Part shown: piece after piece, positions 1 to 64,000 of the stretch
Layout: each line of letters starts with the position of its first letter
Numbering within the stretch: the first letter of the stretch is position 1
Assembly: GCA_017461505.1 (NCBI GenBank)
Contig: JAFTXV010000008.1
Location: 1-64,000, forward strand
Direction: 5' to 3'
DNA length: 64,000 nucleotides
From: Paludibacteraceae bacterium
GTDB lineage: Bacteria > Bacteroidota > Bacteroidia > Bacteroidales > Paludibacteraceae
Translations under genes and position numbers: made by a program
Notes under the pieces: model-generated
Databases searched by the model: none
The model's input: the letters and a program-made list of their open reading frames with translations, nothing else
Told to the model about the DNA's origin: nothing

Positions 1-3000
1 AATACATAATTGTATTGTGCAGTAGAAGGACGAGTTGGTGTTTCGCCCATATATTCAGGCAATGCCCCATATTCTACCTCTGAGGATTGCAACTCTACTC
101 CGTTGTAGTTCAAGAAGTGGATTTGATACTTACGCTTTGTTACAGTGTAGGTGGCGGTATAGGTTGCGTCTGTAGTTACAGGAGCGAATTCTGGTGTCCA
201 ACCTATAAATGTATAAGTATATTCTACGGTAGTCGCTTTAGTAGGTGTCTCGCCTGTATAAACGGGCATTTCACCCTCTGCTACTTGACTAGTTTGCAAT
301 ACGGTGCCATCTTCATTAACGAAAGTGATAGTGTAATAGATAATTATCTTTTCGTACTGTGCCGTCACAGTCAAATCACTCTGCACATTGTTGAAGTCCT
401 TATCCCAACCAACAAAAGTATATCCCTCGCGCACAGGGTCGGCAGGAGCAGTAGCAGATCTGCCTTGTCGCACCTTTTCTGTCTTAAGCGAAGTTCCATC
501 CCAATCCATGAAGTTGACAGTAAATTCAGGAATCATATTTGCTGAATAGGTAGCCGTATAAGTAGCATCTGTAGTCACAGGCACTAGTTCTGGAGTCCAT
601 CCCGCAAAAGTGTAGGTGTATTCTTCAGTTGCGGCTTTCGTAGGCGTTGCACCTGTATATGCAGGCATTTCGCCTTCGCGCACTTGCCCAGTCTGCAATA
701 CAGTGCCATCCTCGTTCACGAAAGTGATAGTAAAGAAGTCATTGGAGGTAACCGTTACCTCGCATGTGGCAGTAAGTCCGCTTTCTTCAGTTGTGGCAGT
801 GATTGTCGCTTTGCCTGCAGCAAGAGCCTTTATATCAAAACTAATATTTCGAAGAGAAGTGTGTATGCTCTCTTCATCAATGGTAATGACATTCTCATTG
901 CTGATCTTAAAGAGAACTGTTTCTGTTGCCCCACGTGTCTTATTCAACTGAATGTATTTAGTTTCTCCTTTTACCATTGAAACAGATGTGTTTTGGAAAC
1001 TCATTTCGGTGATAAGCACTTTTTTATTGATACTAAGACCATATTCTGCATAACGATCAGAGTTTCCTAACAATTTTGCTCGGATGTAGATACGTCCTGT
1101 TTCTTTCAAACCAATTACTTTGCACGAGTCGCCCATTGGAAGGAGCTTGACATAAATACTATCACTCGGCATACGGAGCACCCATTCTACATCGCGCATA
1201 GTGGTGTTTTCTGGTGTAAAATGGACTGTCAGCATACAAGTATCACCCTCGTAGATCTCCGAATCTTCATCCGAACTGATAATCTCCATGCGAGAAGGCT
1301 GGATATGTTCTACTGTAAATTCTTTGGTGGTAGTGAACGACGGATTGGTACTCGTCAGCGTGATAGTAGCCGTCCCTACACCTACTGCCGTCACCATACC
1401 ATTCTGATCTACCTTGAGAACACTATCATCACTGCTTGACCAAGCAAAAGAGTCAGGATATACACTTGCTTCTATAGGCGTTGTCTGTGCCATTAACTGC
1501 AATGTTTCACCTACCTGGATGGTCGTCTTATCTACCCCTATACTGATACCCGTCATTTCGTAATATTTAATAGGAATTTTAGAGGTGTAGTTATGGGTAT
1601 ATCCTTTAGGATGAAAAGCTTCTAATACTACATCACCCTCTTTATGCACCGATAATATATACAAACCACATCTGATAGGTGTACTACTTCCATAAATAAA
1701 ACTTGGAATCACTGTATCTTGCGACAATACCTCTACACTTACCACATCGGGATTGCTATTCTTGATAGTGAATGGTTGGTGTAAACTATCTGGAGTAATA
1801 TAGAATGCCACTTGATATTCCCATCCGACAACCTTCCAATTGCCCTCTGGTTCTACCCACTCTGTTGTTCCTATACGACGACATTGTTTTACATATCCCA
1901 ATTCAACTTGTGGTTTATGTACATTCACTGTACATGTCTTCTGGTAATTACCCTCATAAGTTGAAGCAGTAATGACAAACTTGTTGATGCTCAAAGAAGT
2001 TTTGTCATACGATGTAGTTACCAACCCATTGGAATCAATGGATAATAGCTTATCATGGCCATTAGCATCCAAGTATTTCTTTGTCCAAATAATTTGCTGT
2101 TCCAATGCACTATCAGGCAACACTTTCGCATGCAATTGCAATTGTTCGCCCTCTATAATATCAAAGGTCATTCCTGCCTCGGAGAAGTCAATGCCCGTTA
2201 CTTTCACAGGATCTGGGCTATCGGGGATATTCTCTTCGTAGAAACAACGCAGGTATGGATAACCACCATTGATGGTATCGTTTCTGCCCCAAATGCTGTC
2301 AAAGTCAAAGCCAGCAAAACTGCCCTTGGCATGCATCTCGTTAGTAGTCAATGCTGTTCCAGTTTGGGCTCCTGCCTTTGGACTCAACTCCTTATTATAA
2401 TATACATTGCTGATTGTGCCACCAGCTACACCCTCTTGCCAACTGCCACCTGCCACATAGGAATTGCTGATACTACCATTATTCCAATCTACAAGACCCG
2501 AGCCAAATAGTCCCCTTACGGTGACATTAATATCCATCGGAATAAACACAAGATCTACTTGCGAATAACAATCGGTTACGACACCGCCTGCATCGTAATT
2601 AATACCTCCCAACTGACCAACAAGACCGCCAATATCTTCATTACTATTGGCATCTACAACAATCCTACCTTGGGTGAAACATTGCGTAATCGTTCCATCA
2701 CGCAGTACACCTGCCAGCAGTCCTATATTACTATCTATTTTATTGCCGCGCATATCAGCTACGGATGCTTGAAGACCCAAATTGCGAATCACAGTTGTCT
2801 CGCCTTTAGTTCCTATATAGCCAAACAAACCATGTTCTGCAAGCTCTATAATAGTCTCTTCATTACCATCCATATACAAACCACTTATCACATGACCTTG
2901 ACCATCAAAAGTACCCAAGAATGGATGTATAGGGTCTATGTAATAACTACCCGTACCAATAGGCGTCCAAGACTCTGCATAAGTGTATTTCCCCCAATAC

Positions 3001-5894
3001 TCCCAATCGGTAGTATCATTAAGCAAGATATCACAATCGAGATAAACCGTTTTTCCTTTGAAGTTATTTGGTGTCAACACGCCATCTATACCATTTACCG
3101 CGTGCACAAAGCCAAGCAATTGCGCTTTGTTGGTGATATGGAACTCCGTAGCGAACTTATTGCTGAATATGGAATAATCATAGTCGTCGTATGTAGGTTC
3201 TAACCACTTCGCATAGAGTGTCATGCTTTGTGTAATCGCTGTAGAATCGAAGTCAAAGACCTTCGTAAAGCCCGCATCTTCATACCATCCAGCAAAGATA
3301 TGTCCTTCCTTCGTTGGTTTGTCAGGCATCAATAAATGACTATTCTCTGATACTCTCTTTGCAGCTACTTCCGAACCGCCGTTGCTCTCAAAGGTAACTA
3401 CCAAACTAGGTTTATAATCTGGATTAACCTTCGGATAGTCACCCTCCCGTGGTTGCCAATAGTCAAGTTTGTAGGCATGCGTAGCATTCCAATTATCTAC
3501 ATAATCATTGAGGATATTTGCAAAATCTTCACTTTGTAGATATGCGGTAGGACGACCGAGGTTGTTGTAATCTCTTTCATCTTTATAGACTTTCAACACA
3601 TCCGAATCAAAATAACCATTTTGTGATACTATCCAAGAATCTTGATCATCAGGTACCCTGAGCGCACAATAAGACATATTGCATCGTTTGGTAAGAGTAC
3701 CAGTAAAGAGGAAGTTGCCAATGGTATCCGTACCACCAATACCACCTTGATGCGTTACTGCACTTGGTTGCTCTGCCGCATACACATCTGCTGAAGAGGA
3801 GCAGTTCAATATCCAGTTATCACCCTCCAACGCGATGCCGTTTACAATAGCTGATACAGCAATCAACCAATACACATTGTCAGGATCACCTACCGTACCC
3901 GAAGTATGGCATTGCGAAATATAGACATTATTAGCATAGCGATCCACATCACTTGCCAAAATAGCAACACCAGCGTGTGTACCTGAGGAAATGACATAAG
4001 CATCTGTCACACTAAGATTTTTAATCACTGCATTGTGATATAAGATACCAAACAAGCCCGCAGGACGACCTGCAGGGTCATCTATATACATATTCTCTAT
4101 TTTATGGAAGTCACCATCATATGTACCACGGAAATAATAGGTATGCGAACGCTCTACCATATAATGTGGTTCGTAGTTGGTGACAAACTTCATCGTACCA
4201 ATAGCTGTCCACATCTCTGGCATTTGTACCCCCCATTGTGCGCGAGGAGCATTCAATGCAATGTCCACCGTCTGACGGATATATTTGCCTTCGAACGTCT
4301 CACCATTATTCACCATATCGCGGATATTCTCAAGGTGTTGCTTGGTACCAACGAGGAAAGGATCTTCTTCGGTGCCCGAACCACCTGCTAGATAATCAGT
4401 GATATTGGTAGCATTCACCCCCGTAGGAACAGGATAATCGCCCGCGCGGTACTCCCATGTGCTAATTCCATACAAGGCAGCATACATATTGAGTTCATCC
4501 ACAAAGGCTTGGCTCTTCATATAGGATTCAGGCAACTCTTCCACACCGCCACGTATGCCCATCAAGGTATCAGGGCGAACTTGTCGGTAAGAGCAGTTGA
4601 CAATTTTTGCTGCATTGTTTCCATAACTATCCAAAAAACCTCGCGATGGTCGTCCTGCAGGATAACCCGTTGAATTCAGTTCGTTGCGAATATCCGTTTT
4701 ACCCGTAGCAAAACAGTTAATCAGCGTACCAGGCACATCTGTAGGATAAACGTCACCACTTGCATCACGACCATTCATGCCACAGAAAGCCGACGCTGAT
4801 GAGCCATAGCCATCGGTTTCGTCATGCACATCACCTGTGCAATAACAACTCTCTATATGTCCTCTGTTCCATCCCACAAAACCGCCACCACTTTGACCAT
4901 AGATATGTACATTGCCTTTGGCAGAACAGTTACGGATTATACCACCTTGTACATTTGTTCCTACAAAACCACCACAATCAAAATAAGCATGATAATAGTA
5001 TGCGCGCGACACACGACCTGTAGCGTGGCAGTTTTCTATCAAACCTGAGTTAGAGCTAGTCAAGCCACCTGCATTGTATTCTGTACAATGTGCGATACCA
5101 GCAGCAGAACAATTACGCACAATGCCATCAGCATCCACATAGCCAATCAGTCCACCTGCTCCGCGCGATGCGTATGCATCTACATTGGCAGAGCAATTGA
5201 GAACCTGTCCGCTAATCAATTCTGCAATCAAACCGCCTGCAGGACCACCATAGTCTGGGTCTGTATTCATTACTATTCCCGTAGCGTGGCAGTTTTCTAT
5301 CACAGAGTTTCCTTTTACTTGCAATGCGAGGGTTGCAATACTAGAAGCACCTGTCAAGACCGCATTCTCCAAACGGACATTCTTGATAGTAGCATTCTCC
5401 ACGAAGCCAAACAATGCTTTAGCCCAACCAGAGAAGTCAGGTCCCCCCATGCCTCCAAGAGGATTATCAGGATCATCCCAATCAGGGGCATCAGGCGTTG
5501 TACCATGGAAGAGGTTGTAAATCGTATGGTTTTTACCATCGAAATTACCTCTAAACCATGCGGTATCTAAGGTGTATTCCCATCCTGAACCACCACTCTG
5601 GAATTGACCAATAGGATGTGTCCACTCGTATTTGAGACTGTCTCCCAAAGTGGAGTCGCTGAGATAAATATCTGCTGCTAACTCAATATAGCGTCCCGAG
5701 AAGTCATCTCCACGATTAACGCTATCAGCAAAGCCCGCCAACTGCTCTGCCGTTGAAATGAGGATAGGATCATCTGCCGTACCCGAACCTGTCCATGACT
5801 TGTCAACAGTACCATTCCAATAGGTCTGTGCGTGTGCCATAGGAGCCAAAAGAATGCTCTGCACCATCAAGATAATAGTGAGAATCTGTTTCAT
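1..5894 (-). CDS. Giant secreted GLUG / Big_2 / InlB-repeat protein (3' end outside window)
   Basis: An uninterrupted minus-strand frame runs from the ATG at 5894 to the window edge, about 1964 residues, and is cut off at its C-terminus. The first ~22 residues (MKQILTIILMVQS, then APMAHAQ) form a Sec signal peptide ending in an AxA site. Residues ~25-1200 contain many GLUG-type repeats with motifs such as GGLIGYVDADG, GGFVG and GLFGYIG, which are typical of Bacteroidales surface proteins. One InlB/Flg_new repeat (TFESNGGSEVAAKR) interrupts this part. Big_2-like domains follow (VTGIDFSEAGMTF; MTGISIGVDKTT with WSSSDDSVLKVD). The last part seen has four tandem InlB-type repeats, two of them near copies (ITFVNEDGTVLQT). 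The fold predicts a cell-surface or secreted beta-rich protein, probably an adhesin; the ligand is unknown. A structured leader (5971-6146) and a promoter (6191-6221) lie upstream. Confidence 0.9.
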   Translation of the reverse strand, partial: MKQILTIILMVQSILLAPMAHAQTYWNGTVDKSWTGSGTADDPILISTAEQLAGFADSVNRGDDFSGRYIELAADIYLSDSTLGDSLKYEWTHPIGQFQSGGSGWEYTLDTAWFRGNFDGKNHTIYNLFHGTTPDAPDWDDPDNPLGGMGGPDFSGWAKALFGFVENATIKNVRLENAVLTGASSIATLALQVKGNSVIENCHATGIVMNTDPDYGGPAGGLIAELISGQVLNCSANVDAYASRGAGGLIGYVDADGIVRNCSAAGIAHCTEYNAGGLTSSNSGLIENCHATGRVSRAYYYHAYFDCGGFVGTNVQGGIIRNCSAKGNVHIYGQSGGGFVGWNRGHIESCYCTGDVHDETDGYGSSASAFCGMNGRDASGDVYPTDVPGTLINCFATGKTDIRNELNSTGYPAGRPSRGFLDSYGNNAAKIVNCSYRQVRPDTLMGIRGGVEELPESYMKSQAFVDELNMYAALYGISTWEYRAGDYPVPTGVNATNITDYLAGGSGTEEDPFLVGTKQHLENIRDMVNNGETFEGKYIRQTVDIALNAPRAQWGVQMPEMWTAIGTMKFVTNYEPHYMVERSHTYYFRGTYDGDFHKIENMYIDDPAGRPAGLFGILYHNAVIKNLSVTDAYVISSGTHAGVAILASDVDRYANNVYISQCHTSGTVGDPDNVYWLIAVSAIVNGIALEGDNWILNCSSSADVYAAEQPSAVTHQGGIGGTDTIGNFLFTGTLTKRCNMSYCALRVPDDQDSWIVSQNGYFDSDVLKVYKDERDYNNLGRPTAYLQSEDFANILNDYVDNWNATHAYKLDYWQPREGDYPKVNPDYKPSLVVTFESNGGSEVAAKRVSENSHLLMPDKPTKEGHIFAGWYEDAGFTKVFDFDSTAITQSMTLYAKWLEPTYDDYDYSIFSNKFATEFHITNKAQLLGFVHAVNGIDGVLTPNNFKGKTVYLDCDILLNDTTDWEYWGKYTYAESWTPIGTGSYYIDPIHPFLGTFDGQGHVISGLYMDGNEETIIELAEHGLFGYIGTKGETTVIRNLGLQASVADMRGNKIDSNIGLLAGVLRDGTITQCFTQGRIVVDANSNEDIGGLVGQLGGINYDAGGVVTDCYSQVDLVFIPMDINVTVRGLFGSGLVDWNNGSISNSYVAGGSWQEGVAGGTISNVYYNKELSPKAGAQTGTALTTNEMHAKGSFAGFDFDSIWGRNDTINGGYPYLRCFYEENIPDSPDPVKVTGIDFSEAGMTFDIIEGEQLQLHAKVLPDSALEQQIIWTKKYLDANGHDKLLSIDSNGLVTTSYDKTSLSINKFVITASTYEGNYQKTCTVNVHKPQVELGYVKQCRRIGTTEWVEPEGNWKVVGWEYQVAFYITPDSLHQPFTIKNSNPDVVSVEVLSQDTVIPSFIYGSSTPIRCGLYILSVHKEGDVVLEAFHPKGYTHNYTSKIPIKYYEMTGISIGVDKTTIQVGETLQLMAQTTPIEASVYPDSFAWSSSDDSVLKVDQNGMVTAVGVGTATITLTSTNPSFTTTKEFTVEHIQPSRMEIISSDEDSEIYEGDTCMLTVHFTPENTTMRDVEWVLRMPSDSIYVKLLPMGDSCKVIGLKETGRIYIRAKLLGNSDRYAEYGLSINKKVLITEMSFQNTSVSMVKGETKYIQLNKTRGATETVLFKISNENVITIDEESIHTSLRNISFDIKALAAGKATITATTEESGLTATCEVTVTSNDFFTITFVNEDGTVLQTGQVREGEMPAYTGATPTKAATEEYTYTFAGWTPELVPVTTDATYTATYSANMIPEFTVNFMDWDGTSLKTEKVRQGRSATAPADPVREGYTFVGWDKDFNNVQSDLTVTAQYEKIIIYYTITFVNEDGTVLQTSQVAEGEMPVYTGETPTKATTVEYTYTFIGWTPEFAPVTTDATYTATYTVTKRKYQIHFLNYNGVELQSSEVEYGALPEYMGETPTRPSTAQYNYV

Positions 5895-5964
5895 AATGAT
5901 TAGTTTTTAGGGTGTTTATATATGGATTTGTTTTGTATCGTGTGTCATTAGGGTGTATATATAC

Positions 5965-5990
5965 AAAAAGAGCGTGAACTTTCGTTCGCT
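5965..5990 (-). terminator. Terminator-like hairpin at the end of leader element copy 1
   Basis: On the minus strand AGCGAAC, a GAAA tetraloop and GTTCACGCT form a short bulged stem followed by CTTTTTG. The ACGCT arm is the same strand that closes stem P0 of the element, so the two pairings exclude each other. This is the arrangement of an attenuator. Termination itself is inferred. Confidence 0.5.
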
Positions 5991-6146
5991 TCATTTGAGT
6001 TTTTGAGGCCTTCGACTACCTTTATCTATCAAATTCTACGCAAAAGCCCACGCCAAAAGCGTGAGCGTCGATAGGCTTTTGCTTGATAGATAAAAAGTTT
6101 TTAAAAGTGTCGAAGTTTCAAAAACTCAAGTTTGGCTTATAACGCT
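5971..6146 (-). promoter_or_regulatory. Structured leader element, copy 1 (candidate riboswitch/attenuator)
   Basis: Nested inverted repeats fold this stretch into one long branched hairpin. In plus coordinates the stems are: P0 5971-5975/6142-6146 (agcgt/acgct), P1 5995-6006/6118-6129 (12 bp), P2 6010-6016/6109-6115, P3 6021-6032/6083-6094 (12 bp), P4 6040-6048/6074-6082 and P5 6049-6053/6059-6063. The copy at 60006-60185 keeps the same architecture and linker sequences but has different stem sequences. It lies between a good promoter (6191-6221) and the start codon of the giant protein, so it should be transcribed as 5' UTR. I recognise no named RNA family; a stand-alone small RNA is an alternative. 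Confidence 0.75.
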
Positions 6147-6190
6147 ATATTAAATATTTAGTGATGGGTAACGCTTTACCGAATCGGTTG

Positions 6191-6221
6191 CAAAGGTAGT
6201 AAAAATATTGCGGATGTGCAA
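6191..6221 (-). promoter_or_regulatory. Bacteroidales promoter for the giant protein
   Basis: Minus strand: TTGC at 6221-6218, a 19-nt spacer, then TACCTTTG at 6198-6191, matching the Bacteroidetes -33/-7 pattern. Transcription should start near 6186, giving a ~290-nt leader that includes the structured element. Confidence 0.75.
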
Positions 6222-6346
6222 GAAAATAGCGAAAAAAAATCGCTGTTTTCAGGATAACGGACACTGCGCTAATGGATAATGGAGGCTTTTCCACTTCTGC
6301 GTTGCCTTCAGTAAAAGCGGTAATCCTTCGGTGAAGGTGGCTAAAT

Positions 6347-6410
6347 GTTACGTTTATCCTACGTATATCTTACGTATATCTACCGTGTATCTACCGTAAA
6401 AGGTACGTAA
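6347..6410. repeat. Degenerate tandem repeat, TACGTATATC / TACCGTGTATC type
   Basis: About six units built on tacgtatatct and taccgtgtatc. The same type recurs at 61620-61680. The remaining non-coding DNA between 5895 and 6604 has no convincing ORF. Confidence 0.7.
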
Positions 6411-6479
6411 TTGGTAAGAGATTGTTTAGTGGACGCTCGCGATGTGAGCTATAAGGAAAAGAGTTTGGCACGGGATTTG

Positions 6480-6544
6480 ATAGTTGAGATTTGACAGTTA
6501 ATAGTTGACAGTTAAAAGTTGGCAGTTAACAGTTGACAGTTGAG
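6480..6544. repeat. Tandem AGTTGACAGTTAA-type repeat
   Basis: Five imperfect units of agttgacagttaa lie about 60 bp upstream of the hydrolase gene at 6605. No clear promoter was seen between the repeat and that gene. Confidence 0.7.
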
Positions 6545-6604
6545 TGCAACTGACCTGCTCTTTGAGGGAGGGAAGGACGAAAATAAACCTAAAATATTAC
6601 AACT

Positions 6605-7681
6605 ATGAAAGCAAAAATCTGGGTCATCGTTCTGATGACGTGGGCAATGGCGTTGCCCGAAGCAAAAGCGTGTACAGGTATCACACTGCACACACAAAGT
6701 AATCAACCCATCACAGCACGCAGCATCGAATGGGCTGCTACACCACTAAATGCGATGTTTGTGGTAGTACCACGAGGACAGAAACAAACATCGTTTCTGC
6801 CTGACGGCACAACACAAGGCAAAGAGTTTGTAGCCAACTACGGCTACGTAGGCATAGCCGTGGAAGATGATGCATTCGTGATGGAAGGCGTGAACGAAGC
6901 AGGATTAGGTGCTGGGCTATTCTATTTCCCAGAATATGGCAAATACATGCCATACAAAGAGGAAGACAAGTCGTTGTGCGTGAGCGATATGCAGTTTGTG
7001 GCATGGGTGTTGAGCTCGTGTGCTACCATCGACGAACTGGTGGCACTGATGCCGACTATTCGTGTGATTGGCACCGACCCTCGTGCCTCTACCGTACACT
7101 GGCGAGTGACAGAGCCATCGGGTAGGCAAGTGGTGATAGAAATAGTGGATGAAGAAGTGAAAATACATGAGAATCCACTAGGCGTGCTGACCAATTCACC
7201 CGAGTTGACGTGGCATATCACTAATCTGAATAACTATGTGAACATGATGGCTGGCACCGTAAAAGAGCGTGAGATGGGTTCGCTGAAACTGAAAGCCATT
7301 AGCGGAGGCACAGGATTGCATGGAATGCCTGGCGATATGACATCGCCGAGCAGGTTTGTGCGTGCCGCTATCTTCCAAAGCACTGCACCACGATTGGAAA
7401 CAGCAGAAGAGACGGTGGTACAGGCGTTTCACCTAATGAATAATTTTGATATCCCTGTTGGGGTGCAGTTTAGTGATCCCGATTTGGCGCCTGACATGCC
7501 AAGCGCTACGCAAGTGACGATAGTGAGTGATCTGCAGAATCAGCGTTTGTATTATCGCACGATGTATAATAGTAATATAAGGTGTGTGGATATGAAGAAG
7601 ATTGATTTTAAGCGTGCGGATTTTATGTTGCAGGGATTAGACTCTAGTCGGGAACAGCCGATGGAGGAGGTGGGGCTTTAG
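6605..7681 (+). CDS. Choloylglycine hydrolase / penicillin acylase-like Ntn hydrolase
   Basis: A 358-residue exported protein of the linear amide C-N hydrolase family, which contains bile salt hydrolases and penicillin V acylases. Residues 1-22 form a signal peptide ending KA, so cleavage would expose Cys23 (CTGITLHT), the N-terminal nucleophile. Family residues follow: Arg39 in ARSIEW, Asn197 in LTNSPELTWH and Arg250/Arg253 in SRFVRA. Length and the signal peptide match Bacteroidales periplasmic members. The family cleaves amide bonds of conjugated bile acids, penicillin V or N-acyl-homoserine lactones; the substrate cannot be read from sequence. It stands alone between repeat-rich spacers and is followed by a terminator at 7748. 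Confidence 0.9.
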   Translation: MKAKIWVIVLMTWAMALPEAKACTGITLHTQSNQPITARSIEWAATPLNAMFVVVPRGQKQTSFLPDGTTQGKEFVANYGYVGIAVEDDAFVMEGVNEAGLGAGLFYFPEYGKYMPYKEEDKSLCVSDMQFVAWVLSSCATIDELVALMPTIRVIGTDPRASTVHWRVTEPSGRQVVIEIVDEEVKIHENPLGVLTNSPELTWHITNLNNYVNMMAGTVKEREMGSLKLKAISGGTGLHGMPGDMTSPSRFVRAAIFQSTAPRLETAEETVVQAFHLMNNFDIPVGVQFSDPDLAPDMPSATQVTIVSDLQNQRLYYRTMYNSNIRCVDMKKIDFKRADFMLQGLDSSREQPMEEVGL

Positions 7682-7735
7682 GACGCTTCGCTATAGGACG
7701 CTCGCAGCGCGAGCTATAGGTTATAGGTTAGAGGC
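7681..7735. repeat. GGACGCTCGC...GCGAGCTATAGG palindromic repeat
   Basis: The sequence ggacgctcgcagcgcgagctatagg is followed by ggttataggttagagg heptamers. Related copies: 6432-6452, 46413-46425 and 58203-58224. Confidence 0.6.
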
Positions 7736-7747
7736 GGGGAGGAAAAA

Positions 7748-7774
7748 AGAGTTGCCGAGTGGGCAACTCTTTTT
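7748..7774. terminator. Bidirectional intrinsic terminator
   Basis: Nine-bp stem agagttgcc/ggcaactct with A and T runs on either side, between the convergent ends of the 6605 gene and ppdK. Confidence 0.85.
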
Positions 7775-7787
7775 GATTATTGGAATG

Positions 7788-7839
7788 TCGGACTAGTAGG
7801 ACATGTCAGACAGGTCAGACTAGTCAGACGGATAGGACG
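7788..7839. repeat. Tandem GTCAGACTA-type repeat
   Basis: Imperfect heptamer/octamer units (gtcggactag, gtcagacag, gtcagactag, gtcagacgg) abut the ppdK stop codon. Confidence 0.6.
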
Positions 7840-7840
7840 A

Positions 7841-10564
7841 TTACTCCTCTACAGCAGCTTGTGCAGCAGCCAAACGTGCGATTGGCACACGGAATGGAGA
7901 GCAAGATGCGTAGTTCATACCAACCTTAGCGCAGAACTTAACAGATGAAGGCTCACCACCGTGCTCACCGCAGATACCAGTACGCAATCCTGGACGAACG
8001 GCGCGACCTTTCTCTACAGCCATTTGGATGAGTTGACCCACACCGTTTTGATCCAATACTTGGAATGGATCTACCTTCAAGATCTTTTGCTCGAGATATA
8101 CTGGCAAGAAACTAGCAATATCGTCACGGCTATAACCGAAGGTCATCTGTGTCAAGTCGTTGGTACCGAATGAGAAGTATTGAGCCTCAGTAGCAATGCG
8201 GTCAGCAGTCAAGGCAGCACGTGGGATCTCAATCATAGTACCGATCTCAAACTCTACCTCTACGCCGTACTCAGCGAATACCTCTTTAGCTACCTTCTCG
8301 ATGATCTCCTTTTGTTGGTGGAACTCATAGAGAATACCAATCAATGGAACCATGATCTCTGGCATTGGGTTCTTACCCTCAAGTTTAAGTTCGCAAGCAG
8401 CGCTCAAGATAGCGCGAGTTTGCATTGCGGTGATCTCTGGGAAGGTGATACCCAAACGACAACCACGGTGACCGAGCATTGGGTTGTTCTCTGCCAATGA
8501 ATCCACACGTTGTTTAATCTCTTGTACGCTTACGCCCATCTCTTGAGCCATAGTCTCTTGACCAGCAGCATCATGTGGTACGAACTCGTGCAATGGAGGA
8601 TCGAGGAGACGGATATTTACTGGATAGCCGTCCATCGCCTCTAGGATGCCCTTAAAGTCAGCCTTTTGGTATGGCAACAACTTAGCCAACGCTTTCTCAC
8701 GACCCTCAGCGTCCTTCGAAAGGATCATCTCGCGCATAGCCACGATCTTCTTATCCTCGAAGAACATGTGCTCTGTACGGGTCAAACCAATACCCTTAGC
8801 ACCAAAGTCACGAGCCACTTGTGCATCGTGTGGAGTATCCGCATTGGTACGAACTTGGAGGTGTGTATATTTGTCGCAGAGATCCATCAACTCTTTGAAG
8901 TCGCCACTCAATTCAGCAGCCTTAGTTGGGATTTGACCTGCGTAAACTTGACCAGTAGAACCATTGATTGAGATGTAGTCGCCCTCTTTGTAGGTTACAC
9001 CCTCAATAGTCAAGGTCTTTGCTTTGTAATCAACTACGATAGCACCTGCACCAGAAACGCAGCACTTACCCATACCACGAGCAACTACAGCAGCGTGAGA
9101 GGTCATACCACCACGAGCAGTCAAGATACCCTCAGCAGCTGACATACCTGCCAAGTCCTCTGGGCTAGTCTCGATACGAACCATCACCACTTTGTGACCG
9201 TCCTTAGCCCACTCTTGAGCGTCGTCAGCGTGGAATACGATTTGACCACAAGCAGCACCTGGACTAGCTGGCAAACCTTGGGTAATCACCTTAGCAGCCT
9301 TCAATGCCTTAGCATCGAATACTGGGTGGAGAAGTTCGTCGAGCTTTTGTGGCTCGCAACGCTTGATAGCAGTCTTCTCGTCGATAAGACCCTCTTTCAC
9401 GAGGTCCATAGCGATTTTCACCATCGCAGTACCGGTACGCTTACCGTTACGTGTTTGGAGGAACCAAAGTTTACCCTCTTGTACGGTGAACTCCATATCT
9501 TGCATATCGCGGTAGTGGTTCTCAAGCTTGGTTTGGATAGCGTCGAGCTCTTTGTAGATCTCTGGCATAGCCTCCTCCATAGATGGATACTTGCTAGCAC
9601 GCTCTTCCTCGCTAATACCTTGCAATGCAGCCCAACGGCGGCTACCCTCAAGGGTGATTTGTTGTGGAGTACGGATACCTGCTACCACGTCCTCACCTTG
9701 TGCGTTAACGAGGTACTCACCATTAAAGAGGTTCTCACCTGTAGCAGCATCACGGCTGAAGCATACACCTGTAGCAGATGTCTCACCCATATTACCAAAC
9801 ACCATGGATTGAACGGTTACAGCGGTACCCCACTCATCTGGAATTCCTTCCATCTTACGGTAGAGGATTGCGCGCTCGTTCATCCAACTGCGGAACACAG
9901 CGCAGATAGCACCCCAAAGTTGCTCTACAGGATCCGTTGGGAAGTCCTTACCTGTTTGATCCTTGATAGCTGTTTTGAAGCGAGCTACGAGGAGCTTCAA
10001 CTCGTCCACAGTCAAATCCTTGTCGAGTTTGATACCACGAATCTCTTTTACCTCTTCGATGATTGCCTCAAATGGGTCGATATCCTCTTTGTTGGCAGGC
10101 TTCATGCCCAACACTACGTCACCGTACATTTGTACAAAACGGCGGTAGCTATCGTACACGAACTTAGGATTGTTGGTCTTCTCTACCAATCCTGCAGCCA
10201 CTTCGTCATTCAAACCAAGGTTGAGGATGGTATCCATCATACCTGGCATAGAAGCGCGAGCACCAGAACGAACACTCACGAGGAGTGGGTTCTTAGGATC
10301 GCCAAAGGTATTATTCATCAAGCTCTCAATGTGAGCTACAGCTGCTTTCACTTCTTTGTCAAGAACTTCTACAATCTTCTCTTGACCTACTTCGTAGTAC
10401 TCGTTGCAAACATCTGTGATGATAGTGAAACCTGGAGGCACTGGTACGCCTACCAAGTTCATCTCAGACAAGTTTGCGCCCTTACCGCCCAATGTCTCTC
10501 GCATTGATGCGTTACCTTCTGCCTTACCGTTACCGAAGGTGTAAACACGTTTTTTGTTGTCCAT
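7841..10564 (-). CDS. ppdK: Pyruvate, phosphate dikinase
   Basis: A 907-residue cytosolic enzyme interconverting pyruvate + ATP + Pi with PEP + AMP + PPi. The N-terminal ATP-grasp domain starts with VYTFGNGKAEG and GGKGANLSEM. The swivelling phosphohistidine domain carries GGMTSHAAVVARGMGKCCVSG-type sequence, with the catalytic His in TSHAA. The C-terminal PEP/pyruvate TIM barrel includes TRTEHMFF, GHRGCRLG and GICGEHGG. Length is normal for bacterial PPDK. The ATG at 10564 follows a ~105-nt leader with a hairpin (cgcgtcataaagcgacgc) and a promoter at 10677-10707. In Bacteroidales PPDK usually links PEP and pyruvate in PPi-dependent glycolysis. Confidence 0.98.
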   Translation of the reverse strand: MDNKKRVYTFGNGKAEGNASMRETLGGKGANLSEMNLVGVPVPPGFTIITDVCNEYYEVGQEKIVEVLDKEVKAAVAHIESLMNNTFGDPKNPLLVSVRSGARASMPGMMDTILNLGLNDEVAAGLVEKTNNPKFVYDSYRRFVQMYGDVVLGMKPANKEDIDPFEAIIEEVKEIRGIKLDKDLTVDELKLLVARFKTAIKDQTGKDFPTDPVEQLWGAICAVFRSWMNERAILYRKMEGIPDEWGTAVTVQSMVFGNMGETSATGVCFSRDAATGENLFNGEYLVNAQGEDVVAGIRTPQQITLEGSRRWAALQGISEEERASKYPSMEEAMPEIYKELDAIQTKLENHYRDMQDMEFTVQEGKLWFLQTRNGKRTGTAMVKIAMDLVKEGLIDEKTAIKRCEPQKLDELLHPVFDAKALKAAKVITQGLPASPGAACGQIVFHADDAQEWAKDGHKVVMVRIETSPEDLAGMSAAEGILTARGGMTSHAAVVARGMGKCCVSGAGAIVVDYKAKTLTIEGVTYKEGDYISINGSTGQVYAGQIPTKAAELSGDFKELMDLCDKYTHLQVRTNADTPHDAQVARDFGAKGIGLTRTEHMFFEDKKIVAMREMILSKDAEGREKALAKLLPYQKADFKGILEAMDGYPVNIRLLDPPLHEFVPHDAAGQETMAQEMGVSVQEIKQRVDSLAENNPMLGHRGCRLGITFPEITAMQTRAILSAACELKLEGKNPMPEIMVPLIGILYEFHQQKEIIEKVAKEVFAEYGVEVEFEIGTMIEIPRAALTADRIATEAQYFSFGTNDLTQMTFGYSRDDIASFLPVYLEQKILKVDPFQVLDQNGVGQLIQMAVEKGRAVRPGLRTGICGEHGGEPSSVKFCAKVGMNYASCSPFRVPIARLAAAQAAVEE

Positions 10565-10676
10565 TGTTTTGAAAATGTTTTATAATGTTAATAATATATT
10601 AGGTTCGTTTTACTCACGTGGTGCGCTGTTGGCGGGTTGCGTCGCTTTATGACGCGAGTGTACCACAATCAGCCTG

Positions 10677-10707
10677 CAAAGGTACTGCTTTTTTTTGGAA
10701 TACACAA
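10677..10707 (-). promoter_or_regulatory. ppdK promoter
   Basis: Minus strand: TTGTG at 10707-10703, an A-tract spacer (CAAAAAAAAGCAG), then TACCTTTG at 10684-10677. It is divergent from the promoter at 10744. Confidence 0.7.
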
Positions 10708-10743
10708 GGGAAGTTTGTTTTTTTTAATAAAATATTTATTTTA

Positions 10744-10775
10744 TTTGCTAGGATGAGATTTTTTTTGTACTTTTG
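10744..10775 (+). promoter_or_regulatory. Promoter for the flavoprotein operon
   Basis: TTTG at 10744-10747, a 20-nt spacer, then TACTTTTG at 10768-10775. The start codon at 10808 is ~30 nt downstream. Confidence 0.75.
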
Positions 10776-10807
10776 CAGAGAAATTATTAACATGGAGAAG
10801 ATTGGAT

Positions 10808-11425
10808 ATGCGTGTACTTTTGATAAACGGTAGCCCTCATGCAAAAGGTAATACTAGTATAGCATTGGCGGAAGTGGCTAAAATCTTGGAGCAAGAGGGT
10901 ATAGAGACAGTAATTGTAGGCATAGGTGTACAACCTGTGCGTGGTTGTGTGGCATGTGGTTCGTGCAGAAAGAATAACACCACCTGCGCTTTTTCAGATG
11001 CGCTGTATGATCACTTGTTGGAGATTTTGAAGGAGGGTGTAGATGGTTTGGTGGTAGGTTCGCCAGTGTATTATGCGGGTCCTAATGGTTCGTTGTGCGC
11101 ATTGCTAGATAGGTTGTTTTATTCGGCAGGAACGATGTTGGCATACAAACCAGCTGCTGCAGTGGCAGTATGCAGACGAGGCGGCGCGAGTGCGACGTTT
11201 GATAGATTGAATAAGTACTTTACAATCAATAATATGCCAGTAGTGCCTTCGCAGTATTGGAATAGTGTTCATGGTGCTGCGGCAGGTGAAGCGTTGGAGG
11301 ATTTGGAGGGTTTGCAAACGATGCGTACGTTGGCGAGAAATATGGCATGGATGCTGCGCGATTTGCAGGCGAAGCATATCCCTATGGGTGAAGATAAGAA
11401 GATTAAGACTAGTTTTGTGAGATGA
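10808..11425 (+). CDS. Iron-sulfur flavoprotein (NADPH-dependent FMN reductase family)
   Basis: A 205-residue flavodoxin-like protein. It opens with MRVLLINGSPHAKGNTS, the FMN phosphate-binding loop of the FMN reductase family. The cysteine cluster CVACGSCRKNNTTC has the C-x2-C-x2-C-x6-C spacing of iron-sulfur flavoproteins (Isf), which bind a 4Fe-4S cluster. GSPVYYAGPNGSLCALLDR is the typical flavin/dimer segment. I chose the ATG at 10808 over an upstream in-frame TTG (10802) because GAGAAG lies just before it. The stop overlaps the next start by ATGA, so the two are translationally coupled. A cytosolic electron-transfer role is likely; the partner is unknown. Confidence 0.9.
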   Translation: MRVLLINGSPHAKGNTSIALAEVAKILEQEGIETVIVGIGVQPVRGCVACGSCRKNNTTCAFSDALYDHLLEILKEGVDGLVVGSPVYYAGPNGSLCALLDRLFYSAGTMLAYKPAAAVAVCRRGGASATFDRLNKYFTINNMPVVPSQYWNSVHGAAAGEALEDLEGLQTMRTLARNMAWMLRDLQAKHIPMGEDKKIKTSFVR

Positions 11426-11898
11426 TGAAAAAAGAAGAAATAGAAAAAAGGGTGGAGAGAGCGAAGGAGCTCTTTAAGCAAGGTTTTAATTGCAGTCAGT
11501 CGGTGTTTGCAGCATGTGCTGATTTGTATGGTATAGAAGATGAGGCATTGGCTTTGCGTTTGTCTGCTTCGTTTGGTGGAGGCATAGGTCGTATGCGTGA
11601 GACATGCGGTGCGGCTTGCGGTATGTTTATGTTGGCAGGTTTAGAAAACGGCAGTGCAAAGGCTGGTGATGCAGAAGGCAAGATGCAGAATTATGCTCTT
11701 GTGCAGGACTTGGCTGCGAAGTTTAGGGATGAGAATGGCAGTTTGAGATGTGCAGAGCTCTTAGGAATCAAGAGCCAGAAACAAGGAACAAAGACAAATG
11801 ACCCCACACCTGCGCCTCGTACAGAGGAGTATTATAAGAAACGTCCATGCGTGGAGATGGTGGCGAGTGCGGTGAGGATATTTTTGGAAAATAAATAG
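11422..11898 (+). CDS. C_GCAxxG_C_C family protein
   Basis: A 158-residue cytosolic protein of the TIGR01909-type C_GCAxxG_C_C family, proposed to bind a redox cofactor through conserved cysteines. Visible motifs are FNCSQSVFAACADLYG, GGGIGRMRETCGAACGMF and, near the C-terminus, LRCAELLGI and RPCVEMV. It overlaps the iron-sulfur flavoprotein by four bases. The two are likely co-expressed and may exchange electrons (inference). ATGATG gives two possible starts three bases apart. Confidence 0.88.
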   Translation: MMKKEEIEKRVERAKELFKQGFNCSQSVFAACADLYGIEDEALALRLSASFGGGIGRMRETCGAACGMFMLAGLENGSAKAGDAEGKMQNYALVQDLAAKFRDENGSLRCAELLGIKSQKQGTKTNDPTPAPRTEEYYKKRPCVEMVASAVRIFLENK

Positions 11899-11905
11899 AT
11901 TCACT

Positions 11906-13750
11906 ATGAAGAAATCTAGTATTTTGTTGCTTTGTCTATCCTGGATAGGAATAGTAGTAGCCTTTGATCGACCAGTAACACCTGTTGTTGTTTTGCCGGA
12001 TTATTATGCTTCGATAGATGGCGAAAATGGAAAGGGGCTTCTAGATGCAATTCAGCAAGTAGCAAAGATAGGTTATCGCGCAGATGATTTTAGATACGAT
12101 AGTGTGTGGTTGGCATTCAAATACACAGATTTACGCACAGATGGATATGTGTGGGAGATATACAGCGATTGTACCTTTGAGTATGAGAAAGATCGCACTT
12201 CTACAACCTCACAAACAGGCGAGTGCAAGGGCTATAACCGCGAACACGCGATGTGCCAATCGTGGTTTGGTACTACCTCCTTGGCGGGCAAGGAGATGAG
12301 TTCTAGCAAGAAGAACTCTCCAGGTTCGGATATATTCCATATTTATCCTACAGCATATGGTATGAATAGCCGTCGTGGTAATCGTCCGTATGGCGAAGTA
12401 TCTCAATCTAATTACACCTCGGGTAATGGCAGCAAGTATGGTACATCTGTTTCGAGCGTATCTGTCGCAAATAGCGTAGCAGGAACGTATGTAGAAGGTA
12501 GCATCAATATGAGTACCAATGTGTTTGAACCAGCAGACGAATACAAGGGCGATATAGCACGTAGTTATTTCGGTACGATGGTCAAATGGGCAGGCGAATG
12601 GGCCTTCAATAAGGCGGAAGAGGGTAGAGTGATTTTCGATGCTACCATTGATGCAGATACGCATTATGGTCCAGAAAACAACTATGGTTTTACCGATTAT
12701 GGATTGGCTCTGATGCTCAGTTGGCACCGCCAAGACCCTGTTTCGCAAAAAGAAGTGGATCGTAATAATGGTATTCAAATTACACAAGGAAATAGAAATC
12801 CCTTTATTGATTATCCATATTTGGTCGAGTATATTTGGGGTGAAAGATCAGGGAATGAGGTGAAAATGGAGGAATTGCTCTGTTCGGCTGACCCTCGTTT
12901 TGAATTAGGGGTTAGCAATGGTTATATGACAGATTTAGAAAAGAATGTCATGGTTGATACCGTATGTTGGATGCATGGCAATAATAAGTATATGATGACT
13001 CCTGTGCGACGTGGTAATAAAGTGAATAAACTCCCGAAGGCACCTGCATCGTGCAGCGAAAGAAGCAATATGTTTGTAGGTTGGACAGATGAGCCAATCT
13101 CTGCCTATAGCGAAGAAGCACCCAAAGTGTTGTATCAGAAAGCGGATCAGATTCCTGTGGTAAATGGCAATATATGCTATTATGCAGTGTTTGTAGAGCC
13201 TATTGATACAGGAACTCAACGAAAAACCATTACTTTCAACCCTAATTCATCAGAGGGTTGGACGCTGAATGACCTTATTGCTTCTTCGGATAAGAGTTAT
13301 TGGATTATGCCGAAGAATGCTAGTATTGTTTCGCCACAAATCGCCTTTAATCAACTAGACTCCATCGTTATGCAATTACGAACATATTATAACTATGGTA
13401 CCATACAAATTGCTGCAGATGGTGATATTCTAACTACCATTGAGGCTATTTCCAATAGTATAACGCGTTATACGTATGTACCATCTCCGTTGGAAAAAAC
13501 TACTTCTCTCACTTTTACTAGTATTGAAGGAACGGAAACACGCGGTGTGGGGGTTCGTGAAATTGCTATTTATCTCTCGGAAGGAGAAATCATATATACA
13601 AATTATATTACGCATTGCGATGAAGCTTCATACATTGATAATGTGGTTGTAAAATCGGTAACTGATAGACGGAAAATACTGCTCAATGGTTGTTTATATA
13701 TACAAATAGATGGGCAACTATATGATAGTATGGGTATGATTGTGAAATAA
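11906..13750 (+). CDS. Secreted endonuclease I family protein, paralogue A
   Basis: A 614-residue exported protein. Signal peptide: residues 1-19. The endonuclease I domain spans ~25-330 and contains YNREHAMCQSWFG (His114 is the expected metal/catalytic residue), SDIFHIYPTAYGMNSRRGN and WHRQDPVSQKEVDRNNGIQ, then QGNRNPFIDYPYLVEYIWG. The usual HxxPKSW motif reads HAMCQSW here, so Pro and Lys are replaced. Residues ~345-590 are a non-nuclease region with InlB-like and beta-sandwich sequence. The last ~25 residues (KILLNGCLYIQIDGQLYDSM) match a tail shared with the proteins ending at 34257 and 49530. Likely role: extracellular DNA/RNA degradation. The paralogue at 32440 keeps the canonical motif. 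Confidence 0.88.
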   Translation: MKKSSILLLCLSWIGIVVAFDRPVTPVVVLPDYYASIDGENGKGLLDAIQQVAKIGYRADDFRYDSVWLAFKYTDLRTDGYVWEIYSDCTFEYEKDRTSTTSQTGECKGYNREHAMCQSWFGTTSLAGKEMSSSKKNSPGSDIFHIYPTAYGMNSRRGNRPYGEVSQSNYTSGNGSKYGTSVSSVSVANSVAGTYVEGSINMSTNVFEPADEYKGDIARSYFGTMVKWAGEWAFNKAEEGRVIFDATIDADTHYGPENNYGFTDYGLALMLSWHRQDPVSQKEVDRNNGIQITQGNRNPFIDYPYLVEYIWGERSGNEVKMEELLCSADPRFELGVSNGYMTDLEKNVMVDTVCWMHGNNKYMMTPVRRGNKVNKLPKAPASCSERSNMFVGWTDEPISAYSEEAPKVLYQKADQIPVVNGNICYYAVFVEPIDTGTQRKTITFNPNSSEGWTLNDLIASSDKSYWIMPKNASIVSPQIAFNQLDSIVMQLRTYYNYGTIQIAADGDILTTIEAISNSITRYTYVPSPLEKTTSLTFTSIEGTETRGVGVREIAIYLSEGEIIYTNYITHCDEASYIDNVVVKSVTDRRKILLNGCLYIQIDGQLYDSMGMIVK

Positions 13751-13764
13751 AAAAATCTAATTAT

Positions 13765-15153
13765 ATGAAATACTTTTTGGCTATTATTGGTGGTGGTCCT
13801 GCGGGATATACTGCCGCAGAAATTGCTTCGAAAGCGGGCAAAGATGTTGTTATTTTTGAGCAGACTGCCTTGGGTGGTACATGTCTCAATGTAGGTTGCA
13901 TACCTACAAAAACGTTGTTATATAGCGCAAAACAATATTATAACGCTACGCACGCGGATAAGTATGGTGTGAAGGCAGAGGGAGTGAGTTTTGATTATGC
14001 CAAGATTGTGCAACGTAAGACGAAGGTGGTGCGCAAATTGGTGGCTGGTATCAAACAAAAACTCAACAATGAGCATTGCACTGTCATCATGGGAGCGGCT
14101 TCTGTGGTTAGTCGCACGGATGAAAATGTGGTAATTGCTTGTGGTGATGTGCAATACGAGGCAGAGAATCTGCTGATTTGTACAGGTTCGAATAATTTTG
14201 TACCTCCAATTCCTGGCGTAAAAGATAATCCTGCTATTTGGGATTCTACTATGGCATTGGATAGCAAGGAGTTGCCTCAGTCGATGATCATTGTGGGTGG
14301 TGGTGTGATTGGTATGGAGTTTGCGACATTGTATCACGAGTTGGGTGTACCTGTGACTGTGATAGAGGCGATGCCAACAATCTTGCCAAACTTGGATCAA
14401 GAGGTGGTGACCATTTTGCTGGAGAAATATCGCAAGGCGGGTATTCAGATATTGACCGACACGAAAGTGACGGAGGTGCAAGGTAATAAGGTGTTGACTA
14501 CCAATGGCGAATACGAGGCAGAGCATATATTGGTGTCGGTAGGTCGTCGTGCGAATATGCAAGGGTTGGAAGCATTGAGTGATTTGGAGATGTACCGTGG
14601 TGGCATTGTGGTGGATGAAATGATGCGTACGAATCTGAAGAATGTGTATGCCGCAGGTGATGTGACTGGTAAGATTATGTTGGCACATGTGGCAAGTCGT
14701 CAGGCAGAAGTGGCAGTGGGACGTATGCTGAAGCAGATACCACTGCAGCGCATAGCATACAATGCTATTCCAAGCGTGGTATATACCAATCCTGAGATAG
14801 CATGTATTGGTTTGACAGAGAAGGACTTAAATGAGATTAAAGAGGGTGATTTTGCACCATCGATGTCCACTGACGAACCTTTTGTACCATACGAGGTGCA
14901 CAAACTACCGATGACATATTCAGGACGTTTTGTGGCTGAGAACGAAGGTGAGACTGGCTTGTGCAAGGTGATTGTGGATAAGCGCAGTAAGACGATTATG
15001 GGTGTGCATATGATAGGCAACCCATGTTCGGAGTTTGTGGCTGCTGCTAGTTTTGCAGTTCGTATGGGCTATACCGTGGGCGAGTTTAAACAAGTAGTGT
15101 TTCCTCATCCAACGGTAGGTGAGGTGCTGCGTGAAGTGATTGCTGAATTATAA
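13765..15153 (+). CDS. lpdA: Dihydrolipoyl dehydrogenase
   Basis: A 462-residue FAD-dependent pyridine nucleotide-disulfide oxidoreductase. It shows the FAD-binding IIGGGPAGYTAAE, the redox-active disulfide in GGTCLNVGCIPTK (Cys40/Cys45), the NAD-binding IIVGGGVIGMEFA, the second FAD motif NVYAAGDVTG and the C-terminal catalytic FPHPTVGE. The family re-oxidises dihydrolipoamide of 2-oxoacid dehydrogenase or glycine cleavage complexes in the cytosol. No E1, E2 or glycine cleavage gene lies nearby, so the partner complex is encoded elsewhere. It is 14 bp downstream of the nuclease and probably co-transcribed with the genes to 17712. Confidence 0.95.
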   Translation: MKYFLAIIGGGPAGYTAAEIASKAGKDVVIFEQTALGGTCLNVGCIPTKTLLYSAKQYYNATHADKYGVKAEGVSFDYAKIVQRKTKVVRKLVAGIKQKLNNEHCTVIMGAASVVSRTDENVVIACGDVQYEAENLLICTGSNNFVPPIPGVKDNPAIWDSTMALDSKELPQSMIIVGGGVIGMEFATLYHELGVPVTVIEAMPTILPNLDQEVVTILLEKYRKAGIQILTDTKVTEVQGNKVLTTNGEYEAEHILVSVGRRANMQGLEALSDLEMYRGGIVVDEMMRTNLKNVYAAGDVTGKIMLAHVASRQAEVAVGRMLKQIPLQRIAYNAIPSVVYTNPEIACIGLTEKDLNEIKEGDFAPSMSTDEPFVPYEVHKLPMTYSGRFVAENEGETGLCKVIVDKRSKTIMGVHMIGNPCSEFVAAASFAVRMGYTVGEFKQVVFPHPTVGEVLREVIAEL

Positions 15154-15176
15154 ACTATGAGTGATAAGTGCTGAAC

Positions 15177-15698
15177 ATGGAGCGGCAAGAGAAAGTACTA
15201 GCGTATTTGACGGAGCATGGGATTGCATTTGACTGCTATAATCATCCAGAAGGCAAGACCATAGAGGAGGCAAAGCGCTGGTGGAAGGATGATGGTAGTG
15301 TGCATTGCAAGAATATCTTTATGCGTAATCATAAGGGTACGCAGCATTATTTGATATGCTTTGATTGCGAGCATGATCTAGCTATTCATGACTTGGAGCA
15401 AAGGCTGAAGGCTTCGTTGTTGGCTGCGGGCAAGAATTCGCCTGGTAAATTGTCTTTCGCGAGTCCAGAACGTATGATGCGTTATTTGGGCTTAGAGCCT
15501 GGTAGCGTGAGCCCGTTTGGTTTGATCAACGATGAGGAGCACCATGTGATATTGTTTTTGGACAAGAATCTCTTACAGGCGGATAGCCTGAGTTTTCACC
15601 CCAATGATTGCCGAGGCACTGTAGTGATTAAGCGTGAGGAGTTTGAGCGCTATCTAGAGTGTGTAGGTAATGAAGTAGAGTGGATAGAGTTGTATTAG
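15177..15698 (+). CDS. Prolyl-tRNA editing protein (YbaK/ProX-like deacylase)
   Basis: A 173-residue YbaK/EbsC-superfamily protein of the ProX/PrdX type, which hydrolyses mischarged Ala-tRNA(Pro) or Cys-tRNA(Pro) in trans. Family features include YNHPEGKTIEEAKRWW, the substrate segment CKNIFMRNHKG, YLICFDCEHDLAIHDLEQ, SFASPERMMRYLGLEPGSVSP with SPFGLINDEEH, and LSFHPNDCRGTVVI. I chose the ATG at 15177; a GTG at 15168 is in frame but adds only three residues. Confidence 0.9.
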   Translation: MERQEKVLAYLTEHGIAFDCYNHPEGKTIEEAKRWWKDDGSVHCKNIFMRNHKGTQHYLICFDCEHDLAIHDLEQRLKASLLAAGKNSPGKLSFASPERMMRYLGLEPGSVSPFGLINDEEHHVILFLDKNLLQADSLSFHPNDCRGTVVIKREEFERYLECVGNEVEWIELY

Positions 15699-15710
15699 TT
15701 TCGCTTTGCT

Positions 15711-15739
15711 ATGTAGGTTATAGGTTAAAGGTTATAGGC
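15711..15739. repeat. AGGTTATA heptamer/octamer repeat at a ribosome-binding region
   Basis: Three imperfect units (taggttata, ggttaaa, ggttatagg) end directly before the GtrA start codon at 15740, so any ribosome binding site must lie in the repeat. Confidence 0.6.
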
Positions 15740-16147
15740 ATGAAACAAACAAAAGAGTGGGTTAGGATACTGAAATTTGTACTATTCTCAGCTAGTGCAG
15801 GAGTTATTCAGTTTGGATCGTTTGCACTATTAAATGAGTTGACAGAATGGCGCTATTGGCCATGCTACTTGATATCGTTGCTATTGAGTATTTTATGGAA
15901 TTTTACGTTCAATAGGCGCTTTACCTTTAAGTCGAAGGCAAATATTACGAAAGCGATGTTGTTGGTGTTGGCGTTTTATGCAGTATTTACTCCAGCAACG
16001 ACATTGTTAGGTGATTGGTTGGCAGAAGACTTGCTATGGAACGAGTATGTGGTGACCATCATTAACATGCTGCTAAATTTGTCGTTGGAGTACTTGTATC
16101 AACGTTTTGTAGTATATCGCAATCATATTGATAACAGAGATAAATAA
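15740..16147 (+). CDS. GtrA family membrane protein 1
   Basis: A 135-residue protein with four predicted membrane segments (about 10-30, 38-57, 70-90 and 100-120) and the family motif WNFTFNRRFTFKSK between segments 2 and 3. GtrA proteins are thought to help move polyprenyl-linked sugars across the inner membrane or to act with glycosyltransferases. I chose ATG 15740 over a GTG at 15680 inside the preceding gene. A second GtrA lies at 51150. No glycosyltransferase is adjacent. Confidence 0.88.
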   Translation: MKQTKEWVRILKFVLFSASAGVIQFGSFALLNELTEWRYWPCYLISLLLSILWNFTFNRRFTFKSKANITKAMLLVLAFYAVFTPATTLLGDWLAEDLLWNEYVVTIINMLLNLSLEYLYQRFVVYRNHIDNRDK

Positions 16148-16153
16148 CATAAA

Positions 16154-16924
16154 ATGAAACGAGTAACAGTATTTTTTGTGTTGCTTGCTATGGCAACCAA
16201 TATTTTAGCATGGGGTCCTAAAGGTCATCGTATAGTGGCGCAAGTGGCATATGATTTGTTGGACGCCAAAGTACGTAAACAGGTGGATAAGTTGTTAGGT
16301 ACACGTGGTATGATTTATCTATCTACTTGGCCCGATGAGATAAAGAGTGATACAATATATCCTACTAGTTTTACGTGCCATTACCAAGACTTGGATGGCG
16401 GTATGAGTGATTCGGCGGTGGTGGCTACTTTGCGTGATTATCCAGAGGAAGGCGGTGACTTGTTTATGGCATTGGATAGTCTAGAGGTAGTATTGCAACG
16501 CAAGGTAATCCATAAAGATGCTTTGGTATTTTATGTACACCTGATGGCTGATCGCTTTTGTCCAATGCATATGGCGCATTTGGATGATAAGGGTGGTAAT
16601 GCTGTGAGGATGAAATGGTTTGGTCAAAATACCAATTTGCACTCTGTATGGGATAGCAAAATTATTGAGAACAAGGGATTTAGCTATACGGAATATGCTA
16701 GTTATTTGCATGATGTATATGGCAATCAACGTAAGGTGATTATGCAGATGAGCGACGAGGAGACATTGCTCTACACCTATCATCTAACAGATGAGGTATA
16801 TCGTTATCATACTACTTGGTCGGGCAATGCGTACCACTATGCCTATCGCTGGACAGCAGCGACTGAATATCAGATGTATATGGCAGGTGTGAAGTTGGCT
16901 CAATCGCTGAATAATATCTTCTAA
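16154..16924 (+). CDS. S1/P1-type zinc nuclease
   Basis: A 256-residue exported nuclease. The signal peptide ends at Ala19, exposing Trp20 (WGPKGHRIVA), the N-terminal zinc ligand characteristic of S1/P1 nucleases. Further ligand motifs are CHYQDLD, FYVHLMADRFCPMHMAH (HxxxD), LDDKGGN and NLHSVWDSKIIE. The family cleaves single-stranded RNA and DNA using three zinc ions, in the periplasm or outside the cell. The gap to the next gene is only 2 bp. Together with the two endonuclease I proteins it suggests nucleic-acid scavenging. Confidence 0.95.
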   Translation: MKRVTVFFVLLAMATNILAWGPKGHRIVAQVAYDLLDAKVRKQVDKLLGTRGMIYLSTWPDEIKSDTIYPTSFTCHYQDLDGGMSDSAVVATLRDYPEEGGDLFMALDSLEVVLQRKVIHKDALVFYVHLMADRFCPMHMAHLDDKGGNAVRMKWFGQNTNLHSVWDSKIIENKGFSYTEYASYLHDVYGNQRKVIMQMSDEETLLYTYHLTDEVYRYHTTWSGNAYHYAYRWTAATEYQMYMAGVKLAQSLNNIF

Positions 16925-16926
16925 CA

Positions 16927-17712
16927 ATGGATTTTACGCTGCGTATATATAAGGAGTTGCTTTCTGTGTTGCAAGGCAAGGGCTACCAATTCGTGACCTT
17001 TGAGCAATACTGTACAATGCCTGTAGCGCAGTTGCCCGAGCGAATGATTATTCTGCGTCATGATGTGGATTTGAAAGCGAAGAATAGTCAGCAGACCGCT
17101 CAGATAGAATATGAGATGGGAATCGCTGCGAGTTATTATTTTCGTGTTGTGTCAGAAAGTAATCAACCCGATGTGATTCGCAAGATAGCAACATTGGGGC
17201 ATGAGATAGGTTATCATTATGAGGACATGGCAATTGCGAATGGCGATAGTGAACAAGCAATAAAGCACTTCACAGAGAAATTAGCATATTTTCGTAATTT
17301 TTACCCTGTACGTACGATTTGTATGCATGGTGCTCCAACGAGTAAATGGGATGGTCGTGATTTGTGGAAGAAATATGACTATCGCACATATGGTATCATA
17401 GGTGAGCCCTATTTTGATGTGGATTTTTCGCAGTTGTTTTATCTGACCGATACAGGTAGGTGTTGGGATGGATATAAGGTCTCGGTGCGAGATAAGATAC
17501 CTGTGTATCAAGATCAATGGACAGCTCAAGGTTGGGTGTATCATCGTACGCATGACATTATTAAGGCAGCAGAAGAAGACGAATTGCCAATGCGCATAAT
17601 GATTACTACTCACCCTCAGAGATGGACAGATAGTTGGTTGCCATGGCTGAAAGAGAGTATAGTACAGCCGCTGAAGAATATCGTGAAGAGAATGTTGATA
17701 AAGGGTAGGTAA
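16927..17712 (+). CDS. Polysaccharide deacetylase-like protein
   Basis: A 261-residue protein without a signal peptide. IILRHDVDLKAKNS carries the HD-x-D metal motif of NodB-like deacetylases, and GHEIGYHYEDMAI and ICMHGAPTSKWDGRDLW fit the second metal/catalytic region. ITTHPQRWTDSW is near the C-terminus. It resembles the deacetylase-like proteins often found in Bacteroidetes polysaccharide loci. The substrate is unknown. It is the last gene of the run that begins at 13765. Confidence 0.8.
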   Translation: MDFTLRIYKELLSVLQGKGYQFVTFEQYCTMPVAQLPERMIILRHDVDLKAKNSQQTAQIEYEMGIAASYYFRVVSESNQPDVIRKIATLGHEIGYHYEDMAIANGDSEQAIKHFTEKLAYFRNFYPVRTICMHGAPTSKWDGRDLWKKYDYRTYGIIGEPYFDVDFSQLFYLTDTGRCWDGYKVSVRDKIPVYQDQWTAQGWVYHRTHDIIKAAEEDELPMRIMITTHPQRWTDSWLPWLKESIVQPLKNIVKRMLIKGR

Positions 17713-17754
17713 TAGGATAGGCAATGGTGTTGTGAAGGTTCGGTCATTACTTAT

Positions 17755-17885
17755 GAATAACTAACTAATAACTAACTAATAACTAACTAATCACTAACTA
17801 AAGGTAAGAGATTGGAAAACTGAAAAGTGAAAGGTGAAAACGGAAAGGTGAAAGGGGAAAAGTGAAAGGTAAGAAATAAAAAGAG
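17755..17885 (-). repeat. Composite 3' repeat, copy A (purine tract plus TAACTAACTAA array)
   Basis: Read on the minus strand this has a terminator (17882-17917), then a CCTTTCACCTTTC-type pyrimidine tract, a CCAATCTCTTACC box, then about four TTAGTTAGTGA/TTAGTTATTAG units. The same order occurs on the plus strand after dnaA at 32101-32330. Confidence 0.8.
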
Positions 17886-17917
17886 AGTGTGTCAAGGGGT
17901 TGACACACTCTCTTTTT
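17882..17917 (-). terminator. Intrinsic terminator of the GH13 operon
   Basis: Fourteen-bp stem agagagtgtgtcaa/ttgacacactctct with a short GGGG-type loop and T/A runs on both sides. It lies 23 bp after the stop of the 17940 gene. Confidence 0.88.
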
Positions 17918-17939
17918 GTCGCATATGCAAGAGGTTTGC

Positions 17940-19289
17940 TTACTTGGTAAGGATGATGTACTTCCAAGGAGCAAGCTCAAGTGTTTGAGCTGTTTCGAGG
18001 GTCATTGTCTTGCCACAGAGGCAGTTGTATTCGCCCTCAAGGTTGGTGAGATCAAGTGTCACAGTTTGTGGCTCTGCCGACATGTTCATGATAGCTACTA
18101 CAGTGTTGTCGCCATGTTTTGGACAAGCCTTCACGCGTGCGCACGCAAATACCTTATCATTATCCGCTGCGATACGAACCATAGGAGCACCCTTCTCGTT
18201 GCTCCATAATGCACGGTTGGCAGCGCGGAGGTCGTTGAGGCCCTTGTACAATGCCTTTTGTGGTGCGTTCTCAACGCGGTCGATGAGATCCTTCTCGAAG
18301 AACTCAAGACGATGGTGATTGCCGCTCATTTGACCGGTGTAAATCATAGGCATACCAGGCACTACGTATGTGAATGCAGCGAAGAGGTCAGTAGCATCGC
18401 CCATACGCTCAAACTCAGTACCGTTCCAAGAGTTTTCATCGTGGTTAGAGGTGAAGTTCATACGGATGGCTTCTTTGCGGATAGTGGTATCTACTTTAGC
18501 GAAATAACCCCAGAGGTCTTCCACTGTCTTGCTGCCTTGAGCCACACCGTTCATGAGGTGGTGGAGTTCCCAACCGTAATACATGTCGAATGCAGTTTCG
18601 GTGAGATCTTGTGCCTCTGCTTCATCCTCAGCAAGAGTAAACATATCTGGATGTTTAACACGAATCTCAGCCATCACATCGTTCCAGAAATCGGTAGGCA
18701 CTTCGCCTGCTACGTCGCAACGGAAACCGTCTATGCCGATAGTATCCATCCACCAGTGCATGGCTTGCTTCATAGCAGCGCGCATGTCTTGGTTGTCGTA
18801 GTTGAGTTTGGAGATATCGGTCCAGTCGTATTGCACCATGAGGTTGCCGAGGCTATCGCGGTAGTGCCAGCCATCGTTCTTTGTCCACTCGCTATCAGGA
18901 GCAGTGTGGTTAGCTACCCAGTCAAGGATAACCTTCAAACCCAACTCATGTGCTTTAGCGAGGAAGTGCTCGAAGTCAGCACGTGTGCCGAACTCAGGGT
19001 TGAATTCGCAGTAGTCGGTGATGGCGTAGTAGCTACCCAATGTACCCTTGCGCTCGAGCACACCAATCTTTTGGATAGGCATGATCCAAATGATATCCAC
19101 GCCACTCTCTTTGATTTCTGGAAGGAGTGCTTCTGCTGCAGCAAAAGTACCTTCTGGAGTAGCTTGACGGGTGTTGAGCTCGTAGATAGTAGCATCGTAT
19201 GCCCAGCACGTATGGCGAGCATCGCATGGTTGTTTTGCACAGGAGATCATAGCCAATGCTCCAAGTGCGAGAATCAAGATTTTTTTCAT
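17940..19289 (-). CDS. GH13 alpha-amylase family lipoprotein, short form
   Basis: A 449-residue exported glycoside hydrolase. ILALGALAMISCAKQPCD is a lipoprotein signal with the lipidated Cys at 17. The GH13 barrel shows VILDWVANHTAPDS (region I), GIDGFRCDVAGEVP (region II, nucleophile Asp), MFTLAEDEAEA (acid/base Glu) and FTSNHDENSW (region IV). The C-terminal beta-domain includes VVAIMNMSAEPQTVTLDL. It should cleave alpha-1,4-glucans or maltodextrins in the periplasm or at the surface. The gene at 19312 lies 22 bp upstream, so the two form an operon. No SusC/SusD pair is in the window. Confidence 0.92.
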   Translation of the reverse strand: MKKILILALGALAMISCAKQPCDARHTCWAYDATIYELNTRQATPEGTFAAAEALLPEIKESGVDIIWIMPIQKIGVLERKGTLGSYYAITDYCEFNPEFGTRADFEHFLAKAHELGLKVILDWVANHTAPDSEWTKNDGWHYRDSLGNLMVQYDWTDISKLNYDNQDMRAAMKQAMHWWMDTIGIDGFRCDVAGEVPTDFWNDVMAEIRVKHPDMFTLAEDEAEAQDLTETAFDMYYGWELHHLMNGVAQGSKTVEDLWGYFAKVDTTIRKEAIRMNFTSNHDENSWNGTEFERMGDATDLFAAFTYVVPGMPMIYTGQMSGNHHRLEFFEKDLIDRVENAPQKALYKGLNDLRAANRALWSNEKGAPMVRIAADNDKVFACARVKACPKHGDNTVVAIMNMSAEPQTVTLDLTNLEGEYNCLCGKTMTLETAQTLELAPWKYIILTK

Positions 19290-19311
19290 TGTTCTGTTTG
19301 TTTATAAATGA

Positions 19312-21339
19312 TTAGTTGATTGAATATGCAAGGTTAGCCAAATCGATGCTTACGCGTACTGTTTCGCCCATGTATGTGCGGTCGAATACCCATTTGCTGT
19401 CGGTTACTTCTACAGGGATATACTCGCCGTAGATGAGTGGGAGGGAGTTACGACGGAGTTGCACGAGTTGTTGTACTTCGTTGCGGAATTGCTGTTGGCG
19501 CTCGGTAAGACCATTGAACTTCATCATATGGCGGTTGTCAGGGTCGTTGGCACCAGCCTCGCCGTACTCATCACCTTGGTAGATACATGGTACGCCAGGG
19601 ATGGTGAGGTTGATGACCTCAAGCAACATTGCCGCTTTGTATGCTTGCTCCTCTTTCTCTGGGTTGCCGTCTGCGGTCACGCCAATCTCGCGCTCCCAAC
19701 CAGCTGCTTTGTCGTTCTCGTTCCAGCTGACAGCCCCACCTGCGAGAGAGATGAAACGGCACTTGTCGTGGTTGCCAGAGATGTTACCCATGGTGTGGTG
19801 CGAACCATACGCAGCGAGTGATTGCATAACTGTCTCGTGCATCTTTTGGAGTGATTGCTCAGGTTTGCCCAGCACGTCAATAGCGGTGTGGTAGATGTTG
19901 AAGTCGAATTGCGAGTTGAGCATACCGCTCTTGACATAGGAGCCAATCAATGAAGGGTCGCCATATGTTTCGCCAATCATCCAGATGTGGCGGTTAGGAT
20001 AGCGTTGCTTCATCTTTGCGCCCAATTCGCGCCAGTAGTTCAGTGGAATATGCTTGCAAGCATCGTGGCGGAAGCCGTCGAAAGCGAATTTGTCGAGCCA
20101 TACGAGTGCAGAGTCGGTCATAGGAGAGCATACTTCTGGGCGCTCGAGGTCGAGGGTAGGGATATGTACGTCAAACCATGTGGTGAGGCGTGCTTCGTCC
20201 CAGAGTTCGAAGTTGCGACGTCCATCAGGCAAGATGCTATCGGTATGCCAGTCAGGGTGTGCTTGGAGAGTAGGAGAGTTGATGTGCATGTGGTTGGCAA
20301 CATAATCGAGTATGACGTTGATATCATTCTTATGCGCTACAGCCAACATCTCGTGGAGTTCCTGCTCGGTGGTAAAGCGTTTTTCTACCTCTGTGGTGAA
20401 AATAGGCCAATAACCGTGATAACCAGAGAACTTGGTATAGGTCTTGGTATTGTCGTATTTGTTGCCATTAGGGAACTTGTTCATGCCCCATGCATCCCAA
20501 GGGTTTTGTGTGATAGGAGAAATCCAGATGGTGTTGATACCGAGTTCGGTGAAGAACCCATCTTTGATCTTTTGTGTGATACCAGCAATATCGCCACCTT
20601 GGTAGTCTACGATGTCGAGTACCTCTGGGCTATTCATCTTCCAGTCGTTGGCTGTGTTTCCATTGTGGAAACGGTCGATCATGAGTGAGTAGAGCACTTG
20701 TGCGTGGTCGTCGTGACGTGTGAGCTCCGCTATGTTGCTCACTACTTTGCCGTTCTCCAATGGGATGAGCAAGTCGTTGAGGCGTTTGCCGTCGCCCATA
20801 GCATATACTCGGATGAAGCTACGACCTTTGCTTTCGCGCCATGCTGGTTCGATAGTTAATGTGAGTTCGTCGGCAGTCAGAGTAGGCTCGGTAGTGGCTT
20901 TAGTATCTTGCCAGAGAATGCACCATTGTAAATCTTCATATGCATTGAGCAGTTGAAGAGTGATTGTAGTGTCGGTGAATGACTTGGTAATCAATCCCAC
21001 TTCGTATTGCGATTGAGGGATGATAGGAATGTTGTAGGTGATGCCAGTAGCGTTGTCAGTGGCTGTCAATACAGCGAGTTGGCCGTTTCCTACGAAGGTA
21101 AGTTGTCCGTCGGTTACGTTCAGTACCTCGTAACCAGGCTCCATGGAAAATTCGAGATTCTCCCAACATGCTACTTGTGGTAGGTAATCGGTGAGGTAAA
21201 TGGTTTGCTCTACGCCTGCAACGTTTTCACAGGCGATGGGCATGATAGGGTTTTGTGTCTCCGCGTTGCGGTCACACTCCTTGGAACAGCATGATACCAT
21301 GCTAGCTGCCATGAGGATAGATAATACGATTTTTTTCAT
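19312..21339 (-). CDS. GH13 alpha-amylase/cyclomaltodextrinase-like lipoprotein, long form
   Basis: A 675-residue exported GH13 enzyme from the ATG at 21339 (MKKIVLSILMAASMVSCC). I prefer this start over 21378 because it begins the lipoprotein signal. Residues ~40-215 contain beta-sandwich domains before the catalytic barrel, as in cyclomaltodextrinases. Catalytic motifs are VILDYVANHMH, FDGFRHDACKHIP (nucleophile Asp), IWMIGETYGD (acid/base Glu) and GNISGNHDKCR. GVPCIYQGDEYGE is the usual late-barrel motif. Expected activity is cyclodextrin, pullulan or maltooligosaccharide hydrolysis. It lies 39 bp downstream of the DUF2851 gene and 22 bp upstream of the short GH13. Confidence 0.92.
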   Translation of the reverse strand: MKKIVLSILMAASMVSCCSKECDRNAETQNPIMPIACENVAGVEQTIYLTDYLPQVACWENLEFSMEPGYEVLNVTDGQLTFVGNGQLAVLTATDNATGITYNIPIIPQSQYEVGLITKSFTDTTITLQLLNAYEDLQWCILWQDTKATTEPTLTADELTLTIEPAWRESKGRSFIRVYAMGDGKRLNDLLIPLENGKVVSNIAELTRHDDHAQVLYSLMIDRFHNGNTANDWKMNSPEVLDIVDYQGGDIAGITQKIKDGFFTELGINTIWISPITQNPWDAWGMNKFPNGNKYDNTKTYTKFSGYHGYWPIFTTEVEKRFTTEQELHEMLAVAHKNDINVILDYVANHMHINSPTLQAHPDWHTDSILPDGRRNFELWDEARLTTWFDVHIPTLDLERPEVCSPMTDSALVWLDKFAFDGFRHDACKHIPLNYWRELGAKMKQRYPNRHIWMIGETYGDPSLIGSYVKSGMLNSQFDFNIYHTAIDVLGKPEQSLQKMHETVMQSLAAYGSHHTMGNISGNHDKCRFISLAGGAVSWNENDKAAGWEREIGVTADGNPEKEEQAYKAAMLLEVINLTIPGVPCIYQGDEYGEAGANDPDNRHMMKFNGLTERQQQFRNEVQQLVQLRRNSLPLIYGEYIPVEVTDSKWVFDRTYMGETVRVSIDLANLAYSIN

Positions 21340-21378
21340 GTTTGTATAAATTTTAGTTTTACTTGATTGCTCTTTCAA

Positions 21379-22647
21379 TTAAAATAACTCTAGTTGTTTG
21401 CTTCTAAACACCTGATATCCCACTTGGCAGTTGAAGCATAAATGTGGTTGGCAATAGTTTTGGTAGAGGTGTATAAGCGCTTGTGTGTCAGCAGCAGAGC
21501 GTATCTCTTGTCCAAGCATTGTCCATTGGCGTATGATGGTGTTGTCCTCTTTTGGGATATTGTTAAGCCAATGAATAGCATCCTTGATGCTTTCGCTTTG
21601 TGCATACGCATATCTGTATGGTATAACCGTATTAATAAGCAGAATGTCGATTGAACGTTTTCCTATCGGTAGTGGACGTTGCACGCGTGAATATGCGCTC
21701 TCATCATCGTATTGTATGCTTAGTAATTCGACCATTTTTTCGGTAGTCTGCGCTTCCATTAGTTGTGAAAATAGGAATTCAGACTGGTATATCAAATGCG
21801 CGAACTGCCTAATTCGCACCTTTGGTGCGCTTTGCGGACGCATTCTAGCTTTTTTCCATAGACTGCCTTGGATAGGCTTAAGCGAGAACTTCTTTTGCAT
21901 GAAACAGTACTCTTCCCATAGTCCATCTTCATGTTTGTTATCACCCTCCGTCAATAATCCCGACTGCCCAAGTAGTATGGCGGTGATCTGGAATAGACTA
22001 TTGCGGTGCTTCTGTAGGCACGATAGAGGGGTGGCTAATGCTAGCTCTTCGAATGGTAGTCCGTTGGTGTGGAAACCAAAATTGTGTGCCAAGGTGATAT
22101 AAAATGCATGCACCCAACTCTGTTGTGTGATGTTGAGCAATTGCATAATAGACTGGCGTTTGCACGCTAATCGCTTGGCAAGGAGGGTGTTCTTCCAGTC
22201 TTGGGTGAGCAAGGTAGGGTCTTCTAGCAATTGTTTACCACAATCGGGCATACCTGCTAGAGAAGCATGCCATTCGGAAGATTGGAGCAATTGCGTGAGG
22301 TAATCTTTGTCATGCGGATAACGAAGTTCGCATTGTGGAATTGTTTGTCCGCAAGCGTTCAGTACCTCTTTATCTGCTTTTGCTACGACGTGCAGGATGG
22401 TCGTGTTGTAGGCTGCATCGGTGTGATGACGATGCTTGTACCAGTCAGAAGCATGTACGTGTATCTCTATATTACCAACCCAATCTTGCCCATCAATACG
22501 GATATGCGCATGACTGAAGTCAGGTCCAGCATGAATATTGTATTGCCCTACGGATATAATCTCAATGGGCTTTCCATCCGTAGTCAGCTGTGGAAAGCCC
22601 GACCAAATGCGCTTCTGCCATATGTAGTGAAGTAATATCTCTGGCAT
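21379..22647 (-). CDS. DUF2851 family protein
   Basis: A 422-residue protein of unknown function from the DUF2851 family, common in Bacteroidetes. It opens with MPEILLHYIWQKRIW and has GPDFSHAHIRIDGQDWVGNIEIHVHASDW, whose H-x-H and D/E residues suggest metal binding. The C-terminus has CFNCQVGYQVF. I start it at the ATG at 22647 because the upstream TTG at 22668 lies in the promoter's -7 box. The leader is then only ~15 nt. No signal peptide is seen. Confidence 0.9.
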   Translation of the reverse strand: MPEILLHYIWQKRIWSGFPQLTTDGKPIEIISVGQYNIHAGPDFSHAHIRIDGQDWVGNIEIHVHASDWYKHRHHTDAAYNTTILHVVAKADKEVLNACGQTIPQCELRYPHDKDYLTQLLQSSEWHASLAGMPDCGKQLLEDPTLLTQDWKNTLLAKRLACKRQSIMQLLNITQQSWVHAFYITLAHNFGFHTNGLPFEELALATPLSCLQKHRNSLFQITAILLGQSGLLTEGDNKHEDGLWEEYCFMQKKFSLKPIQGSLWKKARMRPQSAPKVRIRQFAHLIYQSEFLFSQLMEAQTTEKMVELLSIQYDDESAYSRVQRPLPIGKRSIDILLINTVIPYRYAYAQSESIKDAIHWLNNIPKEDNTIIRQWTMLGQEIRSAADTQALIHLYQNYCQPHLCFNCQVGYQVFRSKQLELF

Positions 22648-22665
22648 TAGTCGGTAAAATCGCTG

Positions 22666-22696
22666 CAAAATTAGTGTTTATTTTTGACATATGCAA
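22666..22696 (-). promoter_or_regulatory. Promoter of the DUF2851-GH13 operon
   Basis: Minus strand: TTGC at 22696-22693, then TAATTTTG at 22673-22666. The start codon is ~19 nt past the -7 box. Confidence 0.7.
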
Positions 22697-23012
22697 GAGT
22701 TGAACACATTTTTAATGTGATGATCTGAATTTAGGTAGTGGGTGAATCTTAAGAAATGACATTTTTATTGCAAACTATCTTCGGGGTATCTTCGGGGTAT
22801 CTTCGGGATAAATAGAGGAGAATGGTTTGTTGGATGAATCTTAATAAAATGTGCTTTTTGCGAAGTTGTGTGTTTCGCGCGCGCGTCATATGTGAAAGGT
22901 GTATAATGCCCAAATAGGTATAAATGCCCAAAATTTGCGATTTAAGGGCATGAGAGCAAAAAATCGGAGGTGCCCCCAAAAATAAGAAAAAATGCAAAAA
23001 AACGCACAAAAA
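22697..23012. other. Non-coding spacer upstream of gyrA
   Basis: No credible ORF. It contains three tandem TATCTTCGGGG units (22780-22810) and a palindrome of TGCCCAAAT and ATAAATGCCC halves (22907-22930). Confidence 0.5.
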
Positions 23013-23044
23013 TTTGCACATATCAAAAAAAAGCAGTAATTTTG
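23013..23044 (+). promoter_or_regulatory. gyrA promoter
   Basis: TTTG at 23013-23016, a 20-nt spacer containing an eight-A tract, then TAATTTTG at 23037-23044. The gyrA ATG is ~60 nt downstream. Confidence 0.8.
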
Positions 23045-23105
23045 CAGCGTGGAAAAGTGGGGGATTGAAACTTTTAAAACATTGAAACATTAAAACTTTA
23101 TATAG

Positions 23106-25664
23106 ATGATTGACAACGACAGAATTATTCCTGTGAAGATTGACGAGGAGATGCGAACCTCGTACATCGACTATTCGATGAGCGTCATTGTGGCACGTGC
23201 CTTGCCCGATGTGCGCGACGGTTTCAAACCAGTACACCGCCGTGTGTTGTTTGGAATGAATGAGTTGGGTAATACCAGCGACAAACCAACTAAGAAATCT
23301 GCTCGTATTGTGGGTGAGGTGATGGGTAAGTATCACCCTCACGGCGATAGCAGTATCTATGGTACATTAGTGCGTATGGCACAGCCATGGAATATGCGCA
23401 ACGTGTTGGTGGATGGACAAGGTAACTTTGGTTCGATTGACGGCGACGGTGCTGCGGCTATGCGTTATACCGAGGCACGCCTCTCGAAGTTGGCAGAAGA
23501 GATGCTTCGCGATATTGAGAAAGATACCGTGGATATGCAATTGAACTTCGATGATTCATTGCGTGAGCCAGTGGTATTACCATGTCGTTTCCCTAACTTG
23601 TTGGTGAATGGTGCTAGTGGTATTGCAGTAGGTATGGCAACCAATATGCCTACCCACAACTTGGGCGAGGTGATTGACGGTTGTGTGGCCTATGTGAAGA
23701 ACGCTGTGGCACGTGTGGAGAATCCCGAAGTAGAGCCAATCACCGTGGCAGAACTTATGGAGCATATCAAGGCGCCTGACTTCCCAACGGGTGGTACTAT
23801 ATATGGTTATCAGGGCGTGCGCGATGCGTACGAGACAGGTCGCGGTCGTGTGATTATCCGCTCGAAAGCAGAGATTGAGACCGAGGATAATGGCCGCGAG
23901 CGTATCGTGATTGGCGAGTTGCCATATGGTGTGGTAAAATCTGATTTGGTGAAGAATATCGCAGACCTTGTGAACGATAAGAAGATTGAGGGTATCTCAG
24001 GTATCAGTGATCAATCCAAACGCGATGTGCGTATCATCATCGAAATCAAGCGTGACGCCAATGCACAAGTGGTGCTCAATAAACTCTACAAATATACTGC
24101 ACTCCAATCTAGTTTCTCTGTGAACAGCATTGCGCTCGTAAAGGGCCGTCCACAGCTCTTGAATCTCCACGACATGGTGGCGAACTTCATTGAGCACCGT
24201 ATGGAGGTGGTAGTACGCCGCACGAAATTCGAACTCAAGAAGGCCGAGGAGCGTGCACATATCTTGGAGGGATTGATTATCGCGGTGGATAATATCGACG
24301 AGGTAGTGAAGATTATCCGTGCAAGCCGCACTCCTGCAGATGCACAAGCAAACTTGGAGGCACGCTTCAACCTCGATAACTTGCAGTCGAAAGCCATTGT
24401 GGATATGCGCCTCTCGCAACTCACGGGCTTGCGCATCGACGAGTTGAAAGAGGAGTATGCGAAGTTGCAAGAGCTCATCCAACACCTCAACGCCTTGCTC
24501 GCAAGTGAGGTGATGCGCTACGAAGTGATTGAGAACGAACTAGTAGAAATCAAAGAGAAATATGCCGACGAGCGTCGCACACGTATCATCAAGATGGCTA
24601 CTGAGTTCAACCCAGAGGATATGTATGCCGACGACGATATGGTCATCACCATCTCTCACCTTGGATATATCAAGCGTACCCCATTGGCTGACTTCCGTCA
24701 GCAAGGTCGTGGTGGCGTAGGTGCTAAAGCCAGCGCTGCACGCGATGAGGACTTCATCGAGTATGTTCACCAAGCGAATATGCACTCTACCATGATGTTC
24801 TTCACCGAGCAAGGTCGCCTCTATTGGACCAAGGTATATGAGTTGCCAGAGGGTAACCGCCAGTCTAAGGGCCGTGCATTGCAGAATATGATCAATATCC
24901 AAAAGGGCGACAAGGTTTGCGCATTTATCCATGTGAAGAACCTCAATGATATGGAGTATGTGCAAAACCACTACCTCATCTTCGCTACCAAGGATGGTTT
25001 GATGAAAAAGACCACACTCGAATCCTATAGCCGTCCACGTGCTAACGGTATTATTGCTCTTGGTCTGCGTGAGGGTGATCGCTTGATCCGCGTGACATTG
25101 ACCGACGGCAATAGTCAAATGTTGGTAGCTTCCTACAATGGTAAGGTAGTTCGCTTCCCAGAGGATACTGTTCGCCCAATGGGTCGTACTGCAACGGGTG
25201 TGCGTGCTATCAAATTGGATGAAGATGGTCAAGATCGCGTGATTGGCATGATTTGTGTAGAGGAGGGTAGTAAAGAGTCAGTTCTCGTTATCTCAGAGAA
25301 GGGCTTTGGTAAGCGTACCGACCTCGACGACGAGAATGGCGAACCAATCTATCGTATTACCAATCGTGGCGGTAAGGGTGTGAAAACGATGAACCTCACC
25401 GACAAAACGGGTAACCTCATTGGTTTGGAGGCTGTTACCGACGAACAAGACCTCATGCTCATCACCAAGTCAGGTACAGCTATCCGTATGGCGATGGATA
25501 CTATCCGCGTGATGGGACGTGCAACTCAAGGCGTGAAGCTCATAGAACTTCAAAAACGCAATGATACACTCATGTTCGGTTGCGTCGTACCAAAAGAGGA
25601 GCAGGAGGAGGCAACAGAAGCAACCGAGGTAGTTGCTGAAGAGCCAACAACCGCAGAAGAGTAA
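23106..25664 (+). CDS. gyrA: DNA gyrase subunit A
   Basis: An 852-residue type II topoisomerase subunit. The winged-helix/tower domain opens with IIPVKIDEEMRTSYIDYSMS. The catalytic Tyr121 lies in AAMRYTEARLS. The quinolone region reads HPHGDSSIYG, with Ser and Asp kept, so no obvious resistance change. The C-terminal beta-pinwheel has GRGGVGAKASAARDEDF (the GyrA-box region) and repeated blades. The acidic tail after KLIELQKRNDTLMFG is rich in Glu and Thr. Together with GyrB (not in the window) it supercoils DNA. Confidence 0.98.
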   Translation: MIDNDRIIPVKIDEEMRTSYIDYSMSVIVARALPDVRDGFKPVHRRVLFGMNELGNTSDKPTKKSARIVGEVMGKYHPHGDSSIYGTLVRMAQPWNMRNVLVDGQGNFGSIDGDGAAAMRYTEARLSKLAEEMLRDIEKDTVDMQLNFDDSLREPVVLPCRFPNLLVNGASGIAVGMATNMPTHNLGEVIDGCVAYVKNAVARVENPEVEPITVAELMEHIKAPDFPTGGTIYGYQGVRDAYETGRGRVIIRSKAEIETEDNGRERIVIGELPYGVVKSDLVKNIADLVNDKKIEGISGISDQSKRDVRIIIEIKRDANAQVVLNKLYKYTALQSSFSVNSIALVKGRPQLLNLHDMVANFIEHRMEVVVRRTKFELKKAEERAHILEGLIIAVDNIDEVVKIIRASRTPADAQANLEARFNLDNLQSKAIVDMRLSQLTGLRIDELKEEYAKLQELIQHLNALLASEVMRYEVIENELVEIKEKYADERRTRIIKMATEFNPEDMYADDDMVITISHLGYIKRTPLADFRQQGRGGVGAKASAARDEDFIEYVHQANMHSTMMFFTEQGRLYWTKVYELPEGNRQSKGRALQNMINIQKGDKVCAFIHVKNLNDMEYVQNHYLIFATKDGLMKKTTLESYSRPRANGIIALGLREGDRLIRVTLTDGNSQMLVASYNGKVVRFPEDTVRPMGRTATGVRAIKLDEDGQDRVIGMICVEEGSKESVLVISEKGFGKRTDLDDENGEPIYRITNRGGKGVKTMNLTDKTGNLIGLEAVTDEQDLMLITKSGTAIRMAMDTIRVMGRATQGVKLIELQKRNDTLMFGCVVPKEEQEEATEATEVVAEEPTTAEE

Positions 25665-25696
25665 AAAATGATAATAACGAACAAACTTTTATAAAA

Positions 25697-26947
25697 ATGA
25701 AAAAATCTATTTTTCTCGCAGCTCTCGTGCTGATAAGCGCAGGCTGCTTTGCACAAAAAGCAAATGTGAGCAAAGCTCGTGGTTTGGCTGACGCAGAGAC
25801 TCCAGACTATGCTGGTGCACGTGCTGCAATCGAAGAGGCATTGCAGAACGATGAAACAAAAGATCAAGCTAATACTTGGTATGTAGCTGGTTTTATTGGT
25901 TACAAAGAGTTTGAGACTAGCAACCTTAACCGTCAATTGGGTCGAAACATTGATTTTGACAAATGGGGCGCAGCTGTGTATGAATCAGTGGGTTACTGGA
26001 ATAAGGCTTATGAATTGGCTATGATTCCTACTTATGACAAGAAAGGTAAAGCAAAGTATGATACACGTACTCCAAAGAATATCTTACCTAAGTTGCAAGA
26101 GTACTTCATGTATCAACCACTAATCATTGCAGGTTTCAATGCATATGAGGCACAAAATCCATCATTGGCATACGATATGTTTGCTCAACATATTAACATC
26201 CCAGAGATGAAGATTTTCCAAGACAATCCAGAAGAACTTGCTAAGCTGCTCCGCGATACAAGTTACTATACTTGCTTGTACTATGCGGGTCGTTTTGCAT
26301 ACGAAGCAAAACGTTTTGATGAAGCGATTGCTACTCTTGAGCGAATGAATACAGAGCATGCAAATGCAAATGCTCTTCGCAAGGAGATTATATTCGCTAA
26401 CGAATATATCTACCAAATATATATTGAGCAAGGCGATACTGTGAAGGCTGTTGAGTCAATCAAGAAAAGCATTGATCTTTTCCCTGAGGAGCCTTGGTTT
26501 ATGCAAAATTTGATTAACCTGTATATCAATTCAGGTCAAGAGGATAAGGCCATCGAGTATTTGGATATTGCTATCAATCGTGAGCCAAACGTAGGTCAAT
26601 ACTACAACTCCAAGGGTTCAATTTTGGCACGTATTGGTCGCTTCGAGGAGGCGTTTAAAGCATTTGAGCAAGCTATTGCTATTGAACCAAATAATGCGCT
26701 CTTCCTCGAGACATTGGGCTTTGCATATGTAGATCTAGGTAACAAACTTAATGATGATGCTGCTTACTTGGATGCTAAAGAATATGCGAAAGCAAAGGTA
26801 GAGATTGACAAGGCATTCCAAAATGCGTTGCCATACTTCGAGAAGGCATACGAGTTGGAGCCAGATAACTACGACTTCAAGCGTTCGCTCCGTTCGCTCT
26901 ACTACCGTCTCGGCATGGACGATAAGTACAACGCTCTCGCAGACTAA
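25697..26947 (+). CDS. Exported TPR-repeat protein
   Basis: A 416-residue protein with a Sec signal (MKKSIFLAALVLISAGCFAQ). SAGC could be read as a weak lipobox, but cleavage after CFA is also plausible. TPR-like helices dominate, clearest at ~205-350 (YQIYIEQGDTVKAVESIKKS; GSILARIGRFEEAFKAFEQA; YFEKAYELEPDNYDFKRSL). It probably acts as a periplasmic scaffold; the partner is unknown. Its stop codon overlaps the ruvX start by one base (TAATG). Confidence 0.85.
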   Translation: MKKSIFLAALVLISAGCFAQKANVSKARGLADAETPDYAGARAAIEEALQNDETKDQANTWYVAGFIGYKEFETSNLNRQLGRNIDFDKWGAAVYESVGYWNKAYELAMIPTYDKKGKAKYDTRTPKNILPKLQEYFMYQPLIIAGFNAYEAQNPSLAYDMFAQHINIPEMKIFQDNPEELAKLLRDTSYYTCLYYAGRFAYEAKRFDEAIATLERMNTEHANANALRKEIIFANEYIYQIYIEQGDTVKAVESIKKSIDLFPEEPWFMQNLINLYINSGQEDKAIEYLDIAINREPNVGQYYNSKGSILARIGRFEEAFKAFEQAIAIEPNNALFLETLGFAYVDLGNKLNDDAAYLDAKEYAKAKVEIDKAFQNALPYFEKAYELEPDNYDFKRSLRSLYYRLGMDDKYNALAD

Positions 26948-27360
26948 TGGGGAGAATTCTTGCGATAGATTTCGGTCGCAAACGAACTGGATTAGCCGTT
27001 ACGGATCCGCTCCGTATAACGGCTAATCCGCTTATAACCATCCCGACGCATACGCTCGAAACGTGGCTGATGGATTATTTTGCCAAAGAGCAAGTAGATG
27101 AGGTGGTGATAGGGCATCCTTATCAGATGAACGGGGAAGATTCAGAGTCGATGCAGTATATTCAACCCTTTATCAACCGATTCCGCAAAGTATTTCCCGC
27201 TATGCCACTAAAAGAGTACGACGAGCGATTTACCTCAGTGATTGCTCATCAGGCAATGATTGCAGGAGGGATGAAGAAAAGCCAACGTCAAGATAAGTCG
27301 GTGGTGGATAAGATAGCCGCTTGTATCATTTTGGAAGGCTATTTGGATAGTATCCGATAA
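26947..27360 (+). CDS. ruvX: Putative Holliday junction resolvase / pre-16S rRNA nuclease
   Basis: A 137-residue YqgF-family RNase H-fold protein. ILAIDFGRKRTGLAVTD carries the first catalytic Asp, EVVIGHPYQMNG the second strand, and KEYDERFTSV and SVVDKIAACIILEGYL the remaining acidic residues. In E. coli the family matures the 5' end of 16S rRNA. It starts within the stop of the TPR gene. Confidence 0.95.
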   Translation: MGRILAIDFGRKRTGLAVTDPLRITANPLITIPTHTLETWLMDYFAKEQVDEVVIGHPYQMNGEDSESMQYIQPFINRFRKVFPAMPLKEYDERFTSVIAHQAMIAGGMKKSQRQDKSVVDKIAACIILEGYLDSIR

Positions 27361-27400
27361 TATTGTAACCATATACCAAACTAACACATTTACACACACA

Positions 27401-28693
27401 ATGAACTACCTAACTCCCGCTGAAGCTGTTCGTCTTGTGAAATCGGGCGATACAATTGTAGTGCAAGGATCTACATCCATTCCAATGGTACTATTGCGCG
27501 CACTCACTGAGCGTGCGAGTGAATTGCGCGGTGTGACTGTACTATCTGGCTTCGGTGTTCACCCAGAGGAAGCACCATATGCTAAACGCGAATTGATGGA
27601 CTCCTTTAGAGCAGTTAATATCTTTGTCCCTAATAATTTGCGTCGTGCTATGCGTGAGGGTGTAGCGGATACAATCCCATGTTTCTTGGGTGAGGTGCCA
27701 TCCCTCTTTCGTAGTGGACAAGTGCCAGTGGATGTTGCATTTCTGAATGTCAGCGAACCTGATGAGAATGGCTATTGCTCATATGGTATATCGGCAGATA
27801 TTGCTTTTTCTGGGGCGGAATGTGCAAAAACGGTTATTGCGCAAGTAAACAAATACATGCCTCGCACCTTTGGTGATCCTGTGATACACGTTAGCAAAAT
27901 AGCAGCGATGTGTCGTGGCGACGAGCCGCTCATAGAGGTGCCAACACCCGTTCCTAGCGAGATTGAAACACGCATTGGTAACTTCATCGCCAACGAGATT
28001 CCTGACGGAGCAACTCTGCAGATCGGAGTAGGAGGTATTCCCAACGCTGTAATCAATGCCTTGAGCAATCATCAGCATCTTGGCTTGCATACGGAAGCAA
28101 TTACCGATGGTGTTTTGCCCTTGATAGAGAAGGGAATCATTGACAACTCGCTCAAGAAGATCTATCCAGGTAAATCATTAGGTAGCTTGGTGTTGGGCTC
28201 GAAACATTTGTACGAATACATGGATAATAACCCTGATTTCGTTATTCGCGATGTGGCGTTCACCAATGACCCACAAAACATACGTCAAAATCCTAAAGCG
28301 ATGGCAATCAATTCGGCCATTGAGGTGGATCTTACAGGACAGATTTGTGCGGATTCCATAGGTGAAACCATCATATCTGGTGTAGGTGGACAGCATGACT
28401 TCATGTATGGTGCTGCCTTGTCAGAGGGTGGTAAGTGTTTTATCGCTTTGCCTAGTATGACAAGCAAGGGGCAGAGCAAAATTGTAGCAAATCTTGCCCC
28501 AGGTGCAGGAGTGGTCACCACTCGCTTCCAAGCACAATATATTGCTACGGAACACGGAATCGTTTATTTGCGCAATCTGCCTTTAGCTGAGCGTGCGAAA
28601 GCGTTGATTAGCATTGCTGATCCTTCGGTACGCGAAGAATTAGAGCGTGCAGCGGTTAAGCGTTTTGGTATTGGATTCCTCCGACTGAAGTAA
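27401..28693 (+). CDS. Acetyl-CoA hydrolase/transferase family CoA-transferase
   Basis: A 430-residue family I CoA-transferase similar to 4-hydroxybutyrate and succinyl-CoA:acetate CoA-transferases. The N-terminal half has SGDTIVVQGSTSIPM and IGVGGIPNAVINAL. The catalytic Glu is expected in SAIEVDLTGQI, and GVGGQHDFMYGAALSEGG and EHGIVYLRNLPLAERA are family signatures. The enzyme moves CoA between acyl groups. With mutA/mutB at the window end, a role in succinate/propionate or acetate metabolism is likely, but the substrate pair is inferred only. Confidence 0.9.
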   Translation: MNYLTPAEAVRLVKSGDTIVVQGSTSIPMVLLRALTERASELRGVTVLSGFGVHPEEAPYAKRELMDSFRAVNIFVPNNLRRAMREGVADTIPCFLGEVPSLFRSGQVPVDVAFLNVSEPDENGYCSYGISADIAFSGAECAKTVIAQVNKYMPRTFGDPVIHVSKIAAMCRGDEPLIEVPTPVPSEIETRIGNFIANEIPDGATLQIGVGGIPNAVINALSNHQHLGLHTEAITDGVLPLIEKGIIDNSLKKIYPGKSLGSLVLGSKHLYEYMDNNPDFVIRDVAFTNDPQNIRQNPKAMAINSAIEVDLTGQICADSIGETIISGVGGQHDFMYGAALSEGGKCFIALPSMTSKGQSKIVANLAPGAGVVTTRFQAQYIATEHGIVYLRNLPLAERAKALISIADPSVREELERAAVKRFGIGFLRLK

Positions 28694-28712
28694 CATATAT
28701 ACAAGAAAGATA

Positions 28713-29462
28713 ATGAAGATATTAAATACACTATTTCGCTCGTTGTTATTGTTGGTCTGTGCGATGTCATTGATGTCGTTCACTGTGGTGATTGATGCTG
28801 GACACGGAGGCAATGATGCAGGAGCCATCGGACTCGTAAAAGGAACTCAGGAAAAACATTTGAACCTGAGTGTAGCCAAACAATTAGCAGCTAAGATTCG
28901 TGCGACTTATCCAGAGGTAAAGGTGGTATTGACACGAGAAACAGACGTCTTTCTGCCCTTGCAACAGCGTGCGGATATTGTGAATAAGAATCACGCCGAT
29001 CTTTTTATCAGTATTCACACCAACGCGGCTGAAAACCGTAAAGCCTGTGGCGCAGAAACCTTTATCCTCGGTACCGACCGAATGGAGGACAACTTGGATG
29101 TGGCAATGCGTGAGAATGCGGTGATGAAACTAGAGGCGGATCAGACTGTTTATCAAGGATTTGACCCAAATTCGATAGAGAGTTATATCATCTTTGAACT
29201 CATGCAAAACCAGTATATGGATCGCAGTCTAGAATTTGCTGAATTGGTGCAAAATCAGTTTGTCGGCACATTGCAACGCGCCAACAGAGGCGTACGCCAA
29301 GCTGCATTCTGGGTGTTGTTGAAGTCGGCTTGCCCTAGTGTTTTGGTGGAAATGGGATTTGTGAGTAACGCTGAGGAAGAAAAATGGCTCGCAAGCGAAG
29401 AAGGAAAAAAAGGAATTGTTAACGGCATTTTTAATGCGTTTGAAAAATATTATAAGAAATGA
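28713..29462 (+). CDS. N-acetylmuramoyl-L-alanine amidase
   Basis: A 249-residue zinc amidase of the Amidase_3 family with a signal peptide or anchor at residues ~1-25. Zinc-binding motifs are VVIDAGHGGNDAGA (His), the Glu after EKHLNL, and ISIHTNA (His); the catalytic Glu lies in PSVLVEMGFVSN. It cleaves the amide bond between MurNAc and the stem peptide in the periplasm. The stop overlaps the start of the MCE gene by four bases. Confidence 0.95.
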   Translation: MKILNTLFRSLLLLVCAMSLMSFTVVIDAGHGGNDAGAIGLVKGTQEKHLNLSVAKQLAAKIRATYPEVKVVLTRETDVFLPLQQRADIVNKNHADLFISIHTNAAENRKACGAETFILGTDRMEDNLDVAMRENAVMKLEADQTVYQGFDPNSIESYIIFELMQNQYMDRSLEFAELVQNQFVGTLQRANRGVRQAAFWVLLKSACPSVLVEMGFVSNAEEEKWLASEEGKKGIVNGIFNAFEKYYKK

Positions 29463-30355
29463 AGTACTCAAGAGAAATCAAAGTAGGTGTACTGGCTGTG
29501 ATATGTGCCGGTATTTTGTATTTCGGGTTTAATTTCCTGAAAGGTGTGAATATCTTTTCACCAACTGACTGCTATTACGGCTTCTTCGAACGTAGTAATG
29601 GCTTGACCGAACAAGCGCCTGTCTATATCCTCGGACATAAAGTAGGATTGGTGGAAACGGTACAATATGATTTTACTAAGATTCCTGCCTTCACCGTAGG
29701 GGTAAATATCGATAAAGGCATCGTTTTGCCACGCGGAACGGAGATGGCGTTGATTGCTGACGGCCTGTTAGGTGGTGCAGCCATTGAGTTGAAATTACCT
29801 ACTATGCCTAATCGTGCAATGCCATACCAACGTGGTGATACTCTGCCAACTGTAGTAACTCCTGGTTTGATCGACAACTTGCAAACAGGTATATTATCAC
29901 ATTTGGATAGTCTGCTCATAGAGGCAAACACCTTGCTGGGTACACTCAATAATGAGATGGAGCAGGGTAGCTTACACAATAGTTTGCAACATATCGAGCA
30001 ACTGACAGCTAATCTAAATGTAAGTGCCAATGACTTGCGCCGATTGACTCACAATCAATTGCCTGAGATGATGAGCAAGGTGGACACCACTTTGTCTGAC
30101 CTCCAAGTGGTGATGGCTGCTGTACGCAAGGCTGAGATCGAAAATACAATTGCCGAACTGAATACTGCTATCCAATCAGTAAATACGGCGTTGAAGTCAG
30201 AGGACGGGACACTAGGTTTGCTATTGAACGATAAAGCACTTTATGATAACCTCAACACAACCTTAGAGGACCTCGACAAAGTGATGCTGAATGTGGATTC
30301 TGTTGTAATGTCTATCAAAGCTAGACCATTTATTCAAAAGAAACTAAAGAAATAG
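29459..30355 (+). CDS. MlaD/MCE-family lipid transport protein
   Basis: A 298-residue protein with an N-terminal membrane anchor (IKVGVLAVICAGILYFGFNF) and one MCE domain (~38-120; GLTEQAPVYILGHKVG, ALIADGLLGGAAIEL). The C-terminal half is a long helical/coiled-coil region, as in MlaD-like substrate-binding proteins that shuttle phospholipids between membranes. The matching MlaE permease and MlaF ATPase genes are absent here. Coupled to the amidase upstream by a 4-bp overlap, a pairing common in Bacteroidetes. Confidence 0.9.
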   Translation: MKYSREIKVGVLAVICAGILYFGFNFLKGVNIFSPTDCYYGFFERSNGLTEQAPVYILGHKVGLVETVQYDFTKIPAFTVGVNIDKGIVLPRGTEMALIADGLLGGAAIELKLPTMPNRAMPYQRGDTLPTVVTPGLIDNLQTGILSHLDSLLIEANTLLGTLNNEMEQGSLHNSLQHIEQLTANLNVSANDLRRLTHNQLPEMMSKVDTTLSDLQVVMAAVRKAEIENTIAELNTAIQSVNTALKSEDGTLGLLLNDKALYDNLNTTLEDLDKVMLNVDSVVMSIKARPFIQKKLKK

Positions 30356-30396
30356 TTATTTTTCGATTGTCTAATTTACTATTTTCGTTGAAAAAG

Positions 30397-30436
30397 TCCC
30401 TAACAGTTTGATTTTCAAATGTGTTAGGGATTTTTT
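30397..30436 (+). terminator. Intrinsic terminator after the amidase-MCE genes
   Basis: Stem tccctaaca/tgttaggga with inner stem gtttga/tcaaat, followed by six T. Confidence 0.88.
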
Positions 30437-30594
30437 GTGAAACTATTTTTGTGGAACAATCTAATTGCTTTTGTATGATTTTCAGCGAGTTATAAAAATG
30501 GGATAATATAACTATAAGAAAATCAGATATAAAAACCTAACTCCCTGAAAAATTGACTGATATAGTTGTGTGAATTCATGTGACATAAGTAGGA

Positions 30595-30626
30595 TTTTTA
30601 TATATCAAAAAAAAGCAGTACCTTTG
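30595..30626 (+). promoter_or_regulatory. dnaA promoter
   Basis: TACCTTTG at 30619-30626 is preceded by the A-tract spacer ATATCAAAAAAAAGCAG. The -33 region reads TTTTT and is weak. The rest of the 333-bp spacer upstream of dnaA shows no clear DnaA-box cluster. Confidence 0.65.
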
Positions 30627-30688
30627 CACCCGGATTTGTGAAAAGCACATTTTTTTCACGCTTTAATTTTGACTTTTTTTAAGCAGCA

Positions 30689-32059
30689 ATGCAAGACAAT
30701 GTAAACATATTGTGGGCTGAGTGTCAACAGGTCCTTAGGGATAACTTGCCTCAGAGTGCATACCAAACCTGGTTTGCACCTGTGACTGCTATCCAATGGG
30801 AAAACAATGTTTTGGTCTTGCAAGTAAAGAGTCAGTTCGTAGTGGAGTATATCGAAGAGAACTACTTGGATCTGCTCTCGCGCGTATTAAGAAAGGTGTT
30901 CGGACCTAAAGTGCAACTCGAATACCGCATCTTGATGGCGGGTAGCAGCATTGATGTCCCTAGTGAGTCAATGCACCATGTTATGGCTGCTGCGTCGCCT
31001 GTAGTTCGAACTCAATCGAATACAATGGTAGAGGCTTGGGATAGCCAACTCAACGCGCAATATACATTTGATAATTTCATCAAAGGCGAGCCAAACAAAT
31101 TAGCGCGTGCGGCAGCGGTGGAGATTGCCAAGAATCCTGGTAAAACGATTTTCAACCCATTGTTCCTCTTTGGTGGTAGTGGAGTAGGTAAGACCCACTT
31201 GGCTACGGCTATTGGTAATGAGGTATGCCGCCTCAATCCTGAGGCACGCGTGCTCTATGTCACCGCTAATACTTTCAAACTCCAATTCCAAGACGCAGTC
31301 AACCACAACCGCGTGCCTGACTTCTTGATGTTCTACCAATCGGTGGATGTTTTGATTGTGGATGATATCCAGTATTTCGCTGACCTAAAGGGAACACAAG
31401 ATACTTTCTTCCAGATTTTCAATCACTTGCAACAAAGTCACAAGCAGCTTATCCTTACCTCTGACCGCAGTCCAATGGAGTTGCGTGGTGTGCAAGATCG
31501 CCTCTTGTCGCGTTTCAAATGGGGATTGGCTGCAGAGATCACTCGCCCAGATTATCAATTGCGTCACGATATATTGCTGTATCGCATCAAGAAAGATGGC
31601 GTGAAGTTGAGCGAAGATATCATCAACTATATCGCATCAAATGTCACTGACAATGTGCGTGACTTGGAAGGTGTGTTGGCTAGCTTGTTAGCATATTCTA
31701 CTTTGACCGATAGCCCTATCAATATGGCATTAACGGAGCGAGTAGTAGGGCGATTGGTGGAATTACATCCAAAGACATATGCGGCGAAAGATATTGTTTC
31801 GACAGTCTGCGAACGCTTGAATGTCCCAGAAAAGGTGATTACTGCCCGTACGCGTCAACGCGAAGCAGTGCGTGCGCGCAATATCGTGATGTATCTGATT
31901 AAGAAATATACCGATTCTTCGCTCTCACAGATTGGTGCTGTTGTTCATCGCGATCATGCTACTGTGGCATATTCGTTGAATGCAATAGAAGATCTGATGA
32001 GTTACGATGCTGTGCTTCGTCAAGAGATTGCTTCTATCGAACGCGCACTTGGCAGATAA
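30689..32059 (+). CDS. dnaA: Chromosomal replication initiator DnaA
   Basis: A 456-residue AAA+ initiator. Domain I (1-~85) opens with ILWAECQQVLRDNLPQSAYQ. Domain III has Walker A GGSGVGKTHL, Walker B DVLIVDDIQYF and sensor/arginine-finger sequence LSRFKWGLAAEI. Domain IV carries the DNA-binding signature HRDHATVAYSLNAIE. It binds DnaA boxes and opens oriC. It is followed by a terminator and the composite repeat. Confidence 0.98.
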   Translation: MQDNVNILWAECQQVLRDNLPQSAYQTWFAPVTAIQWENNVLVLQVKSQFVVEYIEENYLDLLSRVLRKVFGPKVQLEYRILMAGSSIDVPSESMHHVMAAASPVVRTQSNTMVEAWDSQLNAQYTFDNFIKGEPNKLARAAAVEIAKNPGKTIFNPLFLFGGSGVGKTHLATAIGNEVCRLNPEARVLYVTANTFKLQFQDAVNHNRVPDFLMFYQSVDVLIVDDIQYFADLKGTQDTFFQIFNHLQQSHKQLILTSDRSPMELRGVQDRLLSRFKWGLAAEITRPDYQLRHDILLYRIKKDGVKLSEDIINYIASNVTDNVRDLEGVLASLLAYSTLTDSPINMALTERVVGRLVELHPKTYAAKDIVSTVCERLNVPEKVITARTRQREAVRARNIVMYLIKKYTDSSLSQIGAVVHRDHATVAYSLNAIEDLMSYDAVLRQEIASIERALGR

Positions 32060-32103
32060 AACTACCAAAATAACAATTCCCTTCAAAATAAGTTATACGT
32101 GAG

Positions 32104-32135
32104 AGGGTGTGTCAATTTCTTGGCACACCTTTTCA
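32104..32135 (+). terminator. dnaA terminator
   Basis: Ten-bp stem ggtgtgtcaa/ttggcacacc with one G-T pair, followed by TTTTC. Its arms resemble the terminator at 17882-17917. Confidence 0.8.
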
Positions 32136-32330
32136 TTTTCACATCCCCCTCGCACCTTTCCCCTTTCACCTCTCACCTTCCACCTTTCAGTTTTCAGTTT
32201 TCCCCTTTCCCCTTTCCCCTTTCCCCTTTCAGTTTTCACCTTTCAGTTTTCCTATCTCTTACCAATACTTAGTGATTAGTTAGTGATTAGTTAGTGATTA
32301 GTTAGTGATTAGTTAGTGATTGCTAAACCT
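32136..32330 (+). repeat. Composite 3' repeat, copy B (pyrimidine tract plus TTAGTTAGTGA array)
   Basis: CCTTTCCCCTTTCACC-type units (32155-32250), then CTATCTCTTACC, then about five TTAGTTAGTGA units (32268-32320). Module order matches copy A, read in the sense direction of each upstream gene. Confidence 0.8.
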
Positions 32331-32385
32331 TTACTGAAAGATAACCATAATATCTACCCACGAAACACAAAACTCCAAACAAAAA

Positions 32386-32417
32386 TTTGCATATTTCGCA
32401 AATTGTTTGTACCTTTG
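32386..32417 (+). promoter_or_regulatory. Promoter of endonuclease I paralogue B
   Basis: TTTG at 32386-32389, a 20-nt spacer, then TACCTTTG at 32410-32417. Confidence 0.8.
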
Positions 32418-32439
32418 TACTCCAAATACGTAAACATAA

Positions 32440-34257
32440 ATGAATAATCATATGAAACGAACATTACTATTTGTTTTGTGCACTTTCTTCGCACTTGCGT
32501 TAACTGCTAAATCTGTTACTCCAGCGACCTCTTTGCCTACCTATTATAAGGATATCGATGGCAAAGCAGGCAAATCACTCTTTGATGCTGTTCAGAAAGT
32601 AACCAAACTTGGTTATTCTTCGTTAGGTTACGATGGATTATGGGACGCATATCCATATACCGATGTGCATGAAAATGGTTATGTATGGGATATGTATAGC
32701 GATTGTACATGGAAGAGTATTAATTCGAACCACTGTGGTAATTATAGCGATGAGTGTGATTGCTATAACCGCGAGCACTCAATTCCTAAGTCATGGTATG
32801 GTGGGACAACGAGTGGTCCTGGTTGCGATATCTTCCACCTTGTACCTACTGATGGCAAGGTAAATGGTATTCGTAGCAACTATCCTTTTGGTGAGGTGTC
32901 AAGCGCAGACTACAATAAGCATGGTAACAAGAAAGGTTCTGCGAAGAGTATTACTATCACAGGGGGAAATACCATTGCAGGTAATACAGGAGCTACAATC
33001 TCTGCTTCGGGTACAGTGTTTGAGCCTCGCGACGAATATAAAGGTGACTTCGCTCGTGGATATATGGGTGCGCTGCTAAAATGGGCCGGCGACAAAGCTT
33101 TTACAGAAGGAGAAGGTTCTAAAACATTTACGACTAACTTCTCTACTGGTTCTTTTGGTTTGACCAAATATGGTGTAGCACTCCTGATGAAATGGCACCG
33201 CCAAGACCCTGTTTCACAAAAAGAAGTTGATCGAAACAATGGTATTCAACAAACACAAGGTAACCGCAATCCATTTATCGACTATCCTTACTTGGCTGAG
33301 TATATATGGGGCGAGAAAGCAGGCGAAACGCTTAACCTCGCTGACCTCATCACAGCATACGACTCACGATTCGTTCTTGGTGAGAGCAATGGTTATCTCA
33401 AAGGCGGAAGTACTGTTGATCCAGAAACCAAATGTACTATCACATGGCTAGTGAATGGTGAAGCATATACTGCAGGCAATCCTACAACCACTGTCAACGA
33501 GGGGGGAGTAGTGAGTGTTTTGCCAACAGCACCTAAGTCTTGCGACGAGATTAGTACCCAATTTGTAGGTTGGAGCGAAGAGGTGATTGAAGGAACCCAA
33601 GATAATGTACCAACCGACCTTTTCTCCACTCCTGACGATGCACCAGACATTACACAAAATACCACTTTCCATGCTGTGTTTGCACTTGTGGAAGAAGATT
33701 TTGCTCCTGCTGGTGATCCAATGGTATATACACTAACAATGACAGATACTGAAGGTTGGACATTGTCGGGATTGATTAAGGATTCCAAACATTGGAGAAT
33801 GGTAACTAATTCATATATTGAATTGCAAGAAGAAATAGATGCAAGTCAAATTCAATATGTTATAATAAATATGCGTACCTATGGTGGTGCAAATTATAAT
33901 ACTATTGAATTTAAGGTCGGCAACACTAAAGTAGGTGAATTAGTAGCATCAAACAAAACACTTAATGATTATGTTTGGAAAGCCGAAACACCAATATCTG
34001 CAGTAGGAAAATTGCGTTTTACAAGCACAAAGAATACATCAGAATATGGTCCCGCATTAAGTAGTATAGAAGTTGATATGAAAGGGCCAAGTTATACCTA
34101 TACTTACTCCCGTTATATTACTTCATGCAACAATCAATCTTCTGATGTAGAAGAGACTATTGTTGCAAAACCAAATACCAAGATTATCCGTAATGGTCAA
34201 CTCCTTATTGAGTATAACGGAGTGTATTACAATACGTTAGGTCAACCTATTAAATAA
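32440..34257 (+). CDS. Secreted endonuclease I family protein, paralogue B
   Basis: A 605-residue exported nuclease. The signal peptide begins at Met1 or Met5 (MKRTLLFVLCTFFALALTA); the Met5 ATG is at 32452. The endonuclease I domain has YNREHSIPKSWYGG (His113, canonical PKSW), CDIFHLVPTDGKVNGIRSN and WHRQDPVSQKEVDRNNGIQ, then QGNRNPFIDYPYLAEYIWG. An InlB-like segment and a beta-domain with GWTLSGLIKDSKHWRM follow. The C-terminal tail KIIRNGQLLIEYNGVYYN matches paralogue A and the DUF4465 protein. It likely degrades extracellular nucleic acids. Its stop overlaps the nadA start by one base. Confidence 0.92.
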   Translation: MNNHMKRTLLFVLCTFFALALTAKSVTPATSLPTYYKDIDGKAGKSLFDAVQKVTKLGYSSLGYDGLWDAYPYTDVHENGYVWDMYSDCTWKSINSNHCGNYSDECDCYNREHSIPKSWYGGTTSGPGCDIFHLVPTDGKVNGIRSNYPFGEVSSADYNKHGNKKGSAKSITITGGNTIAGNTGATISASGTVFEPRDEYKGDFARGYMGALLKWAGDKAFTEGEGSKTFTTNFSTGSFGLTKYGVALLMKWHRQDPVSQKEVDRNNGIQQTQGNRNPFIDYPYLAEYIWGEKAGETLNLADLITAYDSRFVLGESNGYLKGGSTVDPETKCTITWLVNGEAYTAGNPTTTVNEGGVVSVLPTAPKSCDEISTQFVGWSEEVIEGTQDNVPTDLFSTPDDAPDITQNTTFHAVFALVEEDFAPAGDPMVYTLTMTDTEGWTLSGLIKDSKHWRMVTNSYIELQEEIDASQIQYVIINMRTYGGANYNTIEFKVGNTKVGELVASNKTLNDYVWKAETPISAVGKLRFTSTKNTSEYGPALSSIEVDMKGPSYTYTYSRYITSCNNQSSDVEETIVAKPNTKIIRNGQLLIEYNGVYYNTLGQPIK

Positions 34258-35201
34258 TGAACATAGTTGAAGAAATACGCGCACTTTGTCGCGAAAAGAA
34301 CGCCATCATCATGGCGCACTATTACCAACGTCCTGAGATTCAAGACATCGCAGACTTCGTAGGCGACTCCCTTGCGTTGGCACAACAAGCAGCCAAAACA
34401 GATGCCGATATCATCGTGATGTGTGGTGTGCATTTTATGGCAGAGACGGCTAAGATTCTTTGCCCCGACAAGAAAGTGCTTATTCCCGCCCCAGAAGCAG
34501 GGTGCTCTTTGGCAGATAGCTGCAAGGCTACAGACCTCGCTGCATGGAAGGCTGCGCACCCCGATCACATGGTCGTTTCGTATGTAAACACAAGTGCGGC
34601 AGTCAAAGCGCTTACCGATGTGGTAGTAACTAGTAGCAATGCCCTGAAGATTGTGAAGCAATTGCCAGAAGACAAACCTATCTTGTTTGGTCCAGACCAA
34701 AATCTTGGTGGCTATATCAATCGCATGACAGGCAGACAGATGGATCTTTGGAATGGCGGCTGCCACGTGCATGCTCGCTTCTCAGAGGAAGCATTGCTCC
34801 AACTCAAAGCGCAATATCCTAATGCCAAAGTCCTTGCTCACCCAGAGTGTAAGCAATCTATCTTGCAGCATGCTGATGTCATCGGCTCCACTCAAGCATT
34901 GCTTGACTATGCCAAGAAATCAGTTCAATCTCTCCCCCTCCAGGGGGAGTCGGAGGGGGCTTCTTTTATTATTGCCACCGAAAGTGGCATCCTTCACGAG
35001 ATGCAGAAGGCATGTCCTGAAGTACACTTCATCCCTGTCCCTGCTGAAGGAGGAGGTTGCAACGAATGCGAATACATGCGTATGTGTACATTGCAAAATC
35101 TTCGCGAATGCTTGTTCCACGAAAACAACGAAGTGATTGTAGATGAGGATGTTGCAAGAGACGCTATCCGTCCTATCCAACGAATGTTAGAAATGAGTTG
35201 A
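34257..35201 (+). CDS. nadA: Quinolinate synthase A
   Basis: A 314-residue 4Fe-4S enzyme condensing iminoaspartate with dihydroxyacetone phosphate to quinolinate in NAD synthesis. Visible motifs are MAHYYQRPEIQDIADFVGDS, the cluster cysteines in MCGVHFMAETA, HPECKQ and GGGCNECEYM, and LFGPDQNLGGY. Residues ~223-234 (SVQSLPLQGESEGA) are encoded by a GC-rich palindromic repeat at 34928-34963 inserted in frame in a variable loop. The gene starts inside the stop codon of the nuclease. nadB and nadC are not in the window. Confidence 0.96.
   Translation: MNIVEEIRALCREKNAIIMAHYYQRPEIQDIADFVGDSLALAQQAAKTDADIIVMCGVHFMAETAKILCPDKKVLIPAPEAGCSLADSCKATDLAAWKAAHPDHMVVSYVNTSAAVKALTDVVVTSSNALKIVKQLPEDKPILFGPDQNLGGYINRMTGRQMDLWNGGCHVHARFSEEALLQLKAQYPNAKVLAHPECKQSILQHADVIGSTQALLDYAKKSVQSLPLQGESEGASFIIATESGILHEMQKACPEVHFIPVPAEGGGCNECEYMRMCTLQNLRECLFHENNEVIVDEDVARDAIRPIQRMLEMS
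34928..34963. repeat. Palindromic repeat inserted in frame in nadA
   Basis: Contains ctccccctccagggggag followed by tcggagggggct. It forms a strong hairpin and adds about 11 codons without shifting the frame. Confidence 0.75.
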
Positions 35202-35205
35202 TATT

Positions 35206-35982
35206 CTATTTTGAACGGCGGGAGAGTGAGAATTGATACTCCAATCCGCCTTCTTGACGATTAACTGCGGTGATTTTTCCTCCATGGAAGATCACCGCAT
35301 GTTTTACAATGGAGAGTCCCAATCCCGTGCCACCTGCTTTGCGACTACGACCCTTATCCACGCGGTAGAAGCGCTCAAAGATATGTGCCAATGCTTCATT
35401 TGGAACTCCCTGACCATTGTCGGTAATACTGAAATATAGATTTGATGGGTCTTGGCTCGTGAGTTGAATACTAATCTCTGCTTTCTCTACATAGTTGATG
35501 GCATTGTCCACGATATTGTGAAAAATGGAGTAGAGTAATGTATAGTTGCCTGAGATAATCAAGTGCTTAGGTATATTGTGCGTGATGGTAGCACCTGCTT
35601 GCGAAGCACGCAAAGATAGGTCTTGCACCACATTCTCCACTACTGTATGCAAATCTAGTTGCAAGCGGTTGTAGAAGTCAGTTTGTGTGTCCAGTTTATT
35701 GATAGTAGAGATGTCTTCCACGAGGTTGGCGAGGCGACCAGACTGCTGATAAGCCCGCTCAATAAACTGCTTACGTTGCTCCTCGTCCATATCCGGATGC
35801 ATAAGGATGGTCTCCAATGCCCCACGAATACTCGCCACAGGTGTCTTGAGTTCATGACTGATATTCTGCGTGAGTGTCAATCGCTGCTGTTCACGAGCAT
35901 GGTTGATCTTGCGCTTGTAGATAGCATAGCACACTCCTACAATCGCCACAACCCCTATTCCTATTATTATCCAAACATTCAT
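35206..35982 (-). CDS. Sensor histidine kinase, short PhoR-like
   Basis: A 258-residue membrane kinase with one N-terminal membrane segment (residues 3-21) and no periplasmic sensor domain. The dimerisation domain has the phospho-acceptor His43 in SHELKTPVASI. The ATPase domain shows DNAINYVEK (N box), ITDNGQGVPNE (G1), RFYRVDKGRSRK and GGTGLGLSIVKHAV (G2). It is paired with the response regulator 68 bp upstream. Its start is preceded directly by GGTTAGAGG heptamer repeats, which may supply an AGAGG ribosome binding site. The signal sensed is unknown. Confidence 0.95.
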   Translation of the reverse strand: MNVWIIIGIGVVAIVGVCYAIYKRKINHAREQQRLTLTQNISHELKTPVASIRGALETILMHPDMDEEQRKQFIERAYQQSGRLANLVEDISTINKLDTQTDFYNRLQLDLHTVVENVVQDLSLRASQAGATITHNIPKHLIISGNYTLLYSIFHNIVDNAINYVEKAEISIQLTSQDPSNLYFSITDNGQGVPNEALAHIFERFYRVDKGRSRKAGGTGLGLSIVKHAVIFHGGKITAVNRQEGGLEYQFSLSRRSK

Positions 35983-36062
35983 CGCCTCTAACCTTTCGCC
36001 TTTAACCTCTAACCTCTAACCTTTAACCTCTAACCTCTAACCTCTAACCTCTAAACACTAAA
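35983..36062. repeat. CCTCTAA heptamer array between kinase and regulator genes
   Basis: About ten imperfect heptamers (cctctaa, cctttaa, cctttcg) fill the whole spacer. The TAAACACTAAAC at its right end encodes the last residues and stop of the response regulator. Confidence 0.85.
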
Positions 36063-36797
36063 CATATATCCATACCCCGATTTAGTAACAATCCGCTTTC
36101 CGTATTGCCCCAGTTTCTTGCGCAAATGGGTAATATGCACATCTACTGTGCGTTCTAATACAAAACCATTGCTATCCCATACATTCTTTAGTAGATGTTC
36201 GCGTGAGAGTATCTGCCCGCGATGGGTAAGCAGATAGCAGAGCAGTTCTATCTCCTTGCGTGTCATCACAACTGCCTCGCCATCCACCTTGAGCGACATA
36301 TCCGCTTTGTTGACTACAATCCCCTCAAAAACGATGCAATTCTCGCCTTCTTGCCTTATAGCCTCATCGCCTTCTCGCCTTGACGCTTCTGTCCTGCGAA
36401 GCACCGCCGCCACTCGTGCTAACACTTCTGCTATGCGGAAAGGTTTGCTGATATAGTCATCTGCGCCTAGCTTAAATCCCTTTAGCACAGTATCTTCATC
36501 GCTCAACGCTGTAAGGAAAATGATTGGTGGAATCCCGATACCCGATTCCCGATACCCTATATCCGAGCGTAGCTTCTCCGCCATTTCCAACCCCGACATC
36601 TCGCCCATCATAATATCCAATAGAATTAGATCAATAGGCGATGAGGCGATAAGGCTATTAGGCGATTGGAGCAGTTCCAATGCTTCTTCTGCGGAGTGCG
36701 CAACAAGTGTTTCGTAGCCAGCTTTTTGCAACGAATAGGAGAGAATCATGCAGATATCCTCTTCATCATCTACTATGAGTATGCGTTGTTTTGCCAT
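36051..36797 (-). CDS. OmpR-family response regulator with repeat-derived insertions
   Basis: A 248-residue regulator. The receiver domain (1-~130) has the acidic pair Asp10/Asp11 (IVDDEED), phospho-acceptor Asp61 (DLILLDIMMG), Thr96 (FLTALSD) and Lys118 (YISKPF). The winged-helix domain (~155-248) ends with VDVHITHLRKKLG and TKSGYGYMFSV. Three short stretches look inserted: residues ~45-54 (SPNSLIASSP), ~80-91 (IGYRESGIGIPP) and ~138-153 (ASRREGDEAIRQEGEN). Each is coded by a low-complexity repeat type also seen in intergenic DNA. The key residues are intact, so it is probably functional. Confidence 0.95.
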   Translation of the reverse strand: MAKQRILIVDDEEDICMILSYSLQKAGYETLVAHSAEEALELLQSPNSLIASSPIDLILLDIMMGEMSGLEMAEKLRSDIGYRESGIGIPPIIFLTALSDEDTVLKGFKLGADDYISKPFRIAEVLARVAAVLRRTEASRREGDEAIRQEGENCIVFEGIVVNKADMSLKVDGEAVVMTRKEIELLCYLLTHRGQILSREHLLKNVWDSNGFVLERTVDVHITHLRKKLGQYGKRIVTKSGYGYMFSV

Positions 36798-36924
36798 ATA
36801 GGTATGATTTTGCCTGCAAAGTTAGTAAAAATAATTCATTTGACCAACCACAAAACTGTATTTTAATGATTTCTTAATATAATTGTTAAAAATTAGGTGC
36901 GCCCGTTGGACGCACCCATATGAA

Positions 36925-37056
36925 TTATTTCTCTTCGTTTTCTTCTTGCTTTTGCTTAGCTTCTTTTTTGTCTTTGATGGCGCTAATCACAAAGAAAGGG
37001 CCCATAAAGATAGCTACCATGCCCAAGGCAAGCAGAATCATTGTTAAATCAGTCAT
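36925..37056 (-). CDS. Small single-pass membrane protein
   Basis: A 43-residue protein from the ATG at 37056 (MTDLTMILLALGMVAIFMGP). It has one membrane helix (~4-24) and a charged tail (KDKKEAKQKQEENEEK). An in-frame start at 37116 would add 20 polar residues of poorer coding appearance. Function unknown. Confidence 0.6.
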   Translation of the reverse strand: MTDLTMILLALGMVAIFMGPFFVISAIKDKKEAKQKQEENEEK

Positions 37057-37196
37057 AGTTGTTGTATGTTTTGATAGTTGATTACTAAAATTTTTAAGAC
37101 AATTCATGTTCGTCAATTATTAGTTTTTTCTTGTCTTATTCTTATGACAATTGACATCCTAATTGACCTTAATTGACGTTTTTATAAGTCCGAGTA

Positions 37197-37625
37197 CTAC
37201 CAAAAACTATGAAACGGAAAGGATATCTTTTCTTTCGATAAACTAAGTGGCGTCATTCGTGATAGTGCCACTATTCGGTTGATATTGTGTGCGATACGGT
37301 TTGATTCGTATCGCAATGCTGCATGCAAATCCTGTATGTTTATCCTTACTTGCCACGAGGAGGAGACGCGTTCCTGGCGGCGCGTGCGCAAGCGATTATC
37401 TTCGTTGCTCGCGCCAATTTGATACGATGTGAGCGCATCCGTCCAATCATATTGCTGTTGCAGTCGTTTGGCATAGTCTTCCAATGTGTTGTGGAACACG
37501 GACGGCATACTGCTCTCGCTTGCCGATGGGCAAGTAGCTGCTGCTTGCGCATGCATATCGGATCTCTGCCATGAAGCATAGAGTCCGACGACCAATAGGA
37601 GCAATATATAGCGCAATTCTCTCAC
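37197..37625 (-). CDS. Hypothetical exported protein
   Basis: A ~142-residue protein, unrecognised. I place the start at the GTG at 37625 because the upstream in-frame TTG (37664) lies in the -7 box of a promoter (TACCTTTG at 37660-37653). The N-terminus ELRYILLLLVVGLYASW is a signal peptide or membrane anchor, followed by a soluble, helical, Arg-rich region (RLRTRRQERVSSSW). Nothing identifies its role. Confidence 0.55.
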   Translation of the reverse strand: MRELRYILLLLVVGLYASWQRSDMHAQAAATCPSASESSMPSVFHNTLEDYAKRLQQQYDWTDALTSYQIGASNEDNRLRTRRQERVSSSWQVRINIQDLHAALRYESNRIAHNINRIVALSRMTPLSLSKEKISFPFHSFW

Positions 37626-37745
37626 TACGAAATAAAATTTCGTTTTATGCTGCAAAGGTAGCAAAAATTATGCATATCTCCATACCGTCCTCACGAATTA
37701 ATAATTTCTTAACATATTTTTCATATTGGCGTAATAAATTCATGC

Positions 37746-37753
37746 TACTTTTG
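37746..37753 (+). promoter_or_regulatory. -7 box for the first CaCA exchanger
   Basis: TACTTTTG followed by CACAGATTTTGAAAGAA, the same initially transcribed sequence as at 44484. The -33 region is weak. Confidence 0.6.
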
Positions 37754-37756
37754 CAC

Positions 37757-37910
37757 AGATTTTGAAAGAACCATATCAGATCGCCTTTCAGAAAGTAGAT
37801 CCCAGCAGACTACAGCGAATATAATGAGCGAACTACAGTGAGTATCGCGAACGATCTACAACGGAGTGATCTACAGCGAATATAATGAGCGAACTAAAAC
37901 TAATATAATT
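37757..37910 (+). promoter_or_regulatory. Hairpin-array leader of the CaCA gene
   Basis: A 154-nt leader built from units such as GTAGATC, CTACAGCGAA, ATGAGCGAACTACAG and GATCTACA. Repeated complementary GTAGATC/GATCTAC segments allow several alternative stems. It shares units and order with the leader at 44495-44685. Confidence 0.6.
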
Positions 37911-38873
37911 ATGTCATACCTCATTCTTATCATCTCGTTAGTCGGCATCGTGTTTGGTGCTGATTTGCTGCTAAATGGTAGCGTAGCTATCGCTAAACGC
38001 TTTCATGTATCGGATTTCGTGATTGGTGCTGTTATCGTGGGCATTGGTACCAGTGTACCTGAGTTGGTGGTTAGTTTCTTTGGCGCACTGAAGGGCAACG
38101 CCGATGTGGCAATTGGCAATGTGGTGGGTTCTAATATCTTCAATATGTTGGGTATCTTGGGTTTAACCGCAATATGCTACCCGATAACGATAGATAAGAA
38201 GAACATGACCTTTGAGATACCATTTTGCATTGGTATCTCAGTGCTGGTGACATTGTTGGCACTCAACTTCTTTGATGGTACACCTGCTACGATTAGTAGA
38301 ATAGATGGTATAGTATTATTGTTATTTTTTGCGGGGTATATGTACTATTCTTTAACTCGCGACAAAAGAGAGTCTACCCCCCTTCCCCCTCTAACGGAAG
38401 GGGCAAATGACAAGGAGATACAATGTCTGATGCCTATCTGGAAAGCGATTGTGAAAGTTGTTGGCGGTTTGGCATTGCTGATTGTGAGTTGCGATATGTT
38501 TGTAGATGATGCAGTGGCTATTGCTAAGTCTTGGGGCGTTGATGATGCTATTATCTCGCTCACGCTAATTGCTTGTGGCACTTCGTTGCCAGAGTTGGCT
38601 GCTTCGGTGGTGGCTGCGTTTAAGAAGAATACCCAGTTGGCATTGGGCAATATAGTGGGCTCCAATATTTTCAATATCTTGCTGATCTTGGGTGTCAGCT
38701 CACAAGTCATGCCATTGGTTTCTGCGGATATCACGATTGTGGACTATGCCGTCATGATTGCCGCGGCAGCTTTCCCGTTGCTCTTTGGCTTCCGTGGTAA
38801 GATTGGCAGAGTAGGTGGCGCCGTGATGCTTCTCTGCTTTGTGCTTTATACTTGGTATCTGATTGCAGGGTAA
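37911..38873 (+). CDS. CaCA-family Na+/Ca2+ exchanger-like antiporter 1
   Basis: A 320-residue inner-membrane antiporter with about ten membrane segments and the duplicated alpha-repeats of the family: GIGTSVPELVVSFFGAL with GNVVGSNIFNMLG, and ACGTSLPELAASVVAAF with GNIVGSNIFNILL. The start is ATG 37911; an upstream in-frame ATG lies in the leader. The loop after the fifth segment (SLTRDKRESTPLPPLTEGAND) is encoded partly by a palindromic repeat (38376-38404). A paralogue lies at 52927. Confidence 0.93.
   Translation: MSYLILIISLVGIVFGADLLLNGSVAIAKRFHVSDFVIGAVIVGIGTSVPELVVSFFGALKGNADVAIGNVVGSNIFNMLGILGLTAICYPITIDKKNMTFEIPFCIGISVLVTLLALNFFDGTPATISRIDGIVLLLFFAGYMYYSLTRDKRESTPLPPLTEGANDKEIQCLMPIWKAIVKVVGGLALLIVSCDMFVDDAVAIAKSWGVDDAIISLTLIACGTSLPELAASVVAAFKKNTQLALGNIVGSNIFNILLILGVSSQVMPLVSADITIVDYAVMIAAAAFPLLFGFRGKIGRVGGAVMLLCFVLYTWYLIAG
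38376..38404. repeat. Palindromic repeat inserted in frame in the CaCA gene
   Basis: ccccccttccccctctaacggaaggggca forms a hairpin with ccccttcc/ggaagggg-type arms. It lies in the cytoplasmic-loop codons and keeps the frame. Confidence 0.7.
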
Positions 38874-39435
38874 GTGTACATTGCCTACTAATTGCCTATC
38901 TCTACTATGATATTACTATGTGATTACTATGATATTACTATGTGATTCAGAGCACATCCATATACCTTCTGTTGGCTAGTGATCACTTGTACTAATCGAC
39001 CTTTATCGCCATTAACCGATATTAACTGGCATTCACTTCTCTTCCTTTGAAAACATAGCGTGGGTATTTAGGGTATTTAGGGTATTTGGGGCATTTTTCA
39101 TTTACCCTAAATCCCCTAAATACGATCTCTTTGTTTTTATATATCCATTAAATGTTAAATCCGCATAACCGATACTTTATCAATCGATTATGCGGATTGG
39201 CCTTATTGCCTAATAACCTTATCACCTTACTCCCACGGACATCCTGAGTATATATTTTCCCCTCATCCTTCGCGTCCGTAGGATTTATGCAATTTGCTAT
39301 TTTTCTTTCGTGTATGATTCAAACCAGTTTGCGCGAATTAATTAATGCAGAGAACAAAAAAATAAACGAGATCCTTTCTTCTTTTGCACAGATTTTGTGC
39401 ACTATTCTATATAAAGGATATAAATAGGATATATT
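38874..39435. other. Repeat-rich non-coding spacer
   Basis: 562 bp with no credible ORF. It contains two tandem TATGATATTACTATGTGATT units (38906-38945), an imperfect inverted repeat of TTTAGGGTATTT and AAATACCCTAAA-like arms (39067-39121), and a GCCTTATTGCCTAATAACC repeat (39199-39230) of the family found inside genes. A possible -7 box (TTCTTTTG, 39378-39385) precedes the next gene. Confidence 0.6.
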
Positions 39436-40611
39436 ATGGATATAAACCCGACCAACAAGTTTAGCAACAAAATTCAATACATCGGTTGCGATGATGCGAC
39501 CTTAGACCTTTTTGAGAGTCAGTACCCGCTGCCTAACGGCATGTGTTACAATAGTTATCTGCTTCTGGGTGAGCGTGTGGCTGTGATGGATAGCGTGGAC
39601 AAACGCAAGACTGCCGAGTGGCTTCAGAAGATTGAGCAATCCAAACGCACCCCCGATTACCTAATTATTCAGCACACCGAACCCGATCATAGCGGTTCGA
39701 TAGGGGCGTTCTTGGAGAAATATCCCCATGCCACTATTGTTGCCAGTCGCGCTGCGCTACAGTTCTTGGAGCAGTTCGGCTATCAACCTGCGCATACCAT
39801 TATGGTTAAACAGGGCGACTCGTTGGACTTAGGCGGGCTGACCTTGCACTTTATCAGCACTCCCATGGTGCATTGGCCCGATGTGCTGATGACCTATCTG
39901 CCAGAAGAGAAGACGCTCTTCTCTGCCGATGCCTTTGGCTCGTTTGGGGTATATTCGGAGTTCTCAGCGCATTGGATAGACGAGGCACGAAGGTATTATA
40001 TCAATATCTGCGGCAAATATGGCGCACAAGTGGCAGCAGCTTTGGCGAAGATACAAGCATTTGATATTCAGCGCATAGCACCCTTGCATGGCTGTGCATT
40101 GGAAGGCAACGAGGTCACAGAGGCGCTGCGCTTGTATGACATTTGGAGTCGATACGAGGTAGAGACGGACGGTGTGCTGGTAGCGCATGCTTCAATCTAT
40201 GGCAATACAGCAGCAGTAGCGCATTGTATCGCCGAACAATTGCGTAGTAAGGGTGTGGAGGTCAAGGAGATAGACTTGTGCCGTTCGGACGTGTCGGAGG
40301 CGGTGAGCCAAGCTTTTCGATTTGGAAAGATGGTGCTGTGTGCGGCGAGTTATGATGGCGGAGTCTTTCCGCCAATGCATGCGTTTTTGTATAAGTTAGG
40401 CATCAAGGGCTACCAGTCGCGTAGGGTAGGCGTGGTAGAGAACGGCACTTGGGCACCCACAGCAGGCAAAACGATCTGCAGCATGCTGGAGCAGATGAAG
40501 AACATCGAGATTGTCTCGCCCGTCCTCACCATCCGCAGCGCCTGGAAAGAGGACTATCAGCAGGACTTGGAGAAGTTGGTGGAAGGGGTGATTAGAGAGG
40601 AATGTATGTAA
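39436..40611 (+). CDS. FprA-type flavodiiron protein
   Basis: A 391-residue cytosolic flavodiiron protein. The N-terminal metallo-beta-lactamase-like domain has the diiron ligands in IIQHTEPDHSGSIG (H-x-E-x-D-H), further His in MVHWPDVLM, and the Asp in FSADAFGSFG. The C-terminal flavodoxin domain has HASIYGNTAAVAH for FMN and CAASYDGGVFPPMH. The family reduces O2 to water or NO to N2O to protect anaerobes. It has no fused rubredoxin domain, so an external electron donor is needed. Confidence 0.96.
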   Translation: MDINPTNKFSNKIQYIGCDDATLDLFESQYPLPNGMCYNSYLLLGERVAVMDSVDKRKTAEWLQKIEQSKRTPDYLIIQHTEPDHSGSIGAFLEKYPHATIVASRAALQFLEQFGYQPAHTIMVKQGDSLDLGGLTLHFISTPMVHWPDVLMTYLPEEKTLFSADAFGSFGVYSEFSAHWIDEARRYYINICGKYGAQVAAALAKIQAFDIQRIAPLHGCALEGNEVTEALRLYDIWSRYEVETDGVLVAHASIYGNTAAVAHCIAEQLRSKGVEVKEIDLCRSDVSEAVSQAFRFGKMVLCAASYDGGVFPPMHAFLYKLGIKGYQSRRVGVVENGTWAPTAGKTICSMLEQMKNIEIVSPVLTIRSAWKEDYQQDLEKLVEGVIREECM

Positions 40612-40726
40612 CGATGTTTCCTTTTTTTGAGCTTATTGAGCGGTCTTTTTTATAGAATCGGCTCAAAAATGTGTGTTTTTTGATGTTTTTCGGTGCAAAG
40701 TGAGCCGATAATTCAAATATTTTTTG

Positions 40727-40734
40727 TAATTTTG
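40727..40734 (+). promoter_or_regulatory. -7 box of the Fic gene
   Basis: TAATTTTG immediately before CACCGATTTTATAATT and the ATG at 40751, giving a very short leader (~13 nt). Confidence 0.6.
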
Positions 40735-40750
40735 CACCGATTTTATAATT

Positions 40751-41791
40751 ATGACTATGGAGACAGCTCGTGAAATACTGCAATTTTTGCACTATAACCC
40801 TCTTTCTTCTCGAGAGGAAATTCGCAATGGAATCGCTTTTCAAGAGAGCGATGCGACGCTCAAACGCCTTATTGCATCTAACATAGAGGCTGGAAATATT
40901 GTTGTAGAAGGCAAGGCGCGTGCTACTCGCTACAGATTGTCTGATTATGCCCATCTGCTGATGCCGCTATCGTTGGACACCTATTTTGCACAGGATGTAG
41001 ATGAACGCCAAGTACAGACCAGTTTTAATTTTGATTTAATCAACAATCAACTGCCCCAAGTGGCTTTATTCACAGAGGAGGAGTTGGAACGATTGAATGC
41101 TTTGCAAGAGGAGTTCCGTAATAATATCAGCGAGATGAGCGAGAATGAGTATCGCCGTGAGATGGAGCGCTTGGGTATTGACTTGAGCTGGAAATCCTCT
41201 CAGATAGAGGGTAATACCTATTCATTGTTAGAGACAGAACGCTTGTTGCGGGAGAGCAAAACTGCAGATGGTAAGACAAAAGAGGAGGCTGTCATGTTGC
41301 TCAATCATAAGGACGCTCTAAGGTTTGTGTTAGATAATCCCGATTTTTTACAAACATTGACGATTGGTAGTATTGAAGATATTCATACCTTACTGACCAA
41401 AGAGTTGTCCGTTGATAAAGGATTGCGCCATCGCCGTGTAGGTATCACAGGCACTAAATATCGTCCTTTGGATAATGAGTTTCAGATTCGCGAAGCGATG
41501 CGTGATACATGTAATCTTATCAATAGCCGCAGCAATGTGTTTGAAAAAGCATTGTTGGCGTTGGTGTTATTGAGTTATATTCAACCATTTATGGACGGAA
41601 ATAAGCGCACGGCACGTATCACTAGCAACGCTTTGTTGATTGCTAATGGATGTTGCCCATTGTCCTTCCGCTCGGTAGATTCGATTGATTATAAGAAAGC
41701 GATGTTGATTTTCTATGAGCAGAATAATCTGCACGCTTTCAAGCAGATTTTTATTGATCAATACGAATTTGCGGTAAAAGAGTATTTTTGA
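40751..41791 (+). CDS. Fic-domain protein with Gln at the usual catalytic His
   Basis: A 346-residue protein. Residues ~1-80 look like a winged helix (LQFLHYNPLSSREEIRNGIA; NIVVEGKARATRYRLSDYA). The Fic fold follows, with an N-terminal inhibitory motif WKSSQIEGN (S-x3-E-G). The core motif reads YIQPFMDGNKRTARI, where the canonical HxFx(D/E)GN(G/K)R has His. The codon is CAA, so Gln replaces the general base. Fic enzymes transfer AMP or similar groups to Ser, Thr or Tyr. This may be an inactive or altered member, or belong to a Gln-bearing subgroup I cannot confirm. Confidence 0.9.
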   Translation: MTMETAREILQFLHYNPLSSREEIRNGIAFQESDATLKRLIASNIEAGNIVVEGKARATRYRLSDYAHLLMPLSLDTYFAQDVDERQVQTSFNFDLINNQLPQVALFTEEELERLNALQEEFRNNISEMSENEYRREMERLGIDLSWKSSQIEGNTYSLLETERLLRESKTADGKTKEEAVMLLNHKDALRFVLDNPDFLQTLTIGSIEDIHTLLTKELSVDKGLRHRRVGITGTKYRPLDNEFQIREAMRDTCNLINSRSNVFEKALLALVLLSYIQPFMDGNKRTARITSNALLIANGCCPLSFRSVDSIDYKKAMLIFYEQNNLHAFKQIFIDQYEFAVKEYF

Positions 41792-42162
41792 TTTTTTATC
41801 TAAGAAGTTCCTTGCGGGTTAGGGGACCACGATAGGACATCTCTGGGACATCTGTGGGCTTTCGGTGGCTTTCAGTTTTCTGTTTTTTACCTTTCCGTTT
41901 TTCGGTGTGTCTCTATAATAGTGTTGCAAAAATCTTCGGCGCGGAAGGGGTTTTGCGCCGAAGATTTGAGAAAGTGGAGGGTAAAATGATATATACAATA
42001 CGCGGGAAGTGTTGTATTTATGGGACTTCCCGCGTGAGTGTATTTTTTTGAAATAAGTTTTCGCGTGCCGAAGATGGTGCAAAGATGTATAATAAATTCC
42101 ACACACACATACACACGTTAGGCGATCACTGTTGCTACGTCACAAAAACGGCATAGCAACTT
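41792..42162. other. Non-coding spacer with two long hairpins
   Basis: No credible ORF. A 13-bp perfect stem at 41930-41942/41955-41967 is followed on the minus strand by TTTTT and probably terminates the sigma-factor operon. A second stem, acgcgggaagt/acttcccgcgt at 42000-42010/42025-42035, is followed by T-rich sequence on the plus strand. GGGACATCT-type repeats lie at 41820-41870. Confidence 0.65.
41925..41967 (-). terminator. Terminator of the ECF sigma operon
   Basis: AAATCTTCGGCGC and GCGCCGAAGATTT pair over 13 bp with a 12-nt loop, followed by a T run on the minus strand. Confidence 0.75.
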
Positions 42163-42465
42163 TCACATGGATATGAACATACTATAATCTGCACCATCAT
42201 CAAGAATGCTTTGGCCAGTGGTTTCTACTGCAACTACAGGCACTATAAAATCGTTTTTTTTCTCACTTTGGTGATTGATAAACAAACCAATGAGTAACCC
42301 TATTGCGGCGGCAACGGGAGTGGTTATCCATCCCCAATACTGACTGCGATGGTGTGTTGGCGAATGCGTTATTTCTGGTGATGCTGCTATATGTAGTTTT
42401 GCATCTTGCGCTTCACGCAAACGGCGTGCAGAAGCAGTTAGTTGATCTTCAAATGTATTATTCAT
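42163..42465 (-). CDS. Small membrane protein, possible anti-sigma factor
   Basis: A 100-residue protein with a soluble N-terminus (1-~45), one membrane helix (~47-64; TTPVAAAIGLLIGLFI) and a ~35-residue outer part. It overlaps the ECF sigma gene by eight bases, the usual position of a cognate anti-sigma factor. It is shorter than classical FecR-type or zinc anti-sigma proteins and has no HxxxCxxC motif. The anti-sigma role is inferred from position only. Confidence 0.7.
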   Translation of the reverse strand: MNNTFEDQLTASARRLREAQDAKLHIAASPEITHSPTHHRSQYWGWITTPVAAAIGLLIGLFINHQSEKKNDFIVPVVAVETTGQSILDDGADYSMFISM

Positions 42466-43033
42466 AATCTTTTAATTTTAGTCGTAGATGATTAGTTAGT
42501 GTGTGTAGGCGTGACTTGACTGTTCCTTCTGGTACACCAATAATTACTGCTATTTCGGGAACCGTTAACTCTTGCGTAAATCGTAATTCAAATAATAGTT
42601 GTTGTGATTCGTCTAAACGAGATAGTGCTTGTAGCAATGCTTGGTCAAAGGTGACGGCATCAAGTTGAATCGTTGTCGTCTCTTCTTCGATAGGTTCTTC
42701 AGTGGATAATGACTCTAAATATGCTTGTTTACGTTGGTTGCTGCGGTAGGTATTCTTGCATAGATTATAGGCTACAGAAAAAAGCCAAGTACGGAATGGT
42801 TGACTTGCTGAATATGATGTACGTGATATCCACACTCGTACAAAAGTTTCTTGTAGTAAGTCTGCTGCTTGTTGTTCATCCCCTCCTAATCGGCGAAAGA
42901 AAAATCCTTGCAATAATCGCGCATATCGGCGATGTAACTCGTTAAAGGCTTTTTCATCGTTCATCAGACGAACACGCTTCATGAGTTGTTCGTCTGATGT
43001 TGATTTATAATTTGTAAATAATGAGAATATCAT
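42458..43033 (-). CDS. ECF-type RNA polymerase sigma factor
   Basis: A 191-residue sigma-70 family protein. Region 2 is seen as FNELHRRYARLLQGFFFRR with DLLQETFVRVW, and region 4 as LSRLDESQQLLFELRFTQEL and VPEIAVIIGVPEGTVKSRLH. The 2-4 linker is acidic (TEEPIEEETTT). It overlaps the upstream exported protein by four bases and the downstream membrane protein by eight, so three products are translationally coupled. Target genes are unknown. Confidence 0.95.
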   Translation of the reverse strand: MIFSLFTNYKSTSDEQLMKRVRLMNDEKAFNELHRRYARLLQGFFFRRLGGDEQQAADLLQETFVRVWISRTSYSASQPFRTWLFSVAYNLCKNTYRSNQRKQAYLESLSTEEPIEEETTTIQLDAVTFDQALLQALSRLDESQQLLFELRFTQELTVPEIAVIIGVPEGTVKSRLHTLTNHLRLKLKDYE

Positions 43034-44259
43034 TTCTGCTTATCGTTTAGGAGATTAATGTATTTCACTTTCTCCTCATCTGGCAAGGATGTTTGTACCA
43101 CGGCAGATATTAATGATCGCATCAATTGATTAGCGTGAAGCGTATCACCGCTTTCCTTGTAGCTCTTGACAACTGGTGCAAGCATAACTACATAATTGAG
43201 TTGAATGCGCTCGCTTCCCTTCCATTGTTCTTCGTAAACAAAGTTTGGCTCTGTGATATATTGCAGGTTATACTTCGTTTCGACATTATGTTTTGCAATA
43301 GCCATATTATCGTAACGCTTCGTACTATAACGAAATGCAAGTCCCTCATTATATAGATTCTTCTTAAAGGAATCTATTTCGGGATAGCTATCTGTTGGGA
43401 AGAAATAAATAGGGCGTTTGCTATTATCAATAATATGCTCTAATAAGTCTTGGAAATAATCATCCATTGCAGTGTACTCTTTCTTGACCTCAAAATCTTT
43501 GATACCCAGGAAGTCGCACAAGGCTTTGCGGTAAGTATCTACAAAAAGGAAGGAAACAGGAACAATGATTTTATCTGTATGTTGGTTGAGTGCTTCTTGA
43601 ATGACCAAAGATGTATATCCGGGTACATCGCCATTAACAAAATAGATGGCGTTTTCCTCCATGCCTTGCAGCGAGTTATAGGTATAACGCAACAAATAGG
43701 ACGGATAAGCATTGGTTGTGTAGAGATGTTGAGCAAACTTAGTGAGATGTTTCTGTTCTACATTAGGTGTTTTATCTTTTGCTAAGGTTTTGCCACTCAT
43801 CCAAAGATAAGAGATTAGTGTCTCTGCATCTTTGCGGGCAATATTGTCTGGCATTAATTGCAGGGCTTGCTTTGCATACGGATCTGGATTACCACTACGA
43901 ACGGCTATTTCAGTCATGTACATGCAGAGATTATAAGTGAACGAATTAGGAATATTCTCTTTCATCTTATCGAGAATAGCCTGTTTGCGTTGAGTGCGTC
44001 CCCAGTCCTCAGCCAACATGTCTGCATAACGCGCTGCCTCAAAGGCTTGTTGCCATGCGTGCTCGTCTGTGGGGTTAGTTTCTGCTTTCTGTAGCCATAA
44101 GCGTTGCTGCGTTTCATACCAAATACTATCGTGTTTATCCACGACAATACCACGTATCTCTTGTGGTTCTTCTTTCTCCAATGCTGTGAAGGCATTAATA
44201 GTTCCAATACTGCCAAGCAAAAGAATTACGACGGCTGTAAGAATAATTTTACGTTTCAT
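43030..44259 (-). CDS. Exported hypothetical protein coupled to an ECF sigma factor
   Basis: A 409-residue protein with a signal peptide or anchor (IILTAVVILLLGSIGTINAF). It is helical and TPR-like at ~55-200 (NPTDEHAWQQAFEAARYADM; NPDPYAKQALQLMPDN), followed by a globular region with IYFFPTDSYPEIDSF. I recognise no family. Its stop overlaps the sigma gene start (ATGA). A periplasmic protein as first gene of the operon suggests a role in sensing or in the response (inference). Confidence 0.75.
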   Translation of the reverse strand: MKRKIILTAVVILLLGSIGTINAFTALEKEEPQEIRGIVVDKHDSIWYETQQRLWLQKAETNPTDEHAWQQAFEAARYADMLAEDWGRTQRKQAILDKMKENIPNSFTYNLCMYMTEIAVRSGNPDPYAKQALQLMPDNIARKDAETLISYLWMSGKTLAKDKTPNVEQKHLTKFAQHLYTTNAYPSYLLRYTYNSLQGMEENAIYFVNGDVPGYTSLVIQEALNQHTDKIIVPVSFLFVDTYRKALCDFLGIKDFEVKKEYTAMDDYFQDLLEHIIDNSKRPIYFFPTDSYPEIDSFKKNLYNEGLAFRYSTKRYDNMAIAKHNVETKYNLQYITEPNFVYEEQWKGSERIQLNYVVMLAPVVKSYKESGDTLHANQLMRSLISAVVQTSLPDEEKVKYINLLNDKQK

Positions 44260-44483
44260 TTTGTAGTTTTTATTAGTGATTATTACTCTGTTTTGAGTGC
44301 GCTCTCACTGCTGCATACACCGATAATTGGTAATCGTTCATTATTTTGACAAAAATTGTGCTAAATGAAACTATCTATTCCACATAATCTGATTTTAGTA
44401 TTAATTGACAAAGAATGTGAGACCTAAAAAACGATTTAATAATTTTTTAATATTTTCTTAATACCTATATAATGATATGGTAG

Positions 44484-44491
44484 TACTTTTG
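44484..44491 (+). promoter_or_regulatory. -7 box of the Na/Pi transporter gene
   Basis: TACTTTTG followed by CACAGGATTTGAAAGAA, nearly identical to 37746-37770. The rest of 44260-44483 is AT-rich and shows nothing else. Confidence 0.6.
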
Positions 44492-44494
44492 CAC

Positions 44495-44685
44495 AGGATT
44501 TGAAAGAAAGAAGTTAGATCGCTGCGCTTGTAGATGGTAGATCGCCACTGAAGTGGCTGTAGATCGGGCTAAAAGCCCTGTAGACTACAGCGAAGCGCAC
44601 TACAGTGAGCAATGCGAACGATCTTCAGCGAATGCAATGAGCGATCTAACAGCGAAGCGATCAATAAAACAATTATAATACATTT
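44495..44685 (+). promoter_or_regulatory. Hairpin-array leader of the Na/Pi transporter gene
   Basis: A 191-nt leader. GATCGCTGCGCT (44517-44528) and AGCGAAGCGATC (~44651-44662) can close it with 11 of 12 pairs. Inside are GCCACTGAAGTGGC, GGGCTAAAAGCCC and a GCTGTAG/CTACAGC stem. Units CTACAGCGAA, CTACAGTGAG and GCGAACGATCT match the leader at 37757-37910. Confidence 0.65.
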
Positions 44686-46410
44686 ATGGGAATTTTACAA
44701 ATCTTTACGCTCCTTGGAGCACTCGGAATGTTCCTCTACGGAATGAATCTTATGTCCTCTGGACTGCAAAAAGCCGCAGGCGATAAACTGCGTAGTTTCC
44801 TGTCTGCCATGACCTCTAACCCTGCTAAAGGTGTGCTGACTGGTCTTGGCGTCACAACCGTTATTCAATCATCATCCGCCACCACAGTCATGGTGGTGAG
44901 CTTCGTGAATGCTGGTCTTTTGACCCTGAGCCAAGCCATCAGCGTGATCATGGGTGCGAACATCGGTACGACCGTTACCGCATGGATGGTAGCCTTCTTG
45001 GGTTTCAAAGCCGATATCTCGCTCTTGGCGGTGCCTATGATGTTGCTCGGTTTCCTGTTCTCGAACTCTAAGAAGAACCAATATCAAAACATTGGCGAGT
45101 TGATTGTAGGTTTCTCGCTCTTGTTCCTCGGTTTGTCGTTTATGAAGAACTCTGTACCCGACTTGCGTGAGACCCCACAAGTGTTGGAGTTTGTGACCAC
45201 ATGGGCAAGCCACGGCTTTGGTTCGGTACTGCTGTTCTTGGCATTCGGTACGGTATTGACATTGGTGCTGCAATCATCTTCAGCTACGATGGCGATTACG
45301 CTCATTATGCTCAGCATGGGTTGGATACCTTTCCACATGGCGTGTGCGATGGTGTTGGGCGAAAATATCGGTACGACCATCACAGCGAATATCGCGGCAT
45401 CGGTGGGTAATACACAAGCGAAACGCGCGGCAATGTCACACACGATCTTCAACGTGTTTGGCGTAATTTGGGCGCTGATATTGTTCCAGCCATTTACCGC
45501 CTTGGTGGGTAAGATTATTGAGTTGTTTGGTTTGCCAAACCCAGCGGCAGATGGCTTTGCGGTTGTTGAGGGTAGTGTAGATACCAGCACAGCAGCGTTG
45601 TACGGACTGAGTATGTTGCACACGCTGTTCAACACCATCAATACCCTGTTGTTGATTTGGTTCGTAAAACTGATTGAGAAAGCTGTGGTGTGGATTATCA
45701 AACCAAAGAACCAAGAGGCAGAGCCCTTCCGCCTCAAATATATCTCTGCGGGTCCGTTGGCTACGCCAGAGTTGGCTGCAGAGCAGGCGTTTGATGAGAT
45801 TGTACACTTTGCAGAGATCTCTCGCAACGGATTGGGCTATGCCAAGCAAGCGATTGCAGCCGATGCAAAGCATTTTGATGAGTTCCGCGAGAAACTGGTG
45901 AAATATGAGGAAATCAGTGACCGCATCGAGTACGAGATTGCTGCCTTCCTCAATGGCGTATTGGCTGGCGATATTAGTGAGGCAACCTCTATGAAAATCA
46001 AGGCAATGTATAAGATTATCGGTGAGTTGGAGTCGCTGGGCGATTCGGGCGAGGCTATTAGTCGTATGCTTAGCCGCAGGAATGAACACAAGAAGAGTTT
46101 TGATACAGCGACTATCGGGAAGATTAACTTGATGATAGCAAAGGTGGATAGCGCGTACGAGGTGATGATTGCCAACCTGACTGCTGCGCACGAGGGTAGA
46201 TTGACGACTATCAAGAACGCGTATGATGCTGAGGAGCAGATTAATGTGCTGCGTAATGAGTTGCGCGAGGCAGAGATAGAGGCGCTTGAGGATAACCAAA
46301 AGAACTACCAAACGAGCGTGTATTATATCGATATTATCAACGAGCTTGAGCACATGGGCGACTTTATGATTAACATCTCGCAGAGCTTGGAGAGAGCGTT
46401 CGTACATTGA
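44686..46410 (+). CDS. Na/Pi cotransporter family protein with PhoU-like domain
   Basis: A 574-residue inner-membrane protein. The N-terminal ~340 residues hold two PF02690-type repeats with the substrate motifs TVIQSSSATTVMVV and LVLQSSSATMAITL plus GANIGTTVT and GENIGTTIT. The C-terminal ~220 residues are a PhoU-like helical domain (YEEISDRIEYEIAAFL; ELESLGDSGEAISRM). It likely imports phosphate with sodium or exports it. A hairpin-array leader precedes it. Confidence 0.95.
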   Translation: MGILQIFTLLGALGMFLYGMNLMSSGLQKAAGDKLRSFLSAMTSNPAKGVLTGLGVTTVIQSSSATTVMVVSFVNAGLLTLSQAISVIMGANIGTTVTAWMVAFLGFKADISLLAVPMMLLGFLFSNSKKNQYQNIGELIVGFSLLFLGLSFMKNSVPDLRETPQVLEFVTTWASHGFGSVLLFLAFGTVLTLVLQSSSATMAITLIMLSMGWIPFHMACAMVLGENIGTTITANIAASVGNTQAKRAAMSHTIFNVFGVIWALILFQPFTALVGKIIELFGLPNPAADGFAVVEGSVDTSTAALYGLSMLHTLFNTINTLLLIWFVKLIEKAVVWIIKPKNQEAEPFRLKYISAGPLATPELAAEQAFDEIVHFAEISRNGLGYAKQAIAADAKHFDEFREKLVKYEEISDRIEYEIAAFLNGVLAGDISEATSMKIKAMYKIIGELESLGDSGEAISRMLSRRNEHKKSFDTATIGKINLMIAKVDSAYEVMIANLTAAHEGRLTTIKNAYDAEEQINVLRNELREAEIEALEDNQKNYQTSVYYIDIINELEHMGDFMINISQSLERAFVH

Positions 46411-46412
46411 CG

Positions 46413-46545
46413 TTTAGAGGACGCTCGCGTTCGGCAATTGATGCGCACAGAACTCGCTTGGCGAGTTGAAAGCGCTCAATGCCTCCGCTCTCCCCACTCG
46501 CTCACGAAGCTCGTGGGGCCCCCGATTGATGGCTATTGTTTAGTG
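46413..46545. repeat. Mixed palindromic repeats (GGACGCTCGC; CCCCAC...GTGGGG; TTTAGTGTTTAG)
   Basis: Spacer after the transporter. ggacgctcgcg (46414-46424), a ccccac/gtgggg hairpin ending ggggcccccg (46492-46524) and gtttagtgtttag (46538-46550) are all dispersed families seen elsewhere in the window. Confidence 0.6.
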
Positions 46546-46553
46546 TTTAGAGA

Positions 46554-46587
46554 AACAATGCACAAGCTTTTTGGCTTGTGCATTGTT
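46554..46587. terminator. Terminator between convergent genes
   Basis: Fourteen-bp perfect stem aacaatgcacaagc/gcttgtgcattgtt with a small T-rich loop. Confidence 0.75.
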
Positions 46588-46606
46588 GTTGTATGTTACG
46601 GGAGGA

Positions 46607-47773
46607 TTAATAGCAGGCTTTGAGAATAGCCAGAATATCTTTGGCGTTGAGTTGTTTGTAGCCGCCACCAGGGATGGTGGAGTTGGCGATTAGTGGTAGC
46701 ATCTCTTCGGTTGCACCCACTTCGCGGAGGGTAGCAGGAATGCCTAATTCAGCGATAAATGCTTCGAGGCGATTGATACCCTCTAATGCAATCGCTTCGT
46801 CGCCCTGCCCCTTATCTTCTACGCCCCAGATATGCTTGGCATAGCGCACAAAACGGTGCAAGCCGTAGCGGTAGATATAGCGGTAGTAGGCAGGCGAGAT
46901 GATAGCCAGACCAATACCGTGTGCGCAGTCGGTATAAGCACCCAATTGGTGCTCAATCATGTGCACTTCCCAGTCTTGCGTCTTGCTCAGTCCGAGTATT
47001 TTGTTGAGTCCCATAGTGGCGCACCACATGATATTGCTGCGTGCCTCGTAATCTTCTTGATTGACAATAGCTTTGCGCGAAGCGGAGATGAGTGAGAGCA
47101 TTAGTCCTTCTAAAAGGTAGTCGCTCGTGCAGTCGTCATCGCCTGAGAAGTATTGTTCCATCAGATGAGAGAAGACATCAAAGATACCGCTAATCATCTG
47201 ATACTTAGGCACAGAGTAGGTGTATTCGGGGTTGAGGATAGAGAAGCGTGGAGTGACCAATGCCAATGGATAGACACGGCCAATCTTCAGGTTCTCTGCC
47301 TCGTTGGTGATGACTGAGCCAGAGTTCATTTCGCTGCCAGTACCTGCCATCGTGAGGATACTACCTACAGGTATGACGCGGTTGGTCACGGGCTCCTGAT
47401 TGACGTAGTAGCGTTGCCATACATCGCCTTCGGCGTAGGCAGCACAAGCGATACCTTTGGCGCAGTCGATGACCGAACCGCCACCCACAGCGAGGATAAG
47501 GTCGATATTGTGCTCACGCACAAGGCGCGCGCCTTCGAGCAACTGGGTATAGCGAGGATTGGCATTGATTCCTGCTAGTTCCACGACATGCTTACCTTCG
47601 GCTTGCAGGATATTCATTACTTGGTCATAGAGACCGATCTTCTTGATAGATGCTTTGCCGTAAACGAGCAGGATATTCTTTCCGTACTCACGAAGTTCGC
47701 CAGCAAGCTTGTTGATGGCTTTCTTGCCAAAGTGAATCCGCGTAGGATTCTGATAGGTGAAGTCGTATAACAT
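46607..47773 (-). CDS. Iron-containing alcohol dehydrogenase (butanol dehydrogenase-like)
   Basis: A 388-residue family III NAD(P)-dependent alcohol dehydrogenase. It opens MLYDFTYQNPTRIHFGK. The nucleotide region is ILAVGGGSVIDCAKGIA. Metal ligands are expected in SGIFDVFSHLMEQYF (Asp/His) and HMIEHQLGAYTDCAHGIGLA (two His). I use ATG 47773; an upstream GTG (47794) lies in a TTTAGTGGACAC repeat. Likely role: disposal of reducing power by reducing aldehydes. Confidence 0.94.
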   Translation of the reverse strand: MLYDFTYQNPTRIHFGKKAINKLAGELREYGKNILLVYGKASIKKIGLYDQVMNILQAEGKHVVELAGINANPRYTQLLEGARLVREHNIDLILAVGGGSVIDCAKGIACAAYAEGDVWQRYYVNQEPVTNRVIPVGSILTMAGTGSEMNSGSVITNEAENLKIGRVYPLALVTPRFSILNPEYTYSVPKYQMISGIFDVFSHLMEQYFSGDDDCTSDYLLEGLMLSLISASRKAIVNQEDYEARSNIMWCATMGLNKILGLSKTQDWEVHMIEHQLGAYTDCAHGIGLAIISPAYYRYIYRYGLHRFVRYAKHIWGVEDKGQGDEAIALEGINRLEAFIAELGIPATLREVGATEEMLPLIANSTIPGGGYKQLNAKDILAILKACY

Positions 47774-47804
47774 ATGTTTGTGTTTAGTGGACACGTCTTT
47801 GCCG

Positions 47805-48308
47805 CTACTGTTTAGTGTTTAGAGCTACCCTCTGATACGCTATTCGGGGTGAGCCGTTACGTGTGTAGATGCTGCCACAGCGGGTAAATTGGGCTTGCTC
47901 AATGAGGTGAATCATGCGGGTGTTGGCTTGGTGGGTGTCAATGCAGATATTGCTGCATTGCGCTGAACACCAGTCGAGTACGGTGCGGAAAATTCCTCGT
48001 AGCTGCCCATTAGAGGCGATGCGATGAATGGTGCCGTAGGGTAGCGTGTCGTCTAACCATTGCCCGTCCTCAATATATTGATAAGTAGGGTCTGCACCTA
48101 TGATAAAAACGAAAGTAGCACAGGGCACTCCTTCGTGCACAATGACATAACTCACGCCGCGTTGGATGTCGTTCTCCAACTGCTCGCGAGTAGGGTAACT
48201 ATCGCCCCATTGCGTAGGATTGCCATCAGCAGCCATCTGCGCGCGAGCATAAGCGAAGATTGCTGTAAGAGCGTCAAGGTCGGCGTATGTGGTGGGGCGG
48301 ATAGTCAT
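47805..48308 (-). CDS. GNAT-family N-acetyltransferase
   Basis: A 167-residue acetyltransferase with the GNAT fold. The N-terminus has IRPTTYADLDALTAIFAYAR, strand 4 is VPCATFVFIIGADP, the acetyl-CoA loop is near IHRIASNGQLRGIFRTVLDW, and the C-terminal strand is CGSIYTRNGSPRIAYQR. The last residues (LNTKQ and stop) are encoded by the dispersed TTTAGTGTTTAG repeat in antisense. Substrate unknown. It is 3 bp from the metallophosphoesterase gene. Confidence 0.9.
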   Translation of the reverse strand: MTIRPTTYADLDALTAIFAYARAQMAADGNPTQWGDSYPTREQLENDIQRGVSYVIVHEGVPCATFVFIIGADPTYQYIEDGQWLDDTLPYGTIHRIASNGQLRGIFRTVLDWCSAQCSNICIDTHQANTRMIHLIEQAQFTRCGSIYTRNGSPRIAYQRVALNTKQ

Positions 48309-48311
48309 GTA

Positions 48312-49349
48312 TCAGTTGTGCAAAGTGATGACGGTTATTTCTGCGGGTACGCCGAGGCGGACAGGTAGGGTGCAACCAATGCCCGTGTTGATGTAGAGGG
48401 ATTGGGTAGCGTGGTGTGGCGTGGTGTAGTGTTGTGTAGCATTGTTTAGTGTGGTGTGATACCACCCCTCTGATTCGGTGAACATAAGTGAGGAGAGAGG
48501 GTAGCCAAAGAGGCGCACTTGTCCTGCATGCGTGTGTCCGCTGAGAGTCAGCGGGATGTCGGTAGTAGGTACTACCTCTCCTCGCCAATGCGATGGATCG
48601 TGCGTTAGCAATATTTGCAATTTCTCGCCTTTAGCCTCATCGCCTAATTGCCTTATCGCCTTCATAATATCTCCTCGGGATATGGTCTGAAATCCTTGTC
48701 CCTGACAGGAGGTGTTGTCCACGCCAATGATTTGCAGGTAAGCGCTGTCCCGCTGAATGAGATAGGACTGATTACGAAGCAGTTGCCAGCCTAATGTGTC
48801 GCGTTGGTAGGCGGTTAGTTGTTCCACTTTTTGCTCTTTCTGTTCATCGGTTAGTCCGTGGTGGTAGAGTGCAAAATCGTGGTTGCCGAGGACACTCATG
48901 ATACCATCTTTGGCATGCAGTTGGCGGAGCATATCCGTGAATGGAACAGCTTCTTCTACACCAAAGCCCACGAAGTCACCCGTAAAGCAGATAAGGTCGG
49001 GTTGTTGAGCGTTGATGGTATCTATCACGCGTTGCAGGAATGCAGGATTGTCGGCAAAGGAGGAGAGGTGCAAGTCGCTGATATGCACAATCTTATATCC
49101 GTTGAAGGCGGCGGGTACCTGAGGCGACGTGTAGGTGGTAGGTTGTACACGCAGTTGGAAGCGTCCGAACCAATAGCCATAAAGCATAGTGCCCATGAAG
49201 AGAAGCACGAGTGCAAGTCCTGTATAGGCAAAAGGTGCATACGGCATAGTGTGATGACATAGCCGTGCAACAATCCAACAGAGTAGCCATACAAGGGTAG
49301 GGCAGAGAAATAGCACTACGATGCAGAATATAAGAAAAGAGGTAAACAT
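48312..49349 (-). CDS. Membrane-anchored metallophosphoesterase with repeat insertions
   Basis: A 345-residue calcineurin-like phosphoesterase. Two N-terminal membrane segments (~1-27 and ~35-58) precede the metal motifs KIVHISDLHLSSF, CFTGDFVGFG, SVLGNHDFALYHHG, ILLTHDPSHW and LSGHTHAGQVRLFG. It resembles YaeI/UDP-diacylglucosamine-hydrolase-like proteins. Two stretches look inserted and repeat-derived: KAIRQLGDEAKGEK (48626-48666) and TLNNATQHYTTPHHAT (48400-48452). The start ATG 49349 is only four bases past the -7 box. Confidence 0.92.
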   Translation of the reverse strand: MFTSFLIFCIVVLFLCPTLVWLLCWIVARLCHHTMPYAPFAYTGLALVLLFMGTMLYGYWFGRFQLRVQPTTYTSPQVPAAFNGYKIVHISDLHLSSFADNPAFLQRVIDTINAQQPDLICFTGDFVGFGVEEAVPFTDMLRQLHAKDGIMSVLGNHDFALYHHGLTDEQKEQKVEQLTAYQRDTLGWQLLRNQSYLIQRDSAYLQIIGVDNTSCQGQGFQTISRGDIMKAIRQLGDEAKGEKLQILLTHDPSHWRGEVVPTTDIPLTLSGHTHAGQVRLFGYPLSSLMFTESEGWYHTTLNNATQHYTTPHHATQSLYINTGIGCTLPVRLGVPAEITVITLHN

Positions 49350-49353
49350 GGTG

Positions 49354-49385
49354 CAAAGGTAAGGAAAAAATTGCAAGTGTGCAAA
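49354..49385 (-). promoter_or_regulatory. Promoter adjacent to a start codon (near-leaderless)
   Basis: TTTG at 49385-49382, a 20-nt spacer, TACCTTTG at 49361-49354, then CACC and the ATG. Transcription should begin at or within a few bases of the start codon. Confidence 0.75.
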
Positions 49386-49456
49386 TATTTCGTGGAAAAA
49401 GTTTTAGAAGTTTTAGTGGTTTTAAAGGTTAGAGGTAATGAGGTATGCCACAGTGA

Positions 49457-49502
49457 AAAAACGCTACCCTAGCGCAATGGTAGCGCAATGGTAGCGAAAT
49501 GG
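49457..49502 (-). terminator. CGCTACC hairpin after the DUF4465 gene
   Basis: On the minus strand CGCTACC...GGTAGCG is followed by TTTTTT. Tandem GGTAGCGCAAT units form the arms. A related palindrome lies at 58533-58570. Confidence 0.7.
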
Positions 49503-49529
49503 TAATAGGATAATGCTTGGAGATTTGTA

Positions 49530-50483
49530 TTAGAAATTGGTGAGTGATTGTCCCATAGTGTTGTAGGTTTTGCCGTCGCGGATGATGAGGAGTTGACCAT
49601 TGTAGAGGATTTTTGGGCTCTTAGGCGATGAGGCGATAGGGCTATTAGGTAAGGCGGTATCGTCTTTTGGAAAGCGGACTGCTACATCGTCGTAGGCGAA
49701 ATAAGCAGGTGCATTGAGTCCCCATTGACCATATAAGTCGTTAGTACCAACGATATTGAAGGCTACAGCATTCACTTCGCCCAAGACTGATAGGTCCCAT
49801 TTCTGCCACTCTGTTAGAAGGCTATCTTTTCCGTTGTAGAGAGCAAAAGTAGTGCGGCTGATCTCATGGCCATTGGCATCTTGTCCTACGGCTATGGCGT
49901 ACAACTTGGTTGTATCGTTGGCAGGAGGATTATAGCCATCGCCATACACCAGCGAATTAAGCACATAACAGATGTTGGTGATATATATGTGGTCAATCAC
50001 GCGTGCTTTGCCGTCTGCAAAAGCAATAGTCTGCATAGTGCTATAGTCTGCATTGTAATCATCTACATGACCATTGTGTACGCAGAAGTTCTTGGAGCCA
50101 TTGTTGCCGCCATGGATGGTAGCGAATTGGAGTTCGTACCATGCGGTATTAGCAGGTAGGTCGTTGTTGGTGAAGCCAGGGTTGGTGAAGTTGGAGATGG
50201 CATGTCCTCCATTCCAATAAGGTGCTGTAAAACTGTGGGTTAGTAGGGTGTTCTGAGCATCGCACCATGTGTAAACGCCGCCTGCGGTGTAGGTGAGGGT
50301 GCCATTGTACTGAGCATCATCCACGAGATCCGACCAAGTGGTGATGGTCTTGTTGGCATACTCGAGGGTGTAGGGCGTGAAGTGCGCATCTGCGTCCTCG
50401 AAAGTAAGGGTTCGTAACTCGTAGTCCTGTGCAAGGGCTACATTAGCAAGGCATAATGCCGCAAGAAAAATAGATTTCTTCAT
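49530..50483 (-). CDS. DUF4465 secreted protein, putative cobalamin-binding (BtuH-like)
   Basis: A 317-residue exported protein with a signal peptide (MKKSIFLAALCLANVALAQ) cleaved by signal peptidase I; there is no lipobox. The body matches DUF4465: TLTFEDADAHFTPY, TWSDLVDDAQYNG, SKNFCVHNG and YFAYDDVAVRF. DUF4465 proteins called BtuH in gut Bacteroides bind vitamin B12 at the cell surface (established for other members). A cobalamin riboswitch upstream supports that role. Residues ~285-293 (NSPIASSPK) are repeat-derived. The C-terminal tail KILYNGQLLIIRDGKTYN is shared with the two endonucleases, suggesting a secretion or surface-attachment signal instead of a lipid anchor. Confidence 0.88.
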   Translation of the reverse strand: MKKSIFLAALCLANVALAQDYELRTLTFEDADAHFTPYTLEYANKTITTWSDLVDDAQYNGTLTYTAGGVYTWCDAQNTLLTHSFTAPYWNGGHAISNFTNPGFTNNDLPANTAWYELQFATIHGGNNGSKNFCVHNGHVDDYNADYSTMQTIAFADGKARVIDHIYITNICYVLNSLVYGDGYNPPANDTTKLYAIAVGQDANGHEISRTTFALYNGKDSLLTEWQKWDLSVLGEVNAVAFNIVGTNDLYGQWGLNAPAYFAYDDVAVRFPKDDTALPNSPIASSPKSPKILYNGQLLIIRDGKTYNTMGQSLTNF

Positions 50484-50541
50484 GTTAGTTTGTTGTTTAA
50501 AGGGTTAATATTATTTGCTCGTTTCTCTCGCTGAGCTCATT

Positions 50542-50583
50542 AGAGCACCCCAAAAATCAGCAGATTTTTCGGGGACCCCGCTG
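50542..50583. repeat. GAGCACCCC...GGGGACCCCGCTG palindrome, copy 1
   Basis: Constant outer sequence with a variable stem aaaaatc/gattttt. Copy 2 (58233-58275) has ataacgc/gcgttat in the same place. Confidence 0.75.
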
Positions 50584-50611
50584 GCTATCAGGCGAGAGGC
50601 GAAAGGCAAAG

Positions 50612-50740
50612 TATTAACCACACCTCCCTGACCATCTACTTCGGATTTTCCCAAATGCGAAGTAACATGGCAGGTTGATGGTCAGGGGGTGTGTGGATAG
50701 GCGTTTAGACTCCCGAGAAACACACTGACCATCGGATACA
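50612..50740 (-). promoter_or_regulatory. Candidate expression platform with alternative pairings
   Basis: The central segment 50677-50684 can pair with either 50726-50733 or 50629-50636 (GATGGTCA with TGACCATC). The second choice extends to a stem of about 19 bp (CCACACACCCCCTGACCATC with its partner). No U run follows. Confidence 0.55.
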
Positions 50741-50849
50741 ACAAACGGGTGCTTGACCAAACTGTCAACCACCTATACGCGTATATGCGTACCATAGATA
50801 CTATTGAAAACCTTTGCGTCATGTCGTTGGCTCGATTCCCCGAGAGCGT

Positions 50850-51015
50850 TCAACTTCACCAACTCCACGTTGGTGGCACGCAGCAGGTCTTCTGACTTAT
50901 CGCTCCTTCTGTTCAGCCTTCCCAGTTCGCTTAGAACCAGTGACTTATAAGAATTTGAACATCGGATTGCGAATCACAGCAGCGGGACTGTGCAGGACTC
51001 TCACCTGCTTCCCTT
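50850..51015 (-). promoter_or_regulatory. Cobalamin (B12) riboswitch
   Basis: On the minus strand GGGAAGCAGGTGAGAGTCC, then TGCACAGTCCCGCTGCTGTGA, and later AGTCAGAAGACCTGC match the conserved core of Bacteroidales cobalamin riboswitches. It lies 20 nt after a promoter and ~370 nt upstream of the DUF4465 start. The 3' boundary is approximate. Confidence 0.92.
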
Positions 51016-51029
51016 GACTGAATGCGGTG

Positions 51030-51060
51030 CAAAGGTAGTGTATTTTTTTTGACTATGCAA
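51030..51060 (-). promoter_or_regulatory. Promoter of the B12 riboswitch transcript
   Basis: TTGC at 51060-51057 and TACCTTTG at 51037-51030 with an A-tract spacer. Confidence 0.8.
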
Positions 51061-51149
51061 GTTTTGATGCGAAAAAGTATAATATTCGCATTTTTTGAGG
51101 GAAAAGTTAGGTGATGAGAGTGTAAAGGGGAGGATTTTATCTGATAAGA

Positions 51150-51578
51150 TTATACAGAAGGTTTGCGGAAGATGATGCAATCTTGCAAAGTGAAATTGAG
51201 TAGTCCAGAGAAAAGCATAGCGACAAGATTGCAGAGTACAACATCCCATTGAAACCAATGTTGAAATAGTAGTGAAATACCCAAACGAACAACAAAAGCA
51301 AATATGCAAGACACATTGTATCGTAAGAACCGTGGTAGAACGGACACAAAGGGAGAAGCAGAAACCCTATCGCGCCACACGAAAAAGTGTGCTACAAGAT
51401 AGTTGGTGATGACTGCTGCCTCGAACGAAATACAAGGAGAAATGATATATTCTCCTACATAATCATGCAACCAAAAGTCCGAGCAGAGCCACAATACCAA
51501 CATATCTACTGCGGTTCCGATCAATGAGGAACTTGCATACTTGCCTAAACGGATGGCTGTGCGCCAAAACTTATTCAT
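51150..51578 (-). CDS. GtrA family membrane protein 2
   Basis: A 142-residue protein with four membrane segments (~15-35, 45-62, 80-100 and 112-130) typical of GtrA. SSLIGTAVDMLVLWL and SFEAAVITNYLVAHFFVW are recognisable. It overlaps the CDP-alcohol phosphatidyltransferase by eight bases, suggesting that the two work together on lipid or lipid-linked sugar metabolism. Confidence 0.88.
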   Translation of the reverse strand: MNKFWRTAIRLGKYASSSLIGTAVDMLVLWLCSDFWLHDYVGEYIISPCISFEAAVITNYLVAHFFVWRDRVSASPFVSVLPRFLRYNVSCIFAFVVRLGISLLFQHWFQWDVVLCNLVAMLFSGLLNFTLQDCIIFRKPSV

Positions 51579-52284
51579 TTTTTTTCAGTGGGTCAAGTCT
51601 TGCGAAATAACGTGCGTCTTTGATAAAGCAGAATAGATACATCACGAACATAATCGCTGCCACAGTACAACCCACATAGTCCATAAAACGGCAGGTAGTT
51701 TCTACGCCAAGAATAACATGTGTACGGCTAAACGCTTGCAGATGAGGTGAGCAAATAACTATGGTATTGAGAATAATCACCAATAGTCGAAACTCTGTAG
51801 GTCCCATCTTGGCGTAAGTCAAGCGGAACTCACTTTTTAGGTGCGCATTGATAGATACATAGACCTCTAACATCAGATACATCACCAACACCAACATAGC
51901 TACGCCCATATTCATCATTGGTGATAGTCCAATACCACCGAAGATGGCTAATTGGCAAAGTAGGTCGGTGTTATGGTCGAGGTAATAGCCATAAATGGGG
52001 CGTTGCGTGTTGCGTACACGCGCAAGTGTTCCGTCCAAAGAGTCGCCAAACCAATTGACTATCAATCCAAATGAGGATAGCCATAGCCATTGGTAACTAA
52101 AATAGGTTAGTACGAATCCTGTGCCAGTGAGTAACGCACCGAATACGCCTATCAAGGTGAGCATATCCGATGTAACCCAAGAGGGGAGATGATTTGCCAT
52201 TTTGACAAGTACTTTCTTTTCTATGCCATTGAGCACAGATGTTTGAATGCGAGTCGCTTGTTTGACTTGTGAATCAGGTTTCAT
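51571..52284 (-). CDS. CDP-alcohol phosphatidyltransferase family protein
   Basis: A 237-residue membrane enzyme. The family signature DSLDGTLARVRNTQ and GYYLDHNTD supplies the D-G-x2-A-R...G-x3-D-x3-D metal and substrate residues. About six membrane segments are present. Enzymes of this family move a phosphatidyl or phospho-alcohol group from a CDP donor to an alcohol at the inner membrane. The alcohol substrate is unknown. It sits with cardiolipin synthase and GtrA in one co-directional cluster. Confidence 0.9.
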   Translation of the reverse strand: MKPDSQVKQATRIQTSVLNGIEKKVLVKMANHLPSWVTSDMLTLIGVFGALLTGTGFVLTYFSYQWLWLSSFGLIVNWFGDSLDGTLARVRNTQRPIYGYYLDHNTDLLCQLAIFGGIGLSPMMNMGVAMLVLVMYLMLEVYVSINAHLKSEFRLTYAKMGPTEFRLLVIILNTIVICSPHLQAFSRTHVILGVETTCRFMDYVGCTVAAIMFVMYLFCFIKDARYFARLDPLKKNE

Positions 52285-52300
52285 ATAGTTTAGTGTTTAA

Positions 52301-52879
52301 TTATTTGATTATTCCTTCTATAAATATTTTCAATCCTATCAGTATGAGATCAATGCCGCCTATTAATTTGGCATTAAAATGGAAGTGGTCGCCTGCGAGT
52401 TTTCCTACAATAAATCCTACAAGAGAAAATAAACAACCAGTTAGTGCAATAATGCCTATTGCACGCCATATAATTTCGGAATAAGGGACAAATACTACAC
52501 CTGTGACCAACGCATCTATTGATGTTGCGAATGCTAATGCAAGCAACATGCGCAGAGATAATCCGTCATGTGTATCAAATTTCTCAGGCTTGAATGATTC
52601 GTAAATCATTTTGCCACCAATATAGCCAAGCAGTACCAACGCAATCCATGGTGCAAAGCGTTCTGTAAAGGATGTAAACAAAGAACCCGCAAAATATCCT
52701 ATCAGTGGCATCATTCCTTGAAATAGCCCAAAGATGATAGCCATCAGGAGCGGCGTTGTAGTTTGTCGGTTAGAGTGGCGCGGCAAAGGTGAGCGCGTAA
52801 CTAATCCCTCGCAAGCAGCGACCGAGAAGCAGTCCATTGATATACCAATGGCTATAAGAAAAATATTGAGTGTTGACAT
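52301..52879 (-). CDS. mntP: Putative manganese efflux pump MntP
   Basis: A 192-residue membrane protein of the MntP (DUF204) family with six membrane segments and conserved acidic residues in GISMDCFSVAACEGL and FATSIDALVTGVVF. MntP exports Mn2+. It is followed after 16 bp by the CDP-alcohol phosphatidyltransferase and preceded by a TTTAGTG repeat spacer. I saw no yybP-ykoY-type Mn riboswitch. Confidence 0.92.
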   Translation of the reverse strand: MSTLNIFLIAIGISMDCFSVAACEGLVTRSPLPRHSNRQTTTPLLMAIIFGLFQGMMPLIGYFAGSLFTSFTERFAPWIALVLLGYIGGKMIYESFKPEKFDTHDGLSLRMLLALAFATSIDALVTGVVFVPYSEIIWRAIGIIALTGCLFSLVGFIVGKLAGDHFHFNAKLIGGIDLILIGLKIFIEGIIK

Positions 52880-52884
52880 ATTGT

Positions 52885-52930
52885 TTAATGTTTAGTGGAC
52901 GGCGCGAGGCGCCAACCGTTTAGTGTTTAG
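52885..52930. repeat. TTTAATGTTTAGTGG / TTTAGTGTTTAG repeat with GGCGCGAGGCGCC
   Basis: This repeat cluster fills the gap between the CaCA 2 and mntP genes and touches the CaCA 2 stop codon. Confidence 0.6.
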
Positions 52931-54006
52931 GGGGTTATTATTCGATATGTGAGATAAGCAGCGTAGGTGAGAAGGAGGATGGCTCCGTGCCAACGCTTAA
53001 TCTCGTGTTTCTTGGTGAGATATACGAAGAGCATCACAAAGACACTACCCAATGCAGCCATCAACGCATCTATCTCCAGTCCGTGGTAGCCAGGCAAGGC
53101 TTTGACGCATGCGCTCGTACCAAGGATGAAGAAGATATTGAAGATATTGCTACCTATGACATTACCTAACGCAATATCGCAGTTCTTTTTGAATGCTGCC
53201 ATACAAGAGGTTGCCAGTTCGGGCAATGATGTACCCAATGCCACAACAGTAAGACCGATAATCGCATCGCTCACACCTAAAGAGTGTGCAATAGAAGTAG
53301 CACTCTTGACTATCAACTCGCCTCCGACAACCAAGCCCACCAGTCCACCGAGAATCAATGCCAATGCACGTTTGGCAGACATAGGTTTGTAGCCCTCGTT
53401 GCTCTCTGTTTGTGGTGCGCTACCAATACCTTTGAAATTATGCCAAAGGAAGATGAGGAAGAGAATGAGCAATATACTACCACCGATACCTGAGATGAAG
53501 CCCGCTTTACCTTGTCCAACGTTGATTGACCCTAAATCGCTGATAGATGGTTGGTTGATGCTCATATTGAATAAATGCTCAATTTGCAACCATGATGGGC
53601 TGTTGTATACCGCAAACAGCAAGACCAATAGTGCTGCCAACATACTGAAAGGTATGTCAAACTTGCGAGTAGCTTTTTGCGATGAAATCGGGAAAATTAG
53701 TGCAGTAAAGCCCAATATCACGAAGATATTGATGATATTACTACCCAGCACATTGGTGATGGCAATCTCGGTGCTTCCTTGTCCTACTGCCACCATGTTT
53801 ACCACGAACTCAGGCATACTGGTACCGAAAGCCACTACGGTCAGACCAATCACAATATCGCTCACGCCATATTTCTTTGCCAGACCCGAAGCACCGTCCA
53901 CGAGGAAGTCAGCCCCCTTGATGAGGGCTGCACAGCCCACAATAATCAGTGGTACTGCTACCCAAAAGCCGCCTATGGCGAGCCAATTGTCTAAGAAGTC
54001 AAACAT
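52927..54006 (-). CDS. CaCA-family Na+/Ca2+ exchanger-like antiporter 2
   Basis: A 359-residue antiporter with about ten membrane segments and both alpha-repeats: VAFGTSMPEFVVNMVAV with TNVLGSNIINIFV, and VALGTSLPELATSCMAAF with GNVIGSNIFNIFF. It is longer than paralogue 1 because of the loop after segment 4 (INQPSISDLGSINVGQGK). The ATG at 54006 follows the cls stop by one base. Ion specificity is unknown. Confidence 0.93.
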   Translation of the reverse strand: MFDFLDNWLAIGGFWVAVPLIIVGCAALIKGADFLVDGASGLAKKYGVSDIVIGLTVVAFGTSMPEFVVNMVAVGQGSTEIAITNVLGSNIINIFVILGFTALIFPISSQKATRKFDIPFSMLAALLVLLFAVYNSPSWLQIEHLFNMSINQPSISDLGSINVGQGKAGFISGIGGSILLILFLIFLWHNFKGIGSAPQTESNEGYKPMSAKRALALILGGLVGLVVGGELIVKSATSIAHSLGVSDAIIGLTVVALGTSLPELATSCMAAFKKNCDIALGNVIGSNIFNIFFILGTSACVKALPGYHGLEIDALMAALGSVFVMLFVYLTKKHEIKRWHGAILLLTYAAYLTYRIITP

Positions 54007-54007
54007 T

Positions 54008-55240
54008 TTATAATAAGTGTGCAAATGGTTTAACGATTACTTGCAGCAATCGCTCTTTGAAGGAGCGTTGTTGCCACCAGTCTTGCGGAATCATGTCGCA
54101 GTACCACATGTCTTGTTCGAAGATCTGCCGCATTTGTTGAGCAAAGATTGTGTCATAGACAAACGCATTCACTTCGGAACTTTGCGTAAAACTGCGGAAA
54201 TCAATGTTTGAAGAACCTACGGTGGCTATCTTATCATCTGCTACCCACGCTTTGGCGTGGATAAAACCAAAGGTATGGAAATAGACTTTCACTCCTGCTG
54301 CCAGTAGTGGTTTGAGATACGAGCGCGAAGCGTAAGAGATAAAGATAGATCGATCACCCCGTTTAGGAATCATCAGTCGCACATCTACTCCGCGTTTGGC
54401 AGCCTCGCATAAAGCTTCTTCTAACTGTTTCGGTGGCAGGAAATAGGGAGATTGGATATACAAGTATTGCTTCGCAGAGTCCGCCATTTGTATCATGGCT
54501 TGCAGAATAGGTGGCATGCTGTCCTCTGGGTCGGAAGCAACGATTTGGATGGGGCATGGTGCTCGGTGTAGAGTGTAAGGTGTAGAGTGTAAAGGCAGAG
54601 GATCAGATTGTTTGCGCCAATCATCCATGAATACTTGTTGCAATTGTTGGCATGCTGCGCCCTCAATGCGCAGGTGTGTATCGCGCCAATCGCCATTGTG
54701 TACGCCCTTTAGGTAACGCTCGGCGATATTCATTCCGCCCATATAACCAATATGCCCGTCAATGACTACAATCTTGCGGTGGTTACGGTTGTTGGAGTAG
54801 GCAGACGGAATAGGCAATACGGGGTTGTAACGATGTACCTTGACACCAGCCCTTTGCATCTCTCGAAAGAATGAGTGTTTGACTATACTACCTGGAAACG
54901 CATCGTAAATGACCAATACAGGAACACCCTCGTTGGCTTTTTTCATCAATGCCTCTCGCACCACCATACCCAACGAATCCTTCTCAAACTTAAAGAACTG
55001 AAACAGTACATATTCTTTCGCGCAGTCAATATCGCGCAAGAGGGAAGGAATGAGTTGGGAGATATTGGTGTATGTCTCTATGTTATTGCCTTGTGTGGCA
55101 TGCTCTAGCGATAGCGATTGCTTTAGTTCACGGAGTTGCGCAGAAGGTTTGTATTGCCTTCTCCGAACAATATCACACACAATCGCGCCAATAACAACAA
55201 TGGCGAGAGCGACAATGATAATTATTTGATTGGTTTTCAT
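54008..55240 (-). CDS. cls: Cardiolipin synthase, phospholipase D type
   Basis: A 410-residue membrane-anchored enzyme with one N-terminal membrane segment and two HKD motifs: NHRKIVVIDGHIGYMGGMN and HAKAWVADDKIATVGSSN. It should condense phosphatidylglycerol into cardiolipin or transfer phosphatidyl groups. Residues ~215-230 (PLPLHSTPYTLHRAPC) are coded by a GTGTAGAGTGTAAG repeat (54563-54600) and sit between the two catalytic halves. It overlaps the upstream gene by four bases. Confidence 0.93.
   Translation of the reverse strand: MKTNQIIIIVALAIVVIGAIVCDIVRRRQYKPSAQLRELKQSLSLEHATQGNNIETYTNISQLIPSLLRDIDCAKEYVLFQFFKFEKDSLGMVVREALMKKANEGVPVLVIYDAFPGSIVKHSFFREMQRAGVKVHRYNPVLPIPSAYSNNRNHRKIVVIDGHIGYMGGMNIAERYLKGVHNGDWRDTHLRIEGAACQQLQQVFMDDWRKQSDPLPLHSTPYTLHRAPCPIQIVASDPEDSMPPILQAMIQMADSAKQYLYIQSPYFLPPKQLEEALCEAAKRGVDVRLMIPKRGDRSIFISYASRSYLKPLLAAGVKVYFHTFGFIHAKAWVADDKIATVGSSNIDFRSFTQSSEVNAFVYDTIFAQQMRQIFEQDMWYCDMIPQDWWQQRSFKERLLQVIVKPFAHLL
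54563..54600. repeat. GGTGTAGAGTGTAA repeat inside cls
   Basis: Three imperfect heptamers (ggtgtag, agtgtaa) identical in type to the intergenic array at 57270-57302. Confidence 0.7.
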
Positions 55241-55758
55241 CGATTTTTATTTCGTTTTCGTTCTTCACGGCGCAGTTGGCGTTGGTATGCACGGCGTTGG
55301 CGTTCTAAAGCGCGCTCTTGGTGCTGCTTCCACATTGCCTCTTGGCGCGCTTGAATCTCATCCTGATGCTTCTCCATATACCGCTGTAACCATGTCTTGC
55401 GCGGACGGACTACGGCAGGTGCTTCTTGCGTATTTGTGACCGTCACATCATAGTAACTCTTGCGTTTGAAGATACGGTATATCCACCATAGCCACGAGCG
55501 CGAGAAGGTGATATGCGTGTAGGCGTTGTCTTCTGATAGAAAGGTAGTACTCGTAGAAACAGTGAAGTTGAGTGACTTCCCTTTTTTGCCAATAGGAATA
55601 TATTTTCCGCTTCGAATGGTCAAAAAATACGCACCTTGAGGGAGCGTAAAACGCGCTTGAGGAGTTGACATCATGCCTACCAACCTGCCATTAACTACAA
55701 TCTCGTAACGGCGCCCTACACTCAGCCCTTGGTGCGTGATAACAATATTATGTTCCAT
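55237..55758 (-). CDS. Hypothetical protein with highly basic C-terminus
   Basis: A 173-residue protein, unrecognised. Residues ~1-75 look beta-rich (GRRYEIVVNGRLVG; RFTLPQGAYFLTIRSGKY) and resemble a small carbohydrate-binding or PEGA-like fold. The C-terminal ~55 residues are Arg/Gln-rich and helical (ERQRRAYQRQLRREERKR). No signal peptide. It overlaps cls by four bases and follows the TM-DnaJ gene by nine, so it belongs to the same transcript. Confidence 0.7.
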   Translation of the reverse strand: MEHNIVITHQGLSVGRRYEIVVNGRLVGMMSTPQARFTLPQGAYFLTIRSGKYIPIGKKGKSLNFTVSTSTTFLSEDNAYTHITFSRSWLWWIYRIFKRKSYYDVTVTNTQEAPAVVRPRKTWLQRYMEKHQDEIQARQEAMWKQHQERALERQRRAYQRQLRREERKRNKNR

Positions 55759-55767
55759 AGTTAAATA

Positions 55768-56115
55768 TTACTTTATATTTCGTTGTTGTTTGATATGTTC
55801 GTATGCTTTTTGAACTGCACGGAATTTCTCCGCTGCCCATTTTTGTTCTGTTTCAGATGCATTGATTTGTCGATCTGGATGATACTGCATTGCCATTCTA
55901 CGATAAGCCTTTTTGATCTCATCATCCGTCGCACTGGCAGTCAGCCCCAAAGTGGTATATGCCTGCTGCATGCCGTATGTCGGTTGCTTTGGTTGTGGTG
56001 GCGGTTGATAGTCGTAGGAACGATAGTCGTGTTGATTATTAGGATTATCACGCATATCTATAATGCGTATATTTCCGAACAACCATAAAAATAAGATTGA
56101 TAGTAGTATAAACAT
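55768..56115 (-). CDS. Membrane-anchored J-domain protein
   Basis: A 115-residue protein with an N-terminal membrane helix ([13 protein letters not shown]), a Pro/Gln/Tyr-rich linker ([18 protein letters not shown]) and a C-terminal J domain ([27 protein letters not shown] with the HPD motif). J domains stimulate DnaK ATPase activity. This one would recruit DnaK to the inner membrane. It is the first gene of the envelope cluster running to 51150. Confidence 0.9.
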
Positions 56116-56273
56116 TTTATTTTCTTTTATTAGTTCCCTTTTCGTAGTTCCCGCTGTTTGACCGAATATTGCATATTTTGCTATAGCTGTCCACCTACAA
56201 TACTCGCAGCGGGAGATTACGAAAAAGAGATTATCACTAACTTATAGGCGAAAACTGTGCCAAAAGGTCATAA

Positions 56274-56308
56274 AAAAGCCCCTTGACAGAGGTTTTCCGT
56301 CAAAGGGC
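56274..56308 (-). terminator. Terminator of the AraC gene
   Basis: Minus strand: GCCCTTTGACGG...CTGTCAAGGGGC stem followed by TTTTTT. Confidence 0.8.
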
Positions 56309-56332
56309 AAATGTGTGTATCCATTTGGACAA

Positions 56333-57187
56333 TTACCTCTGTTCGCGATACGACAATGCTGACATGCCTGTCAGGCGGTGGAAGTACTTGCAAAAACTGC
56401 TAGCAGAGGAAAAGCACATATCAACAGCTATCTCTTTGACACTCATATTGGTATTGGAGAGCAATGACTTAATTTCAGCTATCGCTATTTTGTCTATAAT
56501 ATCCGTGGGCGTAGATTGAACAGTATTTCGGCAAATGGCTTGCAGGTATTTGGTTGTAATACACAATTTTTCTGCATACCAACTTGCACTGCGTTCCCTG
56601 CCTTTAGTCTCTTGCAATAGGCGCATAAACTCAAGCATTAGTTGTTGCTTGCGGTCGGTGGATTGGTCTATCTCAAGGCGTTGAGATGGGTGTTGCTGCA
56701 TCTCTTGGTCAATCCATGCTAGCAGTTCAAAGATAGCCGATTGGCACAGCAAATATTGAATACGCTGGTGATAGATATTATCGAGTTCGGTGTGAGACAA
56801 TAGTATATTATAGTATTGTTGCATGTGCTCACGCACAGATGAGGAAATAGTCTGTACAGGATGGGCGTGAAGGAACTGAATCTTCTTGTGCCACTCTTTC
56901 TCTATTTGCAGGCAGGAGTAGATGGTTTCATCCATCTGCGAGGTGGGATTGATGATGATATTGCACTGCCAGTCGGGCGAAAGGGCAAGTATAGCGAGCT
57001 CTGCTGCAAAGCTACCAAATAGCACCATTTGTGAAGTCAGGTGGTAGTGGACATGATTAAACTCAATGTCTGCCCAACCTTTTGTAACCAATAGGGTGTA
57101 GTTGGCAGTAGCAGGCATACCTTGCTTATCGCCGAGTTGACGGATATCGTTGCTAGTTGTGATGTGTTGGAATAGGTTAGTTGGCAT
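56333..57187 (-). CDS. AraC-family transcriptional regulator
   Basis: A 284-residue regulator. The N-terminal ~180 residues form a cupin-like sensing domain (YTLLVTKGWADIEFNHVHYH). The C-terminal double helix-turn-helix has ITTKYLQAICRNTVQSTPTD, SVKEIAVDMCFSSASSFCK and YFHRLTGMSALSYRE. I use ATG 57187 because the upstream TTG (57214) lies in the -7 box. Ligand and targets are unknown. Confidence 0.93.
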   Translation of the reverse strand: MPTNLFQHITTSNDIRQLGDKQGMPATANYTLLVTKGWADIEFNHVHYHLTSQMVLFGSFAAELAILALSPDWQCNIIINPTSQMDETIYSCLQIEKEWHKKIQFLHAHPVQTISSSVREHMQQYYNILLSHTELDNIYHQRIQYLLCQSAIFELLAWIDQEMQQHPSQRLEIDQSTDRKQQLMLEFMRLLQETKGRERSASWYAEKLCITTKYLQAICRNTVQSTPTDIIDKIAIAEIKSLLSNTNMSVKEIAVDMCFSSASSFCKYFHRLTGMSALSYREQR

Positions 57188-57211
57188 AGCTAAGTGGGAT
57201 TGATTAGCCTG

Positions 57212-57242
57212 CAAAGGTACTGAAAATTTTTGATATATGCAA
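57212..57242 (-). promoter_or_regulatory. Promoter of the AraC gene
   Basis: TTGC at 57242-57239 and TACCTTTG at 57219-57212, with an ATATCAAAAATTTTCAG spacer. Confidence 0.75.
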
Positions 57243-57269
57243 GAAAAATCGCTTTTTGGGGCGATTTTT

Positions 57270-57302
57270 TTAGGTGTAAGGTGTAGAGTGTAGGGTGTAG
57301 AG
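57270..57302. repeat. GGTGTAAGGTGTAGAGTGTAGG heptamer array
   Basis: About four heptamers; the same family occurs inside cls at 54563-54600. Confidence 0.7.
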
Positions 57303-57307
57303 GCTGG

Positions 57308-57332
57308 GAATACCCGAATGCATTCGGGACAA
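57308..57332. repeat. AATACCCGAAT hairpin, copy 1
   Basis: cccgaatg/cattcggg palindrome flanked by GGGAATA and ACAAT. Copy 2 lies at 58338-58365. Confidence 0.65.
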
Positions 57333-57345
57333 TATCATGGTGTTC

Positions 57346-57519
57346 TTAGACTGAGAACTCCAACAAACACTTGTGGCAGAGGCATTGGTTGGGATATTGC
57401 GCTGCCAGATGTGCACGAGTAGCAGGAGAGAGTTCCACGCCTGCACATTGGCACTTAGCGGGATTCTCGTGCTGGCAAATAAACGCAGCTCCACAGCGCG
57501 GACAAGATTTGTGTTCCAT
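57346..57519 (-). CDS. Small cysteine-rich CWC-type zinc protein
   Basis: A 57-residue protein: MEHKSCPRCGAAFICQHENP, then AKCQCAGVELSPATRAHLAA, ending CLCHKCLLEFSV. Four cysteine pairs (CPRC, CQH, CQC, CLCHKC) fit the cysteine-rich CWC family, which probably binds zinc. It begins 11 bp after the stop of the acetyltransferase gene and is likely co-transcribed with it. Function unknown. Confidence 0.8.
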   Translation of the reverse strand: MEHKSCPRCGAAFICQHENPAKCQCAGVELSPATRAHLAAQYPNQCLCHKCLLEFSV

Positions 57520-57530
57520 AGTTGCTTGAG

Positions 57531-58118
57531 TTACCTATCCCATGATTTGTGTTTGTCGGCTTCGGTGATGGGGCGGACGGGGCGGCAAGGATTGCCCACG
57601 GCGACTACATTGTCGGGGATGTCTTTTACCACGACGGAGCCACCGCCAATGACAACATTCGAACCAATCTTCACGCCTGGCATCACATGTACACCTGCTC
57701 CAATCCATACATTATCACCCACTGTGATGGGGTAGGCATACTCCAAGCCCTGATTGCGGCGTTCGGCATCAATAGGATGACCAGCTGTGTAGAAACCACA
57801 GCTGGGAGCAATAAACACATTATCGCCAAAAGTGACTTTGGCACCATCGAGAATGACGGTATTGTGGTTGGCGAAGAAGTTCTTGCCTACTTCGATATTG
57901 TAGCCATAATCGCACCAGAAAGGTGCCAGAATGCAGCAGTTATCGGATTTCTTACCTAATAGTTGGCTGAGAATCTGTTGTTGGTGGATCTCATCGGAGG
58001 GGCGTAGTTGGTTGAACTGGTAGCACAAGTCTTTGGCTACTTGACGCTCGCGAATGAGCTCGGTATCGTAGTTCGCATCGTACAGCATCTGCCGTTGCAT
58101 TTTTTCTTTTTCGGTCAT
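57531..58118 (-). CDS. Sugar O-acetyltransferase (maltose/galactoside acetyltransferase type)
   Basis: A 195-residue left-handed beta-helix acetyltransferase. It opens MTEKEKMQRQMLYDANYDTE, the maltose acetyltransferase N-terminus. Hexapeptide repeats include VGKNFFANHNTVILDGAKV and NVVIGGGSVVVKDIP. The catalytic His is in FYTAGHPIDAERR. The start is ATG 58118, since the upstream in-frame codons lie over the promoter. It acetylates a sugar with acetyl-CoA in the cytosol. Confidence 0.95.
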   Translation of the reverse strand: MTEKEKMQRQMLYDANYDTELIRERQVAKDLCYQFNQLRPSDEIHQQQILSQLLGKKSDNCCILAPFWCDYGYNIEVGKNFFANHNTVILDGAKVTFGDNVFIAPSCGFYTAGHPIDAERRNQGLEYAYPITVGDNVWIGAGVHVMPGVKIGSNVVIGGGSVVVKDIPDNVVAVGNPCRPVRPITEADKHKSWDR

Positions 58119-58138
58119 GATAAAAAGAATTAATGCTG

Positions 58139-58169
58139 CAAAGGTAGTGCTTTTTCGGGATATGTGCAA
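58139..58169 (-). promoter_or_regulatory. Promoter of the acetyltransferase-CWC genes
   Basis: TTGC at 58169-58166 and TACCTTTG at 58146-58139. Confidence 0.75.
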
Positions 58170-58232
58170 GAAAATGGCGACTTTTTCGCTATTTTCAGTT
58201 TAGAGGACGCTCGCGTGGCGAGCTACAGTTTA

Positions 58233-58275
58233 AGAGCACCCCATAACGCCACGAGCGTTATCGGGGACCCCGCTG
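58233..58275. repeat. GAGCACCCC...GGGGACCCCGCTG palindrome, copy 2
   Basis: Outer sequence identical to 50542-50583 with a different inner stem (ataacgc/gcgttat). Confidence 0.75.
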
Positions 58276-58603
58276 AGGTTAGAGGCAAGAATATTTGCCA
58301 GACCACTGGCAAAAACTAGACATGTGGCTGGAGGTGAGAATACCCGAATAACATTCGGGATAATGGACATAGAAGTTCCTTGTGGAATACTCGATAGTAA
58401 GTAGAGGGTGTTGGGGAGTCGGGACACGCTAGACGAGACACCGTCGAGCGTTGAATATGTAGCAACACCGTTAAGCACTGGATAGAACTGTATAATTAGT
58501 TATCGTGTTTTTTTTAGTCGCTCTTGATAAACAACGCTACTCTTGCGTGAAGGTAGCGCAAGAGTAGCGAAAAAAGTTATTACTATTTGTTGACTCTTAG
58601 GTC
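58276..58603. other. Repeat-bearing non-coding spacer
   Basis: Contains the second AATACCCGAAT hairpin (58338-58365), a CGACGGTGTCTCGTC-type inverted repeat near 58435-58452, and a 13-bp perfect stem cgctactcttgcg/cgcaagagtagcg (58535-58570) just after the stop of the 58604 gene. A possible 82-codon minus frame here has no coding features. Confidence 0.55.
58535..58570 (-). terminator. CGCTACTCTTGCG hairpin after the 58604 gene
   Basis: Thirteen-bp perfect stem, related in sequence to the 49457-49502 hairpin. No long U run follows, so termination is uncertain. Confidence 0.55.
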
Positions 58604-59899
58604 TTATAAGAGGACATACTTATTTTTATCAGGATTAGCAATATCTTTTTGTACATGCCATATTTTTATTCGCGCATTGTCCCAACCGTTATTGTTGATT
58701 ATGCGTAGTTTACGTAATTCTACAGTTTGTTTTTTTGCTTTTTTATTGGTATCATAAACATTTTGGGCTGCTTGTTTGATATATGTAGCATAATCATGTG
58801 GCATAACTGCTTTTTTATCTGCCAATCTCCACGAATCTTTTGTCTTAACAACATCAAATGTGAGTGTTTCTACTTGAACACTATAAGATTCGGATAGATA
58901 TTGCTCCAAACTACATGTTCGCTGCGTATTAGGTTCTGTTACTGTTGCGATTTTTAAGATGCCTTTGACCAATAAATCGGAAATCAACGAAGCTACCGTA
59001 TCTTTCTCTCCATCTGGAACTTCTACATAAAATTCACTTTCAGGAGGAATGCTTACATACAATTTTGTTTTTTCCTCCAACTTTAACATATCGTTCAAGA
59101 CCATTTGCGTGTAGCGTTCTTCTTCCAAATCAAGGAATAACTTGTGAATTAAATTTGCTGCTTCAGGATTTTCCTTTGAGAGTTTTTGCGGTTTAAGATT
59201 ACTTACAAACTGTTGATATTTTCTTTCAAGTTCTGCTTTTCTTTCCGCTTCTGCATATGCTTCGTACTCTTGTTTTGATACTTCTTTTATTTCATTAGTA
59301 GATATGAAGTTTGCTATTCGTAGTATGGTAGGTGTAACGTTACCCCATTTGCCAAACGAAGCAATCTCTCCATATTTTGTCCAGTATGAAAAGTCAGTAA
59401 TAGTATCAAGCTTCACAACTGTGGACTTAGTCATTTTGACAGCTTTTTGTATCACACTTTTCCCTTTATTGTTTTTATACGAAACATATACCCATTCGGA
59501 TTTACATTCATATTTCTCTCCTTTGTTATATTCTATCCATGTATTTTGCTTTGAAGGTAATTTCAAAATGGTTATTCTGTCATTCCTTCTGCTTTCACCC
59601 AAGAAATTTGAGTATAGTTGTCCTGTACTAATAACCGCATCGTCGGAAATATCATAAGCATATATTGTTATGGAACTTCCCATTGGATAACCATTCTGGT
59701 CGGTCATACGAAGTTTTTCTTGTATAACTCGTTCCCAACCACGAGAACTAACGATTATTTCTAACTCTTGAGGATATGACTCAGGAGACCAAGTGTATTC
59801 TTGAGAATACTTAGGGTAGAAATAGTCGCTTACTTTTTCTTGTGCTTGAATAGCCAATGTAAGAACTGCACTAATGACTACAAATAGTATTTTTTTCAT
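58604..59899 (-). CDS. Exported protein of unknown function
   Basis: A 431-residue protein with a signal peptide (MKKILFVVISAVLTLAIQAQ). I recognise no family. Residues ~25-200 are beta-rich with paired aromatic residues (YTWSPESYPQELEIIVSSRG), residues ~205-240 are charged helical (EVSKQEYEAYAEAERKAELE), and the C-terminus is mixed (KIWHVQKDIANPDKNKYVLL). Codon use is more AT-rich than in its neighbours. Its leader contains the second copy of the structured RNA element, which links it to the giant surface protein at the other end of the window. Confidence 0.8.
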   Translation of the reverse strand: MKKILFVVISAVLTLAIQAQEKVSDYFYPKYSQEYTWSPESYPQELEIIVSSRGWERVIQEKLRMTDQNGYPMGSSITIYAYDISDDAVISTGQLYSNFLGESRRNDRITILKLPSKQNTWIEYNKGEKYECKSEWVYVSYKNNKGKSVIQKAVKMTKSTVVKLDTITDFSYWTKYGEIASFGKWGNVTPTILRIANFISTNEIKEVSKQEYEAYAEAERKAELERKYQQFVSNLKPQKLSKENPEAANLIHKLFLDLEEERYTQMVLNDMLKLEEKTKLYVSIPPESEFYVEVPDGEKDTVASLISDLLVKGILKIATVTEPNTQRTCSLEQYLSESYSVQVETLTFDVVKTKDSWRLADKKAVMPHDYATYIKQAAQNVYDTNKKAKKQTVELRKLRIINNNGWDNARIKIWHVQKDIANPDKNKYVLL

Positions 59900-60001
59900 G
59901 TTATTAAGAATTTAAATTGCCTACTCTTTGTCGGATTTTCGGCATACTCCGTATTTTAAGTGTTTGATTTATTGTTTATTAATTGGATTTTATATACATA
60001 C

Positions 60002-60025
60002 AAAAAGCGTGAACTTTCGTTCGCT
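60002..60025 (-). terminator. Terminator-like hairpin at the end of leader element copy 2
   Basis: AGCGAAC-GAAA-GTTCACGCT followed by TTTTTG on the minus strand. Its ACGCT arm also closes P0. Confidence 0.5.
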
Positions 60026-60185
60026 TCAATTTGATTTTCTGAGGTTCTCGACTACCTTTAAGTATTCAAATCTACGCACGGAAAACTCACGCTGTAAACG
60101 CGAGCGTGCATAAACCGTACTTGAATACTTAATGATTTCTAAAAGTGTCGAGTTTTCAGAAAATCAAGTCTGGGCTTATAACGCT
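60006..60185 (-). promoter_or_regulatory. Structured leader element, copy 2 (candidate riboswitch/attenuator)
   Basis: Same architecture as 5971-6146. Stems: P0 60006-60010/60181-60185 (agcgt/acgct), P1 60031-60042/60156-60167 (12 bp), P2 60047-60052/60147-60152, P3 60058-60069/60121-60132 (12 bp), P4 60078-60081/60115-60118 and P5 60088-60093/60103-60108. P1 and P3 differ in sequence from copy 1 yet remain fully paired. The linkers TCGACTACCTTTA, AAAAGTGTCGA and TTATAACGCTATATTAAATAT are kept. No promoter is obvious just upstream; a GAATTTTGAATT-type repeat lies there (60220-60260). Confidence 0.75.
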
Positions 60186-60275
60186 ATATTAAATATGTCG
60201 GGCAACGGTATCGTTGCGGATTAACTATAAACTATGAATGATGAGTTATGAATTTTGAATTAGGAGTTGGGTGGG

Positions 60276-60737
60276 TTAGAAGTCACCAGACCAGCCATGC
60301 CCTAAGTCCCAATGCTCATCATAGACAAACTCAAAAAATGGCAATGCAAAGTGCTGATTGATCAACTCTGTCAACTCGTCTTGTATATCTTCCGCCCACT
60401 TGCCAACAAAAACAATGAACTTATCAATATTCCATGCAACACGACCTCGAGGTATCATCGTATAATCTCCCGTGAAACGAGTGGGTTTATGCGATGCCAA
60501 AGCACGGAAATACTGCTCTTTCCATACTTGACGATGCAATTTAGGATAATTGATAAAAGGTAATCCCTTATTAGCAGCCTCCTCAATCATCTTTGGTGTC
60601 AGCTCTTTCTTATACACACCAAAGAACTCGTGTTCTTGAGGGTCATACCAAAAGATACCCACTGAAGGCATCTCCTCATCAAAGGATTTCATGCTCGCCA
60701 TTTGAGCCTCTTTTTGTTCTTGTGTTAAAGTTGTCAT
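60276..60737 (-). CDS. Conserved-looking hypothetical protein
   Basis: A 153-residue cytosolic protein from the ATG at 60737 (MTTLTQEQKEAQMASMKSFD). Features include VGIFWYDPQEHEFFGVYKKE, GLPFINYPKLHRQVWKEQYF, FTGDYTMIPRGRVAWN and a C-terminal YDEHWDLGHGWSGDF. The density of Trp, His and acidic residues suggests an enzyme or nucleic-acid-related fold, but I do not recognise it. A longer frame reaching 60953 runs through the promoter and so is not the real start. It lies seven bases after a 36-codon gene and is probably translated with it. Confidence 0.75.
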   Translation of the reverse strand: MTTLTQEQKEAQMASMKSFDEEMPSVGIFWYDPQEHEFFGVYKKELTPKMIEEAANKGLPFINYPKLHRQVWKEQYFRALASHKPTRFTGDYTMIPRGRVAWNIDKFIVFVGKWAEDIQDELTELINQHFALPFFEFVYDEHWDLGHGWSGDF

Positions 60738-60744
60738 ATTGTAT

Positions 60745-60855
60745 TCATTTGAACATCGCGCGTATTCTTGGTTCAAGAAAAGCAACTGCCTCATCAGCAG
60801 TATAGTATTTCTTTTGTACATTGTTGACGCTTCCGCTCTCTGAGCCAAAAGGCAT
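60745..60855 (-). CDS. 36-residue small protein upstream of the 60276 gene
   Basis: From ATG 60855: MPFGSESGSVNNVQKKYYTA, then DEAVAFLEPRIRAMFK and a stop. The frame begins ~30 nt after a strong promoter and ends seven bases before the next start, which fits a real first gene of an operon. The YYTADEAVAFLEPRI helix looks structured. It could be a partner (antitoxin-like) or a coupling peptide for the downstream protein; this is inference. Confidence 0.55.
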   Translation of the reverse strand: MPFGSESGSVNNVQKKYYTADEAVAFLEPRIRAMFK

Positions 60856-60887
60856 CTCTTGTGGGGTTTATTTTGACCTTTGCGGCG

Positions 60888-60918
60888 CAAAGGTAGTGCT
60901 TTTTTTTGATATATGCAA
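60888..60918 (-). promoter_or_regulatory. Promoter of the small-protein operon
   Basis: TTGC at 60918-60915, ATATCAAAAAAAAGCAC spacer, TACCTTTG at 60895-60888. Confidence 0.8.
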
Positions 60919-61026
60919 GAAAATGGCGAATTTTTTACTCGGCGAGTTAGCACCGAGCACTAAACTGGTAGCGGGAGGCAAGTTCCCCAATACAATGGGG
61001 GGGAATGGACAAAGATTCTCAAGGTA

Positions 61027-61371
61027 TTATTCAGAAGCGTGGATGAGGGAGCCGATGATGAAGCCACGGAGAGTGGTGTAGGGATTGGGGTGAGTGTTGG
61101 GATAGCGGTCGGCTTTCTTGCGGTAGGCAGCGTATTTATCCTCCCACTCGGAACGGAGTTCGGGGGTGTTCAAGATGACCGTGGTTTGGTTGACTGCGTC
61201 CTTGAAAGCCGTGATAGTGCGTTGGCGTTCGGGCGCAATAGGACCTTTATACGGATGTTTGATTGCATAAGCATGCGTGCGACCATTGCGAGTGCGCATA
61301 ACAATCTTTTCTTTAGAAGCGAGTTTGCCCGACATGGAGTCGAAAGGATGAGAGAGGGTTGTTCTAGCCAT
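61027..61371 (-). CDS. Hypothetical basic protein
   Basis: A 114-residue cytosolic protein, unrecognised. It opens MARTTLSHPFDSMSGKLASK and contains VMRTRNGRTHAYAIKHPYKG and ERQRTITAFKDAVNQTTVIL, ending RGFIIGSLIHASE. It is basic and looks like a small folded nucleic-acid-associated protein, but no family can be named. A ~145-nt leader with a strong GCGCGGAC/GTCCGCGC hairpin (61467-61490) separates it from its promoter. Confidence 0.7.
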   Translation of the reverse strand: MARTTLSHPFDSMSGKLASKEKIVMRTRNGRTHAYAIKHPYKGPIAPERQRTITAFKDAVNQTTVILNTPELRSEWEDKYAAYRKKADRYPNTHPNPYTTLRGFIIGSLIHASE

Positions 61372-61466
61372 ATATGAAACAAAAATTATAGTTTATTATA
61401 CAAAATGATCCAAAATATCAAAGTAGATGTATTTTCAACAACCTAAACAACAATAGTCAACAACAT

Positions 61467-61490
61467 TGCGCGGACCAACATCGTCCGCGC
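61467..61490 (-). promoter_or_regulatory. Strong leader hairpin
   Basis: gcgcggac/gtccgcgc, eight GC-rich pairs, inside the 5' leader of the 61027 gene. No U run follows, so it is not a simple terminator. Confidence 0.5.
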
Positions 61491-61518
61491 TCGGCGAATT
61501 GAGCGTGAAACGAGATGG

Positions 61519-61549
61519 CAAAGGTACAATATTTTTTCCATATTTGCAA
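61519..61549 (-). promoter_or_regulatory. Promoter of the 61027 gene
   Basis: TTGC at 61549-61546 and TACCTTTG at 61526-61519. Confidence 0.75.
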
Positions 61550-61619
61550 GTTTTTGGAGAGAAATTAGTGATTTTAGTTTGAAATAGTGAAAGTATTTGA
61601 TAAATACGGTATTCCTACG

Positions 61620-61682
61620 GTGTGAATAGGGTAATCTATCGTGTATCTAACGTATATCTATCGTGTATCTATCGTATATGTA
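61620..61682. repeat. TATCTAACGTATATC / TATCGTGTATC tandem repeat
   Basis: About five units; same type as 6347-6410. Otherwise the spacer 61372-61962 holds only promoters and leaders. Confidence 0.7.
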
Positions 61683-61796
61683 ACGTAGTTGATAGCGGAA
61701 GAGTAGCGGGGGATAATAGATTGCTCGCGTGAGAGCTGTAGAAAAGAGCGAAAAGAGGCAAATTATGACTTTTTATTAAAAAAATACGTTTCGCGC

Positions 61797-61827
61797 TTGC
61801 GTATGTGCGAAATTTTTACTAATTTTG
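61797..61827 (+). promoter_or_regulatory. mutA promoter
   Basis: TTGC at 61797-61800, a 19-nt spacer, TAATTTTG at 61820-61827. The leader to the ATG at 61963 is ~130 nt. No cobalamin riboswitch core was seen in it. Confidence 0.75.
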
Positions 61828-61962
61828 CGCCCAAAATTATGGTTTCGCCAATATGGCAAGCAAAAACATGCTAAAAAACATATATTTGACGGCACAGAGT
61901 GCTTATAGGATATAGGAACAGAACAAACAAATTAACATTATTATACTAACTTTTCTAAAATC

Positions 61963-63849
61963 ATGGCAGAAGAAAAATTGAACATGTTAGCCGAGTTTCC
62001 CGCCATCTCTACCAAAGCATGGAAGGAGAAAATCGTAGCTGACCTCAAGGGCGCCGATTTCGACAAGAAACTCGTATGGCGCACCACAGAAGGCTTCAAC
62101 GTACAGCCTTTCTACCGTCAAGAAGACCTCAAAGGTCTGAAAACTACTGTATCTGCACCAGGTCAATTCCCTTACGTGCGTGGTACCAAAACCAACAACG
62201 AGTGGGCTATCCGCCAAAACATCTGCGCTTGCAAGAACGCTCGCAAAGCTAATGCAAAAGCGTTGGACGTACTCAGCAAAGGTGTGAACTCGTTGGGCAT
62301 CTGCTTGAACGCAGAGAAACTTACCTATCGCTACATCAAGACATTGCTTGAGGGTATCCAACTCGACAAAGTAGCACTGAACTTCAGCGTATGCGCTTGC
62401 AAAGCTCCTCAATTGGCAAACATCTTGGTTCGCCTCGTAGGACGCAGCGGATATGACTTCAAAGCAGTGAAGGGTAGCATCAATGTGGACCCAATCAAGA
62501 ACATGCTCCTCAAGGGTAAACCACTCAGCCGCGAGAAAGTAGCAGAGAAGATCGTGGCTACCGTGAAAGCTGCTAAGACATTAGTGAACTTCCGCGTGGT
62601 AGGTGTGAACTCAGTAATCCTGAACAACTCAGGTGCATACTGCGCTCAAGAGTTGGCTTACGCATTGGCTTGGGGTGCTGAATACATGACCATGATGACC
62701 GAGGCAGGTTTGCCAAACTACTTGGCTGCTCGTGAGATTCGCTTCAACATGGGTATCGGCGGTAACTACTTTATGGAGTTGGCTAAGTTCCGCGCTGCAC
62801 GTCTGTTGTGGGCAAAGATCGTAGAGGCATACAAAGCTCCTATCTTCACTGCTGCATTGAAAGACGCTGCGAAGATGAATGTTTGCGCAGAAACAAGCCG
62901 CTTCAACATGACTATCTTTGATGCATACGTAAATATGCTTCGTACACAAACAGAGACTATGTCTGCTGCATTGGCAGGTGTGGATGAGATCGTGGTTACT
63001 CCATTCGACGCTACTTACGAGGTGCCAACCGAGTTCGCAGAGCGTATCGCACGCAACCAACAACTCCTACTGAAAGAGGAGTCACACTTCGACAAGGTGG
63101 TTGACCCAGCTGCTGGTTCATACTACATCGAGAACTTGACCAACGCTATCGCAGCTGAGGCATGGAAGCAATTCCTCGCTATCCAAGAGCAAGGCGGTAT
63201 GTACGAGATGGTAGCCGCAGGTAAGGTACAAGAAGCAATGGCAGCTAACTTGAAGACTCGTTTGGCTGATGTGGCTAAACGCAAAGAGGTGTTGCTGGGC
63301 TCTAACCAATTCCCTAACTTCACCGAGAAGGCAGGCAAGAAGATCAAAGAGACAGGTTGTGGTTGCGGTTGCTGCAAGACCAAACCAGAAGGTGCTATCG
63401 CTACCTTGCCAGTGGCTCGAGCTGCTGAGGAGTTTGAGACCTTGCGTCTGGAGACAGAAGGTGCTAAGAAACAACCAGTGGCATTCATGTTGACCATCGG
63501 TAACTTGGCAATGCGTATTGCTCGTGCACAATTCTCTTGCAACTTCCTCGCATGCGCTGGTTACAAAGTAATCGACAACAATGGCTTCAAATCTGTGGCT
63601 GAAGGTATCAAGGCCGCTCGCAAAGCAAAAGCAGATATCATCGTACTCTGCTCAAGCGACGACGAGTATGCAACATACGCTCCACAAGCATGGTTGCAAC
63701 TTGAGGATGCAAAAGAACTCTTTATCGTGGCGGGTGCTCCTGCTTGCATGGAAGACTTGCAAAAACTCGGTATCGAGAACTTTATCCACGTTCGCGTAAA
63801 CGTACTCGAGACACTAAAGAAATTCAATGCTCAACTTCTAAATAAATAA
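61963..63849 (+). CDS. mutA: Methylmalonyl-CoA mutase small subunit
   Basis: A 628-residue beta (small) subunit of the heterodimeric B12-dependent mutase that interconverts succinyl-CoA and (R)-methylmalonyl-CoA. The TIM-barrel part has KKLVWRTTEGFNVQPFYRQE, IRFNMGIGGNYFMELAKFRA, DAYVNMLRTQTETMSAALAG and FDKVVDPAAGSYYIENLT. The C-terminal flavodoxin-like domain (~480-628) resembles the B12 domain without the DxHxxG motif, as expected for the non-cobalamin subunit. A cysteine-rich linker (ETGCGCGCCKTKPEG, ~464-475) joins the two parts and is unusual. mutB starts nine bases after the stop. Confidence 0.97.
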   Translation: MAEEKLNMLAEFPAISTKAWKEKIVADLKGADFDKKLVWRTTEGFNVQPFYRQEDLKGLKTTVSAPGQFPYVRGTKTNNEWAIRQNICACKNARKANAKALDVLSKGVNSLGICLNAEKLTYRYIKTLLEGIQLDKVALNFSVCACKAPQLANILVRLVGRSGYDFKAVKGSINVDPIKNMLLKGKPLSREKVAEKIVATVKAAKTLVNFRVVGVNSVILNNSGAYCAQELAYALAWGAEYMTMMTEAGLPNYLAAREIRFNMGIGGNYFMELAKFRAARLLWAKIVEAYKAPIFTAALKDAAKMNVCAETSRFNMTIFDAYVNMLRTQTETMSAALAGVDEIVVTPFDATYEVPTEFAERIARNQQLLLKEESHFDKVVDPAAGSYYIENLTNAIAAEAWKQFLAIQEQGGMYEMVAAGKVQEAMAANLKTRLADVAKRKEVLLGSNQFPNFTEKAGKKIKETGCGCGCCKTKPEGAIATLPVARAAEEFETLRLETEGAKKQPVAFMLTIGNLAMRIARAQFSCNFLACAGYKVIDNNGFKSVAEGIKAARKAKADIIVLCSSDDEYATYAPQAWLQLEDAKELFIVAGAPACMEDLQKLGIENFIHVRVNVLETLKKFNAQLLNK

Positions 63850-63857
63850 TGCGATTA

Positions 63858-64000
63858 TGAAACCAAATTTTAAAGATATTGATATCAAGAAAGTGGCTGC
63901 TTCGCATGTAGAAGGAGCCAATGAAGCTAACTGGAAAACACCTGAACTCATCGATGTTAAGCCAGTTTATACCAAAGAAGACCTCGAGGGTATGGAACAC
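63858..64000 (+). CDS. mutB: Methylmalonyl-CoA mutase large subunit (5' end only)
   Basis: The first 47 residues are visible: MKPNFKDIDIKKVAASHVEG, then NEANWKTPELIDVKPVYTKE and DLEGMEH. This matches the N-terminus of the large, cobalamin-binding subunit, and the position directly after mutA supports it. The rest lies outside the window. Confidence 0.9.

Follow-up and report, generated by a model that had tools for sequence, protein, structure and literature searches.

The window analysed here, a stretch of 64,000 nucleotides taken as a whole, carries two stretches on its minus strand which raise the question of whether they are copies of one structured element, whether the structure belongs to the RNA or to the DNA, and what it does for the genes beside it. 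A sequence-only reading had claimed that the two fold alike, with stem sequences that differ and stay paired. Sequence and alignments bear this out: both stretches are copies of a single element, and stems P1, P2 and P3 are complementary within each copy and differ between the copies (Table 1). An exact search with an 18-base core located six copies in the home genome, both window copies among them, and the covariance model gave seven matches there, the seventh being weak (E = 4.5e-5). The six copies align with long invariant linkers and with variable stems that are still paired. The start codon of the downstream gene, on the same minus strand, lies 69 nt from copy 1 and 99 nt from copy 2. The giant gene next to copy 1 is incomplete because window base 1 is also the first base of the contig, and elsewhere in the window there is a cobalamin riboswitch (RF00174, 50865-51037, minus strand, 83.9 bits).

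Table 1. Positions of the two copies of the element, their parts and their neighbours in the window.
Feature	Positions	Strand	Evidence
Leader RNA element, copy 1: core P1-P5 with the tail and the greater part of the U-run	5964..6145	-	covariance-model match, 181.4 bits, E 3.9e-36
Copy 1 promoter: TTG (6221-6219), 20 nt, TACCTTTG (6198-6191), directed towards element and gene	6191..6221	-	sequence
Copy 1 upstream hairpin H0 (GGTAA-AGCG-TTACC)	6167..6180	-	sequence
Copy 1 P1 5' arm (TTGAGTTTTTGA)	6118..6129	-	sequence, alignments
Copy 1 P2 5' arm (CTTCGAC)	6109..6115	-	sequence, alignment
Copy 1 P1alt, competing local partner for the P1 5' arm	6096..6107	-	local folds of the 5' part
Copy 1 P3 5' arm	6083..6093	-	sequence, alignments
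Copy 1 P5 5' arm (GCTCACGC)	6059..6066	-	sequence, alignment
Copy 1 P5/P4 3' arm (GCGTGGGCTTTTG), also complementary to the tail (helix T)	6041..6053	-	duplex with tail, -18.8 kcal/mol
Copy 1 P3 3' arm	6022..6032	-	sequence, alignments
Copy 1 P2 3' arm (GTCGAAG)	6010..6016	-	sequence, alignment
Copy 1 P1 3' arm (TCAAAAACTCAA)	5995..6006	-	sequence, alignments
Copy 1 3' tail GCGAACGAAAGTTCACGC: local hairpin; 3' arm of the alternative helix T	5972..5989	-	sequence, duplex energy
Copy 1 U-rich run past the tail (TCTTTTT)	5965..5971	-	sequence
Copy 1 downstream gene: giant protein, signal-peptide-like start, 1,964 residues read	1..5894	-	translation
Copy 2 of the leader RNA element	59999..60184	-	covariance-model match, 201.7 bits, E 1.8e-40
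Copy 2 upstream hairpin H0 (GCAACGATACCGTTGC)	60202..60217	-	sequence
Copy 2 P1 5' arm	60156..60167	-	sequence, alignment
Copy 2 P3 5' arm	60121..60132	-	sequence, alignment
Copy 2 P5/P4 3' arm (GCGTGAGTTTTC), complementary to the tail	60081..60092	-	duplex, -14.8 kcal/mol
Copy 2 P3 3' arm	60058..60069	-	sequence, alignment
Copy 2 P1 3' arm	60031..60042	-	sequence, alignment
Copy 2 3' tail	60007..60024	-	core search
Copy 2 U-run	60002..60006	-	sequence
DUF805b RNA (RF02914), between copy 2 and its gene	59918..59952	-	Rfam gathering match, 45.8 bits
Copy 2 downstream gene: 431 aa, signal-peptide-like start	58604..59899	-	translation

The element folds as a rod of nested helices, P1 (12 bp), P2 (7 bp), P3 (11-12 bp), P4 and P5. 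The minus-strand RNA of copy 1 gave a fold of -63.9 kcal/mol (z = -6.79), and none of 200 shuffles was as good. When 14 copies were aligned, 95.3% of cells paired (slid controls, 26-41%), and both-side changes were found at 16 of 52 pairs; 64 cells were double-changed versus 16.6 in shuffles, a count that inflates significance for related sequences, whereas slid controls preserve relatedness. The larger alignments were fitted to the structure of the model and are thus biased towards it, and their fetched copies were the best-scoring among the matches listed, so that the counts describe good matches; in these, both-side changes occurred at 31 of 52 pairs in 99 copies (covariation score 0.344, slid controls 0.036-0.063), at 33 of 45 pairs in 33 mostly distant copies (with hairpins A and B added to the structure), and at 42 of 52 pairs in 40 order-level copies from 28 genomes (0.499, slid controls 0.045-0.078). 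Broken down by helix, the 40 order-level copies were changed on both sides in 11 of 12 pairs of P1, 7 of 7 of P2 and 11 of 11 of P3. The covariance-model search had been proposed with the sequence-only reading, and its outcome, an order-wide element with covariation far above slid controls, supports the claim of a selected structure in RNA (or single-stranded DNA).

Some details of the fold did not hold up equally well. P2b (ACUU/AGGU) was rejected as a helix, since one of its pairs is unpaired in 35 of 99 copies. The local hairpin of the tail has one inner pair broken in 30 of the 88 copies with letters there in the 99-copy alignment. Hairpins A and B were mostly invariant in the 33 mostly distant copies, and it is possible that they turn P2 into a kissing-loop contact.

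Folding alone cannot assign the strand, because the plus strand of copy 1 also folds well (z = -7.52). G-U wobbles, which would be A-C mismatches if the plus strand were the active one, were counted on the minus strand of 138 copies, that is, the 140-copy set (three alignments merged, duplicates dropped) minus L020 and L062, which were judged damaged. P4 contained 109 and P5 91 such pairs (17.1% and 11.0% of cells), 200 in all, against 7 and 0 A-C mismatches (1.1% and 0%). This pattern points to an RNA of the minus, gene-sense strand. In the same 138 copies G-U pairs were scarce in P1, P2 and P3 (2.1%, 0% and 0.7%), which in our judgement is odd for a plain RNA helix. The almost purely Watson-Crick pairing of P1-P3 would suit a different explanation, namely a DNA-level element (an inverted-repeat mobile element, a recombination site or a single-strand hairpin) in which the arms pair as DNA; the 200 wobbles of P4 and P5 argue against it.

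How the stems differ between orthologous loci also bears on a DNA-level element. L077, the ortholog of window copy 2, is 97.3% identical to it over 1,200 nt downstream, and the two differ in two P1 and three P3 pairs. L079 and L085 (downstream 95.5%) differ in P1, P2 and P3 together, L007 and L207 differ from P3 to P5, L217 and L149 differ in P3 only, and the pairs L085/L091, L008/L213 and L007/L081 have identical P1, P2 and P3. The 106 copies outside the distant set contained 55 distinct P3 and 35 distinct P1 5' arms. Very fast stem evolution (hypermutation) was rejected, because orthologous pairs differ block-wise and in some none of P1-P3 has changed; in our reading of the sequences, block exchange between copies together with slower compensatory change would explain part of the stem differences. 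These block-wise differences count in favour of a DNA-level element, as does L020 (1340-1526), which looks half-swapped: the left and right arms of its P1, P2 and P3 mismatch, as in two recombined copies or an assembly chimera. A further point in its favour is a near-identical downstream stretch common to two genera, 93.7% over 588 nt between L056 (genus g51) and L084 (genus g1), where P1 is the same and P3 different. A gene that we take to be DUF1896-like goes with this stretch, and the near-identity across genera suggests transfer. Two other kinds of odd copy were seen: L062 (3001-3175, minus strand) has the P2 5' loop deleted and a P1 5' arm that matches the local partner and not the distal arm, and L012, L014 and L017 have an optional extra hairpin between the P2 5' arm and P3.

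The element is common in the window's genus, where the covariance model (E up to 0.01) matched 162 of 178 genomes with up to 12 matches each. Among 250 genomes sampled from the family, 136 had matches with E up to 0.001, and these covered 23 of 33 genera; by eye, 63 of the 136 are from the window's genus. In a sample of the order there were matches in 38 of 295 genomes, covering 31 of 183 genera, and four of these 38 genomes belong to the window's own family. The E-values of these searches are rough. A stricter pattern, run on named genomes, returned four stretches, from three Paludibacteraceae MAGs (roe-deer, sheep rumen) and one Bacteroidales MAG. Copy 2 was unmatched in phage and plasmid collections, and one exact 19-base pattern had no match among viral contigs.

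The position of the element relative to genes was analysed with a crude gene caller, which placed a same-strand gene start at most 400 nt downstream in 130 of 140 copies, an opposite-strand gene in four and no called gene in six; among copies with a called downstream gene, 130 of 134 are therefore on the same strand, and in 120 of these 130 the gene starts within 150 nt. By a home-made signal-peptide rule, 97 of the 130 downstream genes were secreted-looking, compared with 10 of 127 among the genes nearest upstream and 51 of 268 among those further upstream. About one quarter of the downstream genes did not look secreted; by eye these genes are varied and mostly secreted, and covariation ahead of varied secreted-protein genes is what the sequence-only reading had named as support for a new cis-regulatory class. 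The pattern TTG-N17-22-TAnnTTTG, which we take to be the promoter consensus, was present within 150 nt upstream of only 47 of 135 copies (five were dropped for short flanks), versus 4 of 135 in the preceding interval and 3 of 135 when the reverse strand was scanned. The distance from its end to the element is mostly 44-112 nt, so that the upstream hairpin would be part of the transcript in those copies. The earlier placement between a promoter and a start codon stands for copy 1, which has a canonical promoter, and for the leader position; copy 2 had no canonical -7 box in the upstream stretch that was inspected.

Position is thus fixed between the promoter, where its pattern is present, and a same-strand start codon, and a cis-acting leader role is well supported. 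The fixed orientation and place relative to genes are not the random arrangement that a DNA-level element would have, and together with the upstream promoter and the searches of phage, plasmid and viral sequences they make that explanation very unlikely. An attC-like site, an invertible promoter and a mobile inverted repeat are each opposed by the fixed orientation, the G-U pattern of P4 and P5 and the promoter. A mobile repeat with neither positional bias nor covariation, which the sequence-only reading had named as the result that would speak against it, is not what the copies look like.

A leader RNA could be a ligand-binding riboswitch, with a pocket formed by conserved bases that stay unpaired around P2 and P3, and with helix T or P6 (see below) as the expression platform. 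The conserved linkers beside variable stems, and the fact that genomes have several copies, each one ahead of a different gene, are consistent with this. We consider a riboswitch unlikely, given that the downstream genes are varied, mostly secreted by eye and not of one pathway, that gene content suggests no ligand, and that some distant copies have a tiny reading frame, which points to the ribosome.

A different possibility is offered by the 3' end of the element. The tail is complementary to the P5/P4 3' arm, and the resulting duplex (helix T) reached -8 kcal/mol or better in 118 of 118 parsed copies. In 33 mostly distant copies, the mean was -15.4 kcal/mol for matched tails versus -13.6 (sd 0.27) for swapped tails, with 0 of 500 swaps as good (in this earlier set, L185 was parsed with an offset of one motif). 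Helix T, the helix P0 and the tiny reading frame had been proposed before the last 40 copies were fetched, which are new and come from 28 genomes, eight of them already sampled earlier. In these 40 copies, helix T was again better with the matched tails (-13.8 versus -11.9 kcal/mol, 0 of 300 swaps as good) and reached -8 or better in 37; the other three were misparsed, the wrong site having been taken in L242, L243, L249 and probably L220. The two strands change together, for example to GCGUGAGCCGUUU/AAACGGCUUCACGC in L223 and to UCCGUG/CACGGA in L233, L238 and L253. At least four consecutive T follow the tail in 135 of 138 parsed copies and in 40 of 40 of the last copies. Judged by sequence, the tail and U-run are built like an intrinsic terminator, with the 5' arm tied up in the rod. 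A terminator stem with a U-run, exclusive with another helix, was found in sequence and covariation only.

The computed energies gave a different picture. Compared with the free minimum, folds with helix T forced were less stable by a median of 16.0 kcal/mol in the 137 copies and by 14.2 kcal/mol in the last 40. The minimum held most of T in 0 of 177 copies, and in 136 of 137 and 40 of 40 copies it had the greater part of the P5 3' arm paired upstream. The rod and T folds are not of similar stability by these energies, the rod being the predicted resting fold, and the long loop enclosed by helix T counts further against it. It is chiefly these predicted energetics that speak against a simple equilibrium switch. 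Because T is costly compared with the rod, its formation would depend on folding kinetics or on the help of a ribosome, a protein or an RNA. The high stability of the rod, for which there is no evidence of a ligand, would agree with a structural cap at the 5' end of the mRNA whose sole role is protection against decay. Such a cap is in our view very improbable, as it leaves unexplained why the tail covaries with the P5 arm and the P6 segment, and also the U-run.

We lean towards the reading that the element is a cis-acting leader RNA of mostly secreted-protein genes which works as an attenuator through helix T. It would represent a new class of cis-acting leader RNA, and probably an attenuator. 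The tail and the P5 3' arm would form an intrinsic terminator that competes with the rod. With the rod intact, RNA polymerase would continue into the gene; if the 5' half of the rod were held apart, the P5 3' arm would be freed for the tail and transcription would end at the U-run. Attenuation by helix T is likely on these sequence grounds. In the window's type of element, another strand may have two partners, since the P1 5' arm can pair with the distal arm or in a local hairpin: in 13 of 14 copies (by eye; L006 being the exception) it has a partner, P1alt, just 3' of the P2 5' arm. If this reading is correct, the element is an RNA-level route by which such bacteria could control export, and its competing helices give clear mutational predictions.

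An upstream promoter and a terminator-like 3' end are also what a 5'-UTR source of small RNA would have, in which the transcript would normally end at the U-run, a product of ~240 nt would act in trans, and the gene would be expressed by read-through. Multi-copy small RNA families are known in Bacteroides (FopS, as described in the part of PMC11697453 covered here). The near-fixed place before same-strand genes is unexpected for a free small RNA, and in many distant copies the tail pairs, as P6, with sequence after the U-run, which suggests that selection acts on the read-through RNA itself in those copies. This makes a small RNA source distinctly unlikely.

P6 and two further features belong to the distant set, which consists of 34 loci (L062-L075 and L177-L196) and includes a few closer ones (L062, L070); the remaining 106 copies are mostly from the window's genus and include the other-genus loci L056-L061. 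In P6, the tail pairs with a segment about 15-45 nt after the U-run (-9.0 versus -6.3 kcal/mol in 34 copies, -8.1 versus -6.3 in the last 40, with 0 of 200 shuffles as good each time), a test that is not independent, as P6 had been noticed by eye in both sets beforehand. P0 joins the flank ahead of the element to the flank immediately past the U-run; the energies were -9.6 versus -6.4 kcal/mol in 33 distant copies (L070 is without upstream sequence) with 0 of 300 shuffles as good, and 2 of 200 shuffles were as good in the last 40 copies. By eye, the P0 flank can instead form the local hairpin H0 in several distant copies. Neither P0 nor P6 was detected in the remaining 106 copies, where 133 of 300 shuffles matched the energy of P0 and 20 of 200 that of P6.

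The tiny reading frame starts in a GCCTATG-type motif (a loose pattern), which lies mostly 35-75 nt before the element and occurs 45 times in the 140 copies. The frame stops at most four codons past the ATG in 37 of 45 cases, compared with 3 and 18 of 45 for the two alternative frames, and gives peptides such as M, MK, MA, ME, MT, MKK and MEK; these cases are not independent because of common descent. By eye the motif is present in 22 of the 34 distant loci, where 22 of 22 frames stop early, and it occurs 22 times in the 106 other copies. Among the last 40 copies it was found in nine, with an early stop in 8 of 9 versus 3 and 4 of 9 in the other frames. Both window copies are devoid of the motif, as they are of P0 and P6, which like the frame are features of many distant copies. 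Since the frame is present only in part of the copies and in neither window copy, a ribosome step cannot be general. For part of the distant copies only, control by a ribosome on this frame is plausible: a ribosome on the 1-5 codons just before H0 could set the fold, and the strands with two partners would there be H0/P0 and tail/P6. If translated, the frame is in our impression very short for a conserved leader frame. The wider proposal of an order-wide leader RNA in which all these strands have two partners (H0/P0, P1/P1alt, P5/T, T/P6) and a ribosome on a 1-5 codon frame chooses the helices in part of the distant copies is rather doubtful as a whole. If it were true, part of the secreted proteome would be tied to translation status and not to a metabolite or a transcription factor.

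Attenuators of the trp-leader type have a promoter, a leader frame, mutually exclusive helices and a U-run before the gene. The element resembles them in its promoter, its optional putative leader frame, its predicted exclusive helices and its U-run before the gene. Unlike them, it has its alternative strands in a long nested rod that is found across an order, its frame, where present, is mostly of 1-5 codons, its targets are mostly secreted, and its terminator is a predicted one. Leader control is also known in Bacteroides from the tetQ attenuator (Wang et al. 2005, as cited in PMC5418344), likened here by its description there, which acts on translation of the resistance gene. Long 5' UTRs with short frames that recall leader peptides are described for B. 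thetaiotaomicron in the part of PMC7366714 covered.

Rfam 15 had no family at the gathering cut-off over the element in the window, in six loci or in 20 distant loci, and lax searches gave sub-gathering matches only, in line with the earlier statement that no named riboswitch or ncRNA class could be matched to it. Nor did a description of the element come up in the literature searches, the comparison being with the covered parts of PMC11697453, PMC2864571, PMC8040213, PMC7366714 and PMC5418344. The leader-RNA class is real, order-wide and absent from Rfam, and its novelty is relative to Rfam and to this literature, supplementary files excluded. If so, this would be a large class of structured RNA outside Rfam, mostly tied to secreted proteins. 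PMC8040213 reports structured RNA candidates from the human microbiome, including Bacteroidetes motifs of 80-132 bp, and the part of it covered, supplementary tables excluded, describes no leader of ~180 nt of secreted-protein genes. The Bacteroides small RNAs FopS and GibS are multicopy, and the element is like them in having many paralogous RNAs per genome. According to the part of PMC11697453 covered, FopS is a single-stranded 5' stretch, with an R1 seed, plus a terminator hairpin, acts in trans and is in Rfam; the element, compared by this described structure, is a five-helix rod in leaders and has no Rfam match, and identity with FopS/GibS was rejected on the difference in structure.

DUF805b RNA (RF02914) is cis-regulatory, as the element would be, but it is a separate neighbour of 35 nt that does not overlap it. 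It lies 3' of the element in three of six loci, and it was seen between the element and the gene in the window, at 1575-1609 of L016 and at 1668-1703 of L024. Matches at the gathering score were found in 0 of 20 distant loci; by eye, DUF805b-like leader segments follow some of the distant copies.
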